DNA from: Prochlorococcus marinus XMU1405 | GTDB lineage: Bacteria > Cyanobacteriota > Cyanobacteriia > PCC-6307 > Cyanobiaceae | Length of the DNA stretch: 64,000 nucleotides | Assembly (NCBI RefSeq): GCF_017696275.1 | Contig: NZ_JAAORF010000003.1 | Coordinates: forward strand, 62,001-126,000 | Direction of reading: 5' to 3' | Shown: one piece after another, positions 1-64,000 of the stretch | How positions within the stretch are numbered: position 1 is the first letter of the stretch | How the letters are laid out: each line of letters opens with the position of its first letter | Notes under the pieces: generated by a model | Databases searched by the model: none | Seen by the model: only the letters and a program-made list of their open reading frames with translations | What the model was told of the DNA's origin: nothing | Program-made: the position numbers and the translations under genes

Positions 1-30
1 AAATAATCTCGGGAAATAAATTATACATTT

Positions 31-282
31 TCAAAAAAACTTCAAATTTAAAATCCATATCCAAATAAAAAAAGTACTAAATTTCAATCCCTCTCCAAAT
101 AACAATCCAAAAGCGATAGGAGGTGAAAATATTAAAAAAAGAATAGAGAATAAACTAAATAATGCAAATGATCCTCTTAGAAAAAAATTCTTTCTTTTTG
201 TTCTTCTTAAATTTTTTAAAGTATTCCACTCCCATTCGATAAACTTGTAGAACTTTTCTGATAATAAAAAAAAATACTTCAT
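31..282 (-). CDS. small membrane protein, unknown
   Basis: An 83-residue protein I do not recognise. The first 34 residues are basic and aromatic-rich. A hydrophobic segment follows at about residues 35-62 and a second at about 66-80, so two membrane spans with a cytoplasmic basic N-terminus are likely. The ATG ends at 282 and the next gene on the same strand starts 344 bases upstream, so it is probably transcribed alone or behind the 96-residue gene. No catalytic motif is visible. Confidence 0.5.
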   Translation of the reverse strand: MKYFFLLSEKFYKFIEWEWNTLKNLRRTKRKNFFLRGSFALFSLFSILFLIFSPPIAFGLLFGEGLKFSTFFIWIWILNLKFF

Positions 283-335
283 TAATATTATTAATTTCTA
301 TCGGCTTTTCTTATTTATAAAATCAATTTCACCTG

Positions 336-626
336 TTAGCAATAAACCTTATCCCCTTCTTCAGAAAGATAGTAAATTTTATTTTCTGAACTTACGAAGA
401 AAGTTAATCCCTTATATTGTGATCTTTTAAATTTATCTAATCTAAGTTTGTGTAAATCCCAATTATCAGTACTTATATCAGGATTAAATTCTTGATCTTT
501 TAAGAAAGGTTCATAAGTTTGACTAATTGTTGTTTTTTGGGCTAAACCTCTATTTCGTTTTGAATAAAAAAGTAAAAAAAATAAAAGTACAAAAAAAAGA
601 ATTAATAATATATTTCTCATTGTCAA
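336..626 (-). CDS. small single-pass membrane protein, unknown
   Basis: A 96-residue protein with an N-terminal hydrophobic segment (about residues 4-22) followed by basic residues (KRNRG), then a soluble, charged tail of about 70 residues. This fits an N-in membrane anchor. The tail has no motif I know. An 18-base perfect palindrome lies immediately upstream of its ATG (627-644), where a ribosome binding site would be expected. It has the same orientation as the 83-residue gene downstream. Confidence 0.5.
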   Translation of the reverse strand: MTMRNILLILFFVLLFFLLFYSKRNRGLAQKTTISQTYEPFLKDQEFNPDISTDNWDLHKLRLDKFKRSQYKGLTFFVSSENKIYYLSEEGDKVYC

Positions 627-644
627 TTTTTCAAATTTGAAAAA
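627..644. repeat. 18-base perfect palindrome at a gene start
   Basis: TTTTTCAAATTTGAAAAA reads the same on both strands and abuts the start codon (624-626) of the minus-strand 96-residue gene. It could act as an operator or as a hairpin in the leader. In an A+T-rich genome it may also be chance. Confidence 0.35.
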
Positions 645-763
645 ACTTTATATGGAGAATCAAGAACTTTTCACAATAAATTTCTTAGTAAGTAAAAAAT
701 CCTATTTTTATATTCTTGTATTTTTGAATACTTATCAAGGGGTTACCTAAATCAGATTATAAA

Positions 764-925
764 ATGAGTCGCATTTTCAACATGACTCAAAATTCCATGA
801 ATACTCCTTATGCAAAAAGAGTAGCTGAAAAATTTAGAGAGGCTCAAAACTATTTAAAAACTAATGGTTTTAGTAGATCAACTAAACATTTACTGGAAGA
901 TATTGAAAATTCTGTTGAAAAATAA
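764..925 (+). CDS. small hypothetical protein (53 aa)
   Basis: Open frame of 53 codons from ATG 764 to TAA 923-925. The product starts MSRIFNMTQN and ends DIENSVEK. It is soluble, basic in the middle (residues 18-42) and predicted helical. Internal ATGs at residues 7 and 12 are possible starts. The stop overlaps the next start (TAATG), so the two genes are probably translationally coupled. I do not recognise the family. Confidence 0.5.
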   Translation: MSRIFNMTQNSMNTPYAKRVAEKFREAQNYLKTNGFSRSTKHLLEDIENSVEK

Positions 926-1083
926 TGCCAATACCCCCTCACTTACCACAACTACAGTATGGCTACGATGATGGCTTTACAACCATTGTTTTTGGGTTAA
1001 TAGGAAGTTGCTTAGGATGTATCTTAATTTTATTCATTTCTTTTTTTGAATTTAAATTCAAAAAGCAAAATAGTAAGCCTTAA
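925..1083 (+). CDS. small membrane protein (52 aa)
   Basis: Open frame of 52 codons whose ATG overlaps the preceding stop by one base. Residues 1-18 are proline- and tyrosine-containing. Residues about 19-42 form one hydrophobic span with a GxxGxxxG-like pattern (GLIGSCLGC). The tail is basic (KFKKQNSK), so the N-terminus is probably outside or lumenal. It ends 8 bases before the convergent ychF stop. Function is unknown. The overlap, clear membrane topology and good stop placement argue for a real gene. Confidence 0.55.
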   Translation: MPIPPHLPQLQYGYDDGFTTIVFGLIGSCLGCILILFISFFEFKFKKQNSKP

Positions 1084-1091
1084 GAGACTTA

Positions 1092-2183
1092 CTAAACGTT
1101 AAATAAGAACTCCATTACATCACCTTCGTTAACAATATATTCCTTACCTTCACTTCTTAAAAGACCTTTAGTTTTTGCATTGGCAATTGAACCTGAATCA
1201 ATTAAATTTTGATACGAAATAGTCTGAGCTCTTATAAATCCTTTTTCAAAATCAGTATGAATTACTCCTGCTGCCTGTGGCGCAGTCATCCCATCTTTTA
1301 TTGTCCAAGCTTTTGTCTCCTTTTCTCCGGTAGTGAAATAAGTTTTTAATCCCAATAATTTATATGTTGATCTAATTAAAGAACTTAATCCCCCTTCTTC
1401 TACTCCTAAGCCAATAAGGTAGTCTTTTTTATCTTCTGGTTCTAACTCTATTAATTCAGATTCGACTTGCGCTGATATTTTTATACATTCTGTATTTTCA
1501 TTGCTTGCAAAATTCTGAACTGTTGATGAAAAATCATTACCTTCAGATAAATCATTCTCATTCAAATTAGTTGCGTAAATAATTGGTTTAGCAGTGAGGA
1601 AGCCTAATTGCTTAATTATTAAATTTTCTTCTTCATTCAAAGATATTGATCTAACTGAAAGGCCTTTCTCTAGCTCTTCTTCAATTTTTTCTAGTAAGTT
1701 ATCTTCTTTAGCTGCCTCTTTACTAGTTCTAACCTGTTTTTTAATTCTTTCTCTTCTTTTTTGGAGTTGAGATAAATCAGCTAAATTCAATTCCAGATTA
1801 ATTATCTCAATGTCATCCAGGGGATCTACCTTTCCAGAAACATGAATTACATCACTATCTTCAAAGCACCTTACAACATGAACTATTGCATCAACCTCCC
1901 TAATATTTGATAAAAATTTATTTCCCAAACCTTCGCCTTTACTAGCTCCTTTTACTAGTCCTGCGATATCTACAAATTCAATTTTTGTTGGGATAATATT
2001 TTGGCTAGAACTTAAATTACCTAACTCTTGCAACCTTTGATCTGGTACTGAAACTATGCCTTTATTAGGTTCTATAGTACAAAAGGGGAAATTAGCCGCT
2101 TGAGCCTTAGCATTTTCTACAAGTGCATTAAATAGAGTTGATTTTCCAACATTTGGTAATCCAATAATACCTGCTTTTAACAT
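1092..2183 (-). CDS. ychF: YchF/Ola1-family GTP/ATP-binding protein
   Basis: The 363-residue length matches this universal translation-associated P-loop family. The G1 motif GLPNVGKST lies at residues 8-16. The G3 motif DIAGLVKGASKGEG follows. The G4 position reads NLNE rather than NKxD, which is the family hallmark linked to ATP preference. A coiled-coil insertion sits at about residues 130-180 and a TGS domain occupies the last 85 residues. Known homologues bind ribosomes and take part in stress control. It is a single gene, convergent with the small gene pair at 764-1083. Confidence 0.96.
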   Translation of the reverse strand: MLKAGIIGLPNVGKSTLFNALVENAKAQAANFPFCTIEPNKGIVSVPDQRLQELGNLSSSQNIIPTKIEFVDIAGLVKGASKGEGLGNKFLSNIREVDAIVHVVRCFEDSDVIHVSGKVDPLDDIEIINLELNLADLSQLQKRRERIKKQVRTSKEAAKEDNLLEKIEEELEKGLSVRSISLNEEENLIIKQLGFLTAKPIIYATNLNENDLSEGNDFSSTVQNFASNENTECIKISAQVESELIELEPEDKKDYLIGLGVEEGGLSSLIRSTYKLLGLKTYFTTGEKETKAWTIKDGMTAPQAAGVIHTDFEKGFIRAQTISYQNLIDSGSIANAKTKGLLRSEGKEYIVNEGDVMEFLFNV

Positions 2184-2327
2184 TTGAAAAAACTTATGGA
2201 AAAATTATCAAGAAAACATCTTCTAGTAATATAGTATTTACTTAACCAATCTTGGATAAGTTAATTATAATCGTCTTGATTATTTATTTAGTTCCTAAAT
2301 ATTCTCTACTTCTGCTTTTAAAAAGAA

Positions 2328-3389
2328 ATGTTTGATTTAATAAAAAAAAATATAAATCTAAGAAGTGGAATTATATTGCTTTCTCTAGCTATATTTTTCG
2401 TTTTTATAACCAATTCCTTCAAGAAAAATAAGTCAAAAGATATTTCTGATTTTGTAGTTCAAGTTGAAAAAGGAATCCTCTCAGATTCAATTAATACTAG
2501 TGGTGAAGTAAAAGCAATAAGGACAAGCAATATCGGGCCTCGGAAGCAAGGCGTAATAAAAGAAATCAAAGTAGATGAGGGCGATCTTGTAAACAAAGAT
2601 CAAGTTTTAGCTTCTCTTGATGATGAAGACTTTATCTATAAAATTGAAGAACTTGAATTAAATTTAGAAAAACAAAAATCTGAATTTTTAAGAAGGGAAT
2701 ATTTATATCAAGAAGGCGCGGTAAGTAAAGAAGACTTTGAAAGTTATAAAAATAACTACAACATTAGTAGTGCAAAACTTAATGATGCAAAAGCTGAAAA
2801 AAGTTTCTATCTAATTAAAGCTCCTTATGGAGGAAAGATAACTGCAAAATATGCTGAGATAGGATCTTATGTCACACCAAGTACAAACTTAAGTTCAGAC
2901 CCTAAAACCAAAAACTTTATTTTTGAACTATCAGAGGGCCTAGAAATTGTTGCTAAAGTTCCTGAGAGTGACATTGGCAGAATAAAAATAGGTCAAGAAG
3001 CCTCAGTAAGAATTGAGGCTTATCCCTCAAAAAAATATAGTGCCATAGTTAAAAAAATAGCTACAAGAGCTGTAAAAGATAATAATGTAACCTCATTCGA
3101 AGTAACTTTAAATTTTAAAGATATTTCTGAAGAAATTAAAATTGGAATGACTGCAGATCTTGAGTTTAGAGTCGAAGGTAATGAAGAAAAAATCTTAGTC
3201 CCTACAGTTTCTATTGTCACTGAAAAAGGTGAAAAAGGAATTTTGAAAGTTGATAAAAACAATTCTCCCAAATTTGAAAAAATCGAAATTGGTATTAGTA
3301 GTGGAAATAAAACTTCAGTCATTGATGGATTAGAACCTGGAGAGCAAATCTTTATTGATATTCCACCTTGGGCTAAGAAGAGAAAATGA
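2328..3389 (+). CDS. HlyD-type membrane-fusion (efflux adaptor) protein
   Basis: A 353-residue protein with an N-terminal membrane anchor (about residues 13-30), a biotinyl-lipoyl-like half-motif (GVIKEIKVDEGDLVNKDQVLA), a short helical hairpin (about 100-145), the second lipoyl half (APYGGKI...) and a beta-barrel region. Such periplasmic adaptors link an inner-membrane ABC or RND pump to an outer-membrane channel. No pump gene is adjacent, so the substrate is unknown. Its stop overlaps the polA start by 4 bases (ATGA), implying co-translation. Confidence 0.9.
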   Translation: MFDLIKKNINLRSGIILLSLAIFFVFITNSFKKNKSKDISDFVVQVEKGILSDSINTSGEVKAIRTSNIGPRKQGVIKEIKVDEGDLVNKDQVLASLDDEDFIYKIEELELNLEKQKSEFLRREYLYQEGAVSKEDFESYKNNYNISSAKLNDAKAEKSFYLIKAPYGGKITAKYAEIGSYVTPSTNLSSDPKTKNFIFELSEGLEIVAKVPESDIGRIKIGQEASVRIEAYPSKKYSAIVKKIATRAVKDNNVTSFEVTLNFKDISEEIKIGMTADLEFRVEGNEEKILVPTVSIVTEKGEKGILKVDKNNSPKFEKIEIGISSGNKTSVIDGLEPGEQIFIDIPPWAKKRK

Positions 3390-6316
3390 GTTTAAAATCT
3401 GAAAACTCTAAAAAACCAATTTTACTTTTAGTCGATGGCCACTCACTTGCTTTTAGAAGCTTCTATGCATTTAGCAAAGGGATTGATGGAGGTTTAACTA
3501 CCAAAGAGGGATTTCCAACAAGTGTCACTTATGGATTCCTAAAAAGTCTTCTGGATAATTGCAAAAATATTAGTCCTGAGGGTGTTTGTATTACGTTTGA
3601 TACCGAAAAACCAACTTTCAGACATGAATTAGATCCGAATTATAAGGCTAATAGAGATGTGGCACCAGATGTTTTTTTTCAGGATATTGAACAACTAGAA
3701 ATCATTTTAGAAGAAAGCCTTAATTTGCCAATTTTTAAATCTCCAGGATACGAAGCAGATGATCTCTTAGGCACAATTGCAAATGATGCTTCTTCTAAAG
3801 GATGGTGCGTGAATATTCTTTCTGGAGATAGGGACTTATTTCAATTAGTAGATGATCAAAAAGATATTTATGTACTTTATATGGGTGGTGGTCCATATGC
3901 GAAAAGTGGAAATCCAACTCTTATGAATGAAAATGGAGTAAAAGAAAAATTAGGTGTTGCGCCAGAAAGAGTAGTTGATCTTAAAGCCCTAACTGGTGAT
4001 AGTTCTGATAATATTCCAGGTATTAAAGGGGTAGGTCCAAAAACTGCAATTAACCTTCTAAAAGAGAACGACACGCTTGATGGAATCTATAAGGCTTTGG
4101 ACAAGATTCAGCAGAACAACGATAAGAAATATAAAGGATTCATCAAAGGTTCAGTTATTGAAAAGCTAAGAAACGATAAACATAATGCTTTTCTCTCCAG
4201 AGATTTGGCAAAAATAAATACTAAGGTGCCTTTAATTTTAAGTAACGGTTATGAATTAAAAAATATAAATCAAGAACTACTTTCAGAGTCACTGAAAAAA
4301 TTAGAACTATCAACACTACTCCGGCAAATTGATATTTTCAATTCAACTTTCAGCAAAGGTGGTTTTGACAAAAATAATGTAGCTAAAGAGGAGGAGAAGG
4401 CACCAAAAGTCGCAGGCAATAATGAATTAGAAAATAGTGAAAATAAAATCCCTAAAATTAAGGTAACTGTTGTAAATGACTTTGAATTACTTGATAAATT
4501 AATTCAAAGATTAGACAAGACCAATCAAATAGTTTCTTTAGATACAGAGACCAATAGTTTAAATCCAATCGATGCAGAACTTGTTGGGATAGGGTTATGT
4601 CTTGGAGAAGAAAATGATGATTTATTTTATATACCTCTTGGTCATCAAACAAAAAAAGAGACCACCAATCAATTATCAATTGAAGATGTTTTCTCTAAGC
4701 TAAGAAATTGGATAGAAGATCCAAACAAAGAAAAGGTACTCCAAAATTCTAAGTTTGATAGGCAAATATTTTTTAATCATGGACTTGATCTTAAAGGCGT
4801 AACCTTTGACACCTTGATAGCAGACTACCTTCTTAATAATCAGGAGAAGCATGGGTTAAGTGAAATTAGTTTTAGATTATTTGGATTTAAGCCCCCTTCA
4901 TTTAAGGAAACAGTTGGGAAGAATAAAGACTTTTCATTTGTTGATATTGATGAAGCAAGTATTTACTGCGGTTATGATGTTTTTCTAACTTTTAAGATTG
5001 TCAAAATTTTTAAAGAAAGATTTTCAAAGGAAAAAGATGACTTAATAAAATTGTTCGAACAAATCGAGCTGCCTTTAGAGCCGGTATTGTCCCAAATGGA
5101 AATGAATGGCATAACCATCGACATCCCTTATTTGGATAAACTCTCAAAAGAACTAAAAAGTACCTTAGAAGATATTGAAAGTAAGGTTTATAAGTTAGCA
5201 GAGGAGACTTTTAATCTATCTTCACCAAAACAACTTGGTGAGATCTTATTCGAAAAACTAAATTTGGATAAGAAAAAATCACGGAAAACAAAAACAGGAT
5301 GGAGTACAGATGCAGTAGTTCTAGAAAGATTAGTCGACGAACATGAAATAATCCAACATTTAATAAAACACAGAACTCTTAGCAAATTACTTAGCACCTA
5401 TATTGATGCTCTTCCAAATCTTATTAACGAAAAAACAGGAAGAGTTCATACAAACTTTAATCAAGCTGCAACAGCAACTGGCAGACTAAGCAGTAGCAAT
5501 CCTAATCTTCAAAATATCCCTGTTAGGACTGAATTTAGTAGGAGAATCAGAAAAGCATTTTTGCCTGAAAAAAATTGGAAACTTTTATCAGCTGATTATT
5601 CTCAGATCGAATTAAGAATACTTGCTCACTTAGCGGATGAAGAAATACTAATAAATGCGTTTCATAAAAATGATGACATTCATTCTTTGACTGCAAGATT
5701 GATTTTTGAGAAAGAAGAAATATCTTCTGATGAGAGGAGAGTTGGGAAAACAATAAATTTTGGAGTTATCTATGGTATGGGTATAAAAAAGTTTGCACGT
5801 TCAACAGGAGTAAGTAGTCAAGAGGCAAAAGAATTCCTAATAAAATACAAAGAAAGATATTCAAAAATTTTCAAATTTCTTGAACTCCAAGAAAGGCTTG
5901 CCTTATCAAAAGGTTATGTAAAAACAATTTTTGGTCGAAAGAGAGAATTTAAGTTTGATAAAAATGGACTTGGAAGATTAATAGGGAAAGATCCTTACGA
6001 AATTGACCTACAATCTGCGAGAAGGGCTGGCATGGAAGCACAGTCATTAAGAGCCGCAGCTAATGCACCAATTCAGGGTTCAAGTGCAGACATTATTAAA
6101 ATTGCAATGGTTCAACTAAATAAGAAATTCATAGAAATGAATGTTCCAGCAAAAATGCTTTTACAAGTACATGATGAATTATTGTTTGAAGTTGAACAGG
6201 ATTCTTTGGAAATTACGACGAAATTAGTAAAGAAGACTATGGAAGATTGTGTAAAATTAAATGTGCCTCTTTTAGTTGATATTGGAATTGGAGACAATTG
6301 GATGGAGACAAAATAA
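3386..6316 (+). CDS. polA: DNA polymerase I
   Basis: A 976-residue family A polymerase with all three domains. The N-terminal 5'-3' nuclease (about residues 10-320) has metal-site motifs such as YEADDLLG. The 3'-5' proofreading domain looks active: exo I DTET, exo II NSKFD and exo III YCGYD are all present. The polymerase domain carries motif A (SADYSQIELR), the O-helix (RRVGKTINFGVIYG) and motif C (QVHDELLFEV). It fills gaps in replication and repair. It overlaps the HlyD-type gene by 4 bases and is followed 24 bases later by cysS. Confidence 0.98.
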   Translation: MSLKSENSKKPILLLVDGHSLAFRSFYAFSKGIDGGLTTKEGFPTSVTYGFLKSLLDNCKNISPEGVCITFDTEKPTFRHELDPNYKANRDVAPDVFFQDIEQLEIILEESLNLPIFKSPGYEADDLLGTIANDASSKGWCVNILSGDRDLFQLVDDQKDIYVLYMGGGPYAKSGNPTLMNENGVKEKLGVAPERVVDLKALTGDSSDNIPGIKGVGPKTAINLLKENDTLDGIYKALDKIQQNNDKKYKGFIKGSVIEKLRNDKHNAFLSRDLAKINTKVPLILSNGYELKNINQELLSESLKKLELSTLLRQIDIFNSTFSKGGFDKNNVAKEEEKAPKVAGNNELENSENKIPKIKVTVVNDFELLDKLIQRLDKTNQIVSLDTETNSLNPIDAELVGIGLCLGEENDDLFYIPLGHQTKKETTNQLSIEDVFSKLRNWIEDPNKEKVLQNSKFDRQIFFNHGLDLKGVTFDTLIADYLLNNQEKHGLSEISFRLFGFKPPSFKETVGKNKDFSFVDIDEASIYCGYDVFLTFKIVKIFKERFSKEKDDLIKLFEQIELPLEPVLSQMEMNGITIDIPYLDKLSKELKSTLEDIESKVYKLAEETFNLSSPKQLGEILFEKLNLDKKKSRKTKTGWSTDAVVLERLVDEHEIIQHLIKHRTLSKLLSTYIDALPNLINEKTGRVHTNFNQAATATGRLSSSNPNLQNIPVRTEFSRRIRKAFLPEKNWKLLSADYSQIELRILAHLADEEILINAFHKNDDIHSLTARLIFEKEEISSDERRVGKTINFGVIYGMGIKKFARSTGVSSQEAKEFLIKYKERYSKIFKFLELQERLALSKGYVKTIFGRKREFKFDKNGLGRLIGKDPYEIDLQSARRAGMEAQSLRAAANAPIQGSSADIIKIAMVQLNKKFIEMNVPAKMLLQVHDELLFEVEQDSLEITTKLVKKTMEDCVKLNVPLLVDIGIGDNWMETK

Positions 6317-6340
6317 ACCTTATGAAATACTTATTTTAAG

Positions 6341-7810
6341 ATGATCAAACTTTTTAATACTTTAAGCAAAAAAGTTGAGGTTTTTAAGCCTATTGATGAT
6401 GTAGTAAAAATTTATTGTTGTGGAGTAACTGTTTATGATTTATGTCATCTTGGTCATGCCAGAAGTTATATAGCTTGGGATGTATTGAGAAGATTTTTAA
6501 TTTACAGTGATTTCAAAGTGAAGTATGTTCAAAATTTTACAGATATTGATGACAAGATCTTAAAAAGAGCGAAAGAAGAAAGCAGTTCAATGAAGGAAGT
6601 ATCTGAAAAGAATATCATTGAATTTCATAAAGATATGGATTCTTTAGGAATAATGCGTCCGGATAGCATGCCAAGAGCAACGAATCATATATGCAATATC
6701 TGCTCCTTCATAACAATCCTTGAGGACAAAGGTTATGCATACTCTAGGGATGGAGACGTTTATTATTCTGTTTTCAAAAATAAAAATTATGGAAAGCTTA
6801 GTAATCAAAATTTACAAGAACAAAATATCAATCAACAAGGAAGAATGGTAAATGAGGAAAATAGTAAAAAACTTAATCCGCAAGATTTTGCGCTATGGAA
6901 AAAAGCCAAAGATGATGAACCATTTTTTGATTCGCCATGGGGTAAAGGTAGGCCAGGATGGCATATTGAATGTTCGGCGATGGTTAAAGATGAATTAGGA
7001 GATACTATCGATATCCATTTAGGTGGTTCCGATTTGATTTTTCCTCATCATGAGAATGAAATCGCCCAATCAGAAGCAGCCAATGGCAAAAAGCTAGCCA
7101 ACTATTGGTTACACAATGGGATGGTCAATGTAAATGGACAAAAGATGAGTAAATCCCTTAAAAATTTTAAAACTATCAGAGAGCTAATTCAGTCAGGTAT
7201 AAGCCCTATGACTTTGCGATATTTTGTTATGACTGTGAATTATAGAAAACCACTTGATTTTACTGAAGAAGCTTTAAGGAGTGCTTCAGAAGCTTGGAAA
7301 AATATTAATGTAGCCCTTTCTTTTATGGATCTTACAAAAGGTGTTTTTAGATCTATTGATAAAGATGAATCTATCGAAGAAGAATATAAAGAAAAAATAA
7401 GTTTTGAATTATCTCAAAAAAAGCTTAAATTTTCTGAGGCTCTTGGAAATGACCTCAATACAGCAGGCGCTATTGCAATTATTTACGATTTAGCGAAACC
7501 ATTAAAAAACTTTTTAAACCAATTTCAAAGGGTTGAAGGTTTTAAAATAGACCTAAATCAAAAATTCTTTCTACTTGAAAATTTTAAAACTCTTGCAAAG
7601 TTGACTGAGGTACTTGGTCTTAAAAAAGAAGTTTTAGTAAAAGAAAGTAAAATAACAGAAGAAGAAATATCATCACTTATTAATGAAAGATTGAAAGCAA
7701 AAATGGAAAAGAATTATGCGAAGGCCGATGAAATAAGAAATTTGTTAAAAGAAAAAGGTATTGAACTTATTGATCAATCAAAGGAAATAACAACATGGAT
7801 AAGGGTCTAA
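6341..7810 (+). CDS. cysS: cysteinyl-tRNA synthetase
   Basis: A class I aminoacyl-tRNA synthetase of 489 residues. The HIGH-type motif is HLGHARSY and the second signature is KMSKS (GQKMSKSLKNF). Zinc ligands characteristic of CysRS are visible (CCGVTVYD near the start, then CSAMV and HHENE). The C-terminal helical anticodon-binding region is complete. It charges tRNA-Cys in the cytoplasm and lies in a + strand run between polA and dxr. Confidence 0.98.
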   Translation: MIKLFNTLSKKVEVFKPIDDVVKIYCCGVTVYDLCHLGHARSYIAWDVLRRFLIYSDFKVKYVQNFTDIDDKILKRAKEESSSMKEVSEKNIIEFHKDMDSLGIMRPDSMPRATNHICNICSFITILEDKGYAYSRDGDVYYSVFKNKNYGKLSNQNLQEQNINQQGRMVNEENSKKLNPQDFALWKKAKDDEPFFDSPWGKGRPGWHIECSAMVKDELGDTIDIHLGGSDLIFPHHENEIAQSEAANGKKLANYWLHNGMVNVNGQKMSKSLKNFKTIRELIQSGISPMTLRYFVMTVNYRKPLDFTEEALRSASEAWKNINVALSFMDLTKGVFRSIDKDESIEEEYKEKISFELSQKKLKFSEALGNDLNTAGAIAIIYDLAKPLKNFLNQFQRVEGFKIDLNQKFFLLENFKTLAKLTEVLGLKKEVLVKESKITEEEISSLINERLKAKMEKNYAKADEIRNLLKEKGIELIDQSKEITTWIRV

Positions 7811-7892
7811 ATTTTAAGAAAAAAACCAATTTGAAATTTTTGTTTTTTAAATACACCTTTAAATGGGAAGATATTAGAAATATCAGAGAAAA

Positions 7893-9122
7893 TTGAAATA
7901 CATTACTGTGCTCGGTTCTACTGGTTCAATAGGGACTCAAACTCTCGAAATAGCTAGTGAGCAGCCTGATAAGTTTAAAGCCGTAGCTCTTTCTGCAGGA
8001 AGAAATATTAATTTATTAACTGAACAAGTTAAAACACATAAACCAGAGGTAGTTGCAATTGAGGATGAAAGTCTTATAGAAGATTTAAAAGATAATATTA
8101 ATAACTTAAATTTGGATGATGCTCCCTTGGTTTTAGGTGGAAAGCAGGGGATTAACGCAGTTGCAGCATGGGATAAAGCAGATACTGTAGTAACAGGGAT
8201 AGTAGGCTGTGCAGGCTTAATTCCAACAATGTCAGCAATTAATGCTGGGAAAAATATTGCACTTGCTAACAAAGAAACTTTAATTGCGGCAGGACCAATT
8301 GTTATTCCTGCATTAAAAAAAAATAATAGTAGGCTTTTACCTGCTGATTCAGAACACTCTGCTATCTTTCAATGTTTACAAGGATTACCTAATTATGAAA
8401 ATGCAGATTTTTCAACAGGAGAAATGCCTAAGGGTTTAAAAGCTATACATTTAACCGCTTCTGGTGGTGCTTTCAGAGATTGGGCAGTTGAGGATTTAAA
8501 GCATGTCACAGTGGAAGATGCGACTTCACATCCTAATTGGGATATGGGGAAAAAAATAACTGTAGATTCTGCAACTCTTATGAATAAAGGATTAGAAGTT
8601 ATAGAAGCTCATTATTTATTTGGGACCTCTTACGAAAATATCGAAATAGTTATCCACCCTCAAAGTATTATTCATTCAATGATTGAGATGGAAGATTCTT
8701 CAGTATTAGCTCAATTAGGTTGGCCAGATATGAAACTACCCATTTTATACGCGATGAGTTGGCCTGAAAGATTTAAAACAAATTGGAAAAGATTAAACCT
8801 AAGTGAAATTGGAAAATTAACTTTTAAAGAACCAGACGAGTTTAAATATCCATGCATGGGACTTGCCTATGCTGCAGGGAAATCTTCTGGGACTATGCCT
8901 GCAGTCTTAAATGCTGCTAATGAAATGGCTGTTGAACAATTCCTTAAAGAAAAAATTTCTTTTCAAGAAATCCCAACATTTATAAGTAAAGCTTGTGAAT
9001 CACATATGGAGAATTTGAATTTGAGTCCCGAATTGGAGGATATTCTTGAAGTAGACAATTGGGCAAGACTTTTTGTTGAGCAAGAAATTAAAAAAGGGAA
9101 AAAATACGTAAGTATTGGATAA
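7893..9122 (+). CDS. dxr: 1-deoxy-D-xylulose 5-phosphate reductoisomerase
   Basis: A 409-residue enzyme converting DXP to MEP in plastid-type isoprenoid synthesis (chlorophyll phytol, carotenoids, quinones). The NADPH motif [10 protein letters not shown] is at residues 8-17. Also present are ALANKET, the metal and substrate site [10 protein letters not shown], the flexible loop [10 protein letters not shown] and [21 protein letters not shown]. The start is a TTG at 7893 preceded by AGAGAAAA. A GTG at 7908 would remove part of the dinucleotide-binding strand, so TTG is preferred. Confidence 0.97.
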
Positions 9123-9208
9123 AAGTGAATTTTAAAAGTCACCTAACTAACCATTTCTTAGGACTATTGGATGCTGAACTTACAAGCAAAGTCTTTCATT
9201 TTTAAACT

Positions 9209-9895
9209 TTATGCCACTCTAAATTCTCGTTTCATATTCATTTCAGGCAAGTCATTCATTGAATCTCTCCATTTCTGGGCCCATTCACTTTGACTATGTC
9301 TATAAATTCTAAATAGTTCATCTACAGAGGAATCATGATAATCAACTCTAAGGTCTAAAAGGGGAAAGCCTAGTTCTCCACTTACCTTTAGGGCGCTTGA
9401 GGTTGAACGGGGGCTTCGTCTATCTCCACCTATATTTTCTCCTGCATTAAGAGCATCAAGTAGTCTTTTCCCTAATTTAATATTTGGATCACTTTGGTTA
9501 AAAACATCAGCCATCTCCTCAAGAACTTCAATATTTTCTAGAAAATTGCCAGCTACAGAAAAGTTTTCTCCACTTATATGTCCGCTTGTCTGAAAACATT
9601 CTTGACCTGTCCAGCATGCGCTTCTCCCATACTTATCAATTAAGTGAACCTGTCTTTTTTCCCTGCCAAAATCTTCCTTAATTAAATCTTCCAAAACAAT
9701 TTTGGAATCAGAGCAGGATTGGAGTGACTCAAGACTTCTTAATCCTAAATACGGATTAGTTTGACCTTGAGTTGCAACAGCACCAACCTGTGATCTAACG
9801 AATGAAACTGTTGAGCCAACAGCTATATGACAAGAAGAAACTGCAACACCAAATCTATTTTTTAAAGGATCAAAACCAATAATTGAAAATGTCAT
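9209..9895 (-). CDS. DUF1028 family protein
   Basis: A 228-residue protein matching the DUF1028 pattern: N-terminal MTFSIIGFDP, GVAVSSCHIAVGS, a QVGAVATQGQ strand, and later TGQECFQTSGHI and SVAGNFL. The family is thought to have an Ntn-hydrolase-like fold, but no reaction is established to my knowledge. It is the last gene of the minus-strand cluster. Its ATG directly abuts the stop of the upstream amidohydrolase (no gap), which suggests the two act on the same or successive substrates. Confidence 0.85.
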   Translation of the reverse strand: MTFSIIGFDPLKNRFGVAVSSCHIAVGSTVSFVRSQVGAVATQGQTNPYLGLRSLESLQSCSDSKIVLEDLIKEDFGREKRQVHLIDKYGRSACWTGQECFQTSGHISGENFSVAGNFLENIEVLEEMADVFNQSDPNIKLGKRLLDALNAGENIGGDRRSPRSTSSALKVSGELGFPLLDLRVDYHDSSVDELFRIYRHSQSEWAQKWRDSMNDLPEMNMKREFRVA

Positions 9896-11173
9896 TTATA
9901 TCATTAGAGGCTTGTCTAAAAAATTCTTATCAATGGAAAATATTGTATTTAATAAAACCTCAATACCATTAGCACATTGATCAAGAGAAGTATGTTCCTT
10001 GTAGGAATGACTCAGACCATTCCTGCTTGGGACGAAGATCATCACCATAGGACAGATCCTTCCTATTTCTTGTGAGTCATGACTTGCTTTGCTTGGTAAG
10101 ATTCCAGTTTTAAATCCCAACTTTTCAGATTCATGAAATGAAGATCTCACTAATTTAGAGCATGACTTAGTGGGACTCACTTCAAATTGAGGTTCTATCT
10201 GTATCACGCATCCAGTAACTTCTTGAATTTCTGAACATAGATTCTCAATTCTTAAACTCATTTCCCCAATTACATCTTCATCCAAATCTCTCATGTCTAT
10301 CGTGAATACTGCCTCTCCTGGAATAACATTTGCCGCATTGGGATGTAATTTCAATTTACCAACTGTTGCGACCGCACTTTCAGAAGTATTTTTAGCTATC
10401 TGTTCAATGCCAACAATAATTTTAGAGGCGGCCAAAAGTGCGTCCTTTCTATTTGACATCGGTGTGGTTCCAGCATGATTAGCCTGACCTGTAACCTTAA
10501 CGGTTATTCTTTTTTGACCTACTATTCCATTAACAATTCCGATATCCAAACCACCATCTTCAAGGACCTTTCCCTGTTCAACATGTAATTCAAGAAAAGC
10601 GAATATATCTTTTTTAATTCTTACCGCACTTTTAATGTCAAGCCAATTTCCACCAATCCGAGAAAGATTATCAACTATTGAACGGGAATTACTTGTAATA
10701 AAATCTTCCTCGTTTAAAGATAAATTTCCTGTAAAGCCCTTACAGCCAATCATTGTCGATTCTTCATCAGCAAAGACAATTATTTCAAAGGGTCTATTTA
10801 ATTTAATATCATTTTCCTGAAGGAAAAAAGCAATTTCAATTCCTGCAATCACTCCTAAAGTGCCGTCGTACTTACCTCCCTTTGGAACAGTGTCGAGATG
10901 AGATCCAGTAACAATGGGAGGCAAATTATTATCATGCCCATCTAATCTTGCAATAATATTTCCGGCAGTATCTATTCTTATTTTTAAACCTGAGTCCTTA
11001 AGGGTTTTCATAAAAAAATTTCTTGCATATATATCTTCATCAGAAAAACCTCTTCTTGAAACAGAACCATTCTCAGAAGCTCCGATTGAAGAAAAAGAAT
11101 TTATCAAGTCTTGGATTCTCTCCCTATTTATTACCTGTGGCTCTAGGATTTTTAACCCAGCGCTATAACTCAT
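9896..11173 (-). CDS. M20-family N-carbamoyl-L-amino acid hydrolase / allantoate amidohydrolase-like
   Basis: A 425-residue zinc amidohydrolase of the hydantoinase/carbamoylase family. Metal-site motifs are complete: GSHLDTVPKGGKYDG, FADEES, ELHVEQG and the C-terminal GLSHSYKE. The inserted dimerisation domain has GQANHAGTTPM. Family members hydrolyse N-carbamoyl amino acids, beta-ureidopropionate or allantoate, releasing CO2 and ammonia. No hydantoinase, allantoinase or urease gene lies nearby, so the substrate is open. It is third in the operon, 94 bases after the AsnB-like gene. Confidence 0.9.
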   Translation of the reverse strand: MSYSAGLKILEPQVINRERIQDLINSFSSIGASENGSVSRRGFSDEDIYARNFFMKTLKDSGLKIRIDTAGNIIARLDGHDNNLPPIVTGSHLDTVPKGGKYDGTLGVIAGIEIAFFLQENDIKLNRPFEIIVFADEESTMIGCKGFTGNLSLNEEDFITSNSRSIVDNLSRIGGNWLDIKSAVRIKKDIFAFLELHVEQGKVLEDGGLDIGIVNGIVGQKRITVKVTGQANHAGTTPMSNRKDALLAASKIIVGIEQIAKNTSESAVATVGKLKLHPNAANVIPGEAVFTIDMRDLDEDVIGEMSLRIENLCSEIQEVTGCVIQIEPQFEVSPTKSCSKLVRSSFHESEKLGFKTGILPSKASHDSQEIGRICPMVMIFVPSRNGLSHSYKEHTSLDQCANGIEVLLNTIFSIDKNFLDKPLMI

Positions 11174-11267
11174 ACTTCTATTACTTAAACCTATTTAAGG
11201 TCTCTTATTTTTCAAATAAAACCTGTATTGGTTTACACCTTTTCAGAAATTAATTTAAGAAACGAAT

Positions 11268-13280
11268 TCAAACTTTCCAGCCTAAATTATCAGCCATCTT
11301 TTGAGCCTTATCAGGGATATCCTCAATTATAAAAATCTTATATAAGATCTGAACGCTTAAAAGATGATTGATTATTGCATCCAATTGTACTTTTTCTGAG
11401 GCATCAAGCTCTGAACTAAAAAATTTATTCAGCAAATCATTTACTTCTGTTTCATCCAAGATTCCAAATTCTCTTATCCTCTTAGGACTTAAAAATTCAT
11501 TCACTATTTCCTGCATAGAACTTAAATTATCTTTATCTGCATGGGAAGGGGGGGCCATGAAAGGAAATTTTTCACGTTTATATAGTGATTCAGGCAGCAA
11601 TCCTGACATGGCTTCTCTTAAAACATACTTCTCGACATTGTCTTTAATCCTTAATTCAGGGGGGACAGCAACGGCAGCTTCAGCTAGGTGATGATCTAAA
11701 AATGCAGGTCTGGCTTCCATTGAATTTGACATGTCTACTCTATCTCCACCCCATGTGAGAATTTGGCCCTCAAGCATAGTCTTTATCCAAATGTACTGAG
11801 CCTGATCAATTGCGTATCTATTTTCTAACTGCTCAAGGTCAAGTTCTCCAAAAATTGCCGCCCCTGGATCATAAGTTTCCGTTATCTCTTTATATTTACT
11901 TGAGACTAAACTTTTCGCATAAGTTTCACATGCAAGCCAAGGTTGAAGGCAACTTGGCGTAAATCCTAAAAATTCCTTGAAAGATTTATTACTTATCTCT
12001 TCATTAGCTAGCATCGCGCCCTTGAAAATATTATTTGAATTTTCCAGATTTTCTTTAAGATTCTCAGATTCTGAATTAGAAATTCCGACCCCATAGGTAT
12101 ACATATCTTTTCTAAAAGCGGGATAGCCTCCAAACAATTCATCTGAGCCCTCTCCTGTCATAACGACCTTATAATCGAGCTCATTCACTCTTTTACTCAT
12201 AAGGTACTTTGCAATTGCAAGGGTGTTATAAATAGATCTTTCAGTAAACCATAGAACCTTTTCAAAATTCCCATACAGATCATCTCCATTTATTTTTAAA
12301 ATCTCATGATCTGCATTTGTGGCGACAGCCATCTCTTTTGCTATCGAAGTTTCATCATATCTTTCATCACTGAAACCAATAGTGAATGCCTTTACTGATT
12401 TTTGACTAATAGCAGAAGCCAATCCCAAAATTGAGCAACTATCAATTCCACCAGACAAATAACAGCCGACAGGAACATCAGCGACCATTCTTAATTCAAC
12501 CGCTCTCAATAATTCTTTTCTAATATTTTCAATAAAATATTTTTCACTTTTATCTCTTTCATAAGTGTTTTTCTTAGGGAAATTTATATCCCAGAATTTT
12601 TCCTCTGTTATCTGAAATTTGTTATTTACTCTTTTGACCTTAAGGATATATCCGGGTTTAACTTGTTTAACACCGGCGAATGCTGTAGAGCCAGGTACCA
12701 TTACCTGCATCAATTGATGAACCAGTCCTTCACCCGTAAATTTTCTTTCAACTGATGGATGGGCGAATAATACTTTTAATTCAGAGCCAAATATTAAGGA
12801 ATCATCGGTCTCAATCCAGTATTGAGGTTTAATCCCAAAACGATCTCTTACAAGATAAAGACAATCCTGTTCTGCATCAAACAATGAAAAGGCAAATTCT
12901 CCTCGCAGATAAGATAATGATTCATCAATGCCATATTTCTCATAAAGCCTAAGCAATATTTCCGAATCGCTTTTTGAAGAAAAGCTTACTCCCTGTGCAA
13001 CAAGATCAGCCCTGATTCTCTGAAAGTCATAAAATTCACCATTATGCGCCATCAGAATATGATTTTCGGCACCACCAACAAAAGGCTGTCTGGCTCGATT
13101 TTCATTTAAATCTATTATTGATAATCTCGCATGACAGAATCCTATAGAAGCATCATCTGATAATTTATATCCAAAACCGTCAGGTCCACGATGGCTTTGA
13201 ATAGCCGCCATATTTACAAGAATCTGAGGTTCAACAGATTTATCTTTTGATTTATTAAAAACCCCGCCTATTCCACACAT
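11268..13280 (-). CDS. AsnB-like glutamine-hydrolysing amidotransferase
   Basis: A 670-residue class II amidotransferase, over 100 residues longer than the classical E. coli AsnB. The glutaminase half is intact: Cys2 nucleophile (MCGIGG), Arg52 (ARLSIID), NGE at 80-82 and Asp105. The synthetase half has the PP-loop SGGIDS (276-281) and GEGSDELFGGY (377-387). An extra stretch sits at about residues 390-470. It should form an amide or amidine from a carboxylate using ATP and glutamine, but aspartate as acceptor is only one option. It starts 4 bases after the carbamoyltransferase-like gene. Confidence 0.85.
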   Translation of the reverse strand: MCGIGGVFNKSKDKSVEPQILVNMAAIQSHRGPDGFGYKLSDDASIGFCHARLSIIDLNENRARQPFVGGAENHILMAHNGEFYDFQRIRADLVAQGVSFSSKSDSEILLRLYEKYGIDESLSYLRGEFAFSLFDAEQDCLYLVRDRFGIKPQYWIETDDSLIFGSELKVLFAHPSVERKFTGEGLVHQLMQVMVPGSTAFAGVKQVKPGYILKVKRVNNKFQITEEKFWDINFPKKNTYERDKSEKYFIENIRKELLRAVELRMVADVPVGCYLSGGIDSCSILGLASAISQKSVKAFTIGFSDERYDETSIAKEMAVATNADHEILKINGDDLYGNFEKVLWFTERSIYNTLAIAKYLMSKRVNELDYKVVMTGEGSDELFGGYPAFRKDMYTYGVGISNSESENLKENLENSNNIFKGAMLANEEISNKSFKEFLGFTPSCLQPWLACETYAKSLVSSKYKEITETYDPGAAIFGELDLEQLENRYAIDQAQYIWIKTMLEGQILTWGGDRVDMSNSMEARPAFLDHHLAEAAVAVPPELRIKDNVEKYVLREAMSGLLPESLYKREKFPFMAPPSHADKDNLSSMQEIVNEFLSPKRIREFGILDETEVNDLLNKFFSSELDASEKVQLDAIINHLLSVQILYKIFIIEDIPDKAQKMADNLGWKV

Positions 13281-13284
13281 CTAG

Positions 13285-14397
13285 TTAAACGACATCCATC
13301 ACTCTTGTTGTTCTATCCATCAGACAGGTAAGTAATGCCATTCTTACAAATACCGCTCCTCTTGACTGAGCAAAATACCAATTTTTTGAGGTCTGATCCA
13401 GTGATGTTGATAATTCAGGACCACGAGCGAGAGGATGCAATATTATGGAATCTTTTTTAAATGGCAACTCACTGTGCAATTTAAATGCACTTCCATGAAC
13501 CTCATAATTATCTCCCACCCATGCAATTGCATTTATATAGGTAACGTCTAGGGAAGGCAATACTTTTTGCATATCCGTCTCCAGCTCAATCTTTAGATCA
13601 GATTCAATAAGTTGTTCTAACTGCCCTTCATCAAATAGATCTTTCTGATCAATAAATTTGTCATCGTAAATTACAATAATTTTTTTTATGAAATATGGGA
13701 ACTTACAGAATAATTTTAGAAGAGATCTGACTGTTCTCATACGTGATGGAACTCCGATGATACCAATGGTTATTTTTTCACTATCATCAATAGATTTGTT
13801 AACGAGATAAGGTCTCCATTTAAAAATCGTATAAAGATCAGACATCGCCTGAGTGGGATGTTCATCGATTCCATTACCAGCATTTATTATTGGAATTCTC
13901 AAAGATTTTATCATTTCAAAGATCGCCTCATTGTCACTTTCTCTTAGGACAACGCAGTCACCGTAATTATTAAACATATGAGCAATATCCAAATGGGTTT
14001 CTCCCTTGGCAATTCCAGTAGAACTTTTATCGGTGATATTTATTGAGTCACCACCTAGTCTGTGCCATGCGCTGTCAAACGATAATCTTGTTCTGGTGCT
14101 TGGTTCATAGAAGGCATTTATGAGTATCTTTCCCTTGAGGGGACTATTATGGGAAATATATCTGTTTGGGTTACTTTCGAATTTTGCAGCCAGCCTGAAA
14201 AGTTGTAGAAGACAATCTTTACTGAAGGGGTCTATGGAAATTACATGCCTGTCCAATAACTCATATAGAAATTCCGCTCTTTCCTTTATTTCAGATAATA
14301 AATTCTGAGGATGAGTGGAGCCGTAAATATCAGGTCCGATTCTTGAAAAAGAAAATGATTTTTCCCTATGTAAGGTTCTTACTTTATATGATCCCAA
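13285..14397 (-). CDS. aspartate/ornithine carbamoyltransferase family protein, unknown acceptor
   Basis: A 370-residue protein with an N-terminal extension of about 50 residues over ATCase. The carbamoyl-phosphate site is complete: STRTR 100-104, K131 in AKGE, R152, HPTQ 180-183 and R221 (SRMRT). The 240s-loop that binds aspartate in PyrB (Arg-x-Gln) reads AIAWVGDNY (291-298), and the HPLPR loop reads HPLAR (321-325). It therefore probably transfers carbamoyl to something other than aspartate. It is first in the minus-strand operon and is divergent from the ferredoxin-like gene. Confidence 0.85.
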   Translation of the reverse strand: MGSYKVRTLHREKSFSFSRIGPDIYGSTHPQNLLSEIKERAEFLYELLDRHVISIDPFSKDCLLQLFRLAAKFESNPNRYISHNSPLKGKILINAFYEPSTRTRLSFDSAWHRLGGDSINITDKSSTGIAKGETHLDIAHMFNNYGDCVVLRESDNEAIFEMIKSLRIPIINAGNGIDEHPTQAMSDLYTIFKWRPYLVNKSIDDSEKITIGIIGVPSRMRTVRSLLKLFCKFPYFIKKIIVIYDDKFIDQKDLFDEGQLEQLIESDLKIELETDMQKVLPSLDVTYINAIAWVGDNYEVHGSAFKLHSELPFKKDSIILHPLARGPELSTSLDQTSKNWYFAQSRGAVFVRMALLTCLMDRTTRVMDVV

Positions 14398-14509
14398 AAT
14401 ATTAAAGTTCCAAAATTTGTGCCGGTAACTACATTTTTATAAACAAAAATCAATAAAAACAAGTAATTTCAAAGAAAAATTTCAAAAAAAGTCTAATCAT
14501 TTTCAGTTT

Positions 14510-14528
14510 CTGTATAGCACTAATACAG
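14510..14528. promoter_or_regulatory. inverted repeat upstream of the carbamoyl operon
   Basis: CTGTAT-7-ATACAG lies about 113 bases upstream of the carbamoyltransferase-like ATG, in the 200-base divergent gap shared with the ferredoxin-like gene. Spacing and position suit a dimeric regulator site. There is no further evidence. Confidence 0.25.
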
Positions 14529-14658
14529 GAAATAATTAATTCAACTCAGAATTTAACAGCAATAGTGAATGCTTTACCCTCTGAAAAAGAAGTTTTAACG
14601 GGTGCTTGTGTTATGCCCTAGAATTGCCTTAATGGCAGTATGGCAATGTGATTTAAAA

Positions 14659-15009
14659 ATGACAAAATGGGTAAATAAACACCTTCTACTATGCGCAACA
14701 CCCACAAAACAGAAATGCTTTAAAGGCACTGAAGGTCAAAAAACATGGGAATGTCTGAAAAAGACTTTAAAAAAATTTGAGAATGATCCCTCTACAAAAA
14801 ACGTTCATATCTTAAGATCAAAAGCTGACTGTTTAAGGGTATGTAAGAACGGCCCAATTCTTCTTATTTGGCCTGATGGTATTTGGTATGAGAAAGTTTC
14901 TCCAGAAAAAATTTCTGAAATTTTTACCTCACATATTATTAATGGTAAGCCAATAGAAAAATGGATTTTCAAAAAAACACCATTTTTAAATAGTCCTAGA
15001 TACTCATAA
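14659..15009 (+). CDS. (2Fe-2S) ferredoxin domain protein, thioredoxin-like fold
   Basis: From ATG 14659 the product is 116 residues starting MTKWVNKHLLLC. ATG 14632 and GTG 14602 are longer alternatives, and the short one best fits the domain edge. Cysteines at KHLLLCATPTKQKCF and later ADCLRVCKNGP match the spacing of the thioredoxin-like 2Fe-2S ferredoxins, with GPILLIWPDGIWY as in cyanobacterial homologues. It is an electron carrier with unknown partner. Its 3' end overlaps the convergent hydrolase gene by 14 bases. Confidence 0.8.
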   Translation: MTKWVNKHLLLCATPTKQKCFKGTEGQKTWECLKKTLKKFENDPSTKNVHILRSKADCLRVCKNGPILLIWPDGIWYEKVSPEKISEIFTSHIINGKPIEKWIFKKTPFLNSPRYS

Positions 15010-16084
15010 ACCAGTTCTTTACGACTTCGTCTGACCAGCAGCCATTAATCGAATGAAAACCATTATGACCTCCTTTTTCAGTTATAAAAATAGTAAATTT
15101 ATCAATAGATTCTTTTCTTAAATTCAAAGTTTCCTTATATGGAACCCAGGGATCATCCTTGGCATGAATAAAAAGCATTGGAGGTAATTTTTTAATTGAG
15201 TTTTGGATTCTAAATATTGGAGAAGCTTTAATATAATAATCTTCTAAAGAATTAAATCCCCAACTAGGAGCTGTAAATTTCTGATCAAATTCTCTTATAC
15301 TTTTTAAATTTCTAATTTTTATTCTTAATTTCTCGTTATCGAGGAGTTTGCCTTCATCATTAAATCCATCCCATAACTGATTTTTTAAGCGGTGAAGTAA
15401 CCATTTCTGGTAGATAGAATTTCTAGGTTTTTCAATACAGAGACTGCATGAAGATAAATCTAAAGGGGTACTCACGCAGGCAAGGCCATCTAAAAGTTTT
15501 TCTCCTTTGTTTTTATCGTAATCTAGGCAGGCATTTAAAAGAATTGTTCCACCTAAAGATAATCCAACTCCGTAAATTGGAAGATTATTATTCTTTTTCA
15601 TAAGATCTTTGAACTCTAAATTAATCAATTTTTTAAAATAATTAATTGCTGAAATAACATCACTGGAACATTTAGCACAATAATTTCCTTTAGCTAAATA
15701 TCTCGCTGATCCAGATCCTCTTAGATTTAATTTAAGAACTCCAAAACCATTATTTGCTAATTTCCTAGATATTCTTCTTAAACCAAACCGTTTAGTTGAG
15801 CCCCCTAAACCATGTGTAACGATTACAAAACCCCTAAGTGATTTTAAATTTTCAGGTAATTCTAAAAAACCTAAAAGATAATCACATTCAAATTTTTTAG
15901 AAAGAATTTTATTAATCGGAAAGAATATTTTTTTATTTTTTTTTGATTTACCAAAATCAATAACAAAAGTATCTCTCAAAGTTTGTAAGTCGCCACCTAT
16001 CCAAGGTAAGACTTCTCGAAATGGCCTATTTTTTACGTAATCTGAAAAACTAAAAGATATACTATTATTTCTCCCCAACTCCAA
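14996..16084 (-). CDS. YheT-like alpha/beta hydrolase
   Basis: A 362-residue hydrolase of the YheT/embryogenesis-associated (EMB8-like) type. The sequence shows THGLGGSTKRF (oxyanion loop), the nucleophile elbow GVGLSLGGT, Asp in HAKDDPWVP and His in EKGGHNGF, a complete triad. The substrate is unknown, probably a lipid ester. It overlaps the pntB 3' end by 20 bases and is likely transcribed with the transhydrogenase genes. Confidence 0.85.
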   Translation of the reverse strand: MELGRNNSISFSFSDYVKNRPFREVLPWIGGDLQTLRDTFVIDFGKSKKNKKIFFPINKILSKKFECDYLLGFLELPENLKSLRGFVIVTHGLGGSTKRFGLRRISRKLANNGFGVLKLNLRGSGSARYLAKGNYCAKCSSDVISAINYFKKLINLEFKDLMKKNNNLPIYGVGLSLGGTILLNACLDYDKNKGEKLLDGLACVSTPLDLSSCSLCIEKPRNSIYQKWLLHRLKNQLWDGFNDEGKLLDNEKLRIKIRNLKSIREFDQKFTAPSWGFNSLEDYYIKASPIFRIQNSIKKLPPMLFIHAKDDPWVPYKETLNLRKESIDKFTIFITEKGGHNGFHSINGCWSDEVVKNWFMSI

Positions 16085-17504
16085 GATCCTTTAATTCTCC
16101 TATCAAATCATTAAGTACCTTTTTTGCATCACCAAAGACCATTGAGGTATTAGGCAGATCAAATAAATCATTTTTTATTCCGGAGTAACCTGCACTCATA
16201 CCACGCTTAATTACAAATACCGTTCTTGCTTCCTGCACATCAAGAACTGGCATGCCATATAAAGGAGAAGAGCTATCATTTTTTGCTTGAGGATTAACCA
16301 CATCATTTGCTCCTAAAACTAAAACAACATCTGTTGCTGGAAAATCAGGATTTACAACGTCCATCTCTTTAAGTTGTTCGTAAGGAACATCTGCTTCTGC
16401 TAAAAGTACATTCATATGTCCAGGCATCCTCCCTGCGACAGGATGAATTGCGTAAACAACTTCAATACCATTTTGCTCTAGTTTTTTTGTCACTTCCCTT
16501 AATGTATGTTGGGCTTGAGCTACTGCCAGACCATAACCAGGAACAATAATTACCTTGTTGGCTGCTTCTAAAGTCAATGCACATTCTTCAACACTGCAAG
16601 AAGTTATATTTGTATATTCTCCTGAACCAGAAGAGGCTGTACTTTGTGCAGATAAAGAACCTCCAAAAAGAACTGAGACCAATGATCTATTCATACCCTT
16701 GCACATTACTTGAGTAAGTATTAGACCTGCCGCTCCAACCATTGCCCCTGCTACTATCAAAAGCTGACTATCTACAACGAAGCCTGCTGCTGCTGCTGCA
16801 ATCCCTGAATAGCTATTTAATAAAGATATAACGACTGGCATATCCGCTCCACCAATTGGCAAAGTAACTCCAATACCTAATAAAGAAGAAACTATAACTA
16901 AAAGCCAAATAGAACTTGTATTACCGTTTATCAAATCAAAAAAGGCTATCAAGGAAGCAACTGCAAAAACAATATTTACAAAATGTCTAACTTTGCTCTG
17001 AGTCCATCCTGGAGTTGACAACCAACCCTGTAACTTTGCCATCGCCACAATTGAACCTGTGAAAGTTATGGCACCAACAAATATAGAAACAGATATTGAA
17101 ACTTCGTTAATCAGTGACTTAAAAAAATCAAGATTTTTTACACTATTAGAAATAGGGAAAATAGCTACTCCTAAGGCCACCAAAAGTGATGACATTCCTC
17201 CACAACCATTGAACAATGCCACTGTTTCAGGCATGGAGGTCATAGGTACTTTTTTTGCAAGAATTGCTCCGAAAAAACTACCTATGATTGATCCAATTAT
17301 TATCCAAATCCAAGACTGAATAGCAATTCCAGAAGTGCCTAGATAATAAGAAAGTAATCCTACTACTGATAGCGACATTGCAAATGCAGCTAATCTATTG
17401 GCGTCCCTTGCTGATTTTACTTTTGATAATCCTTTTATTCCCAAAGCCAGTAAAAGTACTGCTAGAAGGTCAATAACGAACTTAATAATTACAGGTAGAT
17501 TCAT
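16065..17504 (-). CDS. pntB: NAD(P) transhydrogenase subunit beta
   Basis: A 479-residue subunit with about eight to nine hydrophobic spans in the first 300 residues and a C-terminal NADP-binding domain III. Domain III has VPGYGLAVAQAQH, HPVAGRMPGHMNVLLAEADVPY and the VLGANDVVNPQAK loop. With the PntA parts it uses the proton gradient to drive hydride transfer from NADH to NADP+. It is third in the order pntA1-pntA2-pntB, 8 bases after pntA2. Confidence 0.96.
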   Translation of the reverse strand: MNLPVIIKFVIDLLAVLLLALGIKGLSKVKSARDANRLAAFAMSLSVVGLLSYYLGTSGIAIQSWIWIIIGSIIGSFFGAILAKKVPMTSMPETVALFNGCGGMSSLLVALGVAIFPISNSVKNLDFFKSLINEVSISVSIFVGAITFTGSIVAMAKLQGWLSTPGWTQSKVRHFVNIVFAVASLIAFFDLINGNTSSIWLLVIVSSLLGIGVTLPIGGADMPVVISLLNSYSGIAAAAAGFVVDSQLLIVAGAMVGAAGLILTQVMCKGMNRSLVSVLFGGSLSAQSTASSGSGEYTNITSCSVEECALTLEAANKVIIVPGYGLAVAQAQHTLREVTKKLEQNGIEVVYAIHPVAGRMPGHMNVLLAEADVPYEQLKEMDVVNPDFPATDVVLVLGANDVVNPQAKNDSSSPLYGMPVLDVQEARTVFVIKRGMSAGYSGIKNDLFDLPNTSMVFGDAKKVLNDLIGELKDLGVGEK

Positions 17505-17512
17505 TTTAAAAA

Positions 17513-17806
17513 TTACTTCTTATTTGATGGTTTACGACTAAACATCGCGAGCATTCGATCAGTTACAAAGAAACCGCCTACAACGTTAAAAAGAGCAAAT
17601 CCAAGAGAAACTGAACCAATGATTAAAAGTGGTACGTTACCTTCTGCTTTTACAATTAAAGTCAAGGCTGCAAGCATTGTTATTCCCGAAATTGCATTTG
17701 CTCCACTCATTAGAGGTGTGTGAAGAGTAGGAGGAACTTTTCCAATTAACTCCAGGCCTAATAAACTACCAAGTAATAGAACCCAAAGAAGACTTATAAA
17801 AGACAT
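17513..17806 (-). CDS. pntA2: NAD(P) transhydrogenase subunit alpha, membrane part
   Basis: A 97-residue protein with three hydrophobic segments, a motif run including PPTLHTPLMSGANAISGI, and a short basic tail. This is the domain II fragment that forms the C-terminus of PntA in E. coli and is a separate gene in cyanobacteria. Gaps to its neighbours are 8 and 12 bases. Confidence 0.95.
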   Translation of the reverse strand: MSFISLLWVLLLGSLLGLELIGKVPPTLHTPLMSGANAISGITMLAALTLIVKAEGNVPLLIIGSVSLGFALFNVVGGFFVTDRMLAMFSRKPSNKK

Positions 17807-17818
17807 AATTTTAAAACC

Positions 17819-18949
17819 TCAATTTTCAAAAACTTTATTTTGAAGAACAACTCCTTCATCGCTTAATAAACATCCAGAAATGAGTTCATCCTCTTTATCT
17901 AATTTAATTAGACCATCTTTTATAAATGGTGTAATCAAAGATGTTAAGTTCTTAGCATAAAGTGAACTTGCATCATAAGGAACTGAAGAGGGTAATTCCC
18001 CCGCTCCTATAAGTTTTACCCCATCTTTGATAATAGTTTCATTTGATTTTGTTCCTTCGCAGTTCCCTCCCTGAACAACTGCTAAATCAATAACTACTGC
18101 TCCAGGCCTCATTTTTTTAATCATGGGTGAGTCTATTAAAACAGGGGCCTTTTTACCTAGAACTTGCGCAGTACATATAGCAACATCAGCTTCAGATAAA
18201 TATTTAGTTAAAGTTGCCTTCTGTTTTGAGAGGAATTCGGGTGTTACAGCTTTTGCATAACCTCCTGCCTCTCCTGGCTTTTCCTCAACTTCAGGAAGTT
18301 CTATAAATCTTGCTCCGAGGGACTCTACTTGTTCTTTAACAGCAGGTCTAATATCAGATACAAATACTATTGCTCCAAGTCTTTTTGCTGTCGCAACTGC
18401 CTGTAATCCTGCAACGCCTCCACCAAGAACCACTACTTTGGCAGGTTGGACTGTCCCAGCTGCAGTCATAAGCATTGGGAAATATCTATCTAACTCACTT
18501 GCAGCCAAAAGGACTGCTTTATATCCAGCAATATTGGCCTGTGAAGAGAGAACATCAGAAGATTGAGCTCTACTAATCCTCGGAAGCAACTCTAGTGATA
18601 AAGCTGAAATCTTATTACTATTTATAATCCTTAGAAGCTCCTTATTACCATATGGGTTAAGAAGACCGAGAAGAACAGCGCCTTTCTTTAACTTAGTTAA
18701 ATTATCCTCTGATGGAGTTTGAACACAAAATATTAAGTCCGCTTCACCCCAAATTTTTTGATCTAAGTTGTTTATTATTGTTCCGCCAGATTCTTCGTAT
18801 GATAAGTCACTAAATCCTGATAATTTCCCTGCTGAACTTTCAATATAAACATCACATCCAAGGCTTTTTAATTTCTTTACCGCTTCTGGTGTAGCTGAAA
18901 CTCTCCTTTCACCAGAGCTTGTTTCAGAAGGAATAAGTATCTTTGTCAA
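17819..18949 (-). CDS. pntA1: NAD(P) transhydrogenase subunit alpha, NAD-binding part
   Basis: A 376-residue soluble domain I, related to alanine dehydrogenase. It opens with IPSETSSGERRVSATPEAV. The Rossmann motif VVLGGGVAGLQAV and the GARFIELP/GGYAK region follow. NADH binds here and passes hydride to PntB. It is the first gene of the pnt operon. About 127 bases separate its start from the divergent 192-residue gene, a probable bidirectional promoter gap. Confidence 0.96.
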   Translation of the reverse strand: MTKILIPSETSSGERRVSATPEAVKKLKSLGCDVYIESSAGKLSGFSDLSYEESGGTIINNLDQKIWGEADLIFCVQTPSEDNLTKLKKGAVLLGLLNPYGNKELLRIINSNKISALSLELLPRISRAQSSDVLSSQANIAGYKAVLLAASELDRYFPMLMTAAGTVQPAKVVVLGGGVAGLQAVATAKRLGAIVFVSDIRPAVKEQVESLGARFIELPEVEEKPGEAGGYAKAVTPEFLSKQKATLTKYLSEADVAICTAQVLGKKAPVLIDSPMIKKMRPGAVVIDLAVVQGGNCEGTKSNETIIKDGVKLIGAGELPSSVPYDASSLYAKNLTSLITPFIKDGLIKLDKEDELISGCLLSDEGVVLQNKVFEN

Positions 18950-19076
18950 TTTATTTATTTTTTTAACATACTAAATATAAATTGAAGAAAGTCAAAAGTC
19001 TTGGATTTTTGTTAAAAATATATTTTCTTTTCTATAAAAAATAGCTATCTAGAATATATAAGTACTAAATAATCCA

Positions 19077-19655
19077 ATGAGTATAAAAGCAATCGAATGT
19101 CCTGATGGAGTGTGCCACAGTCATCATGGTGGTCATGCTGTTCCAAGGCAAGCTATGCAAAAAAATCTAGAAAAGCATGGAAAAGACTGGTGCGAGAAAT
19201 TAGCAGAGAGAATTTATGAAATGTCAGTTGATACTTATTCACAGACAGTCATGCCCAGCCTCCACTCCGCAGGTTGGCAAAGAAGACATTTAGATTGGGA
19301 ATTTAAGCTGGCAGAAAATGATTCTGAACCTGATGAAGCTCTTGTTGAAGGAATTATTAATGCCACAGAAAGCTTTCTAAGGAGCAGCGAGGTTCATCGA
19401 TTATTTATTCAAGAATTAGTTCAGGGGACATTCGAGGAAGCAAATGATAAAAAAATAATTTCTAAAGCAATAAAATCTATCATTGAAGAAGAAATTGTTA
19501 GTTCACTAAGAGAAAAGAAAGAAACTCTTTTAAAGAAAATATCCGCAAAATTAATATCAGAAGAAAAAGTTAGCGAGGAACTTGCAATAAATTCAGCTAA
19601 AGAGGGTTTTGAGGAAGTTGAAAGACTACTTGCAAATCACAGCGAGGCAGTCTAA
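19077..19655 (+). CDS. conserved cyanobacterial hypothetical protein
   Basis: A 192-residue protein with a striking N-terminus, CPDGVCHSHHGGHAVPRQAM, rich in Cys and His and so a possible metal site. A mostly helical acidic body follows. I believe it is conserved among picocyanobacteria but know no function. It is divergent from pntA1. It is not a membrane protein and has no signal peptide. Confidence 0.7.
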   Translation: MSIKAIECPDGVCHSHHGGHAVPRQAMQKNLEKHGKDWCEKLAERIYEMSVDTYSQTVMPSLHSAGWQRRHLDWEFKLAENDSEPDEALVEGIINATESFLRSSEVHRLFIQELVQGTFEEANDKKIISKAIKSIIEEEIVSSLREKKETLLKKISAKLISEEKVSEELAINSAKEGFEEVERLLANHSEAV

Positions 19656-19809
19656 CTCTATTTCTTTATATTTTCTTTATAATTCACCCAAAAATTAGCT
19701 CAAATATAAATTAAAGATTAAATTATTGTTTGGAAGTACAAAGTTGTAACTTATTAGACAATACATAGGTTATCTGATGTGTTTATCTATATACAATTTA
19801 AATCTTTCA

Positions 19810-20034
19810 ATGGACAATTTCATTAGAAAAAGGATCGACATAGCGACCTGTTGGGCAACCAATAGAATTTCTGCAATGGACACTTTAGAAAGGTATGAAG
19901 ACAGTTATGCAATAGCTGAAGAATTTAGAGAGTGGATATTACATATTGGAGAAAAGAACGAAAATTTAAAAGATTCTGTTTTAAACTTCCCAAAGGAATT
20001 AAAAAAGTTATTAGACCAAAAAGTCAACGATTGA
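19810..20034 (+). CDS. small hypothetical protein
   Basis: From ATG 19810 the product is 74 residues, MDNFIRKRIDIATCWATNRI onward, helical and acidic at the end. An earlier ATG at 19777 would add 11 hydrophobic residues but is less convincing. A TACATAGGTTAT stretch at about 19763-19774 resembles a -10 region. No family recognised. Confidence 0.5.
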   Translation: MDNFIRKRIDIATCWATNRISAMDTLERYEDSYAIAEEFREWILHIGEKNENLKDSVLNFPKELKKLLDQKVND

Positions 20035-20113
20035 GTAATAAATCTATCGAGTGAAATCCGCCCTACATTATTTGGGTTAGTTTATTATCATTAGTAGTGA
20101 AATTAGCAAATAA

Positions 20114-21490
20114 ATGGAAAATAAAGAGAAGATTTCAAACATAGAAAATGTAGTAATTATAGGTTCGGGACCTGCAGGTTACACCGCTGCAATATATGCC
20201 GCACGAGCAAATCTCCAACCATTACTTGTAACAGGATTTAATTCTGGTGGAATTCCTGGTGGGCAATTAATGACTACAACATTTGTTGAAAATTATCCAG
20301 GTTTCCCAGATGGAGTACTGGGTCCTGAATTGATGGATCTAATGAAGGCTCAAGCAGAAAGATGGGGCACTAATTTATATGAAAGTGATGTAGTCTCAAT
20401 TAATACCGATTCACATCCCTTTGAATTAAAAACTTTAGAAGGAACTATAAAATCTAACTCAATTATTATTGCAACTGGAGCAAGTGCAAATAGATTAGGC
20501 GTAATTAATGAAGATAAATTTTGGAGTAAAGGAATAAGTGCTTGTGCAATATGTGATGGAGCCACCCCACAATTTAGAGATGAAGAATTAGCTGTTATTG
20601 GAGGGGGGGACTCTGCATGTGAAGAAGCAGCTTATCTCACAAAGTATGGAAGCAAAGTGCATTTGATTGTTCGATCAGAAAAATTGAGGGCTAGCGCAGC
20701 AATGGTTGATAGAGTAAAAGCTAATCCAAAGATAGAAATTCATTGGAACACAAAAGTTGATAAAGCGGATGGTACTGAATGGCTAGAGAGAATAGAAACT
20801 ATTCACTCTCAAGAAGGTAAAGGGGAAATAAATATAAAAGGTCTTTTTTACGCGATAGGGCACACACCTAATACGAAATTCTTGGGAAACAAAATTGATT
20901 TAGATAATAAAGGCTATATTGCTTGCAAATCAGGAAGGCCAGAAACATCTATTGAAGGCATCTTCGCTGCAGGTGATGTTGTTGATTCTGAGTGGAGACA
21001 AGGAGTTACCGCTGCAGGAACTGGATGCATGGCAGCATTAGCTACTGAAAGATGGCTCGCCGAAAAAAACTTAGCAAAAACTATAGTCAGAGAAACACCA
21101 GAACCAGAAAAAAAGCTTAATTCATCAGATTTTAATGAAGAAGAAGTTAATGAAGACACTTTCGATTCAAATTCCGAATGGCAAAAAGGCAGTTATGCAT
21201 TAAGGAAACTTTATCACGAGAGTAAAAAACCTATCTTAGTAATTTTTAGTTCCCCTAGCTGCGGTCCATGTCATGTTTTGAAACCTCAGTTAAAAAGGGT
21301 AATTAAAGAACTTGATGGTGCAGTTCTTGGTGTTGAAATAGATATTGATAAAGATCAAGATATTGCAATACAAGCTGGTATTAATGGCACGCCAACAGTT
21401 CAACTTTTTAAAGAAAAATTATTAAAAAAACAATGGCAAGGTGTTAAACAAAGAAGTGAGTTTAAAGAAGCGATAAAAAATATTATCTAA
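20114..21490 (+). CDS. NADPH-thioredoxin reductase C (reductase fused to thioredoxin)
   Basis: A 458-residue fusion. Residues about 10-325 are the flavoprotein reductase: FAD motif GSGPAGYTAAIYAARA, redox pair CAIC, NADPH motif GGGDSACEEA and the AAGDVVDSEWRQGVTA FAD site. An acidic linker of about 35 residues leads to a thioredoxin domain with CGPC (SSPSCGPCHVL). NTRC passes electrons from NADPH to 2-Cys peroxiredoxins and photosynthetic enzymes, which is important in the dark. Confidence 0.95.
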   Translation: MENKEKISNIENVVIIGSGPAGYTAAIYAARANLQPLLVTGFNSGGIPGGQLMTTTFVENYPGFPDGVLGPELMDLMKAQAERWGTNLYESDVVSINTDSHPFELKTLEGTIKSNSIIIATGASANRLGVINEDKFWSKGISACAICDGATPQFRDEELAVIGGGDSACEEAAYLTKYGSKVHLIVRSEKLRASAAMVDRVKANPKIEIHWNTKVDKADGTEWLERIETIHSQEGKGEINIKGLFYAIGHTPNTKFLGNKIDLDNKGYIACKSGRPETSIEGIFAAGDVVDSEWRQGVTAAGTGCMAALATERWLAEKNLAKTIVRETPEPEKKLNSSDFNEEEVNEDTFDSNSEWQKGSYALRKLYHESKKPILVIFSSPSCGPCHVLKPQLKRVIKELDGAVLGVEIDIDKDQDIAIQAGINGTPTVQLFKEKLLKKQWQGVKQRSEFKEAIKNII

Positions 21491-21499
21491 AGTATTTTT

Positions 21500-21766
21500 T
21501 TATTTATTATTTCTCTTGGGATTATTTTTATTAGTAGTAGGTCTAGCACCGCCTGCATTCCTCTCTCTATAAGTTATTCTCCCTCTAGAAAGATCATAAG
21601 GACTTATCTCAACTAACACTTTGTCTCCAGCTAATAATTTAATTCTAAATTTAGTCAATTTACCTGCAGCTCTACATAAACATTGATGCCCTTCAGGTTG
21701 TTCTAAGGTAACCAAATAAAATCCATTCCCCTGCTCTTTTTCTATTACACCTGAAGTTTCAATCAT
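21500..21766 (-). CDS. infA: translation initiation factor IF-1-like protein
   Basis: An 88-residue S1/OB-fold protein starting MIETSGVIEKEQGNGFYLV, with FRIKLLAGDKVLVEISPYDL and RGRITYR typical of IF-1. The N-terminus is slightly divergent and the last 18 residues are an Asn/Lys/Arg-rich tail. Cyanobacteria can carry a second, canonical infA in the ribosomal protein cluster, so this may be a paralogue. It converges on the NTRC gene with a 9-base gap. Confidence 0.85.
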   Translation of the reverse strand: MIETSGVIEKEQGNGFYLVTLEQPEGHQCLCRAAGKLTKFRIKLLAGDKVLVEISPYDLSRGRITYRERNAGGARPTTNKNNPKRNNK

Positions 21767-21858
21767 TAATTAATCTTTTACTAAGTACATATTATCAGAA
21801 AAAGATTGGCCAAAATTGATTTAAAAAAAATTACATACGTAAAAATATGCAATTCAAT

Positions 21859-22071
21859 TCAAATTGAAAATCTAATTTCATTAATTATTTGAAGTTGTCC
21901 ATAGTAAAAATTTGCTTTCGCAATTTTTTCAGAATCTTCTAATTGATCAAAAAAAACAAACCCAAGGCTTTCCCATAATGAAGATCCGCAAACATTATTC
22001 AATTGATTTTTTGCTTCTTTTGCAAAATTATCTAGTTTTCGCTCAAGGTTTTTAGACTTAGAAACAGACAT
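21859..22071 (-). CDS. small hypothetical protein
   Basis: A 70-residue soluble protein with a basic N-terminal half, starting MSVSKSKNLERKLDNFAKEA. It has single Cys and Trp residues in CGSSLWESLGF. No family recognised. Its start is preceded by an 8-base inverted repeat at 22088-22109 that overlaps the likely promoter. Confidence 0.5.
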   Translation of the reverse strand: MSVSKSKNLERKLDNFAKEAKNQLNNVCGSSLWESLGFVFFDQLEDSEKIAKANFYYGQLQIINEIRFSI

Positions 22072-22087
22072 AGGTCAATAATATTCA

Positions 22088-22109
22088 ATATAGTACAAAT
22101 ATACTATAT
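22088..22109. promoter_or_regulatory. operator-like inverted repeat
   Basis: ATATAGTA-6-TACTATAT is a perfect 8-base inverted repeat, 17 bases upstream of the 70-residue gene. It may be a regulator site overlapping an A+T-rich -10 region, or only a symmetric promoter element. Confidence 0.3.
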
Positions 22110-22127
22110 GATTCTAAAATTGCAATA

Positions 22128-23090
22128 TTAAAAAGGTAATCTCTTTTTTTCTTCAATATTAAGATCTGCTTCCATTTCCCTTAATCTTTTAAGTATTTGT
22201 TGATAGTACTCTTTTATATAACTCTCTAGTGAGGTCATATCCTCTTTTTTAAGTTCCAATATTTCGTAAGTTTTGCTCATGTCAGCATCTAATGATTCAC
22301 CACTACTAGTTACTTCAGCAAAAGCCAATCGCTCAGCAACATTAAGAGAATCTTGGAAAAAGGAAACTACTTTTTGAGTGACACTAATAAGGAAAGGGGA
22401 AACTCTAAAAATTTTCGCCTTTTTTTCACTAAATTTTTCACATAAAGATATAACTTCATTTGAATCCCATGCTTTGGGACCTACTAATGGCAATGATGTT
22501 CTGTGAGTTTTTGGATTATTTACTGCTGCTACAACAACTTTCGCCATATCTTGAGTATTCATGTAAGCAATTTTAGTTGGAGTCCCACTCATCCACACTG
22601 CTTGACTATCCAAGATTGGTATTGCAAATTGACCAATAACTCCTTGCATAAAAGCTGCACATTTGAAGATTGTATAGTCTAAATTAGATTTCTCAAGAAG
22701 TTTTTCAGTGCAAAATTTAATGTCCATTAAAGGAACATTTCTAAACTTTTCTGTTAGGAGGATAGAAAGGAATATTACCCTTTTTACGTTTAAAGATTCG
22801 CAAGCATTGAATAAGTTAAGTTTTCCATCCCAATCAATTTCATAAATACTTTTAGGATCATCTGCCCTACTAGTCGCTGCATCAATAACTACTTCAATAT
22901 CTTGCAATGCATATTCGATATCAGAAGAATTTAATAAATTACCTTTTGTTAGCTCACAACCCCATTCTTGTAGAAAGGAAGCTTTTCTTGGATTTCTTAC
23001 AAAGCATCTTACTTCGTGTCCCTCTTCTATAGCTTGCTTTGCTATTTGTCTACCAAGTGTCCCTGTTGCTCCTACTAAAAGAATCTTCAT
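22128..23090 (-). CDS. ycf39: Ycf39/HCF244-like PSII assembly protein
   Basis: A 320-residue atypical short-chain dehydrogenase. The dinucleotide motif GATGTLGRQIAKQAIEEGHEV is at residues 7-27, followed by RNPRKASFLQEWG, DAATSRADDP and KFCTEKLLEKSNLDYT. The classical catalytic YxxxK is absent, as in this family. Ycf39 works with high-light-inducible proteins to deliver chlorophyll to new D1 during PSII assembly. It lies 57 bases downstream of petM on the same strand. Confidence 0.92.
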   Translation of the reverse strand: MKILLVGATGTLGRQIAKQAIEEGHEVRCFVRNPRKASFLQEWGCELTKGNLLNSSDIEYALQDIEVVIDAATSRADDPKSIYEIDWDGKLNLFNACESLNVKRVIFLSILLTEKFRNVPLMDIKFCTEKLLEKSNLDYTIFKCAAFMQGVIGQFAIPILDSQAVWMSGTPTKIAYMNTQDMAKVVVAAVNNPKTHRTSLPLVGPKAWDSNEVISLCEKFSEKKAKIFRVSPFLISVTQKVVSFFQDSLNVAERLAFAEVTSSGESLDADMSKTYEILELKKEDMTSLESYIKEYYQQILKRLREMEADLNIEEKKRLPF

Positions 23091-23147
23091 ACTTAAGATT
23101 TACTTAACTTTAAGACCATAACTCAAATTGTGATGTATCTGTGAGAA

Positions 23148-23246
23148 TCAGTCTCCCTGAAACTTTAATAACAAAGCACCACCAACTAATCCTATTGGTA
23201 TCAGTATCCAAAAAACTGCTGCAATACTAAAAATTTCTTTAGCCAT
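23148..23246 (-). CDS. petM: cytochrome b6f complex subunit PetM
   Basis: A 32-residue reading frame, [20 protein letters not shown] onward, ending KFQGD before TGA. It is one hydrophobic helix with the PetM sequence pattern, so it spans the thylakoid membrane as subunit VII of cytochrome b6f. The start is the ATG at 23246-23244. It is upstream of ycf39 on the same strand, so the two are probably co-transcribed. Confidence 0.95.
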
Positions 23247-23339
23247 AGTAAAATTGAATCATTACTATAATTTACATTCAAAATACATTTATTTGTTAAA
23301 AATGTAGATAATTCAAATATCTTGAAAATTTTCTAACAT

Positions 23340-24281
23340 ATGAATAATAATTTTAAAAAAAATATAAACATTCCTAATTACTGGAATTGGAATGGTTTTA
23401 AAATTTGTTGGAGTGTTACAGGCGAAGAAAATGAGATTCCAATTATCTTTCTCCATGGATTTGGAGCAAGTCGAAAACATTGGAGAAACAATTTAGAGTA
23501 TTTTGCGAAAAAGAATTTTGCCTCTTATTCTTTGGATTTAATAGGATTTGGGGATTCAGATCAACCTGGGATTAGACAAATTGGAAAACTAAATAATGAG
23601 ATTTGGTGTGATCAAGTGAAAGACTTTATTGCACAGGTAATAAGACCAAAGAATTCTGGGAAAGTAATTCTTATTGGCAATTCCCTTGGATCACTAGTTG
23701 CTCTAACATGTGCTGTTTCATTAGAGGATCAGATTGCAACAGTTATTGCATCGCCTTTGCCAGATCAAATTCAAGAAAATAAAAAGTCCATAACAAAAAA
23801 ATCGTCATTTAAGGAATTTCAATATAGATGCATAACAATATTTTTTTTGTTTTTCCCCTTGGAGATTATTTTATTTTTAATAACTAAATTAGGGGTTATA
23901 AAACTGGGACTAAATTCTGCCTATTTCAAAAAAGATAATATTGATCGCGAACTATTAGATTTGGTGACAAAACCAGTTTTAAGAAGAACTTCGGCCAGAT
24001 CATTAAGAGCGATGTGTATTGGAATGTCTTCAAGAGATGAAAAATTTCAAGCTTCTTACCTTTTGAGAAAACTTAGTTCCTCCAAAAAAGTTCCTTTTTT
24101 ATTAATTTGGGGAGAAAAAGATAATTTCATACCTTTGTTTGTTGGCAAAAAGATTGCAAATTTCCATAGATGGGTAAAATTAAAAATAGTATCCAATTCA
24201 GGGCATTGTATCCATGATGAAGATCCTTCAGTATTCAATAGAATCTCTTATGAATGGATTAGAGATTTAAAAACCTTTTAA
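23340..24281 (+). CDS. alpha/beta hydrolase
   Basis: A 313-residue hydrolase. HGFGASRKHWR forms the oxyanion region and GNSLGSLVAL carries the nucleophile Ser. Asp in GEKDNFIPL and His in NSGHCIHDEDP complete the triad. A hydrophobic cap at about residues 165-185 suggests membrane association or a lipid-like substrate. It resembles plant and cyanobacterial chlorophyll- or lipid-related hydrolases, but the specificity is not readable. Only 3 bases separate it from ilvH. Confidence 0.85.
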   Translation: MNNNFKKNINIPNYWNWNGFKICWSVTGEENEIPIIFLHGFGASRKHWRNNLEYFAKKNFASYSLDLIGFGDSDQPGIRQIGKLNNEIWCDQVKDFIAQVIRPKNSGKVILIGNSLGSLVALTCAVSLEDQIATVIASPLPDQIQENKKSITKKSSFKEFQYRCITIFFLFFPLEIILFLITKLGVIKLGLNSAYFKKDNIDRELLDLVTKPVLRRTSARSLRAMCIGMSSRDEKFQASYLLRKLSSSKKVPFLLIWGEKDNFIPLFVGKKIANFHRWVKLKIVSNSGHCIHDEDPSVFNRISYEWIRDLKTF

Positions 24282-24284
24282 AAT

Positions 24285-24809
24285 ATGAAACATACATTAT
24301 CAGTTCTTGTAGAAGATGAATCTGGAGCTTTAAGTAGAATCTCAGGTCTATTTGCAAGAAGAGGATTCAATATAGATAGCCTTGCAGTAGGACCTGCAGA
24401 ATCTAAAGGGATTTCAAGGTTAACAATGGTAGTAGAAGGTGATGATGAAACTCTTCAACAAATGACTAAGCAACTTAATAAGTTATTTAATGTTCTTGGA
24501 GTTGTAGATTTTACTAATCTCGCAGCTGTTGAGAGGGAATTAATGTTACTAAAAGTTTCATCGAAAGAAGATACCAGAAGTAATATCCTTGATATAGTAC
24601 AGATTTTCCGTGCAAAAGTTGTTGATGTTTCAGATATGGCCTTAACTCTCGAGGTGGTTGGAGATCCTGGGAAGTTAGTTGCTTTAGAAAAATTACTCGA
24701 GCCATACGGCATCCTTGAAATTGCGAGGACTGGCAAGGTAGCTCTTAAACGTTCTTCAGGAGTTAATACAGAAATGTTGAAAATAAATAAATATTCTCTA
24801 GAAATTTAA
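24285..24809 (+). CDS. ilvH: acetolactate synthase small (regulatory) subunit
   Basis: A 174-residue ACT-domain protein: [35 protein letters not shown], then a second half with [14 protein letters not shown] and GDPGKL. It binds the catalytic IlvB/IlvG subunit and gives valine feedback control of branched-chain amino acid synthesis. It overlaps the convergent cyclophilin gene by 4 bases. Confidence 0.96.
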
Positions 24810-25462
24810 TTAGTTATATCTACTGCCTTAATGTAGTCTTCTTTATTGATTTTTTTTAGTACATCTAATCCTTTAATAATCTTTCCAAAAATTGAATATC
24901 TTCCATCTAGTTCTGGGATCTTACTAGTTACAAAAAAAAATTCAGTAGATGAAGACTTATTCTTACCGCTCTTAACCATAGCAATTGAACCACTTTCAAA
25001 AGTATTAACTAACTTTTCTATTTTATTAGGATTTTTTATTTGATAATTATACCTTGGTTTAATTTCTTCTTTAAATTTTATTTCTAAAGGTATTGATGGA
25101 TTTGTCTTATTAAGGTTTTGTTTTCGTTCAATATAAAGTTTATTTTCTGGATTAACACCACCATGTATAAAACTTATTTGGGGATAATTTATTATTTTAT
25201 AAAATTTTTGATTTACGTAAATATTATTGTCTATGTTTTCCAGAAAGTTTGATACTGTTACTGGGTTATCTTTACCAAATAATTTAACCTCAAAATCACC
25301 TTTTGAAGTTTTAAAATTGACTACTTTATTACTATGGATACAAGTAAATTTAAGTTTTTGGCAATAATAATTTGGTTCAATCTTATTCTTAAAACTACAA
25401 GCTTGAACCAAAAACAAAACATTTATAAAAGATAGTGTTCTTAAAAAGTATTTCTTTTTTAT
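24806..25462 (-). CDS. cyclophilin-type peptidyl-prolyl isomerase, probable lipoprotein
   Basis: A TTG at 25417 gives 203 residues, but the frame stays open upstream and encodes [19 protein letters not shown] followed by QAC, a lipoprotein signal with Cys in the lipobox. The only sensible start is ATA 25462-25460, which overlaps the ycf4 stop as ATAA. The cyclophilin fold is clear ([29 protein letters not shown]). The catalytic Arg of the usual FHRVI is Lys (FYKII) and the usual Gln is His, so isomerase activity may be weak. Confidence 0.75.
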
Positions 25463-26016
25463 TTTAAGCCCTCCAAATTAACGCCCAAAAATTTAGCCAG
25501 ACGAGCCCCTTCTTCTTCAACTTGAAGCAGTGGTTTTAGTTCACCTGCTCCACTTAATGGAAGAGGTTTTTTTCTACCTTTCAATATTAAAGCAATTCTT
25601 CTTCTAGGATTAAATCCCTCACTTATATCTAACTTAACCGATTTAATTTCATCGAAATTTAATTTAACTTCAATATCTTTAAATAATCCTTTTCTTTTTA
25701 TTTCTACAGATTTTGATGATTTATCAAAATAATTACTTCCTGAACCAAAATTAATATAAACCAGATACCATAAATAAAAATTTAACAAATTGGCTATTAT
25801 TCCATACGCTCCCATTATTATTCCTTGAGGGATGAACAATAAAGTGGAAGGATTACCCAGAGGCAATAAATCCCTTCCTGTGTAACTAGATATAGAGGCT
25901 AGAAGAAAACCAATCCCACCAATAGTTAGCATTCCGCCAATTATATAATTAGAAATTTTCCTTGAACCACCAATTTTTTGTTCGATTTTATCGAAAGACG
26001 TGAGGTTTGAATTCAT
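25459..26016 (-). CDS. ycf4: photosystem I assembly protein Ycf4
   Basis: A 185-residue protein with two hydrophobic spans (about residues 24-44 and 65-88) after a hydrophilic N-terminus. A soluble domain containing FDKSSKSVEIKRKGLFKDIE and NPRRRIALILKGRK follows, as in Ycf4. It assists PSI assembly in the thylakoid membrane. It is divergent from psbD with 182 bases between starts. Confidence 0.93.
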   Translation of the reverse strand: MNSNLTSFDKIEQKIGGSRKISNYIIGGMLTIGGIGFLLASISSYTGRDLLPLGNPSTLLFIPQGIIMGAYGIIANLLNFYLWYLVYINFGSGSNYFDKSSKSVEIKRKGLFKDIEVKLNFDEIKSVKLDISEGFNPRRRIALILKGRKKPLPLSGAGELKPLLQVEEEGARLAKFLGVNLEGLK

Positions 26017-26198
26017 TTTTATCTTTTTTTAGAGCCTAATTCAGATAATTTAACAAACTAAGGGAGTATTCTTACCTAATTTTTAATAAAAAAGTCAGGA
26101 AAGCTTTACAAGGCATTTCAGATATACAAATATTTCCCCACATTACTCTCAATCTTTGTTACAGTCACTGCGTATCCCGAAGCTAAAAACGATTTCTC

Positions 26199-27275
26199 AT
26201 GACGATCGCAGTTGGTAGCGCCCCACAAAGAGGATGGTTTGATGTCCTCGATGATTGGTTGAAGCGTGACCGCTTTGTATTTATTGGTTGGTCCGGACTA
26301 CTTTTACTTCCTTGTGCATATCTTGCTATAGGTGGTTGGTTTGTCGGAACAACATTTGTTACCTCTTGGTACACACATGGAGTTGCAAGCTCATACCTTG
26401 AAGGTTGTAACTTTTTAACAGCAGCTGTAAGTACCCCTGGTGATGCCATGGGACACAGTCTTCTATTTTTATGGGGTCCTGAAGCCCAAGGTAGTTTTGT
26501 AAGATGGCTACAACTTGGTGGTCTTTGGAACTTCGTTGCATTACATGGAGTATTTGGCCTAATTGGTTTTATGCTTCGTCAGTTTGAAATTGCTGGCCTT
26601 GTTGGAATTAGACCGTACAATGCATTAGCTTTCTCAGCAGTAATTGCAGTATTTACAAGTATTTTCCTCATTTATCCTTTAGGACAGCATAGTTGGTTCT
26701 TCGCACCTTCATTTGGTGTTGCAGCAATCTTCCGTTATATCCTATTTATTCAAGGTTTTCACAATATTACCTTAAATCCATTCCACATGATGGGAGTAGC
26801 TGGAATTCTTGGTGGTGCTCTACTTTGCGCTATTCATGGAGCTACAGTACAAAATACTTTGTATGAAGATACAAGTATTTATACAGATGGTAAGGTTCAA
26901 AGTTCAACATTTAGAGCTTTTGATCCAACTCAAGAAGAAGAAACTTATTCAATGATTACAGCGAATAGATTCTGGAGTCAAATCTTCGGTATTGCTTTCT
27001 CAAACAAGCGTTTCTTGCACTTTTTGATGCTGTTTGTACCTGTTATGGGTATGTGGACATCTTCAATTGGTATTGTCGGCTTAGCACTAAACTTAAGAGC
27101 TTATGATTTCGTAAGCCAAGAGATCCGTGCAGCAGAGGATCCAGAATTTGAAACTTTCTATACAAAAAATATACTTTTGAACGAAGGTATGCGAGCATGG
27201 ATGTCTTCTGTGGATCAACCACACGAAAACTTTGTATTCCCTGAGGAGGTTCTTCCACGTGGAAACGCCCTTTAA
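26199..27275 (+). CDS. psbD: photosystem II D2 protein
   Basis: A 358-residue reaction-centre protein with five membrane spans: [20 protein letters not shown] at the start, [15 protein letters not shown], then [20 protein letters not shown] holding the chlorophyll-ligand His region, and [16 protein letters not shown] at the end. The 182-base upstream gap is the likely light-regulated promoter region. Its 3' end overlaps psbC by 17 bases. Confidence 0.99.
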
Positions 27276-28641
27276 TAACTTATTAAGAGCTCCAAACCAA
27301 AGTATTGAGGAAACTGGCTATGCCTGGTATGTAGGTAACGCTAGATTAATCAATTTATCTGGACGTTTATTAGGAGCTCACATTGCTCACTCTGGACTAA
27401 TAGTCTTTTGGGCGGGAGCAATGATGCTCTTTGAGGTTAATCATTTTACTTTTGATAAACCGATGTGGGAGCAAGGTCTAATCTGTATGCCACACGTAGC
27501 AATGTTTGGTTATGGAATAGGTCCTGGTGGTGAAGTTACAGACATCATGCCTTTCTTCCAAGCGGGCGTGGTTCATTTAATAGCTTCTGCTGTTCTTGGT
27601 TTTGGTGGTATTTACCATTCATTAGCAGGTCCAGAAAAACTTGAAGAAGATTTTCCGTTTTTCTCTACTGATTGGAGAGATAAAAATCAAATGACCAATA
27701 TTCTTGGATATCATTTGATCGTTCTAGGTGTAGGTGCATTAGCATGGTCAGTAAACTGGTGTTTTATTGGTGGTGCATATGACACATGGGCACCTGGTGG
27801 TGGAGAAGTCAGACTTGTTAATCCAACACTAGACCCAAGAGTTATTCTTGGTTATCTATTTAGATCTCCATGGGGAGGAGCTGGTTCAATAATCGGTGTC
27901 AACTCTATTGAAGATATTGTTGGTGGACACGTTTATGTGGGTATTACTGCAATTATTGGAGGAATATTCCATATCTTTACCAAACCTTTTGGATGGGCAA
28001 GAAGAGCATTCATCTGGAATGGTGAAGGATTACTAAGTTATGCACTTGGTGGAATCTGTGTAGCAAGTTTTATTGCTTCAACATTCATCTGGTTCAACAA
28101 CACCGCTTACCCTTCAGAATTTTATGGCCCAACAAATGCTGAAGCTTCACAGGCTCAAAGCTTTACTTTCCTTGTGAGAGATCAAAGAATTGGTGCTAAC
28201 GTAGGTTCAACAATGGGACCAACAGGTCTAGGTAAGTATCTCATGAGATCTCCTACAGGTGAAATTATATTTGGTGGTGAAACAATGAGATTTTGGGATT
28301 TCAGAGGCCCATGGCTAGAGCCCTTAAGAGGACCTAACGGATTAAGCCTTGAGAAAATCCAAAACGATATTCAGCCTTGGCAGGTAAGAAGAGCTGCTGA
28401 ATATATGACTCATGCTCCTAACGCTTCTATCAACTCTGTTGGTGGAATTATTACAGAGCCTAATGCTGTTAACTTCGTCAACCTAAGACAATGGTTAGCT
28501 GCAGCTCAATTCTTCCTAGGATGGTTTACATTCATCGGTCACCTTTGGCATGCAGGACGTGCTAGAGCAGCCGCTGCTGGTTTCGAAAAAGGAATCGACA
28601 GAAAGAGTGAACCAGCTCTAGAAATGCCTGATTTAGATTAA
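27259..28641 (+). CDS. psbC: photosystem II CP43 antenna protein
   Basis: The start is GTG 27259 ([14 protein letters not shown]), preceded by GAGGAGGT at 27243-27250 inside psbD. An ATG at 27232 in frame is not needed. The 460-residue product has six spans, many chlorophyll-ligand His residues and the large lumenal loop with [20 protein letters not shown], which carries the Glu and Arg near the Mn cluster. The psbDC overlap is universal in cyanobacteria and plastids. A terminator follows. Confidence 0.98.
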
Positions 28642-28659
28642 ATTCTTTTTCAAAAAAAA

Positions 28660-28688
28660 AGCCCTATCTAAAGATAGGGTTTTTTTTT
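28660..28688 (+). terminator. rho-independent terminator of psbDC
   Basis: CCCTATC-TAAA-GATAGGG stem-loop (28662-28679 with flanks) followed by nine T, 19 bases after the psbC stop. Confidence 0.9.
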
Positions 28689-28699
28689 GCTAAATTTTC

Positions 28700-29311
28700 T
28701 TACCTATATAAATTTTTTCTGAGCCATGGCAAGCTTAAACCCATTACATTACTGAAACAACCCTCTATTTTTTCTATATATTTACCGCCTATACCTTCCA
28801 AGGCAAATCCTCCCGCGCAATATAAAGGTTCATTTGTATCTACATAACTCTTGATTTCCCAATCTTCCAACTTAGAAAAATCAACTCTTGAACTTACTAT
28901 TTTTTTTATTATTTCAGTGATTTTAAAAATTTTAGAAGTTGAATCAAAATTTCCAATTATCAGAGTATGACCAGTATGTAAAAATCCAAATTCTCCAGAC
29001 ATTTTTTTCCATCTAATAAATGCCTCCTCCTTATCAGATGGTTTTCCATAAGCTTCTCCTTTAAATTCAAAAATTGAATCGCACCCAAGTATTTCCAAAG
29101 GACCATAATTAAATTTTTCGGGCAATGATATATTTTGAATATTCTCAGATAAACTATTAGCCTTTTGAAAAGATAATTCCAAAGCTAAATTAAATATATT
29201 CTCTTCTTGAATAGTACTTTCATCAAAGTCGCTTGATATTTGGATAAATTCAATTTGACAATTTTCTAGTAATTTCTTTCTAGATTGAGAAGCAGAGGCT
29301 AGAATTAACAC
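28700..29311 (-). CDS. maf: Maf-like nucleotide pyrophosphatase
   Basis: A 203-residue house-cleaning NTP pyrophosphatase. [13 protein letters not shown] is the family N-terminus and [16 protein letters not shown] holds the catalytic Asp and the GKP loop. Family members hydrolyse dTTP/UTP or modified nucleotides. The middle of the protein is somewhat divergent from typical Maf. It converges on psbC and is divergent from cobQ. Confidence 0.9.
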
Positions 29312-29377
29312 AAATTTTTTACCAAATTATAATTCAATTTAATAATTAATAAATTTTAAAATTAATATAAATTACTA

Positions 29378-30907
29378 ATGGAGTCAGAAGCAAAATTACA
29401 TGAAATAAAGCAACCAATAATGGTCCTAGGCACTTGCAGTGGAGCAGGTAAATCTTTAACGGTTACTGCTATTTGCAGAATTCTTAAGAATTTAGGAGAA
29501 GAACCAATACCTTTTAAAGGACAAAATATGAGTAATAACGCCTGGGTTGATTGGGATGGCGGAGAGATGGCATATTCACAAGCACTTCAAGCTTTTGCTT
29601 GTGGTATTAATCCCTCTGCAAAGATGAATCCCATTTTATTAAAACCACAAGGGGACTCAACAAGCGAGGTGATTCACCTTGGGAAAAGCATAGGGACAAC
29701 AACCGCACAAAATTACTATAAAGATTGGTTTATTCCTGGTTGGGAAGTAATTAAAAAAAGTTTAAAGTCTATTTACGATAGGAATCCGAATTGCCGTTTA
29801 ATCATCGAAGGGGCTGGGAGTCCTGTAGAGATGAATTTGATTCATAGAGATCTTACTAATTTAAGAGTTGCTAAGTATTTAAATGCAAATTGCATTTTGG
29901 TTACTGATATTGAAAGGGGAGGCGTATTTGCACAAATAATTGGCACGCTTGAATTAATGAAGCCTGAAGAAAAGAAGCTTATTAAGGGAATTATTATAAA
30001 TAGATTCAGAGGAGACCTTTCATTATTTGAAGACGGGAAAAAATGGATAGAGAATAAAACTCAAATCCCTATTATTGGAATTATTCCATGGTTAAATGAT
30101 TCATTCCCTCCAGAGGATTCTTTAGATTTAATAGAAAAAAAATCACTTTTTAAAAATCCTGAAATCAAAGTTGGGATTATAAAATTACCATCTATTAGTA
30201 ACTTCTCAGATTTTGATCCCCTAGAAAATGAAGAAACAATATTAATTGAATGGATTAGAAAATCACAAAACCTAAGTAATTATGACTTCATTGTTCTGCC
30301 GGGGAGTAAACAAACCATTAAAGATCAAATATTTCTTGAAAATTCTGGCTTAACTCATGATATAAGGGACTATTCAAATAACGAAGGAAATATTATTGGA
30401 ATATGTGGAGGTTTACAAATGTTAGGGACTACACTTGAAGATCCTTATTTTAAAGAGGGTTCCAAAAATTATTCTGAACAAAAAATTAAAGGGATTGGAT
30501 TACTACCATTAAAAACGACTTTCTTTAAAAAAAAATTAACACGTCAAATCAAATCTAAATCTATATGGCCATGCCAATCAGAAATTAATGGATTTGAAAT
30601 TCATAATGGTCAAACTGTATTAGATGAAATCCAAAGTTCATTAAAGATTAATCCTATTTTTGAAGATTTAGATCTTGGTTGGTACAAAGAAAATGATAAA
30701 GGAGGAACTATTGCAGGAACATACATTCATGGGATCTTTGAAAATGACAGTTGGAGGGAGCAATACATTAATTTAATTAGGAAGAGTAAAAATCTACCAA
30801 TATTAAATAAAAAATCAATTTCTTATAAAGAAAAGAGACAATCCATTATTGATAATCTTGCGAATGAATTCCACAAACATTTAAATCTCAAATCATTTTT
30901 AAATTGA
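29378..30907 (+). CDS. cobQ: cobyric acid synthase
   Basis: A 509-residue glutamine-dependent amidase of cobalamin synthesis. The N-terminal ATP-binding domain has GTCSGAGKSLTVTA and IEGAGSPVEMN. The C-terminal class I glutaminase domain has Cys in GICGGLQMLG and His in TYIHGIFEN. It amidates the b, d, e and g side chains of adenosyl-cobyrinate diamide (pseudocobalamin in picocyanobacteria). It overlaps the ferredoxin gene by 4 bases (TTGA). Confidence 0.97.
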   Translation: MESEAKLHEIKQPIMVLGTCSGAGKSLTVTAICRILKNLGEEPIPFKGQNMSNNAWVDWDGGEMAYSQALQAFACGINPSAKMNPILLKPQGDSTSEVIHLGKSIGTTTAQNYYKDWFIPGWEVIKKSLKSIYDRNPNCRLIIEGAGSPVEMNLIHRDLTNLRVAKYLNANCILVTDIERGGVFAQIIGTLELMKPEEKKLIKGIIINRFRGDLSLFEDGKKWIENKTQIPIIGIIPWLNDSFPPEDSLDLIEKKSLFKNPEIKVGIIKLPSISNFSDFDPLENEETILIEWIRKSQNLSNYDFIVLPGSKQTIKDQIFLENSGLTHDIRDYSNNEGNIIGICGGLQMLGTTLEDPYFKEGSKNYSEQKIKGIGLLPLKTTFFKKKLTRQIKSKSIWPCQSEINGFEIHNGQTVLDEIQSSLKINPIFEDLDLGWYKENDKGGTIAGTYIHGIFENDSWREQYINLIRKSKNLPILNKKSISYKEKRQSIIDNLANEFHKHLNLKSFLN

Positions 30908-31155
30908 AAGAAACAAATATAAAAATAATATGGCCAAACAATAAAGAAACATTTGTTTCAGAGGGTGATGACTGGTTTTCTTCTGCTGAAAAAGCAGGTT
31001 TAGAAATCCCTACTGGCTGCCTCACTGGAAGTTGTGGAGCCTGTGAAATAGATGTAAATGGTGAAACAGTAAGGGCTTGTATAAGTAAAATTAAAAATAA
31101 AAAAAAATGTACGTTACAGGTTTCTTTAACTACTGACCCCTTTTGGGAAAAATAA
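30904..31155 (+). CDS. 2Fe-2S ferredoxin
   Basis: An 83-residue plant-type ferredoxin-like protein starting at TTG 30904 inside the cobQ stop. Cluster ligands are visible as GCLTGSCGACEI plus ACI further on. It is shorter than PetF and lacks its typical ends, so it is a specialised carrier. The overlap suggests it may supply electrons for cobalamin work, but that is inference from context. Confidence 0.85.
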   Translation: MKETNIKIIWPNNKETFVSEGDDWFSSAEKAGLEIPTGCLTGSCGACEIDVNGETVRACISKIKNKKKCTLQVSLTTDPFWEK

Positions 31156-31161
31156 ATTTCA

Positions 31162-31710
31162 CTAAACATTACCTATTATTAGATAAAGGAAAACATAGTA
31201 AAAAAATGATCCTAAAAATGTATTTATTAGAATAACCTTCTTTTTGATTTTGGAAGAGGCAATAATATAGCTACCCAAAACATGAGGCAGGATTGGAAAA
31301 GATCTTATGATTAAAATATAAAAAGATCTAAAAGTAATATTGTCAAAAAATTTATAAAACTTATTTTCCTCTGGTTTTTTAAAAAATAATATATTTCTAG
31401 AAAATTTAAATTTAATTTTCCTCAGAATAAGAACTTGAATTACACTTAAAATGGTTAAAGCAGGAGAAAAAAATAAAACATAATGCAACCCAAAATTCTT
31501 TATTAATAAAAAATCAAAAATAATTGATAATGGTAGGCCTAAAAATATAGAAACTATATTTAAAGCAATCAAATATTTGTATTGAATATTATTAAATAAG
31601 AACTCAATATCATAGGTATACTTGAATAATAGAGCAAAAAAATAAACAACTAAATAGGTAAAAAATATTTTAATAATTACTGAGTTAAAATATAGATTTT
31701 TTTTATTCAT
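31162..31710 (-). CDS. multi-pass membrane protein, possibly TVP38/DedA-like
   Basis: A 182-residue very hydrophobic protein with about five spans. The C-terminal part RSFPILPHVLGSYIIAS followed by VILINTFLGS resembles the Arg-Pro-Gly pattern of TVP38/TMEM64 and DedA proteins. The family call is tentative. It converges on the ferredoxin gene with a 6-base gap. Confidence 0.5.
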   Translation of the reverse strand: MNKKNLYFNSVIIKIFFTYLVVYFFALLFKYTYDIEFLFNNIQYKYLIALNIVSIFLGLPLSIIFDFLLIKNFGLHYVLFFSPALTILSVIQVLILRKIKFKFSRNILFFKKPEENKFYKFFDNITFRSFYILIIRSFPILPHVLGSYIIASSKIKKKVILINTFLGSFFYYVFLYLIIGNV

Positions 31711-31898
31711 ATGAGATGAACATTAATAATGATTATCAAAAACGTAGAGGGCAAATAACATCTTTTTCCTACATGGGAAATTATAGAACCAAACAGGAAA
31801 TAATTTGAAAAGAACTAATTTTATCCATTATCAAATTTTTTTTATAGGGAACATTTAGAACGACACAGGAAAATATAAAGCGGTAACAAATTTTTCAT

Positions 31899-31924
31899 AA
31901 AAAAAAGACCCCTATAATGGGGCC
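31899..31924 (-). terminator. rho-independent terminator of the small RNA
   Basis: Six-pair stem (31907-31912 with 31919-31924, one G-T pair), loop ATTATA, and a T8 tract on the minus strand. Confidence 0.8.
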
Positions 31925-31989
31925 TTTCATGGTTTTACTAAAAAAGTGTTTCCTTGTTTCCACTTTATAAGTTAAACCACTCTTCACAC
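31899..31989 (-). ncRNA. Yfr2-family-like small RNA
   Basis: Read on the minus strand: an outer stem TGGTTT/AAACCA (31974-31979 with 31930-31935), an inner stem AAAGTG/CACTTT (31961-31966 with 31943-31948) closing a 12-base loop GAAACAAGGAAA, then a terminator GGCCCC-ATTATA-GGGGTC followed by eight T. A hairpin with a GGAAACAAGGAAAC loop plus terminator is how I remember the abundant Yfr2/Cyano-1 RNAs of marine picocyanobacteria. The 5' end is estimated from a TAAATT box at about 31996-32001. Confidence 0.65.
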
Positions 31990-32057
31990 TTTTTTAATTT
32001 ATGCCATGAAGTTTTTTTTCGTGGACGAGACAAATGGAATGTTACTTAACTGTCACA

Positions 32058-32084
32058 TATGCCAGTTTTTCATTTCTGGGCATA
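32058..32084. repeat. imperfect inverted repeat
   Basis: TATGCCAG and CTGGGCATA can pair with a one-base bulge across a T-rich loop. No T tract follows on either strand, so it is not a simple terminator. It lies just upstream of the small RNA promoter on the minus strand. Confidence 0.3.
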
Positions 32085-32193
32085 ATGCAAAAAAAAGACA
32101 TAAATACAGAAAAAGGAGTGTTTACTTATCAGAGATTAACGTGTGAAGAGTTTCCAATTTGTTTAACTTACTAAGAAAAGGTATAAATTTTAT

Positions 32194-32322
32194 ATGGTAT
32201 TACCTTCTCCTAAAATAGCAATTGGACTATGGCTTATAAGTATTGGAATAGTGGTTACTTTTGATATCAAAAATGAATTATTTGAAAATAAAGAGTACAA
32301 GAAAAATTTTGGTGCGCAGTAA
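32194..32322 (+). CDS. small membrane protein (42 aa)
   Basis: Open frame from ATG 32194 to TAA 32322. The product MVLPSPKIAIGLWLISIGIV... has one membrane span (about residues 8-24) and a charged C-terminal tail with acidic then basic residues. A GAAAAGG run (32174-32180) lies 13 bases upstream as a weak ribosome site. It is isolated between the RNA region and the rhomboid gene. Family unknown. Confidence 0.5.
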   Translation: MVLPSPKIAIGLWLISIGIVVTFDIKNELFENKEYKKNFGAQ

Positions 32323-32359
32323 AACAAAGATATTAATTTGATCAATAAATAATTATCTT

Positions 32360-32965
32360 TTAGATCAAGAATAAAAAAAATCCAGCAATAAGTCCACTTA
32401 TATGGCCCAATAAACTAACTTCAGGTAAGAAAGAGAAAATCAATCCTAAAGTGCATATTGTCTTTAACATTTTTTGCACTTCATAATTAGATTTTAAACT
32501 AATTTTTTTGCCTAAAAAGCGACTCTTTCCATAAAAAGATGCTAACAGTAAGAATCCAAATAAAGCATAAATTATTCCACTAAATCCTAAAGCGGCATAG
32601 TTGGGATAGAAATTAAGAAAGTAAGATAAAATCTTTTCGTAAACCCAGATAATAAAAAAATTAAAAAAAGAACAAATTAAAATAAATTTCAGATAAAAAA
32701 ATCTGCTTTCTATTCCAAGTCTAATCAAAAAATATCTTGTAATGATTATCCCACCAAGATTACTCAATAAATGATTTAAATCTGCATGAACTAGGATTGA
32801 TGTGAGAATCCTATGAGGTTGATCACTAATTAGTCTTGGTACAAAATATAAAATTTCTTTATCAAAAACCCTAATTAAATCTGTAAGTATAAAAACTATA
32901 ATTAAAAGAGATGCGCTTAAGATGTATTGCCAATCATTTTTAGATATTGAATTATTAATATCCAT
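32360..32965 (-). CDS. rhomboid-family intramembrane serine protease
   Basis: A 201-residue six-span protein. HADLNHLLSN in the second span region, the catalytic Ser in GFSGIIYALFG and the catalytic His in LLGHISGLIAGF match rhomboid proteases. It probably cleaves single-pass membrane proteins in the plasma or thylakoid membrane; the target is unknown. Confidence 0.85.
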   Translation of the reverse strand: MDINNSISKNDWQYILSASLLIIVFILTDLIRVFDKEILYFVPRLISDQPHRILTSILVHADLNHLLSNLGGIIITRYFLIRLGIESRFFYLKFILICSFFNFFIIWVYEKILSYFLNFYPNYAALGFSGIIYALFGFLLLASFYGKSRFLGKKISLKSNYEVQKMLKTICTLGLIFSFLPEVSLLGHISGLIAGFFLFLI

Positions 32966-33059
32966 ATTTTCTCTAGTTTTATAATCAAAGAATATCTACT
33001 TACTGATAAAAAAAGAACGTGAAAAGGGGATTTTGAATGTCTTGAATTTTATATTACCT

Positions 33060-33218
33060 TTAGTAAACTTTGCAATGAGAACTTGTTGGGTGGTCTATGC
33101 ATTCTTTTTCCCAATAATCTTGCCTAGGGTCTTTTGGCAGTTGATAATTAAAATCATGCATTTTCCAAATATCTGAAGTTGCATTTTTTAGGGCAGTTAA
33201 TGGAGTGGTTAGTCTCAT
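33060..33218 (-). CDS. CP12-like mini-protein (52 aa)
   Basis: A 52-codon frame with a strong ribosome site (AAGGAGGT, 5 bases before the ATG at 33218-33216). The C-terminus WEKECIDHPTSSHCKVY has Cys40-x3-Pro-x4-Cys49 followed by K-x-Y. This is the same pattern as the C-terminal GAPDH-binding loop of CP12 (CxxxPxxxxC-R-x-Y). The N-terminal half has no CP12 first cysteine pair. It may bind GAPDH or another dehydrogenase, or be a truncated regulator. Confidence 0.65.
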   Translation of the reverse strand: MRLTTPLTALKNATSDIWKMHDFNYQLPKDPRQDYWEKECIDHPTSSHCKVY

Positions 33219-33272
33219 AAACCTCCTTTATGACTACTTCTTAATTATCCTCCTATTCAATTGAAATTAATA

Positions 33273-33294
33273 GAGTATTAATACCCGAGTATTA
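33273..33294 (+). promoter_or_regulatory. direct repeat at a candidate promoter
   Basis: GAGTATTA occurs at 33273-33280 and 33287-33294, a 14-base period. The second copy overlaps TATTAG (33290-33295), a possible -10 box. TTGAAA at 33261-33266 is a possible -35, but the spacing is long. Confidence 0.35.
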
Positions 33295-33299
33295 GTGCT

Positions 33300-33431
33300 T
33301 TGTGGTTGTCAAAACTATCTCTTCCCATTCATTAGGAGTAGAAAGAATTCAGAAGTCAAGGGCACTTCATCGACTCTCTGGACATCGAGGCACATGAGAC
33401 TCAAAAGGGCAAACAAATGTCCTCTTTTTTT
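33300..33431 (+). ncRNA. candidate small RNA (or 31-codon gene) with terminator
   Basis: An isolated + strand unit of about 130 bases, near 43% G+C by hand count over 122 bases, well above the surrounding gaps. It ends in a clear terminator. A GTG frame at 33302-33397 could encode 31 residues (VVKTISSHSLG...), but its codons lack the A/T third-base bias of neighbouring genes, so a structured RNA is more likely. It converges on tRNA-Ser. No known family recognised. Confidence 0.5.
33406..33431 (+). terminator. rho-independent terminator
   Basis: AGGGCA-AACAAA-TGTCCT stem-loop (one G-T pair) followed by C and seven T. It points away from the CP12-like gene and toward tRNA-Ser, so it belongs to a separate + strand transcript. 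Confidence 0.7.
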
Positions 33432-33491
33432 AAATTTTATAAGTACTTTTTATTAAATAATTACATTGATAATGGGAAAGATTACAAAAAA

Positions 33492-33576
33492 CGGAGAGGG
33501 TGGGATTCGAACCCACGAATAGTTTCCTATTAAACGATTTCGAATCGTTCGCTTTCGACCGCTCAGCCACCTCTCC
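33492..33576 (-). tRNA. tRNA-Ser (anticodon CGA)
   Basis: An 85-base cloverleaf on the minus strand: acceptor GGAGAGG/CCTCTCC with discriminator G, D-arm TGGCTGAGCGGT, anticodon loop TTCGAAA giving CGA (reads UCG), a long variable arm typical of Ser, and T-arm GGGTTCGAATCCC. No CCA is encoded. Confidence 0.96.
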
Positions 33577-33638
33577 CTAATTAAAGAATATATTTAAATT
33601 TCATATATTATGTTTTCAATCTATATATATCTTTATTT

Positions 33639-34661
33639 TCAATTCCACCCTGAATCTTTCATCAATTTTATCGCAAGTGAATTATTTACTCCAAGGTCCT
33701 CTACCGTTACGCTATCAGGATTAAATTCTCCAAAGTTTTTGACAATTGGATTTTGATTAACCTCTTTTAATGGATGTTCAAAGGTAGGAGCAGCAAGACC
33801 TTTACTTCCTAATGGAGATGCTAAATACTCAAGAAGCTTAGTAGCCTCATCCTTATTAGTTGCGTATTTAGCAACACCGCCTGCGCTAATATTTACATGC
33901 GCAGGACTAGGTGTAAGGACTACCGTTTTTTTTGCATATAAAGCATCCCTTCTACCATTAACCCCAGCTAACATTCTCGCAACATAATAATGATTAACAA
34001 TCCCTATGCCGCACTTCTTCTTGGAAACTGCTCTAATTATTGAAATATCGCCTGGGAAGAAAGGTTGAGAAACATTAGAAATCATTCCGTTCAACCATTC
34101 TCTGGTTTTTATTTCCCCTTTATTAACAATTTGGTTGGCAACTAAAGATTGATTATATGGACTTTTTCTATTCCTTAAGCAAACCTTACCTTTTAATGAT
34201 GGATCAGCTAAATCTGTATAGTCTTTAATCTTAGTTATATCAACAACCTTAGGATTCGCGACCATAACTCTAACTCTTCGAGTTAGTGCATACCATTGCT
34301 TATCCCTATCTTTTAAACCAACTGGTACATTATTTTCCAAAGATGTAGATTCTATACTTTGAAGTAATCCTGCCTTTGCAGCATTAGTGATTCTTGCCGC
34401 ATCAACAAGCAATATTAAATCAGCTTGAGAGTTCTTTCCTTCTCTTTTCAATCTTTCAATTAAAGAAATCCCCGCTGCTTCTATGAGCCTAACTTTTATT
34501 CCAGTTTCTTCTGCGAATTTTTTGTATACCATTCTATCAGTATTATAATGTCTCCCTGAATAAACTCTGACTTCTTTTTCTGTGGAATTTACAGGTATAT
34601 TTGAATTAATAAAAAAACTAAAAGCTAAAGCTGAAAAGAAGAGTTTTTTAAACTTTTGCAC
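33639..34661 (-). CDS. futA: iron(III) ABC transporter substrate-binding protein (FutA/IdiA type)
   Basis: A 340-residue protein with a signal peptide (about residues 1-26, KKLFFSALAFSFFINSNIPV). YSGRHYNTD supplies the His and Tyr near the N-terminus, and VNHYYVARML supplies the paired Tyr that bind ferric iron in FutA proteins. It delivers iron from the periplasm to a FutB/FutC-type importer encoded elsewhere. The start is 102 bases from the divergent piuC-type gene, a gap where Fur control would be expected. Confidence 0.93.
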   Translation of the reverse strand: MQKFKKLFFSALAFSFFINSNIPVNSTEKEVRVYSGRHYNTDRMVYKKFAEETGIKVRLIEAAGISLIERLKREGKNSQADLILLVDAARITNAAKAGLLQSIESTSLENNVPVGLKDRDKQWYALTRRVRVMVANPKVVDITKIKDYTDLADPSLKGKVCLRNRKSPYNQSLVANQIVNKGEIKTREWLNGMISNVSQPFFPGDISIIRAVSKKKCGIGIVNHYYVARMLAGVNGRRDALYAKKTVVLTPSPAHVNISAGGVAKYATNKDEATKLLEYLASPLGSKGLAAPTFEHPLKEVNQNPIVKNFGEFNPDSVTVEDLGVNNSLAIKLMKDSGWN

Positions 34662-34763
34662 TTTTTTTAAATAGTATCTATGGTTACTTTATACACATCT
34701 AAAGAACGAGAATCCTAAAAGATATTTCTAATACATTATCTTGTATCATTTTTTATAAATTAA

Positions 34764-35429
34764 ATGAATTATTTAACCATCCCACTACTAATTAACGAAG
34801 AGATAGAAACAATAAATTCAAATTTCAAAAATCATAACGCTCTTTGGGAGGATGGCAAAAGAACTGCTGGAAGTCATGCTTCAAAAGTAAAAAATAATTT
34901 GCAATTAAATAGAAACTCAGAATTGTCAAAGAAATGCGCTGAATTAATAAAAATTAAGATCCTCGCTAACCAATTGATTAAAAGTTTTGCATTACCAAAA
35001 TTAATACATGGAATAATGTTTACCAAGTCCAAAAAAAACATGGGATATGGAAGGCATGTAGATAATCCGTTCATGTCTTCGGGCAGATCAGACTTATCAT
35101 TCACTATTTCATTAAGTCATAAAGATTCATATGAAGGAGGAGAATTACTTATAGAAACAATTAATTCAGAAAACAAATTTAAGCTCGATGCTGGAGAAAT
35201 AATTATTTATCCAAGTACCTATCTTCATTCAGTTGAAGATATACAAAGTGGAGAGAGAATAGTATGTGTAGGTTGGATTGAAAGTTATGTTAAGTCAATT
35301 GAAGAAAGAGAATATTTGTTTGATCTTGATGCAGGAGCTAAAGGTTTATTAGCGAAACATGGGAGGTCAGATGAACTGGATTTGATATTTAAATCATATT
35401 CAAACATTCTCAGATTACTAGGTAATTAG
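34764..35429 (+). CDS. PiuC/YbiX-type Fe(II)/2-oxoglutarate dioxygenase
   Basis: A 221-residue PKHD-type hydroxylase. The iron facial triad is visible: HVD in GRHVDNPF and distal His in STYLHSVEDI, followed by the 2-oxoglutarate Arg in GERIVCVGW. In proteobacteria piuC accompanies siderophore receptors. Here it is divergent from futA, so a role in iron acquisition or adaptation is likely, though the substrate is unknown. Confidence 0.88.
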   Translation: MNYLTIPLLINEEIETINSNFKNHNALWEDGKRTAGSHASKVKNNLQLNRNSELSKKCAELIKIKILANQLIKSFALPKLIHGIMFTKSKKNMGYGRHVDNPFMSSGRSDLSFTISLSHKDSYEGGELLIETINSENKFKLDAGEIIIYPSTYLHSVEDIQSGERIVCVGWIESYVKSIEEREYLFDLDAGAKGLLAKHGRSDELDLIFKSYSNILRLLGN

Positions 35430-35500
35430 AGAATCATTTTATACACTCAATAGAAAATAACTTTTAGAGTGTTTATCATAAAAAAAGCAAATTAAATAAA

Positions 35501-35740
35501 ATGCCAAGAAAAAGTCCAATTTCATTATTTTTAGCAGCAACAAGTATTCTTTCTATTGCAGCAACTGAAAATATTTCAACAAAAGCTGGTGAAAATGAAA
35601 TTGGAGGATTAAAGGAATGGAATACCAATATGCCTATTGATGCAGATTTCATACTCGATGAAAATGCTCAAAGATTAGCTGATGAAGCAGCAAAATCTAG
35701 CACCTGTATTCCTATTGGAGAAGGAGAGAATTGTTGGTAA
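35501..35740 (+). CDS. small secreted protein with C-terminal cysteine pair
   Basis: A 79-residue protein with a Sec signal (SPISLFLAATSILSIAA) and an acidic mature part. It ends in CIPIGEGENCW, with two Cys eight residues apart that could form a disulfide. It sits between piuC and the porin and ends at a shared terminator. Its location suggests a role in the iron-related cell envelope, but no family is recognised. Confidence 0.6.
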   Translation: MPRKSPISLFLAATSILSIAATENISTKAGENEIGGLKEWNTNMPIDADFILDENAQRLADEAAKSSTCIPIGEGENCW

Positions 35741-35778
35741 AAAACTTACTTTAAAAAATAATAAAGTCCAAAAAAAAA

Positions 35779-35799
35779 CACCCCTTGGGGTGTTTTTTT
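35779..35799. terminator. bidirectional terminator
   Basis: CACCCCTTGGGGTG palindromic stem (35779-35792) with A tract on the left and T7 on the right, between the convergent secreted-protein and porin genes. Confidence 0.85.
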
Positions 35800-35815
35800 A
35801 TGTAACGAAGTGAAT

Positions 35816-37114
35816 TTAGAATTTAAATGTTGTTGTAAGTACAGTACCAAAAATGTCATCTTCTACTGAATCTTCAACATTAGTACCACCAAAGACTGCT
35901 GGTCTTACCTCAATTGAATCATTAGGCCTGAAAGCATAGTATGCTTCCCAAATAAAAGGATCAACATCAGTAGTTGTACAAGTACCATTACAATCAGTAA
36001 CTTTCAGGGGCTGAGTTACAGCAAAGCCAATTCTATCGTCAGCTTGGAAGATATCTTTCCAAGTTAAACCAACAAAGTAACTGTCAGAATCTTTATCTGC
36101 ACCAACTGCGATTTCGTCATCTGCAGATCTAGTGTCGTATCCAACTGATATTTCGGGAGTAGCAGTACCAGAATCTTCTGGTCTCCAATAACCTCTGAAA
36201 GCGTAACCAGTGAAGTCTCCAACCTTCATGGCCGCTGCCTTAGCAGTCGCATTATATGAATGAGATGACCAGTTTTGCTGATTAGATAATGTAGCAGAAA
36301 GATGCCAATTATCAGTTGTGTAAGCAACCTGAGTGTCCCATTTGTTCACATCAGTCTTACCTAGCATTCCAGCAGCACCATCAGCTCCCTTGGATACCAC
36401 ATTAGTAGCAAAACCAAATCCACCTTCAGACTCCCATTTAAGACCAGCACCAACGTCTGTACTTGCTCCAAAGTTAGCATTACCGCCAAGTTTCATAGAT
36501 TTCAATGCGCCTGGCTTATAAATGGAAGGAGTTATATACATGTAGTAGTTTTCGATCCTTGGTCCCACAAAAGCTGTAATGTTATCACCAATAGTGGTTG
36601 TGTACCAAAGTTTATCTACGCTTAAAGAATCATTCCAATCTTTTGTCTCAATGTGGTAAGTCTCCTTAAGATCCCATTGGCTATCTCCGGCGCCACCAAC
36701 GTCTCCTGATTTAAGACGAACATAAAGATTATCATCACCATTGAAACTTGTGTTCAAGTTCATTGAGTATACGTAACCTGTTTGGGTTGCTTCATTACCG
36801 CCGATGTTGTCTCCACCATCTACAGCACCAATCCACATGACAGCTTTACCATCCATCGATGTAGTGCTTGAAAAAGCACCTGCTTCAAAATTATTTTGTT
36901 GAGCCTCAAGGCCATCAACACGACCTTTAAGGTTTGCAATATCTTCACTAACTTCGTTAATGAATGTTTTATTGTCTAATTTTGAAGTTTTTGATTTGCT
37001 ACGTGTGTAGCTGTTCATTTCTTCTAAATTGACTACATCGGAAGCTTGGGCAACAACAGGAGCTAATAAGCTCAATGATGCTCCAGCTACCAACATTTGT
37101 TGGAAGAGTTTCAT
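35816..37114 (-). CDS. outer-membrane porin (cyanobacterial, iron-uptake porin type)
   Basis: A 432-residue protein with signal peptide (KLFQQMLVAGASLSLLAPVV, cleavage near AQA), a short SLH-like and coiled linker (SEDIANLKGRVDGLEAQQNN) and a long beta-strand region rich in Gly, Asp and aromatic residues, ending in TTTFKF with terminal Phe as outer-membrane proteins do. An internal CNGTCTTTD loop may be disulfide-bonded. Homologues are major cyanobacterial porins, some linked to iron uptake. The leader contains a 5-pair hairpin (37134-37149). Confidence 0.88.
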   Translation of the reverse strand: MKLFQQMLVAGASLSLLAPVVAQASDVVNLEEMNSYTRSKSKTSKLDNKTFINEVSEDIANLKGRVDGLEAQQNNFEAGAFSSTTSMDGKAVMWIGAVDGGDNIGGNEATQTGYVYSMNLNTSFNGDDNLYVRLKSGDVGGAGDSQWDLKETYHIETKDWNDSLSVDKLWYTTTIGDNITAFVGPRIENYYMYITPSIYKPGALKSMKLGGNANFGASTDVGAGLKWESEGGFGFATNVVSKGADGAAGMLGKTDVNKWDTQVAYTTDNWHLSATLSNQQNWSSHSYNATAKAAAMKVGDFTGYAFRGYWRPEDSGTATPEISVGYDTRSADDEIAVGADKDSDSYFVGLTWKDIFQADDRIGFAVTQPLKVTDCNGTCTTTDVDPFIWEAYYAFRPNDSIEVRPAVFGGTNVEDSVEDDIFGTVLTTTFKF

Positions 37115-37133
37115 TTTACCTCACACTAAAATA

Positions 37134-37149
37134 ACCCGATAAAACGGGT
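37134..37149 (-). promoter_or_regulatory. leader hairpin of the porin gene
   Basis: ACCCG-TTTTAT-CGGGT on the minus strand, 20 bases before the ATG. A GTGAGGT ribosome site lies between. It could protect the mRNA end or be a small-RNA target. Confidence 0.35.
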
Positions 37150-37243
37150 ACCTATACTGTATCTACGGTAACAATTAAAGAAAGAAAGATAAGTTTCATA
37201 GCCATGTATCTTTTGATACGGTTAAAGGTTTTTAGTTAAGGTG

Positions 37244-38119
37244 TTAATTTAAGATTTTCACTAATGGATGGCCCAAAGATTCTCTTTCCTCTATCCAGGA
37301 TGATGCAACTTGCCTTGCCAATTTTCGAATCTTTTCAATATATTGTGCACGATCTGTAACTGATATTACTCCTCTAGCATCAAGTAAATTAAAAGTATGA
37401 CTACATTTAAGAACGAAATCAAGTGCTGGATAAGTTAATTTCTTTTCAATTGTAGAAATTGCCTCATATTGGTAAATATCAAATAATTTTCGAAGATTTT
37501 CAGGATTAGATTCATTAAAATTATATGAGCATTGACTTTTTTCAAATTGAAGCCAAATATCACTATATTTTAAATTATTGTTCCAATTTAAGTCCCAAAT
37601 ACTCTCCTTATCTTGCAAAAATATTGCGATCCGCTCTAATCCATAAGTGATTTCAATAGGGATAGGATTACAATCTAATCCTCCACATTGTTGGAAATAA
37701 GTAAATTGAGTAACTTCCATTCCATCCAACCAAACTTCCCAACCTACTCCCCAAGCTCCGAGCGTAGGTGACTCCCAATTATCCTCTACAAATCTTATAT
37801 CATGATTTTTGGGATTAATTCCCAAAGACTCCAAAGATTTCAAATATTTTTCTTGTATTCCCTCAGGTGAAGGTTTAATTATTACTTGATATTGAAAGTA
37901 ATGTTGAGCCCTATTAGGATTATCGCCAAAACGTCCATCTGTAGGTCTTCTACATGGCTCTACATATGCCACACTCCAGGGCTCTGGTCCAATAGCTCTT
38001 AAAAAAGTATGTGGATTCATTGTTCCAGCACCCTTTTCGGTATCATATGGCTGCATAATCAAACAACCTTCTTCTGACCAGAAATTATTTAAATTTTGAA
38101 CTATATTTTGAAAAAACAT
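37244..38119 (-). CDS. glyQ: glycyl-tRNA synthetase alpha subunit
   Basis: 291 residues from ATG 38119 ([10 protein letters not shown]); a TTG one codon earlier is unlikely. Class II motifs are seen: [43 protein letters not shown]-like FGDNPNR, and [17 protein letters not shown]. The beta subunit (glyS) is not in this window. It charges tRNA-Gly. Confidence 0.97.
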
Positions 38120-38277
38120 CAATTTAAAATATTATAAAAAATTAGTTAAATACCATTAAACATAATAACAAAGGTTAAAAATAAAAATAATTTTTTTGCT
38201 CCAAGTCCTGAAAATTTACAACTAATAAAAAGCTGTCATTAAATTAGATCCCTGACAAAACATAAAATAGAAAATAA

Positions 38278-38664
38278 TTATGTAAAAAAATCCAATGGCA
38301 ATGGTCCAAAAGTATTAGATTCTTTAGAATCTTCGTCATACTGACAAGTTAATAAAATTCCTTCTCCAAGACCATTTTCAGATCTAACAAAAACATTACC
38401 AGTTTTTTGATTACCTTTTAGAAAAACACTTCCATCAGCATGAAGGGAATCTAAATTGCCAAACTTAATTGAGGGATACTTCTTAGAAATTGATCGTAAT
38501 GCTTCAATAGCCTTAGAATCACAAGGTGCCATTATCCCAATTGTTATCCAATCGGTTTTAAAAATATTTACTTCTAGTTCTTTTAATAGTTTTTTTACTT
38601 GACTATCGCTTAAATTAGGCGCAGTCCTAAGACTATTTAAATCAATTAATTCATTAATTTCCAT
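38278..38664 (-). CDS. DUF1824 family protein
   Basis: A 128-residue soluble protein with the DUF1824 pattern: DWITIGIMAPC in the middle, KYPSIKFGNLDSL and a C-terminal GEGILLTCQY...GPLPLDFF. The family is restricted to cyanobacteria and relatives and has no assigned function. It is followed on the same strand after glyQ spacing of 159 bases. Confidence 0.75.
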   Translation of the reverse strand: MEINELIDLNSLRTAPNLSDSQVKKLLKELEVNIFKTDWITIGIMAPCDSKAIEALRSISKKYPSIKFGNLDSLHADGSVFLKGNQKTGNVFVRSENGLGEGILLTCQYDEDSKESNTFGPLPLDFFT

Positions 38665-38689
38665 TAAATTTATTTCTTAAAAAAAATTC

Positions 38690-39022
38690 TTAGCCAAATG
38701 TTCTTCCATTCCAAGCCCATAGTGAAGCAGGTACATCCTCAAAAGAGATGTAAATCTTATCTATTGGAATTCCCATTTTCTTAAATACAAAATCGGATAT
38801 TGGCTTTGCCATTTCTGAAGGATTTAAAGAACCTATTGACTTGATTTCTAAAAAGCAAGAAGGGCTCTCATCATCAAAATACATTTGGCAATTATCATCT
38901 AGTTTGGCCATAACAAATCGTTTTGATTTATTAGTTAAAGATGAAATTAAAAATGAAATTTCTTCGAGAAATTTTTTTTTATCATCTACTTTTGCTGAAG
39001 TCGAAACATTAATGTAAGGCAT
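38690..39022 (-). CDS. MIF/phenylpyruvate tautomerase-like protein
   Basis: A 110-residue tautomerase-fold protein with the catalytic Pro directly after Met (MPYINVSTSAKV), SKRFVMAKLDD and IGSLNPSE, and ending NGRTFG as in plant and cyanobacterial light-inducible LS1-like members. It forms trimers in homologues. The true substrate in cyanobacteria is unknown. It lies 25 bases upstream of the DUF1824 gene. Confidence 0.85.
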   Translation of the reverse strand: MPYINVSTSAKVDDKKKFLEEISFLISSLTNKSKRFVMAKLDDNCQMYFDDESPSCFLEIKSIGSLNPSEMAKPISDFVFKKMGIPIDKIYISFEDVPASLWAWNGRTFG

Positions 39023-39024
39023 AT

Positions 39025-39195
39025 CTATGCAACAAAAGAATCTTTTTCAGAATCACTTTTTAAATAAACAATTTTATTTTTTAAACTTTTTTTTGATGAT
39101 AGATATGCCATATCGTATGCACTTATTCCGTTTTTGTAAGGATTGAAAAGAGCATTTTTAAACCTATTTTTTTTACTCCTTTTGAACTCAATCAT
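39025..39195 (-). CDS. small basic hypothetical protein (56 aa)
   Basis: An open frame from ATG 39195 to TAG 39025, two bases before the tautomerase gene on the same strand, so it is probably the operon's first gene. The sequence is strongly basic with FKNALFNPYKNGISAYDMAY in the middle and SSKKSLKNK after it. No family recognised. The tight spacing supports it being real. Confidence 0.5.
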   Translation of the reverse strand: MIEFKRSKKNRFKNALFNPYKNGISAYDMAYLSSKKSLKNKIVYLKSDSEKDSFVA

Positions 39196-39350
39196 TATTA
39201 ATTAAACAATTAATTAATAATTTAACTTTATTTGAATAGATGTCTAGTTTTTTATAGAATTTTGAAATTAATTAAATAAAAATAAATTTCTAAAACACAA
39301 TTGAAATTTCTATTTATTAAATTTAATGAATAAATACTAAATTAATTATT

Positions 39351-39989
39351 TTGGAAGTTTTAAATCAATACCAAAGAAAAAAACTTGATGAGAGTAATGA
39401 TGAAGAATTTTATTCTAATCCAAAATTTGTCTATCATCTAGATGCAAATTTCAGGCAAAATCTATCAGATTTATATGAAAAAGAAATTGATAATAACTCA
39501 ACTGTTCTTGATTTAATGTCAAGTTGGGATAGTTATTTACCTAAAGGGAAACAATATAAAAAAGTTATTGGGCATGGATTAAACCAACAAGAACTTGAGA
39601 AAAACAAAATATTTGATACTTATTGGATACAAAATTTCAATCTTAACCAAGAAATTCCGCTAGAGAACGAAAGTGTAGATTATTGCTTAATGGTGGCTGC
39701 ATGGCAATATTTACAATTTCCAGAGAATTTAACAAAAGAAATGGCTAGAATTTTGAGTGATAAGGGCAAGATTATTATTGCTTTTTCAAACAGAGCATTT
39801 TGGCATAAAGCTCCTAACATATGGACTTCATCTACTGAAGAGGAAAGAGTCAGGTATGTAAGAAAAGTATTAATTACAAATGGATTTAATATGCCAAAAA
39901 TCATTAAAAAGTTTAATGAACCTGCGCTTAATATTTTTAATTTTTTAAATAAAGACCCATTTTATTGTTTAATCGCAACTAAACAGTAA
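39351..39989 (+). CDS. SAM-dependent methyltransferase-like protein
   Basis: A 212-residue class I methyltransferase-type fold: VLDLMSSWDSYLP is the SAM motif I region, NQEIPLENESVDYCLMVAAW the acidic strand, and MARILSDKGKIIIAFSNR motif III. The start is TTG 39351 (an A+T-rich 155-base gap precedes). The glycine-rich loop is reduced (MSSWD), so the substrate and even activity are uncertain. Confidence 0.75.
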   Translation: MEVLNQYQRKKLDESNDEEFYSNPKFVYHLDANFRQNLSDLYEKEIDNNSTVLDLMSSWDSYLPKGKQYKKVIGHGLNQQELEKNKIFDTYWIQNFNLNQEIPLENESVDYCLMVAAWQYLQFPENLTKEMARILSDKGKIIIAFSNRAFWHKAPNIWTSSTEEERVRYVRKVLITNGFNMPKIIKKFNEPALNIFNFLNKDPFYCLIATKQ

Positions 39990-40094
39990 ATGATTACTAG
40001 TATTACACTAGAAGAGTTTGTAAAAATTTATCAACAATAATTCATAGCCATACTTTTAAATTTTTACTAATATTGGGTAGTTAAAATTAATCAT

Positions 40095-40340
40095 ATGGGT
40101 TCTAAAAGAGAAAAATATCCTGAAAAATGTCCTTGGGATCTCGGACCTAATCAACATTTAGCCAAAGAGGAGAACTGGACTTTAAGATTAGGAGAAGCAA
40201 ATGTATGTTTTAGCAAAAATAAATTGGATAATAATTATTTTCATGTAATTAGCAATGAAAATGAAGAACAGATTTTAGCTTTTAGAGCAAGACTCCTTTA
40301 TCAAAAATTACTTGATAAAGGCTTTAGGCTGGTTGAATAA
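40095..40340 (+). CDS. small conserved hypothetical protein
   Basis: An 81-residue soluble protein with KCPWDLGPNQHLAKEENW near the N-terminus and ILAFRARLLYQKLLDKGFRL at the end. I believe it occurs in other Prochlorococcus but know no function. It converges on the DUF3386 gene with a 4-base gap. Confidence 0.55.
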   Translation: MGSKREKYPEKCPWDLGPNQHLAKEENWTLRLGEANVCFSKNKLDNNYFHVISNENEEQILAFRARLLYQKLLDKGFRLVE

Positions 40341-40344
40341 AAAT

Positions 40345-40998
40345 CTAATTTAATAAACATAATTCATCGAATACAAACTTTTGTGTTTCTTCGTCTTGAT
40401 TTCGGTTTATAAATTTTATTGTCCTGGAATTTAATATCCAATAACCCTTTTTATCTATATTTACAAATTCATCTTCGTATTCCATTTTTTGAGAATTCGC
40501 CTTAAGTGTATTTGGATCAATTTGTTGACTACTGTATTTTTTACTAAGGGTGCCTATTCCTGTATCTAAGAATTCTTCCACAAAAATCTCAATTATAGTT
40601 CCATGAATTTTTCTATAGACCATATTTATACAATCATTTTTAACTCTATATTTATCACCTTGATTCTTACCTGAAACACTCATTTCAATCCCACTTTCAG
40701 AATTTTTTATTAAATTGAAATTATTTTCTGAATGCACAGATGTAAAATCTCTTTTTACCCTATGAATACATACTTCAAATAATTGAGAGGCAATACTTTT
40801 AACAATTTTTTGATCTTCTATTTTTTGAATATTTGGTTTAAAGTCTTTACCCAATAAGAATTCACCTTCATGTGCATTATTATTAACAAAAAAAATACAT
40901 TTACCTCTGTAACCATTAAATTCATCATTCCAGGTGTACCTATTTTCATAAGCTTTTCGAAAAATCTCCTTACAATTAACTTCTCTTTGATTCTCCAT
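40345..40998 (-). CDS. DUF3386-like protein
   Basis: A 217-residue soluble protein. The opening IFRKAYENRYTWNDEFNGYRG matches how I remember the cyanobacterial DUF3386 family, and the rest is beta-rich with no catalytic motif. It lies upstream of nothing on its strand and converges on a small gene. Function unknown; the family call is from memory. Confidence 0.65.
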   Translation of the reverse strand: MENQREVNCKEIFRKAYENRYTWNDEFNGYRGKCIFFVNNNAHEGEFLLGKDFKPNIQKIEDQKIVKSIASQLFEVCIHRVKRDFTSVHSENNFNLIKNSESGIEMSVSGKNQGDKYRVKNDCINMVYRKIHGTIIEIFVEEFLDTGIGTLSKKYSSQQIDPNTLKANSQKMEYEDEFVNIDKKGYWILNSRTIKFINRNQDEETQKFVFDELCLLN

Positions 40999-41032
40999 TA
41001 ATTTTTAAATGCGTTTTGCAATTCTACAAAAA

Positions 41033-41060
41033 AAAACCTCCCCTTTGGAGGAGAGGTTTT
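41033..41060 (-). terminator. terminator of pcb
   Basis: Minus strand AACCTCTCC-TCCAAA-GGGGAGGTT stem-loop (one T-G pair) followed by a run of nine T, 10 bases after the pcb stop. Confidence 0.85.
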
Positions 41061-41069
41061 TAGATTGAA

Positions 41070-42128
41070 CTAGTTTTGAGTAATTTTTGTATTTTCAATA
41101 TTATCAAATGCTTGACCAATTTTCTTAAAGTCAAATCCCATTGCTCTTAAGGCATGCCAAAGATGACCTTGTAAGAAAAAGAATCCCAAATAGAAATGAG
41201 TATTAGCAAGCCAAGCTCTTGAACTGTATGCACCTGATCCCAAATCAACAGTATCAGTAAAATAAGGTGCGAATTCAAATTGAAGTTTTAAAGGCTCTCC
41301 GTATAGATCAACTGGATATATGGTTGTATTTGAAGCACACCAGAAAGCAGCAACAAAAGCCATATAAGAAACACCAACTACTGAGTAAGACAAAATAGCC
41401 TCAGCACCAAGTAATCCTTTCCCTTTAAATTCTGTATATTCTCCAAATTGTTTCGTACAAATATGGAAAACTCCTCCAATAATTTCGAGGAATGCTAAGA
41501 AAGCATGTCCTCCCATAACATCTTCAAGACTATCTATTTTTAAAAAATCAAATTGATGATTCCAGATAGCAGCAATATCTAAATTGTAAACAACTTGCCT
41601 TGTAGATCCTATCGCCGGGTCGTAAATTCCATGAATACGAGCCCATTCCACGAACATTATTGCTCCTAGGCCAAGGAAGATCAGATGATGACCAAGAATA
41701 AACGTTAATTTATCTGGATCATCCCACTCAAAATCAAATTTTTGTGGCTTACTATTTTCTGGATAATCTCCAAGATCGCCTGCAAATTTATTGGAATGTA
41801 ATAATCCTCCAGCACCTAAAACAGCTGAGAAAATTAGATGTAATGTGCAAATTACAACAATTCCATATGGTTCTGTAATAACACCATTTTCAACGCCACC
41901 AATTCCAATACCCGCAAGGTGAGGCAAAACAATTGCTTTTTGTGCACCCATTGGAATACTGGCGTCGTAACGAGCCAATTCGAATAATCCAAAAGCTCCT
42001 GCCCAGAACATCATTAATCCTGCATGGGCAGCATGAGCTGCTATGAATTTACCTGAACGGCCAACAACACCAGAATTTCCTGCGTACCAGTCATAGGTGA
42101 CATCAGATTTTCCGTAAGTTTGTAACAC
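41070..42128 (-). CDS. pcb: Pcb chlorophyll a/b-binding antenna protein (IsiA/CP43-related)
   Basis: A 352-residue six-span antenna of the CP43/IsiA family, lacking the large lumenal loop of CP43. It starts MLQTYGKSDVTYDWYAGNSG and contains SGKFIAAHAAHAGLMMFWAGA, HLIFSAVLGAGGLLH, FILGHHLIFLG, GGHAFLAFLEIIGG and SRAWLANTHFYLGFFFLQGH, with chlorophyll-ligand His throughout. The last part is close to IsiA. It follows isiB on the same strand (144-base gap), which suggests an iron-responsive antenna, but general light harvesting is the alternative. Confidence 0.92.
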   Translation of the reverse strand: MLQTYGKSDVTYDWYAGNSGVVGRSGKFIAAHAAHAGLMMFWAGAFGLFELARYDASIPMGAQKAIVLPHLAGIGIGGVENGVITEPYGIVVICTLHLIFSAVLGAGGLLHSNKFAGDLGDYPENSKPQKFDFEWDDPDKLTFILGHHLIFLGLGAIMFVEWARIHGIYDPAIGSTRQVVYNLDIAAIWNHQFDFLKIDSLEDVMGGHAFLAFLEIIGGVFHICTKQFGEYTEFKGKGLLGAEAILSYSVVGVSYMAFVAAFWCASNTTIYPVDLYGEPLKLQFEFAPYFTDTVDLGSGAYSSRAWLANTHFYLGFFFLQGHLWHALRAMGFDFKKIGQAFDNIENTKITQN

Positions 42129-42272
42129 TTGATTTAAGTAAACAGCAAGTTGAGCTTATTGCTATTCAGTATGTTTTCTTACATGTTCTTTACAGATTTA
42201 ATTACTAATGTAAAAAAAACATATTGTGAAAGAACAAATGTTACAAATTAGGCAAGTAATGTCTTTGAAAGC

Positions 42273-42797
42273 TTACGCCAATGAAGGGATTTCGCCCTTC
42301 AGCTGAGAAGCCCATGTTTCAAGACGAGAATCGGTCAAATCAGATTCACTATCCTCATCAAGAGGTAAACCACAAAAGCTTTCTCCAATAACGCTTTTGG
42401 ACTCATCAAAGGTATAAGTAGATTTATCTACATAACCGACCATTTCGGCGCCTGCCTTAGTAAAGTAGCTATGAAGTTCTTCCATGGCATCGCAATAATT
42501 TTCTGTATACGTTGAAGAATCTCCTAAGCCAAAAATTGCAACTTTTTTTCCTGTTAAACTTAGTTCTCCAATATCCTCTAGAATTGAATCCCAAGCAGTT
42601 CCTGATCTTTCTTCATCTGCTCCGGTGTTCCAAGTTGGTATCCCACAGATAATCCCGTCAAGGCCTTCGAATTCCGAGAGGTCATCTACATCAGATACAT
42701 CTTTAGGTGCTTCTGCTGAAGAAATAAAGTTGTGAAGACGATCAGCTACGTCTTCAGTTTTTCCAGTTGTAGTTGCGTAATAAATTCCTACAGTCAT
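42273..42797 (-). CDS. isiB: flavodoxin
   Basis: A 174-residue long-chain flavodoxin. FMN phosphate loop TTGKTED (residues 10-16; the consensus is TxTGxT), the 60s loop IPTWNTGADEE with Trp, and the 90s loop GLGDSSTYTENYCDA with Tyr. It replaces ferredoxin at PSI when iron is scarce. It is upstream of pcb on the same strand and divergent from the peroxiredoxin-like gene. Confidence 0.97.
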   Translation of the reverse strand: MTVGIYYATTTGKTEDVADRLHNFISSAEAPKDVSDVDDLSEFEGLDGIICGIPTWNTGADEERSGTAWDSILEDIGELSLTGKKVAIFGLGDSSTYTENYCDAMEELHSYFTKAGAEMVGYVDKSTYTFDESKSVIGESFCGLPLDEDSESDLTDSRLETWASQLKGEIPSLA

Positions 42798-42937
42798 AAC
42801 TTCAAAATGTTTACCTTAAAATAATAAAATCTAAAAAGATTAAATTAATTTCTTTAAAAACTTTTTCATGTAAAATTTTATACTAATTAAAGTATGAAAA
42901 ATTTTTTTTAAAAAATTTATAAAAATATTTAAACTTC

Positions 42938-43672
42938 GTGACTGACAAACTTCAAAATGACATTAAAAATCTTGTTGAAGAACTCAACCTCAAAGGAGTA
43001 AAAAAATTCAAATTAATTGTTTTATTTGGTTTGTTGGGAGATTTTGACAGCGTTGAATATGCAATAAATTTAAAAAATTTTATCAATAACCATCAAGATA
43101 AAAATTTAGATATTTTTGCAATTGCGATTGGCAACCAAAATGGGAAACAAAAATTCTGTAAATTTACCGGATTCCTTGAAGAAAATTTATTAGTTGTTTC
43201 TGATAACCAAATACACAAAAATCTAAAAGTCTCAAGAGGTTTAGATTTAGGTTTAGGTGGCTGGATCAATATGCTTTTGATGCTATCTGGGATAAATTCT
43301 TTTAAAACAATCAAAGAAGTTTTTAGAGGTTACACTGGCGACCGAAAAGCAAAGCAAATCTATTCAGAATTTGATGAAATTGAAGTTTTTAAATTTCTAA
43401 AATTTTCAGGTAATTCTTTTAAACAGGTTTTTGGGGCTGGTTATTTGAGACCATTTGAATTAGCAACATTTAGATTAAAGAATATGAATGAAATAATTCA
43501 AAATTGGAGTGATTATATTCTTCATGAAAAATATCTTCCTCAAAGAGGAGCTTCTTTTTTATTAAATGATAAAAATCAACTTATTTATAAATTTTTTTCA
43601 AATGATGTTCTTGGATATTCATCAAATATGAGGGATCCATTAGGATTTCTATCTGATTTTATTAAGGAGTAG
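42938..43672 (+). CDS. AhpC/TSA (peroxiredoxin-like fold) family protein
   Basis: A 244-residue protein starting at GTG 42938. The N-terminal half resembles thioredoxin-fold peroxiredoxin-like proteins (KFKLIVLFGLLGDFDSVEYA, then IFAIAIGNQNG and GLDLGLGG). The usual peroxidatic Cys position has no Cys, and only one Cys (KFCKFTGF) is nearby, so a classical peroxidase mechanism is unlikely. It is divergent from isiB and 14 bases before SemiSWEET. Confidence 0.7.
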   Translation: MTDKLQNDIKNLVEELNLKGVKKFKLIVLFGLLGDFDSVEYAINLKNFINNHQDKNLDIFAIAIGNQNGKQKFCKFTGFLEENLLVVSDNQIHKNLKVSRGLDLGLGGWINMLLMLSGINSFKTIKEVFRGYTGDRKAKQIYSEFDEIEVFKFLKFSGNSFKQVFGAGYLRPFELATFRLKNMNEIIQNWSDYILHEKYLPQRGASFLLNDKNQLIYKFFSNDVLGYSSNMRDPLGFLSDFIKE

Positions 43673-43686
43673 TTATTAAAGCTTTT

Positions 43687-43956
43687 ATGAGTGTAGACAT
43701 ATTTGGATATTTTGCCGCGATTTTGACAACAGCTGCATTTCTTCCTCAATTGCTAAAGACTCTTAAAACAAAAAAGGCAGATGATGTTTCTTTGACAACT
43801 TTAATAATGTTTATTATTGGAGTCTTATCTTGGATTATTTACGGTTTTAAAATATCTTCTTTACCAATATTAATTGCTAATTTGATAACCTTAATTTTAA
43901 ATCTTTTGATATTGATTTCAAAAATATATTTTTCAAAGGGTTTTAGTAAGAAATAA
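43687..43956 (+). CDS. SemiSWEET-type PQ-loop transporter
   Basis: An 89-residue three-span protein with the PQ motif (TTAAFLPQLLKTLKTKKADD) and GVLSWIIYGF, typical of SemiSWEET half-transporters that dimerise to move sugars. The substrate here is unknown. It is 14 bases after the peroxiredoxin-like gene, probably one transcript. Confidence 0.88.
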   Translation: MSVDIFGYFAAILTTAAFLPQLLKTLKTKKADDVSLTTLIMFIIGVLSWIIYGFKISSLPILIANLITLILNLLILISKIYFSKGFSKK

Positions 43957-44029
43957 TCATATCAATAGTATTAAATTATAGAGATATTATTTATATTTTA
44001 TTTATCATAAGACTAATTTTTTTCTTATA

Positions 44030-44254
44030 TTGAAAACTACAAAATGCTGGGTTTGGTTTAAAGGTAGCCTCAACAACGGTGGTTTTTGGAAAGAGGGTTT
44101 TTCTTGTACTTTTGATGATCAACCAGGCGTTTTAATAGAAAGTCCTGCTTACGTCACTTGTAGAGTCCCCACTTGGAGAGTTTTAACTAAAGAACCAGAA
44201 GATTTATATAAATCTCCTTTAATTCCTGATAAAGCAGTATGGAAAATAATTTAA
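44030..44254 (+). CDS. small conserved hypothetical protein
   Basis: A 74-residue protein starting at TTG 44030 (KTTKCWVWFKGSLNNGGFW). It is rich in Trp, with three Cys and a C-terminal YKSPLIPDKAVWKI. I believe it is conserved in marine picocyanobacteria; function is unknown. Confidence 0.6.
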   Translation: MKTTKCWVWFKGSLNNGGFWKEGFSCTFDDQPGVLIESPAYVTCRVPTWRVLTKEPEDLYKSPLIPDKAVWKII

Positions 44255-44329
44255 TTCATCATTACATAAAAACTTTTTGACTGTGCTTCGGCAAGTTAAT
44301 ATTGCTTTATTAAATACTTAATTAATACC

Positions 44330-45241
44330 ATTTACTCTCTCTTTATAAATATTATCCCTTTCTTAATTTTTGGTTTTCTTCTTGGGAAAAAGAATCCAAA
44401 GATTTCTAAATATATTGCAAGACCTTTAATAAGATTTGGCATTCCATTAAGTGTAATGGGTCTTCTTTTAAAGGAGGGTATAGATTTAAACCTAATTAAA
44501 AGCGCATTTTTAGCTTTCTTCCTTCTTGGATTTCTAATAATAATAATCAATAAATTCACAATATTTAAAAACAAGCTTTCAAATTACACTTTGCAGCTTG
44601 CTGGGCTCATAGGTAATACTTCATTTCTTGGAATACCAATTGCTATAGCTCTTCTACCTTCCACAACTATTAACTTCACTATCGGATTTGACTTAGGAAC
44701 AACACTATTCGCTTGGATATTTGGACCTTTTTTTCTTCAAGAAAATTTCCAAAACAAGAACATCCCAAATATCAAAGGCTTATTTAACGCGTTAATAAAT
44801 AGTCCTGCGTCAAGAGGTATCATTGGTGTACTTTTGGCATATCTTTTACATATCAATGGGATATTAGGCAGTTTCCTTTGGATACCTGCAAGAATAGTCA
44901 TCGCATTGGCAATAATAATTGTGGGGACAAGACTTGGAATAATCACAAATCAAAAGGGTGAGATTTTTGCTCTCAGTGAAGAAATTAGATTTTCAATTTT
45001 ATTAAAGTTATTTATCCTTCCTTTTATTGTTTTTTTGATAAGTAAATTTTTAAATTTTGACTTATATCAATCATCAGCAGTAATTCTTCAGGCAGGAACC
45101 CCAACGGCAATATCAACAATTTTAATGGCAGAGGCTTATGACGTGAAACAAAAAATAGCTTCAAAAATTCTTTTTACTACAACTTTAATTTCAATAGTTA
45201 CAATTCCTCTCTTAAAAATTCTCATAAGTGCGTTCAACTAA
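44330..45241 (+). CDS. AEC-family auxin-efflux-carrier-like transporter
   Basis: ATG 44456 gives 261 residues, but the frame is open back to a stop at 44297-44299, and the upstream 42 codons encode the expected first span and loop (LFINIIPFLIFGFLLGKKNP, then RPLIRFGIPLSV). No ATG, GTG or TTG exists there; ATT 44330 is the most plausible start, giving 303 residues. About nine to ten spans, with NTSFLGIPIAIAL and QAGTPTAISTI as in AEC permeases. The substrate is an unknown organic acid. Confidence 0.75.
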   Translation: MYSLFINIIPFLIFGFLLGKKNPKISKYIARPLIRFGIPLSVMGLLLKEGIDLNLIKSAFLAFFLLGFLIIIINKFTIFKNKLSNYTLQLAGLIGNTSFLGIPIAIALLPSTTINFTIGFDLGTTLFAWIFGPFFLQENFQNKNIPNIKGLFNALINSPASRGIIGVLLAYLLHINGILGSFLWIPARIVIALAIIIVGTRLGIITNQKGEIFALSEEIRFSILLKLFILPFIVFLISKFLNFDLYQSSAVILQAGTPTAISTILMAEAYDVKQKIASKILFTTTLISIVTIPLLKILISAFN

Positions 45242-45323
45242 ATCATTTAAAAAAATATGCACTATTAATGAAAATTGTAAAGATAATATCCTGATAACTA
45301 CATAATGTCTTAAGATTTAGATT

Positions 45324-45575
45324 ATGAAGTCAGCGAACCCTGAAAATGAATATATCCCTTTAGATCTCAGGATTTCTGTGAGAAGGGATACTCTTAGGCT
45401 AATCTCAGAGATGGCTCAAGATATGGGAATAAGCATTAATGAAGTTTTTAGTTTTTTAGCCGAGGATTCTGTCGTCGATCTTGAATTAATTGAAGAATTA
45501 AATGAAATTGAAATCCCCACTAAGTGCAGTCTTGAGGATCTTAAAAACGCCCTTCTTAGGAAGAAGCTTTGTTAG
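45324..45575 (+). CDS. small protein with ribbon-helix-helix-like N-terminus
   Basis: An 83-residue protein. Residues about 12-48 (DLRISVRRDTLRLISEMAQD, then MGISINEVFSFLAE) look like a beta-strand and two helices of a ribbon-helix-helix DNA-binding domain. The C-terminal half is acidic, then basic at the end. No toxin partner is adjacent. It overlaps the convergent glycosyltransferase by 4 bases. Confidence 0.55.
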   Translation: MKSANPENEYIPLDLRISVRRDTLRLISEMAQDMGISINEVFSFLAEDSVVDLELIEELNEIEIPTKCSLEDLKNALLRKKLC

Positions 45576-47377
45576 AATTTTTCAACTTTTCTATTTTTCC
45601 AGTTAGATTTATAGCCGCTATTAATTAAATATTCGGAATAATTATTCAAATCACTTTTCTGTATTCGCCATAAATTATAAATCCCATATTCGCCTAATTT
45701 TTGATGTTTAATATTTGACCAGTGCTGTTCACTAGAGGAGTATTCATCTATCACGACTAATAAAGATTTATATTCATAATTAGGTTGATCCTCATAATTT
45801 TCTCTAGTATCAATATTTAGCCTATCTGAAAGATTAATTAATCCTTCTTTAGTATTTGGTTCATAAAAAACTATTTGTCTTGAATAATAATGTAAAGACG
45901 GTTTTCTTATACCGATCATTGCTAAAGTTTCATTCCCCTCACGAGTATCTAAAATTAATTTTGAGATATTCCTTAGAGGCAATTGCCTAGAGGAATCTGC
46001 TAATTTTCTAATCGGCGACATCAAAAAAGATTGTCCTATTAAAAGTAAAATTTGAAGATAAAAAAATATATTTTTAGATTTTAAAGAAAATAAAATTATT
46101 GCAAGAAGTGTAAATGAAGAGAAGAACAATTTGGCTTTAAAAATTATCCCAGAACTTATTAATTCAGATCCAAGATTAGGCATTTCAGGATCATTTATTG
46201 AACTTAACCAAATATTTGAGAAAAAGAATGCTGTTGAGACTCCAAACAAAATTAATATATTAAAAGTCCACAAATATAAATAATTTTTATTTGCATTTTT
46301 TAAGCTTATAAAGCTATTACTAATTAAGATTGAGGCTGCTGGAATTGCTGGCAACCAATAGCTTGGAAGTTTTGTTGCAGAAATACTAAAGAAAATTAAA
46401 ACTGATGCTAACCAACATAGAGAATATGTATTTAGGGTTTCACTGAAATTACAAATATCTTTTGAACTTTTCAAGAAATCCTTAAAAGCTTCAAATATTC
46501 CGTGATATAAAAAAGGAGTGAACGGTAATGAAGCGAATACCATGATGTACAGAAAAAACCAGAATGGTTCTGCATGATTATTTACAACTGCGGTGAATCT
46601 TTGAAAATTATGATAACCAAAAAAATTATCCCAAAAAGGCCTTCCCTCTTTTATTAGTTCTAATATGTACCATGGAACACTAATTAGAATTGTTATTAGA
46701 AAACCTTTCTTAGGATTTATTTTGTCGAGCAAAGTTTTCCAATCCTTCTGACTTATTAAGAAAGATGTAATAGTCAATAATGCTAAAACAAATGCGACAG
46801 GTCCTTTAGTTAAAATTGCAAACCCTAAAAATACCCATGCAGAAATGCATGGATCATTACCAAGAGATGCCATTCTCCTCCAAAACAACAGTAAGCTAAT
46901 CCCTAAAGTTCCAGTTAAAAGAGCATCGCTAACAGCAGTTCTACTCCAGATGATTATGAATGGAGACAGCGCAAATCCTAATGATGCAACAATTGGGGTG
47001 AGGAATTGCCTGTCACCCTTCTGTGGCCAACAAAACAACGTATCTCCAATCATCAACATTAAAAATATTGAGGCCAAAGCTGAAGGGAGTCTTGCTGAGA
47101 TTGTCCCAAAACTGTCCCAAATCTCGTTTTTCGGTAATGAGTAAAAAAAACCCATTAACCAATAAATTAGTGGGGGCTTGTCAAAACGAAACATTCCATT
47201 AACTTTTGGGGTTAACCAATCACCAGATTCGCTCATTGCACGTCCAGTGGCGGCAAATAAAGGGGGAGTTTCATCCACAAGTCCTGTACTACCTAAACCT
47301 AAGAAAAATATTATGATCCCACAAACTAAAACTATTAGTAAGGTTATGAGCCTTTTTTTTGATTTTACAAGAATCAT
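45572..47377 (-). CDS. ArnT/PMT-family membrane glycosyltransferase
   Basis: A 601-residue protein with about eleven spans and the family GT-C features: the Asp-Glu pair in the first lumenal loop (GLVDETPPLFAATGRAMSES), FDKPPLIYWLMG and ARLPSALASI. Homologues transfer a sugar from a polyprenyl phosphate to lipid A or protein. It probably decorates envelope glycans. It is followed on the same strand by nothing close and preceded 18 bases upstream by a GT4 gene. Confidence 0.88.
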   Translation of the reverse strand: MILVKSKKRLITLLIVLVCGIIIFFLGLGSTGLVDETPPLFAATGRAMSESGDWLTPKVNGMFRFDKPPLIYWLMGFFYSLPKNEIWDSFGTISARLPSALASIFLMLMIGDTLFCWPQKGDRQFLTPIVASLGFALSPFIIIWSRTAVSDALLTGTLGISLLLFWRRMASLGNDPCISAWVFLGFAILTKGPVAFVLALLTITSFLISQKDWKTLLDKINPKKGFLITILISVPWYILELIKEGRPFWDNFFGYHNFQRFTAVVNNHAEPFWFFLYIMVFASLPFTPFLYHGIFEAFKDFLKSSKDICNFSETLNTYSLCWLASVLIFFSISATKLPSYWLPAIPAASILISNSFISLKNANKNYLYLWTFNILILFGVSTAFFFSNIWLSSINDPEMPNLGSELISSGIIFKAKLFFSSFTLLAIILFSLKSKNIFFYLQILLLIGQSFLMSPIRKLADSSRQLPLRNISKLILDTREGNETLAMIGIRKPSLHYYSRQIVFYEPNTKEGLINLSDRLNIDTRENYEDQPNYEYKSLLVVIDEYSSSEQHWSNIKHQKLGEYGIYNLWRIQKSDLNNYSEYLINSGYKSNWKNRKVEKF

Positions 47378-47395
47378 TTAATTATATTTATTGTC

Positions 47396-48469
47396 TTAAT
47401 ATTCGTGAATTACCTTATTAAGCCAGTTCACAACCTTAATAGCAAATATATCTGTGGACGCATTTTTTTCTACCCATTCTCTACATTTCTTACGCTCTAT
47501 TTTTTCAATAATCTCTACATAAGAAAGCATATTTTTTTTATCATCAGGATCAGCGAGATAACCTGTTTGCCCATGCTGAATAATTTCACTAGGGCCTCCT
47601 CTTTTATAAGCTATGACTGGCACCCCACAAGCTAAGGCTTCAACAACTACGTTTCCATATGCCTCATTCCATTTTGGAGTATTTAGCAAAACCCTACATT
47701 TACCAAGTTCTTTTTGTAATTCATTAGTTGATAAAAAACCCATCCAATCTATAGTTCCTTGAGGGAAAGATTTTTCTATCTTTGAGGCATAGGTCTCATC
47801 TTCTTTAATTCCCCAAACTTTTAGTTTTTCGCCAAGTTCACTAGCAATATAAACAGCATCCTCTAAACCTTTTTCCGGGGCGACTCTTCCAACCCACGCC
47901 AAAGATCCCTTCACTGAATCTTGAAAAGTATAATTATCTAATTTAAAACCATTACCAATAATTATTGGTTTTTCTATAAATGGATAATCATTAGCTTGTA
48001 TTTTTGAATGAAAAGCAAAGTTATATGGATGTTTAGAATGTACCTTTGAAATTAAATTTTTTATTACTGCACTTTCAGAACCCATACTAATAATGTGTGC
48101 AATAGGTATCTCTAAATTTAAAGTCATCCAAATAGGCAACCAATCAAAAGACATATTCAACAATATATCTGCTTGCTTAGCAATATCTAATCCCTTTTCA
48201 AGCATTCCTGCTAAAAGAGAATTGTCTGGGATAGTGACAGGAGAATTGTAATTTTGATGCTGCCAACTAATTTGATCCTCACCCTCTACAAAATGTAATT
48301 TTGCTTTTTCATTACCTTTATGTAATTTAGAATTCTCAGGAGCTATCACATCTATTGAGTGACCTAAAGAAAGCAACCCTGAAACTAAGGAATTCAAAGT
48401 TAATTCAACTCCTCCACCTTTACCGCTTCCAAGGAAACCTATTGGAGTACTAATCAAAACAATGCGCAT
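47396..48469 (-). CDS. GT4-family glycosyltransferase, possibly pterin glucosyltransferase
   Basis: A 357-residue retaining glycosyltransferase. The N-terminus STPIGFLGSGKGGGVELTL and the donor-site motifs WVGRVAPEKGLEDAV and GGPSEIIQ with the E-x7-E (EAYGNVVVEALACGVP) are clear. The N-terminal pattern resembles cyanobacterial UDP-glucose:tetrahydrobiopterin glucosyltransferase as I remember it. A polysaccharide role is the alternative. It lies 18 bases upstream of the PMT gene. Confidence 0.75.
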   Translation of the reverse strand: MRIVLISTPIGFLGSGKGGGVELTLNSLVSGLLSLGHSIDVIAPENSKLHKGNEKAKLHFVEGEDQISWQHQNYNSPVTIPDNSLLAGMLEKGLDIAKQADILLNMSFDWLPIWMTLNLEIPIAHIISMGSESAVIKNLISKVHSKHPYNFAFHSKIQANDYPFIEKPIIIGNGFKLDNYTFQDSVKGSLAWVGRVAPEKGLEDAVYIASELGEKLKVWGIKEDETYASKIEKSFPQGTIDWMGFLSTNELQKELGKCRVLLNTPKWNEAYGNVVVEALACGVPVIAYKRGGPSEIIQHGQTGYLADPDDKKNMLSYVEIIEKIERKKCREWVEKNASTDIFAIKVVNWLNKVIHEY

Positions 48470-48497
48470 TATTTATATTTTTACATCAAGAAATAAA

Positions 48498-49439
48498 TTA
48501 AATAGTATTATCAGTTAACTTATTTTCCCATAAATACCTTCTCTGACTAACAAAAAATACCGAAATAAGAACAAAAACTACCCCTATCCATTGAACAATA
48601 GTAAGTCTCTCTTCTAGCCAAACACCTCCACTTAGAAGAGCAAATACAGGAGTTAAAAATGCAAGTGTACTAAATCCAGTTATTTCTTTATTATTGGCAA
48701 AGTAGAAAAATAAACCATAAGCTATCGCTCCTCCAAAAATACTCGCAAATGACATTAGTCCCCAATCAAAAATTGACCAATCTGGAATTATTTGAAAACT
48801 TGATTGTAAGCAATGCTTAATAATTAAAGGCAGACTCCCCAATACCATATGCCATCCTGTAACAGCAACTGGATCACTTTTAGTACATGTGAATCTTATT
48901 AAAATTGTTCCTAGTGCCATAGCTAGCGAAGCCGCAAGCATCCAGAGCTCTCCAAAGTTAAAAGTCACATCAGTAATTGCCTTATCTGACATTAACCACC
49001 AATTTCCTAAAAATTCTTGCGGAACACCTAAGAATATTATCCCTCCCAAGCCAAAAAGTAAGCCTAACCACCCTATTGGATTTATTAAATTTCCAAAGAT
49101 TGCCCTTGCTAAAATAGCTACCAAGAGGGGCTGAGAATCAATCAAAACAGAACCAAGACCTGCTCCAGTTTTTTCTATACCATAAGTTAAAAAAAGCTGA
49201 AAAAAAGTGGCGTCCACAATTGTAAAAACAATAAACCACTTCAAATCGCACTTATATATTTTCAGATCTCTTTTAAACAAATATGTTGTAATTAGAACAA
49301 GAATTCCTGCAGGAAGTAATCTTAAAGAAGCTACAAAATCCGGACCAGCACTTGATACTAATGGAGTCATAGCTGCCATTGAAGTTCCCCAAAGTGCAAA
49401 AGGGAGTATCATTAAAAACCAATTTAGGATTGAATTCAT
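48498..49439 (-). CDS. EamA-type drug/metabolite transporter
   Basis: A 313-residue protein with ten spans in two EamA repeats (first half with LRLLPAGILVLI, second with ALGTILIRFTC and SIFGGAIAYGLFFYFA). The substrate is unknown; such permeases export amino acids or small metabolites. Its start lies 52 bases from the divergent sppA start. Confidence 0.9.
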   Translation of the reverse strand: MNSILNWFLMILPFALWGTSMAAMTPLVSSAGPDFVASLRLLPAGILVLITTYLFKRDLKIYKCDLKWFIVFTIVDATFFQLFLTYGIEKTGAGLGSVLIDSQPLLVAILARAIFGNLINPIGWLGLLFGLGGIIFLGVPQEFLGNWWLMSDKAITDVTFNFGELWMLAASLAMALGTILIRFTCTKSDPVAVTGWHMVLGSLPLIIKHCLQSSFQIIPDWSIFDWGLMSFASIFGGAIAYGLFFYFANNKEITGFSTLAFLTPVFALLSGGVWLEERLTIVQWIGVVFVLISVFFVSQRRYLWENKLTDNTI

Positions 49440-49491
49440 TAGGTCTGCTGATAATCTTTTTAAAGTAGTTTTATGTATTTACCTTAAAAGA

Positions 49492-50301
49492 ATGATTTGG
49501 CCTTTTAGACGAAAGTCAAAAAAAAGAATGGCTCGTATTGTAATTGATGAGCCCATTACAAGTTCAACAAGAGTTTCTGTCCTTAAAGCTCTTAAACAAA
49601 TTGAGGATAGAGAATTTCCTGCTTTAATTGTGAGAATTGATTCGCCAGGAGGAACTGTTGGTGATAGCCAAGAAATATACTCTGCTATTAAAAGACTAAA
49701 AGATAAAGGGTGTAAAGTCATTGCTAGTTTTGGGAACATATCTGCATCTGGAGGTGTTTATATTGGTGTTGCATCTGACAAAATAGTTGCTAATCCAGGC
49801 ACAATTACAGGTTCTATTGGTGTAATTATAAGAGGAAATAATTTATCTGAATTGTTTGATAAAGTTGGTATAAAATTCGAGACTGTTAAAAGCGGTGTAT
49901 ATAAAGATATACTTTCCCCAGATAAACCTTTAAGTGAGGAAGGGAGAAAACTGCTTCAAGGTCTTATAGATGAAAGTTATAAACAATTTACCGAAGCTGT
50001 TGCTGAAGGAAGGAATTTACCTGTTGAAGAAGTAAGAAAATTTGCTGATGGAAGAATTTTCACTGGAACCCAAGCAAAAGAATTAGGACTCGTTGATGAA
50101 GTTGGAGATGAATTTGTTGCTCGGGAACTTGCCTCCAAAATGGTTAATATTGATCCTAAAATTCAGCCATTAACATTTGGGAAGAAAAAAAAGAAAATAC
50201 TTGGGCTAATTCCTGGAAGTAAAATTATTGAAAAAATTATCAATAATGCCTTTTTTGAGATTGAATCATCTAATAAAATACTTTGGTTATATAAGCCTTA
50301 A
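49492..50301 (+). CDS. sppA: signal peptide peptidase SppA, short form
   Basis: From ATG 49492 the protein has 269 residues (MIWPFRRKSKKRM); the frame's upstream extension overlaps the EamA gene and is not needed. Nucleophile Ser is in NISASGGVYIG and the catalytic Lys in KSGVYKDILSP. RIDSPGGTVGDS and the TITGSIGVI strand are conserved. It degrades cleaved signal peptides. The N-terminal anchor is short or absent. Confidence 0.93.
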   Translation: MIWPFRRKSKKRMARIVIDEPITSSTRVSVLKALKQIEDREFPALIVRIDSPGGTVGDSQEIYSAIKRLKDKGCKVIASFGNISASGGVYIGVASDKIVANPGTITGSIGVIIRGNNLSELFDKVGIKFETVKSGVYKDILSPDKPLSEEGRKLLQGLIDESYKQFTEAVAEGRNLPVEEVRKFADGRIFTGTQAKELGLVDEVGDEFVARELASKMVNIDPKIQPLTFGKKKKKILGLIPGSKIIEKIINNAFFEIESSNKILWLYKP

Positions 50302-50319
50302 ATTAATAGGTATAAAAAA

Positions 50320-50691
50320 ATGAAGGATGATTATAAAATTGCAATAATTAGAGGAGCTACAACAGCATCTGGGAATTCTGTTGATGAAATTGAAGATGCT
50401 GTTGTGGAATTAATAGATGAATTAATTGCACGTAATAATCTTATTAAGTCAAATTTATTATCTATTACATTCACGGCAACAAAAGATTTAGATGCATGTT
50501 TCCCTGCTTCAATTGCAAGAAAATGCCATGGACTTGATTCAGTTGCATTTTTAGATTGTCAACAAATGTACGTATTGAATGATATCGATTTTTGTATAAG
50601 AATAATGGCTCAAGTTTTATTGCCTCAAAATAATTCAATAAAACATCCATATTTAAGAGGTGCCGCAAAATTAAGGACCGATAGATGTTAA
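50320..50691 (+). CDS. aroH: chorismate mutase, AroH type
   Basis: A 123-residue trimeric chorismate mutase of the Bacillus AroH fold. IRGATTASGNSVDEIEDAV, SITFTATKDLDACFPA and the C-terminal HPYLRGAAKLR supply the active-site Arg and Cys/Glu positions. It converts chorismate to prephenate for Phe and Tyr synthesis. It is 18 bases after sppA. Confidence 0.96.
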   Translation: MKDDYKIAIIRGATTASGNSVDEIEDAVVELIDELIARNNLIKSNLLSITFTATKDLDACFPASIARKCHGLDSVAFLDCQQMYVLNDIDFCIRIMAQVLLPQNNSIKHPYLRGAAKLRTDRC

Positions 50692-50750
50692 TCTTAGAAA
50701 AACATTTTTCCTGTCAAAATTTGGATAACTTTATAAAATTTATTTCCTCA

Positions 50751-51329
50751 ATGATAAAAACTAATAAAAAACATGCCTTTAACTTTAGTTTTTTCAGATT
50801 TTTTCTTATTCCTACAATTTTAGTCTCAACTCCATTCCTTAATAACATCCAAGATGCTAAAGCAGGCTTAGAATTTCAGTGGGATCAAGACTCTGGATAT
50901 AGAAGATTAAAGTGGTTTCAAAAAGAAAATGAGAGAAAATTCAGAAATACGATTTATTTTTTCTTTAGGCCATCTGATAGAAAAACTGATCTCCTAAAAA
51001 TTAATCTGGAAATCCCTAAGACCTTTAAATCGACCTTAAATGAGGAAAAAATTAGTTTATGCAAGGTAAGAATAGGAGGTTTTGAGAATCGAACTAAATG
51101 TTTAGAAGATATACCAGCTGATATAGAAATTAAAAATAAAGAATCAGGTGTCCGTTCACTAAACATATATCCATACAGCCCAATCCCTACTAATAAAGAT
51201 AGTTATGCAGTTGTCTTAAAAGTCTTTAATCCAAAAAAATCAGGGCTATACCAATTCCATTCATATGGTCAGCCTAAAGGACAATCAGTTTCAACTTATT
51301 TAGGAAGCTGGACTATAGTGATCGATTAA
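50751..51329 (+). CDS. DUF2808 secreted protein
   Basis: From ATG 50751 it has 192 residues with a signal peptide (FNFSFFRFFLIPTILVSTPF, cleavage near AKA). The frame extends upstream into aroH from ATG 50685, but the signal places the start at 50751. The body matches cyanobacterial DUF2808: GYRRLKWFQKENERKFRN, YFFFRPSDRKTDLLKI, and a VFNPKKSGLYQFHSYG end. It is probably periplasmic; function unknown. Confidence 0.8.
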   Translation: MIKTNKKHAFNFSFFRFFLIPTILVSTPFLNNIQDAKAGLEFQWDQDSGYRRLKWFQKENERKFRNTIYFFFRPSDRKTDLLKINLEIPKTFKSTLNEEKISLCKVRIGGFENRTKCLEDIPADIEIKNKESGVRSLNIYPYSPIPTNKDSYAVVLKVFNPKKSGLYQFHSYGQPKGQSVSTYLGSWTIVID

Positions 51330-51359
51330 ATGATAAATTAATTATGGATAATTAAAAAA

Positions 51360-51497
51360 ATGACTAAAAGAACTTTTGGCGGAACTTCAAGAAAAAGAAA
51401 ACGTGTATCTGGTTTTAGGGTAAGAATGCGTTCTCATACAGGTAGAAGAGTTATTAAAAGTAGGAGACAAAAAGGAAGAGAAAGAGTAGCAGTATAA
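51360..51497 (+). CDS. rpmH: ribosomal protein L34
   Basis: A 45-residue protein, [20 protein letters not shown] onward, ending RERVAV. It is unmistakable L34 with the [10 protein letters not shown] core. The ATG follows an A-rich leader. It starts the conserved rpmH-rnpA-yidC block that in many bacteria sits near the origin; here no dnaA is in view. Confidence 0.98.
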
Positions 51498-51509
51498 CCG
51501 TTTATTAAC

Positions 51510-51896
51510 ATGGCCTTACCAAAAGATATGCGTTTAAAAGGTCATAGGGTTTTTGAATATATTCATAAGAATTCCAAGAAATATCACGGTCAATTGATGA
51601 CTTTTAAAGTGGCGAGATCAAATCCTGAAATCCTCTTATCCCATAAATTTAGAAATACCTCAAACAACTTCAGGATAGCATTTGCCATTAGTAAAAAAGT
51701 TTCCAAAAAAGCTGTAGATAGAAACAAAATAAGAAGAATTCTTCAAGAGTGGTTATTGAAAAACATTCAAAAAATTAATAACCACAAACCATATTGGTTA
51801 CTTGTTAACCTTAAAATTGGGGATTTCTGCAGGGATAAGAATCAACTTTTGGAGGAATTTCAAAACCTAATGCTCAAATCGCGTCTTATCAAATGA
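51510..51896 (+). CDS. rnpA: ribonuclease P protein component
   Basis: A 128-residue basic protein starting MALPKDMRLKGHRVFEYIHK. The RNR motif (DRNKIRRILQEW) is in place. It supports RNase P RNA in tRNA 5' maturation. It overlaps the next gene by 4 bases (ATGA) and is 12 bases after rpmH. Confidence 0.96.
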   Translation: MALPKDMRLKGHRVFEYIHKNSKKYHGQLMTFKVARSNPEILLSHKFRNTSNNFRIAFAISKKVSKKAVDRNKIRRILQEWLLKNIQKINNHKPYWLLVNLKIGDFCRDKNQLLEEFQNLMLKSRLIK

Positions 51897-52306
51897 TTAA
51901 CATGAAAGAAGAAACCTTTTACGAAGGTGGTCCAGCAAAAAGCGATTTAATAATAAATCTCTTAGCAGGATTCACTATTCTTGGTTTACCATTTACCTTT
52001 GCTGCAATAGTCAGGGCCTTGTGGTTAAGATATAAAATTACAAATAGGAGAATCACTATAGATGGAGGATGGTTTGGCAAAAACAAAACACAAGTTTCAT
52101 TAAATAATATTGAAGAAATTAGGTCTATTCCAAGAGGATTCGGATCATATGGTGATATGGTTCTTATTCTTAATGATGGATCAAAAGTAGAAATGAAATC
52201 ATTGCCTCTATTCAGAGAAAAGCAAAAATTTATGGAAGAAAACATAAATAAAAAACCCCTGACCCCAAATCTTAAAGAGGTAAGCGGATTTGCTACTAAA
52301 CCCTAA
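51893..52306 (+). CDS. PH-domain (bPH2) membrane protein
   Basis: A 137-residue protein with one or two membrane spans (about residues 21-42) followed by a beta-rich bacterial PH-like domain (KITNRRITIDGGWFGKNKTQ, SIPRGFGSYGDMVLIL). An ATG at 51902 is an alternative. It sits between rnpA and yidC, the usual cyanobacterial location, so a role in membrane-protein biogenesis is plausible. Confidence 0.8.
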   Translation: MINMKEETFYEGGPAKSDLIINLLAGFTILGLPFTFAAIVRALWLRYKITNRRITIDGGWFGKNKTQVSLNNIEEIRSIPRGFGSYGDMVLILNDGSKVEMKSLPLFREKQKFMEENINKKPLTPNLKEVSGFATKP

Positions 52307-52378
52307 TCAAATTAATTACAAAAAACTTTTTCTCCTGTAAGATAGAATGTCTATTAAATTTACAATTTCTTTAATATC

Positions 52379-53521
52379 GTGATAGGGTTCATTTCTGAAA
52401 AATTACTTATCCCTATACTGGATTTTTTCTATGGTTTAGTACCTAGTTATGGTTTAGCAATTGTTGCATTAACAGTAGTTATAAGAATTGCACTTTTTCC
52501 TTTGAGTGCTGGGTCAATTAGAAGTGCAAGAAGAATGAAAATTGCTCAACCAGTAATGCAAAAAAGGCAAGCAGAAATAAAGTCTAAGTTTTCAGGTGAT
52601 CCCAAAAAACAGCAAGAAGAATTAGGAAAATTAATGAATGAGTTTGGCAGTCCTCTTGCAGGGTGTCTTCCTTTGATTGTTCAAATGCCTGTTTTATTTG
52701 CTTTGTTCGCAACTTTAAGAGGTTCACCATTTGCTGATGTTCCTTACAACATAAATCTTAAGGTTGTACCCAAAGATCAAATTGCGGCAATTGATCCAAA
52801 ACCTTACAAATCCCCAAGACATTCAATATTCATAACCGAAAAATCTCATTTTCCTGTAATAGCTACTATTCCTAATGGTACAAAATTAGGAACGGAAGAA
52901 TCTGTAAAAATAAATTTACAAACAACAAACGGAAATAGCTATTCGGAAGTTTTGTCTAAATATGACAATGGATCAAAATTTCTCCCAACATGGAAGGTTT
53001 CTAAAGGATCCGAATATCTTAAAGTTTCCCAAGACGGCACAGTAACAGCAATTAAACCGGGTGATGCAACAATCGAGGCAAAAATCCCTGGTCTAGCTGC
53101 CAAAAGTGGTTTTCTTTTTATAAAAGCTCTTGGTCAAGTTGGTTTTTATGTAGATGGGTCAATTAACTGGGATATTGCGACACTTGTAGGTGCCTTTGGA
53201 TTAACCCTACTTCTCTCTCAAGTTTTATCTAGTCAGGGGATGCCTGCAAATCCACAGCAATCAACAGCCAATAAAATTACCCCAATCATGATTACTGGGA
53301 TGTTCCTGTTTTTCCCACTACCAGCAGGAGTTTTACTTTATATGGTCGTTGCTAACATATTTCAGGCATTTCAAACTTTTCTGCTTAATAAAGAAGCTCT
53401 TCCTGAGAATCTACAGAAAATTTTGGATCAACAATTATTGGCCAAAAATGAAGTAATCACAACATCTGCTTCAACTATCTCTGATAAAAGATTACCTTTT
53501 GAACCTAACAGTAAAAAATAA
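52379..53521 (+). CDS. yidC: YidC/Oxa1/Alb3 membrane insertase with Ig-like insertion
   Basis: A 380-residue insertase starting at GTG 52379. The YidC core has [40 protein letters not shown] with the conserved helices, and a final [20 protein letters not shown]. Between the second and third spans, residues about 160-250 form a beta-rich domain whose end ([20 protein letters not shown]) looks like a BIG2 Ig-like fold. It inserts thylakoid and plasma membrane proteins. Confidence 0.93.
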
Positions 53522-53536
53522 TCTGAATCTTAAATA

Positions 53537-55003
53537 ATGAATTCTTGGTGTAGAAATTTAGAATTACTCATAAAATCAAGAACCTCATTAATCTGGATCA
53601 GAACTAAAGAAGAGGAAAGATTAGAAAAATTGATCAATTTCTCTTGTGAAAGATTAAACATAAAAAGATTCATTTGCTGGGATTGTGTTAGCGGCATAAA
53701 AGGATTAATAAATGAGGAAGGTAAATTTACTAATAATCCTTTAGGAGTGCTTAATTGGCTTAAAGAACAAAGTTCTGAAGTCTCAACTATTTTGTTAGTA
53801 AAAGATTTTCATAAATTTTATGACGATCCATCCATCAATAGAACTATTAAAGAACTATCTTCAACACTAAAGAAAACTAGTCATAATTTAATTATTAGTT
53901 CTCATTTATTTCCATCATCAGAAGAGCTGGATGAATTAATGACAATTGTAGATTTACCTTTACCTGATCAAAAAGAATTGAAAAATCTAATAAAAAAAAT
54001 TGCTATCAATACCAATTCAAATCTTGAGGAACAAGACTTAATCGAACTTTCTATTGCCTCAAGCGGACTTACCGAAATAAAAGTAAAGCAAGTCACTGCA
54101 AAGGCACTTGCTCAAAGAGGAAAAATAAGTAAAGAAGATATTAAAGATATTCTTGAAGAGAAAAAACAAGTGATCGCAAGAAGTGAAATTTTAGAATTTT
54201 TTGAAACCAAATCAACTCAAGAAGATATTGGAGGTTTAAATGTTTTAAAAGTTTGGCTTAATCAAAGATACAGGGCCTTTTCTAAAGAAGCTAGAGATTA
54301 TGGATTACCTATCCCCAAGGGCGTCTTACTCGTCGGAGCACAAGGAACAGGGAAATCGCTCACCGCAAAATCAATTTCAAAGAGTTGGTCGATGCCGCTA
54401 CTTAGGTTAGATGTTGGAAGACTGTTTTCTAGCCTCGTTGGTTCAAGTGAAGCAAGAACTAGAGAAACAATTTCAAGAGCTGAGGCCATGTCTCCTTGTA
54501 TCCTGTGGATCGATGAAATTGACAAGGGCTTTGGTGGCGATGCTAGAAGCGATGGAGGAACTAGTCAGAGGGTTTTGGCAAGTTTACTAACTTGGATGGC
54601 TGAAAAAGAATCTGCTGTATTTGTTATCGCTACTGCTAATGCCATAGATAAGCTTCCTGCAGAATTATTAAGAAAAGGCAGATTTGATGAGATATTTTTT
54701 CTTGATCTACCAAATTCTGAAGAGAGATTAAATATTCTAGATTTACATTTAAAAAAAAGAAGGCCTGACTATAATTTCCCTCTCTCCACAATTATTGACA
54801 GGACAGATGGATTTTCTGGAGCAGAACTTGAACAGGCAGTAATAGAAGGAATGCACATTTCATTTTCTGAAAATAGAGAACTAATGGAGAAAGATTTGAT
54901 AAAGGCAGTTTCTGAACTTGTCCCCCTATCAAGAACAGCAAAAGAGCAAATTGATTTACTAAAAGAATGGTCATCCACAGGACGGGCCCGCTCTGCATCG
55001 TGA
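53537..55003 (+). CDS. ycf46: AAA ATPase Ycf46
   Basis: A 488-residue protein with an N-terminal domain (SLIWIRTKEEERLEKL) and a C-terminal AAA module: Walker A GAQGTGKS, Walker B CILWIDEIDKGF, and the second region of homology RKGRFDEIFFLDLPN. Ycf46 affects carbon-uptake or photosynthesis regulation in cyanobacteria. It follows yidC by 15 bases. Confidence 0.95.
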   Translation: MNSWCRNLELLIKSRTSLIWIRTKEEERLEKLINFSCERLNIKRFICWDCVSGIKGLINEEGKFTNNPLGVLNWLKEQSSEVSTILLVKDFHKFYDDPSINRTIKELSSTLKKTSHNLIISSHLFPSSEELDELMTIVDLPLPDQKELKNLIKKIAINTNSNLEEQDLIELSIASSGLTEIKVKQVTAKALAQRGKISKEDIKDILEEKKQVIARSEILEFFETKSTQEDIGGLNVLKVWLNQRYRAFSKEARDYGLPIPKGVLLVGAQGTGKSLTAKSISKSWSMPLLRLDVGRLFSSLVGSSEARTRETISRAEAMSPCILWIDEIDKGFGGDARSDGGTSQRVLASLLTWMAEKESAVFVIATANAIDKLPAELLRKGRFDEIFFLDLPNSEERLNILDLHLKKRRPDYNFPLSTIIDRTDGFSGAELEQAVIEGMHISFSENRELMEKDLIKAVSELVPLSRTAKEQIDLLKEWSSTGRARSAS

Positions 55004-55125
55004 ATAAAATTTAATTTTAAAAATATTCCATAAGTCAGGAATCATTAATTTAGTTAATTTTTAATCAAAAAACCCAAATAATGAATCGAGATTAACTATC
55101 TTAATTAATGTAATAAAAAAAAAGA

Positions 55126-56403
55126 GTGTTAGATCAAAAATTAATAAGAGAAAACCCAATACTTGTTGAAGAGAATTTATCCTTAAGAGGGAAAGTTTAC
55201 AAGATATCTCATATACACGAATTAACTATTAAGAAAAAAGAAATTGATATAGAAATATCCAGTCTCCAATCTGAGAGTAAAAAATTAAGCAAATCAATAG
55301 GTCAAGTTATTGGAAAATCCCAAAATAATCATTCACAAGAATTAAATGACTTAAAAAAAAAGGGAAACGAATACAGAATTAAAATTTCTGAACTCGAAGA
55401 GAAACAAAGAATATTAGACAAAGAAATAGATGTTGAGATATATAATTTGCCAAATTTTCCTAGCAAAGACGCTCCTATTGGAAAAGATGAAAGTGATAAT
55501 TTACAAATAAAAACTTGGGGGGATCCTCTAATAAAAGAGAATATTAAATCACACTGGGAAATAGGAGAAAGTCTTAATATTTTTGACTCTGTAAAATCAA
55601 CAAAAATATCAAAAAGTCGTTTTATCACTCTTATAGGCAATGGTGCCAGATTAGAGAGGGCATTAATTAATTTTATGCTCGATATGCATACTGAAAATGG
55701 TTACTTGGAGTTAATGCCGCCAGCTTTAGTAAATTCAGAGAGTCTTACCGGATCAGGTCAATTACCTAAATTTTCAAATGAAAGTTTTAAGTGTTCCAAC
55801 GACGATTTATGGCTTTCTCCAACAGCTGAAGTTCCACTAACTGCTTTTCATAGAAACGAGCTTATTGATCCCAAGCTGTTACCTATTAAGTATGTTGCAT
55901 ATAGTCCATGTTTTAGGAGAGAAGCTGGAAGTTATGGAAGGGATACTAAAGGTTTAATAAGACTTCATCAATTTAATAAGGTTGAGCTCTATTGGTTTTG
56001 TGATCCAAGTAAATCTTTAGAAGCTCATAAAAAGATTACTTCTGATGCTGAAAGCATTTTAAAAAAGCTCAACTTACCCTACCGATTAGTAGATATTTGT
56101 ACTGGAGATTTAGGCTTTTCTTCTAGTAGAACTTTTGATCTTGAAGTTTGGCTTCCCAGTAGTAAATGTTATAGAGAAATTTCAAGTTGCAGTAATTGCC
56201 TTGACTTTCAAGCACGTAGATCATCAATAAGATCAAAAATTGATAAAAAAAATACATATATACATACCTTAAATGGCAGTGGTCTTGCTATTGGAAGAAC
56301 AATGGCAGCGATTCTTGAGAATGGCCAACAAACAGATGGTAGCGTTAAGATTCCAGATGCTCTGGCTCCATATTTTGGATCAAATTTTTTAAAAACTGCT
56401 TAA
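55126..56403 (+). CDS. serS: seryl-tRNA synthetase
   Basis: 425 residues starting at GTG 55126. N-terminal coiled-coil arm (about residues 30-100) for the tRNA-Ser long arm, then class II motif 2 [21 protein letters not shown] and motif 3 [19 protein letters not shown]. It charges tRNA-Ser; a tRNA-Ser gene lies at 33492-33576. It is 9 bases before rseP. Confidence 0.97.
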
Positions 56404-56412
56404 TATAAAAAA

Positions 56413-57492
56413 ATGAATGTTTTAACCTCAATAACAGTACTTGGATTCCTCATATTTTTTCATGAGATGGGGCATTTTCTTGCGGCTATTTTACAAGGTA
56501 TTTATGTTGATGGATTTTCAATTGGCTTTGGGCCCTCAATTATTCAAAAAAAATTTAGAGATATTACCTATTCATTCAGAGCCTTTCCTCTTGGAGGCTT
56601 TGTATCCTTCCCTGATGAAGAACTAAATAATATTGACCCTAAAGATCCAAATCTTTTAAAAAATAGGCCAATAATTCAAAGAGTTATTGTAATTTCTGCT
56701 GGAGTATTTGCCAACTTGATACTTGCTTACTCAATCTTGATTATAAATGTAACTACTGTTGGTATTCCATTTGATCCAGAACCAGGCATTTTAGTTTTGG
56801 CTACTCAACCTGATAAGGCTGCCTCTCTTGCTGGTTTAGAACCAGGGGATAAAATATTAGAAATCGAAACTAGTACTTTAGGAGTTGGGGATCAAGCCGT
56901 TTCCACTTTAGTAAAAGAAATTCAAAATTCATCAGACGAACCAATTTCAATAAAAATTGAAAGGGATGGGAGTTTCAAAGATTTAACTTTAGTACCAAAA
57001 AAAATTGATGGAAAAGGAACAATAGGTGCTCAATTGCAACCGAATATAAGGAAAGAAACTAAAAAGACAAAAAACGTTTTCGAACTTTTTAAATACACTA
57101 ATAATGAATTTTCATCACTTTTGGTAAAAACAATTCAAGGTTATAAAGGTTTGATAACAAATTTCTCCTCAACCGCGCAACAATTAAGTGGGCCAGTAAA
57201 AATCGTTGAAATCGGTGCACAATTATCTCAACAAGGTGGGACAGGCATATTATTATTTGCGGCTTTAATTTCTATTAATTTAGCAGTACTTAATTCATTA
57301 CCTTTACCATTGTTAGATGGAGGACAACTTGTTTTTACTATAATTGAAGGTTTTAGGGGGAAACCTGTTCCAGTCAAGGTACAAATGGTTGTTACTCAGT
57401 CCAGTTTTTTTCTTTTAGTGGGACTTAGCGTTCTGCTTATTATCAGAGATACTAGTCAACTATTAATCGTTCAAAGATTATTAAACCAATAA
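56413..57492 (+). CDS. rseP: RseP-like site-2 zinc metalloprotease
   Basis: A 359-residue membrane protease. HEMGH is at residues 17-21, a PDZ domain at about 130-200 (ATQPDKAASLAGLEPGDKIL), and the third zinc-ligand region LPLPLLDGGQL is present. It releases membrane-bound regulators such as anti-sigma factors by intramembrane cleavage. It follows serS by 9 bases. Confidence 0.95.
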   Translation: MNVLTSITVLGFLIFFHEMGHFLAAILQGIYVDGFSIGFGPSIIQKKFRDITYSFRAFPLGGFVSFPDEELNNIDPKDPNLLKNRPIIQRVIVISAGVFANLILAYSILIINVTTVGIPFDPEPGILVLATQPDKAASLAGLEPGDKILEIETSTLGVGDQAVSTLVKEIQNSSDEPISIKIERDGSFKDLTLVPKKIDGKGTIGAQLQPNIRKETKKTKNVFELFKYTNNEFSSLLVKTIQGYKGLITNFSSTAQQLSGPVKIVEIGAQLSQQGGTGILLFAALISINLAVLNSLPLPLLDGGQLVFTIIEGFRGKPVPVKVQMVVTQSSFFLLVGLSVLLIIRDTSQLLIVQRLLNQ

Positions 57493-57556
57493 ATAAATTT
57501 TAAAAACTGTTCTCCAAGCTGTTAATATAAAAGATAGTTTTAAAAATTCTGACTAA

Positions 57557-57859
57557 ATGGCGAAAAAGTCCATGATTGCGAGAGAAGTTAAACGCAAAAA
57601 ACTCGTTAAGAAATATGCTGCAAAAAGGAAAGCATTATTAGATGAATTTAATGCCGCAAAAGATCCAATGGAAAGATTAGAAATTCATAGAAAGATTCAA
57701 GGTCTACCAAGGAACTCTGCACCAAATAGAGTAAGAAATAGGTGTTGGGCAACTGGTAAACCTAGAGGAGTATATAGAGATTTTGGTCTTTGCAGGAATC
57801 AGTTAAGACAAAGAGCTCATAACGGTGAACTTCCTGGAGTAGTTAAATCAAGTTGGTAG
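57557..57859 (+). CDS. rpsN: ribosomal protein S14
   Basis: A 100-residue long (zinc-free) S14: [20 protein letters not shown], then [20 protein letters not shown] and [17 protein letters not shown]. It is located outside the large ribosomal operon, as in other cyanobacteria. Confidence 0.97.
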
Positions 57860-58029
57860 TCAAAGTTTTTAACTTAAGTACTATATTTCTCAAGAAAAAA
57901 AAATACTTTTAGAAATTAAACTCATTTTTAGGACAATTTTAAAAATTTTTATAGCTTATCTAAATAATTTACTCAATATGTCCCTATAAAATGTAAGAAT
58001 AAATTATGTATAGATTTATAATTTAAACA

Positions 58030-60195
58030 GTGGAAGGACAAAATAAGTCGATCACGTTTGACGGACGAGAGATACGACTAACTACAGGACTATATGCTCC
58101 TCAAGCCAATGGATCAGTAATGATTGAGTGTGGTGATACCTCACTATTAGTTACAGCGACAAAAACTGCCAAAAAAGAATCATCAGACTTTCTACCTCTG
58201 ATATGCGACTATGAAGAAAAACTTTATGCTGCAGGGAGAATTCCTGGTGGTTTTATGAGGAGAGAAGGTCGCCCACCAGAAAGAGCGACTTTAATTGCAA
58301 GATTAATTGATAGGCCAATGAGGCCACTTTTTCCCACATGGATGAGGGACGAGATTCAAATAGTCGCATCATGCCTTTCTCTAGATGAAAGAGTTCCAGC
58401 AGATGTTTTAGCTGTTACGGGGGCTTCAATAGCAACTTTAGTTGGAGAGATTCCATTTTATGGGCCAATGGCTGCAGTAAGAGTTGGGCTTATAGGGGAC
58501 GATTTCATCTTAAATCCTAGCTATAGAGAGATTGAGAAAGGTGATTTAGACATTGTTGTTGCAGGATCACCAGACGGTATCGTCATGATTGAAGCAGGTG
58601 CAAATCAATTATCAGAGCAAGATACAATCGAAGCTATAGATTTCGGATATGAGGCTGTTACTGAACTTATTAAATCGCAAGAAGATTTACTACAAGAACT
58701 AGGAATAAAACAGATTAAGCCATCTGACCCTGAAGAAGATAAAACATTGCCCATTTATTTAGAAAAAAATTGTACAAAACCTATTGAGTTGGTTTTAAAG
58801 AAATTTGACCTTACAAAGGAAGAGAGAGATCTTGAACTCGAAAAAATTAAAACTGAAACTCAAAGCAAAATTGATTCACTTAAAGATGAAAATCAAGTAA
58901 AAGTTTTAACTTCAGAAAATGAAAAATTAATTCATTCCGACTTTAAAAAATTAACAAAAAAATTAATGAGGTCTCAAATCATAAATGATGGGAAAAGAGT
59001 TGATGGAAGGGAGCTCGATGAAGTTAGAAAAATATCAGCCTCTGCGGGAATTCTTCCAAAAAGAGTTCATGGCTCTGCACTTTTTCAAAGAGGTCTAACT
59101 CAAGTCTTATCTACTACTACTCTTGGCACACCAAGCGATGCTCAAGAGATGGATGATTTGAATCCTAGTACTGAAAAAACGTATTTGCATCACTATAACT
59201 TTCCTCCTTATTCAGTTGGTGAAACTAGGCCTATGAGAACTCCTGGCAGAAGAGAAATTGGCCATGGAGCATTAGCTGAAAGAGCAATAATACCAGTGCT
59301 GCCTGGGAAAGAAACATTTCCTTATGTTCTAAGGGTAGTAAGTGAAGTTTTAAGTTCTAACGGTTCAACTTCAATGGGTTCAGTATGTGGAAGCACGCTT
59401 TCATTATTAGATGCAGGAGTTCCTCTAAAAGCACCTGTAAGTGGTACTGCTATGGGCTTAATAAAAGAAGGTAAAGAAGTTCGAATTCTTACAGATATTC
59501 AAGGGATTGAAGACTTTCTTGGAGATATGGATTTTAAGGTTGCTGGTACTGATAAAGGAATTACTGCGTTACAAATGGATATGAAAATTACAGGTCTACC
59601 AGTCTCTATTATTTCTGATGCAATTAAAAAAGCTCGGCCTGCAAGATTACATATCTTAGAAAAGATGCAAGCGGCAATAGATAAACCTCAAGAATCCCTC
59701 TCTCCGCATGCTCCAAGACTTTTAAGCTTTAGAATTGATCCTGAACTTATTGGGACTGTAATTGGTCCAGGAGGTAGGACTATTAAAGGAATCACAGAAA
59801 GAACAAATACCAAGATAGATATCGAAGATGGAGGTATAGTAACCATTGCCTCACATGACGGGGCCGCAGCAGAAGAGGCTCAAAAAATTATAGAGGGTCT
59901 TACAAGGAAGGTTCATGAAGGTGAAATTTTTCCTGGAGTAGTTACAAGAATAATACCAATAGGTGCTTTCGTAGAAATTCTGCCTGGTAAAGAAGGAATG
60001 GTTCACATATCTCAACTATCAGAAGCCAGAGTAGAACGAGTTGAAGATGTTGTAAGACAAGGAGATGAAGTTACAGTAAGAGTTAGAGAAATTGATAGTA
60101 GGGGTAGGATAAATCTTACTTTGAGGGGAGTTAGTCAAAATGGTGGGATGTCTTACCCAGAGCCAACGCCAACCCCCGTAGCTCCTCTAAATTAA
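58030..60195 (+). CDS. pnp: polynucleotide phosphorylase
   Basis: A 721-residue 3'-5' exoribonuclease starting at GTG 58030. Two RNase PH domains are seen (RRPPERATL-type [20 protein letters not shown], and [20 protein letters not shown] with [20 protein letters not shown]), a KH domain ([15 protein letters not shown]) and an S1 domain ([20 protein letters not shown]). It degrades mRNA and adds tails. The 170-base gap before it may hold its regulated leader, though I see no clear hairpin. Confidence 0.98.
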
Positions 60196-61100
60196 GACTT
60201 TAGAGGATATAAATCATATTTTTTGATAATTTCTTTTATCTGTGAACAGATATCTTGATGAGTATCTTTATTGCGTGTAGCAATAATTATACCTCCTTGT
60301 TGAAAATTGTTTTGATTATAGGAAAGCTCTGCATTATCTAGATTAGTTATTGCTCCTCCAGATCCTTTTAGAATAGCTTCTGGCGCGGCAAAATCCCAAT
60401 CTTTAGGGCTGCTTTTACCTTGAACGCTTAAACATATATAGATATCACATTGTCCTTTAACTACTGCGGCAATCTTACATCCAATACTACCCATAACAAT
60501 TACTTTTTTAAAAGAAATCTTTTCAATTAAATTTTGCAAAATCAGATTTCTATGATTTTTGCTAGTAACCAAAATCATTTCGCTAAGAGGCTTATAAGAA
60601 GATATTTCAAAATTCAATTTAGATCTATCTCTTCTTTCGCCCCAAACTTCACTGCCATTAGAAATCCACAATTCATCTTTTTCAGGAATTAAAACAATTC
60701 CTAATTGCGGCCTATTTTTGTAGTTAAGTGCTAGATGCATTGCATAGTTTTCGGAACCTTGAATAAAATCCTTAGTACCATCCAAGGGATCCAGAACCCA
60801 AAGCCAATCTGAATTGATTTCATATTTTTTTGATTTAATTTTCACATTCTCTTCACTTAGAATTTCCCAATTTATGTGTTTATACTTATTATTTATTCTC
60901 TCAATCATCAATTCATTTACTTTTAAATCAGCAAGAGTAACAGGATCATCAAAATTAGAAGTTTTAATGATATTTTTTTTTAAATCAGTTTTTTTTATTA
61001 AATTTGAATAATGAAGCATAATATCTGCCGCTTCCCAGCTGAAAATCCGTAGATCATCGATAAGATTATTAATATCTACACCTAACGGTAATTCGATCAC
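60192..61100 (-). CDS. cysQ: 3'(2'),5'-bisphosphate nucleotidase CysQ
   Basis: A 302-residue inositol-monophosphatase-fold enzyme starting at GTG 61100. The metal-site motif [22 protein letters not shown] and the C-terminal [16 protein letters not shown] are present. It removes PAP formed in sulfate assimilation. Its start lies only three bases from the divergent rsmI start, and its 3' end overlaps pnp by 4 bases. Confidence 0.93.
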
Positions 61101-61103
61101 AAT

Positions 61104-61967
61104 ATGAATAATAATTTACCATTCTCTCATAAAATTCCTGAAACTGAAAATAATGCGCTTTATATGGTTGGAACTCCAATAGGAAATTTAGATGATATTA
61201 CCTTTAGAGCACTTAAAGTTCTTAAAGAAGTATCTTTTATTGCCTGCGAGGACACAAGGCAAACAAAAAAAATAATGAATAGATACGATATGAGTAACAA
61301 TCTTATAAGTTTTAACAAGAATAACTCTTTCAAAAAAATACCTAAAATAATTAACGCACTTCTTTCAGGAAAGTCTGTTGCAATAGTTAGTGATGCAGGG
61401 ATGCCAAGTATTTGCGATCCAGGAGAAGATTTAGTTAAAAAAGCAAAATCACTAGGTATTAGAGTAATTTGCATCCCTGGGCCAAGTGCCGTTACAACCG
61501 CACTAGCATCGAGTGGCATGTGCTCCTCAAAGTTTATATTTGAAGGGTTTCTCCCTAAAAAGAAAATCGAAAGAGAAAAAATTCTTTTCGAAATAAGTAG
61601 TAATGAAAAAACTACAGTATTATTTGAATCTCCGCATCGTATAAAAAAACTTTTGCAGGAATTAAACGATTTTTGTGGAGGACAAAGAGAAATTCAAATA
61701 TTTAGAGAACTCACAAAAAAATTTGAGGAGCACATTGGTTGCAATATCAAAGAAGCAATTGACTTTGTAAAAGACAAAGAAATTTTAGGCGAAATAACAA
61801 TTGTTATAAAAGGTATTCAAAAAACAAAAATTTTTGATTATGATCTAGAACTCTTAAAAAGAGAGCTACATGAATTAGTTAATGCTGGTTTAACATTATC
61901 CGCAGCTTCTAAATATTTAGCAAAAAAAAGAAATACTACGAAAAGCGTGATTTACAAATTGTATTAG
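61104..61967 (+). CDS. rsmI: 16S rRNA 2'-O-methyltransferase RsmI
   Basis: A 287-residue tetrapyrrole-methylase-fold enzyme that modifies C1402 of 16S rRNA. YMVGTPIGNLDDITFRALKV, CEDTRQTKKIM, SDAGMPSICDPGEDL and PGPSAVTTALASSGM are diagnostic. The start at ATG 61104 leaves no room for a leader because cysQ begins at 61100 on the other strand. Confidence 0.96.
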   Translation: MNNNLPFSHKIPETENNALYMVGTPIGNLDDITFRALKVLKEVSFIACEDTRQTKKIMNRYDMSNNLISFNKNNSFKKIPKIINALLSGKSVAIVSDAGMPSICDPGEDLVKKAKSLGIRVICIPGPSAVTTALASSGMCSSKFIFEGFLPKKKIEREKILFEISSNEKTTVLFESPHRIKKLLQELNDFCGGQREIQIFRELTKKFEEHIGCNIKEAIDFVKDKEILGEITIVIKGIQKTKIFDYDLELLKRELHELVNAGLTLSAASKYLAKKRNTTKSVIYKLY

Positions 61968-61984
61968 AATAAAAAAAAAGGTTT

Positions 61985-62209
61985 ATGAGTTTTCTAATTA
62001 AAGACATAATCTTGGGTTTATCATCTAACTTTCTACTTTTTTTGGTATTAATGGTGGGTTTACAAAACGGTACAAATAAAAGCAGAGTTAATATTTTTAA
62101 GAATGAAACCGTTGATTTACCTATAGGTTTTATTGTTGGTACAAGTTTTATAACAGGATCTTGTTTAGGAAATGTACTTGCTCTTAAATTGAAGAACAAA
62201 AATAAATAA
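61985..62209 (+). CDS. small two-span membrane protein, LapA-like
   Basis: A 74-residue protein with spans at about residues 13-27 and 46-64 separated by a loop (QNGTNKSRVNIFKNETVDLP). The arrangement resembles LapA/DUF1049 proteins. It follows rsmI by 17 bases on the same strand. Confidence 0.55.
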   Translation: MSFLIKDIILGLSSNFLLFLVLMVGLQNGTNKSRVNIFKNETVDLPIGFIVGTSFITGSCLGNVLALKLKNKNK

Positions 62210-62214
62210 CTTTT

Positions 62215-62913
62215 CTAGAGTGCTATTAATATTTCATCACTAACTATCCGAGTAATGCCTCGTGAAATTAACAAAGGAGAGACAATTTTAAAAACTTCAG
62301 TATTAGGAACTTTAATTACTTTTTGCTCTTTATTACAAAACCTTTTGGCAACTTTTAAATCTGAAAAAATTTGTATTGTCTTTCTTTCCAATTCATCTTG
62401 GGATAAAAATTGCCATTCTGGATAATCTCTTAATAATTTAGTTTCCAACTCAATATTTTTATCTATTATCAAAAATACAGTTTTTGGAAAATTAACTTCA
62501 TCTAAAGGAATCGATGATAAATCTTTTTGATTTGCGTTTTCAAAATCATAATTTAAGGGTATAACTTCCGTATAAGTTGAAATAGGTATTTCTTCCGAAT
62601 CAACTTTATTTTCTTCGAGTTGTTGCTCAATAATAATTTCCCTATTAGTATTTTTTTTTGGTAGCTTTTTAAGATCTTCTAATGAAGTTATATCTTTATC
62701 AGAACTATTAATTTTTAAACTCTTATTTTTTCTAAGATGATCTTTGTAAATCTCCTCGCCAAGACTTTTTTTTAAATTTCTTGATATTGTTAATTTTGAA
62801 TAACCAAATTTTCCTGAAAGAAAATCTATTGTTTTACCTTCAGTAAAATATATGACTAGATTTTGTTTTTCTTTTTCAGTAAGCCTTTTAGCCAAAATAA
62901 AATATACATACAA
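62215..62913 (-). CDS. helix-turn-helix protein, conserved hypothetical
   Basis: A 232-residue protein. Residues about 10-45 (LTEKEKQNLVIYFTEGKTID, then GYSKLTISRNLKKSLG) look like a helix-turn-helix. A charged linker of about 90 residues follows, then a C-terminal domain (PEWQFLSQDELERKTIQIFS, KVIKVPNTEVFKIVSPLL). TTG 62895 is an alternative start. It may be a regulator; a 14-base palindrome lies 18 bases upstream. Confidence 0.65.
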   Translation of the reverse strand: MYVYFILAKRLTEKEKQNLVIYFTEGKTIDFLSGKFGYSKLTISRNLKKSLGEEIYKDHLRKNKSLKINSSDKDITSLEDLKKLPKKNTNREIIIEQQLEENKVDSEEIPISTYTEVIPLNYDFENANQKDLSSIPLDEVNFPKTVFLIIDKNIELETKLLRDYPEWQFLSQDELERKTIQIFSDLKVAKRFCNKEQKVIKVPNTEVFKIVSPLLISRGITRIVSDEILIAL

Positions 62914-62930
62914 CTGTAAATATACTAAAA

Positions 62931-62944
62931 CTTTTCTAGAAAAG
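62931..62944. promoter_or_regulatory. 14-base palindrome upstream of the HTH gene
   Basis: CTTTTCTAGAAAAG is perfectly symmetric and 18 bases upstream of the HTH gene start. It could be an autoregulatory site. Confidence 0.3.
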
Positions 62945-63032
62945 AAATTATTTTGCTATTTTTAATGAATTTTCTTAAGCAAATAAATATCATAAAAATA
63001 TAGTAATTTTTGATTGAGCCTTACCTGTCAGA

Positions 63033-63038
63033 TATAAT
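63033..63038 (+). promoter_or_regulatory. -10 box of tRNA-Arg
   Basis: A consensus TATAAT lies 8 bases upstream of the mature tRNA start, so the transcript would have almost no 5' leader. TTGATT at about 63010-63015 may be the -35 (17-base spacing). Confidence 0.6.
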
Positions 63039-63046
63039 AAGATGGT

Positions 63047-63120
<74 letters not shown>

Positions 63121-63141
63121 TTTTCAAATAAAATTTGAAAA
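63121..63141 (+). terminator. A+T-only stem-loop after tRNA-Arg
   Basis: TTTTCAAAT-AAA-ATTTGAAAA is a perfect 9-pair stem directly after the tRNA, between it and the convergent sugar dehydrogenase gene. It could serve as a weak bidirectional terminator. Confidence 0.4.
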
Positions 63142-63164
63142 TATTTATACAATAAAGAGGAAAA

Positions 63165-63998
63165 CTAAAGAGAACTACATTCCCCCATTCCTACTTGCCA
63201 AAATTTAATCCCCGTACCTTTTAAGCTATTTTTTGAAATTATCTTTCTAGTATCGAAAACCCATGAGGGTTTTCTCATTAACTTTGAAAATTTTTCAAAA
63301 TTTATTTCTTTATATTCATCCCAAGCTGTCAAAATTATAAGAGCATCGGCGTCTTTTACACATTCATTTAAATTGCTATTAAAAGACCAACTACCTTCTT
63401 TTTCAGAAAATATCTTAGATTCTTTTTTACATAATTCTTTCTCAATTTGATAAGGCAAGACTTGAGGATCATTAATCATCAAATTAGCACCATTCTCCAA
63501 AAGATCTTTTGCAATAGAAATACTAGGAGATTCTCTAGTGTCGTTGGTATTTGCCTTAAAAGCAAATCCAAACATAGCTATTTTTTTATTTGTAACAGTT
63601 CCAAAAAGTTTTTCTACAACCAAAGAAGCTATTCTCTCTTTTTGCCAGTTATTTACTATCAAAACATGTTCCCAATATCGCGAAATCTTTTCTAGACCGT
63701 AATATTGACATAAATAAACAAGATTCAATATATCCTTCTGAAAACAACTACCTCCAAAACCTGGACCAGCATCAAGGAATTTTTTCCCAATTCTTTTATC
63801 TGCACCAATTGCATTAGACACTTCTTTGATTTCTGCACCAGTAGCCTCACATAGAGCCGAAATAGCATTTATAGAACTTAATCTTTGGGCTAAGAATGCA
63901 TTAGCAGTAAGTTTTGATAATTCACTGCTCCATACATTAGTGAAAAGAATCTTGTTGGCTGGTATCCATCTCTCATAGATACCACTTAAACTTCTCAT
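63165..63998 (-). CDS. UDP-glucose/UDP-sugar 6-dehydrogenase, partial (5' end outside window)
   Basis: 277 residues of the middle and C-terminal parts are present; the N-terminal Rossmann domain lies beyond the window. AELSKLT-type SELSKLTANAFLAQRLSSIN, GADKRIGKKFLDAGPGFGGSCFQKD (catalytic Cys) and FAFKANTNDTRESPSI identify the UDP-Glc/GDP-Man dehydrogenase family. It makes UDP-glucuronate for envelope polysaccharide. Met at 63998 is internal, not the start. Confidence 0.93.
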   Translation of the reverse strand: MRSLSGIYERWIPANKILFTNVWSSELSKLTANAFLAQRLSSINAISALCEATGAEIKEVSNAIGADKRIGKKFLDAGPGFGGSCFQKDILNLVYLCQYYGLEKISRYWEHVLIVNNWQKERIASLVVEKLFGTVTNKKIAMFGFAFKANTNDTRESPSISIAKDLLENGANLMINDPQVLPYQIEKELCKKESKIFSEKEGSWSFNSNLNECVKDADALIILTAWDEYKEINFEKFSKLMRKPSWVFDTRKIISKNSLKGTGIKFWQVGMGECSSL

Positions 63999-64000
63999 TG

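Follow-up and report, generated by a model that had tools for sequence, protein, structure and literature searches.

Known small RNAs and the locus

Prochlorococcus has few regulatory proteins (PMC2518516), and MED4 is the strain for which most sRNA information is available (PMC7368042). Two of its RNAs, Yfr11 and Yfr16, are reported to be 149 and 138 nt long and alike within the one genome (PMC2518516). Yfr103 is described as a multi-copy sRNA of marine picocyanobacteria with a conserved structure and an upstream palindrome; homologs are reported from NATL1A and NATL2A, the paralogs of Synechococcus CC9605 measure 290–328 nt and the RNA is abundant in MIT9313 (PMC5069720). Two further sRNAs, Yfr2-type Cyano-1 (RF01701) and Yfr10 (RF02362), are encoded close to the locus studied here.

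This locus lies in a window of 64,000 nt, the whole stretch of DNA that was analysed, from a Prochlorococcus marinus genome of 1,672,276 bases in three contigs. A transcript probably spans about 33290–33431 on the + strand, its 5′ end being predicted, and comparison between genomes makes it very probable that it belongs to a multi-copy family of structured, non-coding sRNA genes of Prochlorococcus. This level of confidence applies to the identity as a structured sRNA gene family and not to the mechanism. Cyano-1 (31926–31993, − strand) shares AGGAG(U) with the family, but neither its model nor that of Yfr10 (32083–32158, − strand) has a match over 33286–33438 even at E up to 5, and Rfam 15 as a whole has no family overlapping this interval at the same limit. 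The Yfr10 and Cyano-1 copies of the window carry matched variants of complementary motifs, ACTCTTCACAC and GTGTGAAGAGT. Yfr10-like and Cyano-1-like stretches elsewhere in the genome (L386 and L387, identified by likeness) read ACTCCTCACAC and GTGTGAGGAGT at these places, which looks like compensation between the two RNAs. Rfam also places a match to IsrR, the antisense RNA described for isiA, at 27673–27856 on the − strand (159.4 bits).

One of the genomes compared, G015, is presumably that of MED4. Yfr11 and Yfr16 have lengths in the range of the new family, but there is no significant match to the family at their published coordinates in G015. The member found in this genome (1348255–1348403) is diverged and lacks the conserved promoter, and Table 1 of PMC2518516, which covers Yfr8–Yfr21, has no entry over this interval. 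We did not find the family in the literature, including the available portions of PMC2518516, PMC7368042, PMC5069720, PMC6778093 and PMC2897979, in a search that left out the 2014 MED4/MIT9313 primary transcriptome and supplements. A preliminary description of the locus, made from the letters of the sequence, had suggested that the RNA might be new. It is indeed absent from Rfam 15 and from that Table 1, the comparison being limited to those sets, and it may have been published before with a Yfr designation, for example among Yfr22–29 or Yfr101–108.

Features and conservation of the RNA

Members of the family consist of a start region with a GTA-N4-TAC dyad, an AGGAGU linker, a P1/P2 hairpin and a terminator. 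In the window, the start region (33273–33294) holds two direct repeats of GAGTATTA at 33273–33280 and 33287–33294, a candidate operator containing the dyad at 33275–33284. The P1/P2 hairpin, as derived from family alignments and free folding, occupies 33353–33402 of the + strand, with P1 arms at 33353–33357 and 33398–33402, P2 arms at 33362–33368 and 33387–33393 and a loop at 33369–33386. The intrinsic terminator (33406–33431, + strand) consists of a stem-loop at 33406–33423 and a T7 run at 33425–33431. The G+C content is 43.8% over 33297–33424 compared with 32.5% for the whole window, and the flanks 33432–33490 and 33240–33296 are at 15.3% and 26.3%. Further downstream and outside the RNA unit lies a tRNA-Ser(CGA) gene (33492–33576, − strand), which is present in nine of the 36 related loci scanned.

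The direct repeat, the roughly 130 bases near 43% G+C, the stem-loop with its T7 run and a 31-codon frame (33302–33397, GTG start) had all been noticed in the preliminary description and are found as claimed. Its possible −10 element is not borne out, as a sigma-70 scan gave no site at the start region in the window. Across the copies the two 20-nt blocks of the start region have identities of 0.92 and 0.96, as a promoter might. For the 'promoter repeats', operator half-sites are a better guess, because the repeats overlap the conserved GTA-N4-TAC dyad. Other features of the single copy are at chance level: the fold of the whole element is no better than that of dinucleotide shuffles (z = 0.13), and over the 1.8 kb scanned the terminator count is 1 versus 1.1 ± 0.9 in shuffles. 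It is the comparison across genomes that decides.

A DNA match to 33250–33440 at E ≤ 0.01 is found in 159 of the 200 genomes of the genus and in 61 of the 66 near-complete ones. Among the matches listed, a genome has between one and four and the best places range from 89% down to 78% identity. A 20-base core pattern matched 105 stretches among the named genomes. Eighty of these are listed; one is from a Geobacteraceae record, and the other 79 belong either to Prochlorococcus or to a Synechococcaceae single cell. In 20-nt blocks over 44 distinct oriented copies, identity is 0.88–0.96 through the start region and the RNA, from about 33262 onwards, falls to 0.85 at the terminator and is 0.49 just past it.

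Three covariance models, R1, R2 and R3, match the window at 33286–33438 on the + strand with 154.3, 150 and 107.1 bits, the window copy itself being one of the rows from which each was built. R2, whose rows come from the window's genus only, matches 33 of the 41 genomes of a second, LLI-like genus. R3, built from rows of both genera with two leaders of small-protein family D included (see below), finds, at E ≤ 0.05, 114 of 300 genomes of the taxonomic family, spread over 15 of 37 genera. For three second-genus genomes this stricter family-wide search gives six, nine and ten R3 matches, and searching them alone at E ≤ 1 gives 10, 13 and 15. Of two 2.4 Mb genomes from another genus, one has no R3 match and the other has one (G289, E = 0.0365, single copy, left out of every alignment); a 2.2 Mb genome has none. 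Carriers in the second genus include G306, which we take to be NATL2A. The RNA family is thus like Yfr103, known here by description, in being multi-copy, structured and present in that presumed NATL2A genome, but the reach of R3, with nought and one match in the two 2.4 Mb genomes, argues mildly against identity with Yfr103, the two being compared by description only.

The copies of the second genus are clustered and are both divergent and tandem. In L104, two divergent RNAs at 1365–1516 (−) and 1501–1646 (+) have matches that overlap by 16 nt at their 5′ ends, and the overlap sits on a GTATTTCTAC dyad; the same arrangement is seen in L102, L103, L274 and L277–L279. In L335, positions 380000–387500 of the presumed NATL2A genome, four family RNAs, two Cyano-1 RNAs and a glutamine-II riboswitch lie within 7.5 kb, together with short genes ending in a TTGQIIPG-type sequence, which we presume from their look to be high-light-inducible proteins. 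An Rfam scan of six loci carrying relatives (L103, L279, L266, L271, L335 and L337) left the RNA family itself unmatched and elsewhere in these loci gave only Cyano-1, the glutamine-II riboswitch and a sub-threshold miRNA model.

The cross-strain alignment that the preliminary description had recommended as a check was run and shows covariation in other genera and no coding pattern. The 31-codon frame is intact in 25 of 42 copies; 13 have a premature stop, six an indel and four a lost start codon, and the position of the stop is kept in only seven. An overlapping 44-codon GTG frame has an internal stop in 22 of the 42. Substitutions at the three codon positions number 122/89/120 in the 31-codon frame and 122/122/89 in the 44-codon frame. 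That this test has power is seen from the control, a neighbouring small-protein gene of family A, for which 19 distinct genes give 19/25/84. By these counts the substitution pattern of the RNA element is non-coding.

The hairpin consists of P1 (GAGUC..GACUC) around P2 (GCACUUC..GAGGUGC, with a CAC..GUG core), and the terminator comes next. P1/P2 was first spotted by eye and tested afterwards, and RNAalifold on the copies of the window's genus missed it, giving other helices with double changes in the terminator only. In the same-genus alignment A1 (44 rows), 95.3% of the cells pair compared with 33–49% when slid, and the covariation score is 0.059 compared with at most 0.037 slid and 0.051 shuffled. 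Four pairs in A1 show double changes, all of them in the terminator helix (0.8 in shuffles, up to five in slides), while changes in P1/P2 are one-sided only. Both-sided changes with pairing kept are found in the terminator helix in A5 as well as in A1.

In alignment A4, which holds 63 matches from 30 second-genus loci aligned to the R2 model, 94.4% of the cells are paired. Double-change cells number 174 in A4 (67.6 ± 6.5 shuffled and at most 30 slid), 132 in A5, which combines the two genera (versus 41.2), and 108 in A6, to which further genera were added (versus 29.3); these counts overstate the covariation, as A4–A6 were fitted to the model and so lean toward the structure and part of the P2 double changes are register shifts of one CAC/GUG helix, with GCAC laid on CACU. 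When the hairpins are cut out and folded freely, with a cut-out pattern that favours pairable ends, 51 of 61 from other genera have z < −1 (mean −2.34), as have 14 of 20 from the window's genus (mean −1.69); the window copy was mis-cut (z = −0.1). An alternative helix between the 5′ AGUGCUUU and AAAGCACU pairs in 94.0% of the cells with zero double changes, and a switch between it and P1/P2 is possible. The hairpin and the terminator recur in other Prochlorococcus genera, and on this comparative evidence the secondary structure of the RNA family is conserved.

The divergent small-protein gene and its leader

In the window, a small-protein gene of family A (52 aa, 33060–33218, − strand, with the SD sequence AAGGAGG at 33222–33228) is divergent from the RNA. 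The same layout is seen in 47 of 50 same-genus loci, with a small-protein gene of family A in 27, of family B in 12 and of family C in eight. The three exceptions are a contig end (L004), a frameshifted family-A gene (L034) and a locus where the gene is absent (L046). The ATG mostly lies 65–70 nt from the start of the RNA region (range 33–70). In the second genus, a fourth family, D (61 aa), is found at 70–72 nt in L098, L100 and L105, and other loci of that genus have a second, divergent RNA in between. In further genera, no gene of families A–D is present within about 500 nt upstream of the RNA copies. The pairing is not obligatory, since the presumed MED4 genome has the RNA copy without the conserved promoter and, separately, a family-C gene without an RNA. 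Also in this genome, a family-A gene (G015:C1:627532-627687) precedes the published Yfr14 interval (627811..628062) by about 120 nt, and a relative of the small-protein tail that is broken and holds an in-frame stop (L053, 2775–2834) lies less than 1 kb from the published position of Yfr16.

Families A and B end in a CP12-like C-x3-P-x4-C-x2-Y tail, which is shared with the C-terminal segment of CP12. The resemblance does not extend to Pfam membership, and matches in the PDB are non-significant: in a profile search, the best two of three matches are CP12 peptides with E values of 0.33 and 0.89. The small protein was rejected as a CP12 (PF02672), as it has no Pfam match and an hhalign probability of 8.3 against the CP12 of the same genome.

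Of the 200 genus genomes, 185 have relatives of family A, and so do cyanophage P-TIM68 (61.5% identity) and 38 viral contigs. In P-TIM68 the gene (L051, 3001–3156) comes after an Hsp20 gene, and R1 detects no RNA in the 6.1 kb around it. Over 39 phage and viral loci, the one strong R1 match lies on a 6.7 kb contig of host-like appearance, which has a family-A gene (88%) as well. The remaining loci give weak matches only, the best being in L128 (E = 0.022), and among the contigs retrieved with two core patterns a strong match is again confined to this 6.7 kb contig. A match in L149 was taken as chance.

Of 50 loci, 48 have the GTA-N4-TAC dyad in the start region (41 of 43 distinct copies), where its frequency over the window predicts about 0.01 occurrences per 40 nt. 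Among the 63 second-genus matches, 42 contain it within their first 25 nt. Beyond the dyad, leader sequence appears to be shared by the RNA and the small-protein genes. R2 matches two family-D leaders (E = 0.002 and 0.0034), each match ending 12 nt before the ATG, and in alignment GTAGAAATAC and CCTATGAATTTC are common to the family-C leaders of the window's genus and the leaders of the second-genus RNAs. Homology of the 5′ half of the RNA to the small-protein leader is thus well supported by sequence in the second genus.

In the window's genus such homology is suggestive. The leader of the small-protein mRNA in the window (33219–33272, − strand) may share ancestry with the 5′ half of the RNA family; R3 matches leaders of this type weakly, in L001 with 23.2 bits (E = 0.014) and in L002 with E = 0.099. 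Leader matches on the opposite strand at E ≤ 1 are found in four of 16 RNA loci (E = 0.047–0.67), and in the same 16 loci none is found at any family-B or family-C gene. Because two family-D leaders are among its rows, the leader matches of R3 are not independent. The shared leader sequence, ending in a hairpin and terminator in one case and in a ribosome site and gene in the other, suggests that a single leader, once duplicated, may have given rise to both the RNA and the mRNA.

Possible roles of the RNA family

Conservation, the non-coding pattern, the covarying hairpin and terminator and the recurrent divergent gene together lead to the identification of a structured small-RNA family. The small RNA that the preliminary description had offered as one of two readings is accordingly borne out by the conservation, the conserved hairpin, the intrinsic terminator and the non-coding substitutions. 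We infer that its members function as trans-acting small RNAs, and any mechanism that we give is a proposal only. The RNA would be transcribed, it and the small-protein gene would both answer to one regulator, and the RNA would act in trans.

One form of such action, an ordinary trans-acting sRNA that has its own mRNA targets, is seeded in the linker or the hairpin loop and involves no mimicry of leaders, is a plausible reading that we stop short of calling probable. The linker and loop blocks are conserved at 0.88–0.96 in the window's genus, and parts of both are predicted to be unpaired on average. A target scan did not favour it: three segments of the window copy, the only copy used, were set against 1478 ORF starts, and their best energies stayed inside the range of five shuffles per segment but for one marginal exception (−30.8 versus −30.1 in shuffles).

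The homology between RNA and leaders suggests a different mode of action, the mechanism that we prefer, though we advance it tentatively. In it, the RNA mimics a leader: as a terminated and untranslated form of the small-protein leader, it would compete for whatever RNA or protein acts on such leaders. The decoy form would then be the same leader, terminated and capped by the hairpin. A broader and rather speculative extension is that the family is Prochlorococcus-wide and evolved from or with the leader of tiny proteins with CP12-like tails, that divergent promoters of one dyad give rise to a translated form and a decoy, that this module multiplied in the LLI-like genus and that phages carry the protein without the RNA.

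The copy in the window is the only clear one in its genome (the next best match has E = 0.74). Relative to the consensus, its second AGGAGU motif, its loop and its P2 3′ arm are changed, and it is one base short after P1. Four of five pairs can form in P1 and five of seven in P2, but in the minimum-energy structure of this copy the 3′ arm of P2 is paired to the 5′ end of the element. Given one non-pair in P1 and two in P2 and the whole-element z of 0.13, this copy may be altered or decaying. The stronger statement, that the locus is a decaying duplicate without function in the host strain, draws on the same changed conserved sites and non-pairs in a sole genome copy and on the existence of truncated copies, for example in genome G022 (MIT9515, as we assume from its size). 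We regard it as unlikely, as the family is conserved elsewhere, in the 159 genus genomes and 15 genera given above, and as the dyad, the terminator and the small-protein gene are intact at the window locus.

A role as a sponge for Yfr1 or Yfr10, with the AGGAGU motifs pairing with their ACUCCU core as in Yfr2, is to be doubted rather more. AGGAGU occurs twice in the consensus, Cyano-1 (Yfr2-type) RNAs lie 1.3 kb away in the window and in four of the six second-genus loci scanned, and Yfr1 and Yfr10 are reported to be enriched with Yfr2 (PMC6778093), but the complementarity is 6 nt only, and with Yfr10 reading ACTCTTCACAC and Cyano-1 GTGTGAAGAGT in the window, the second motif of the RNA, AGAAGT, does not pair with that Yfr10.

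A type I toxin–antitoxin system, in which the RNA would repress the divergent small protein by base pairing, has little in its favour beyond the small ORF lying divergent at similar spacing in many copies. The two genes do not overlap, and the duplex with the mRNA start is no better than shuffles in six of six loci (18 to 82 of 100 as good). By eye, the small proteins are not hydrophobic single-span peptides, and one partner is found without the other. Finally, a short peptide gene, the second reading of the preliminary description, has both GTG frames open in the consensus and the shorter one in 25 of 42 copies to recommend it, and is scarcely credible against the stops, indels, lost starts and codon-position counts reported above.

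For Prochlorococcus, a conserved and often multi-copy RNA outside Rfam could have escaped notice. The family could have been overlooked because the model strain MED4, as we take G015 to be, has a single diverged copy without the usual promoter. The divergent layout of RNA and small-protein gene leads to a testable idea of function, and it is of interest that cyanophages carry relatives of the partner protein. If leader mimicry is correct, the small protein of cyanophages, being encoded without the RNA, would be free from the decoy.
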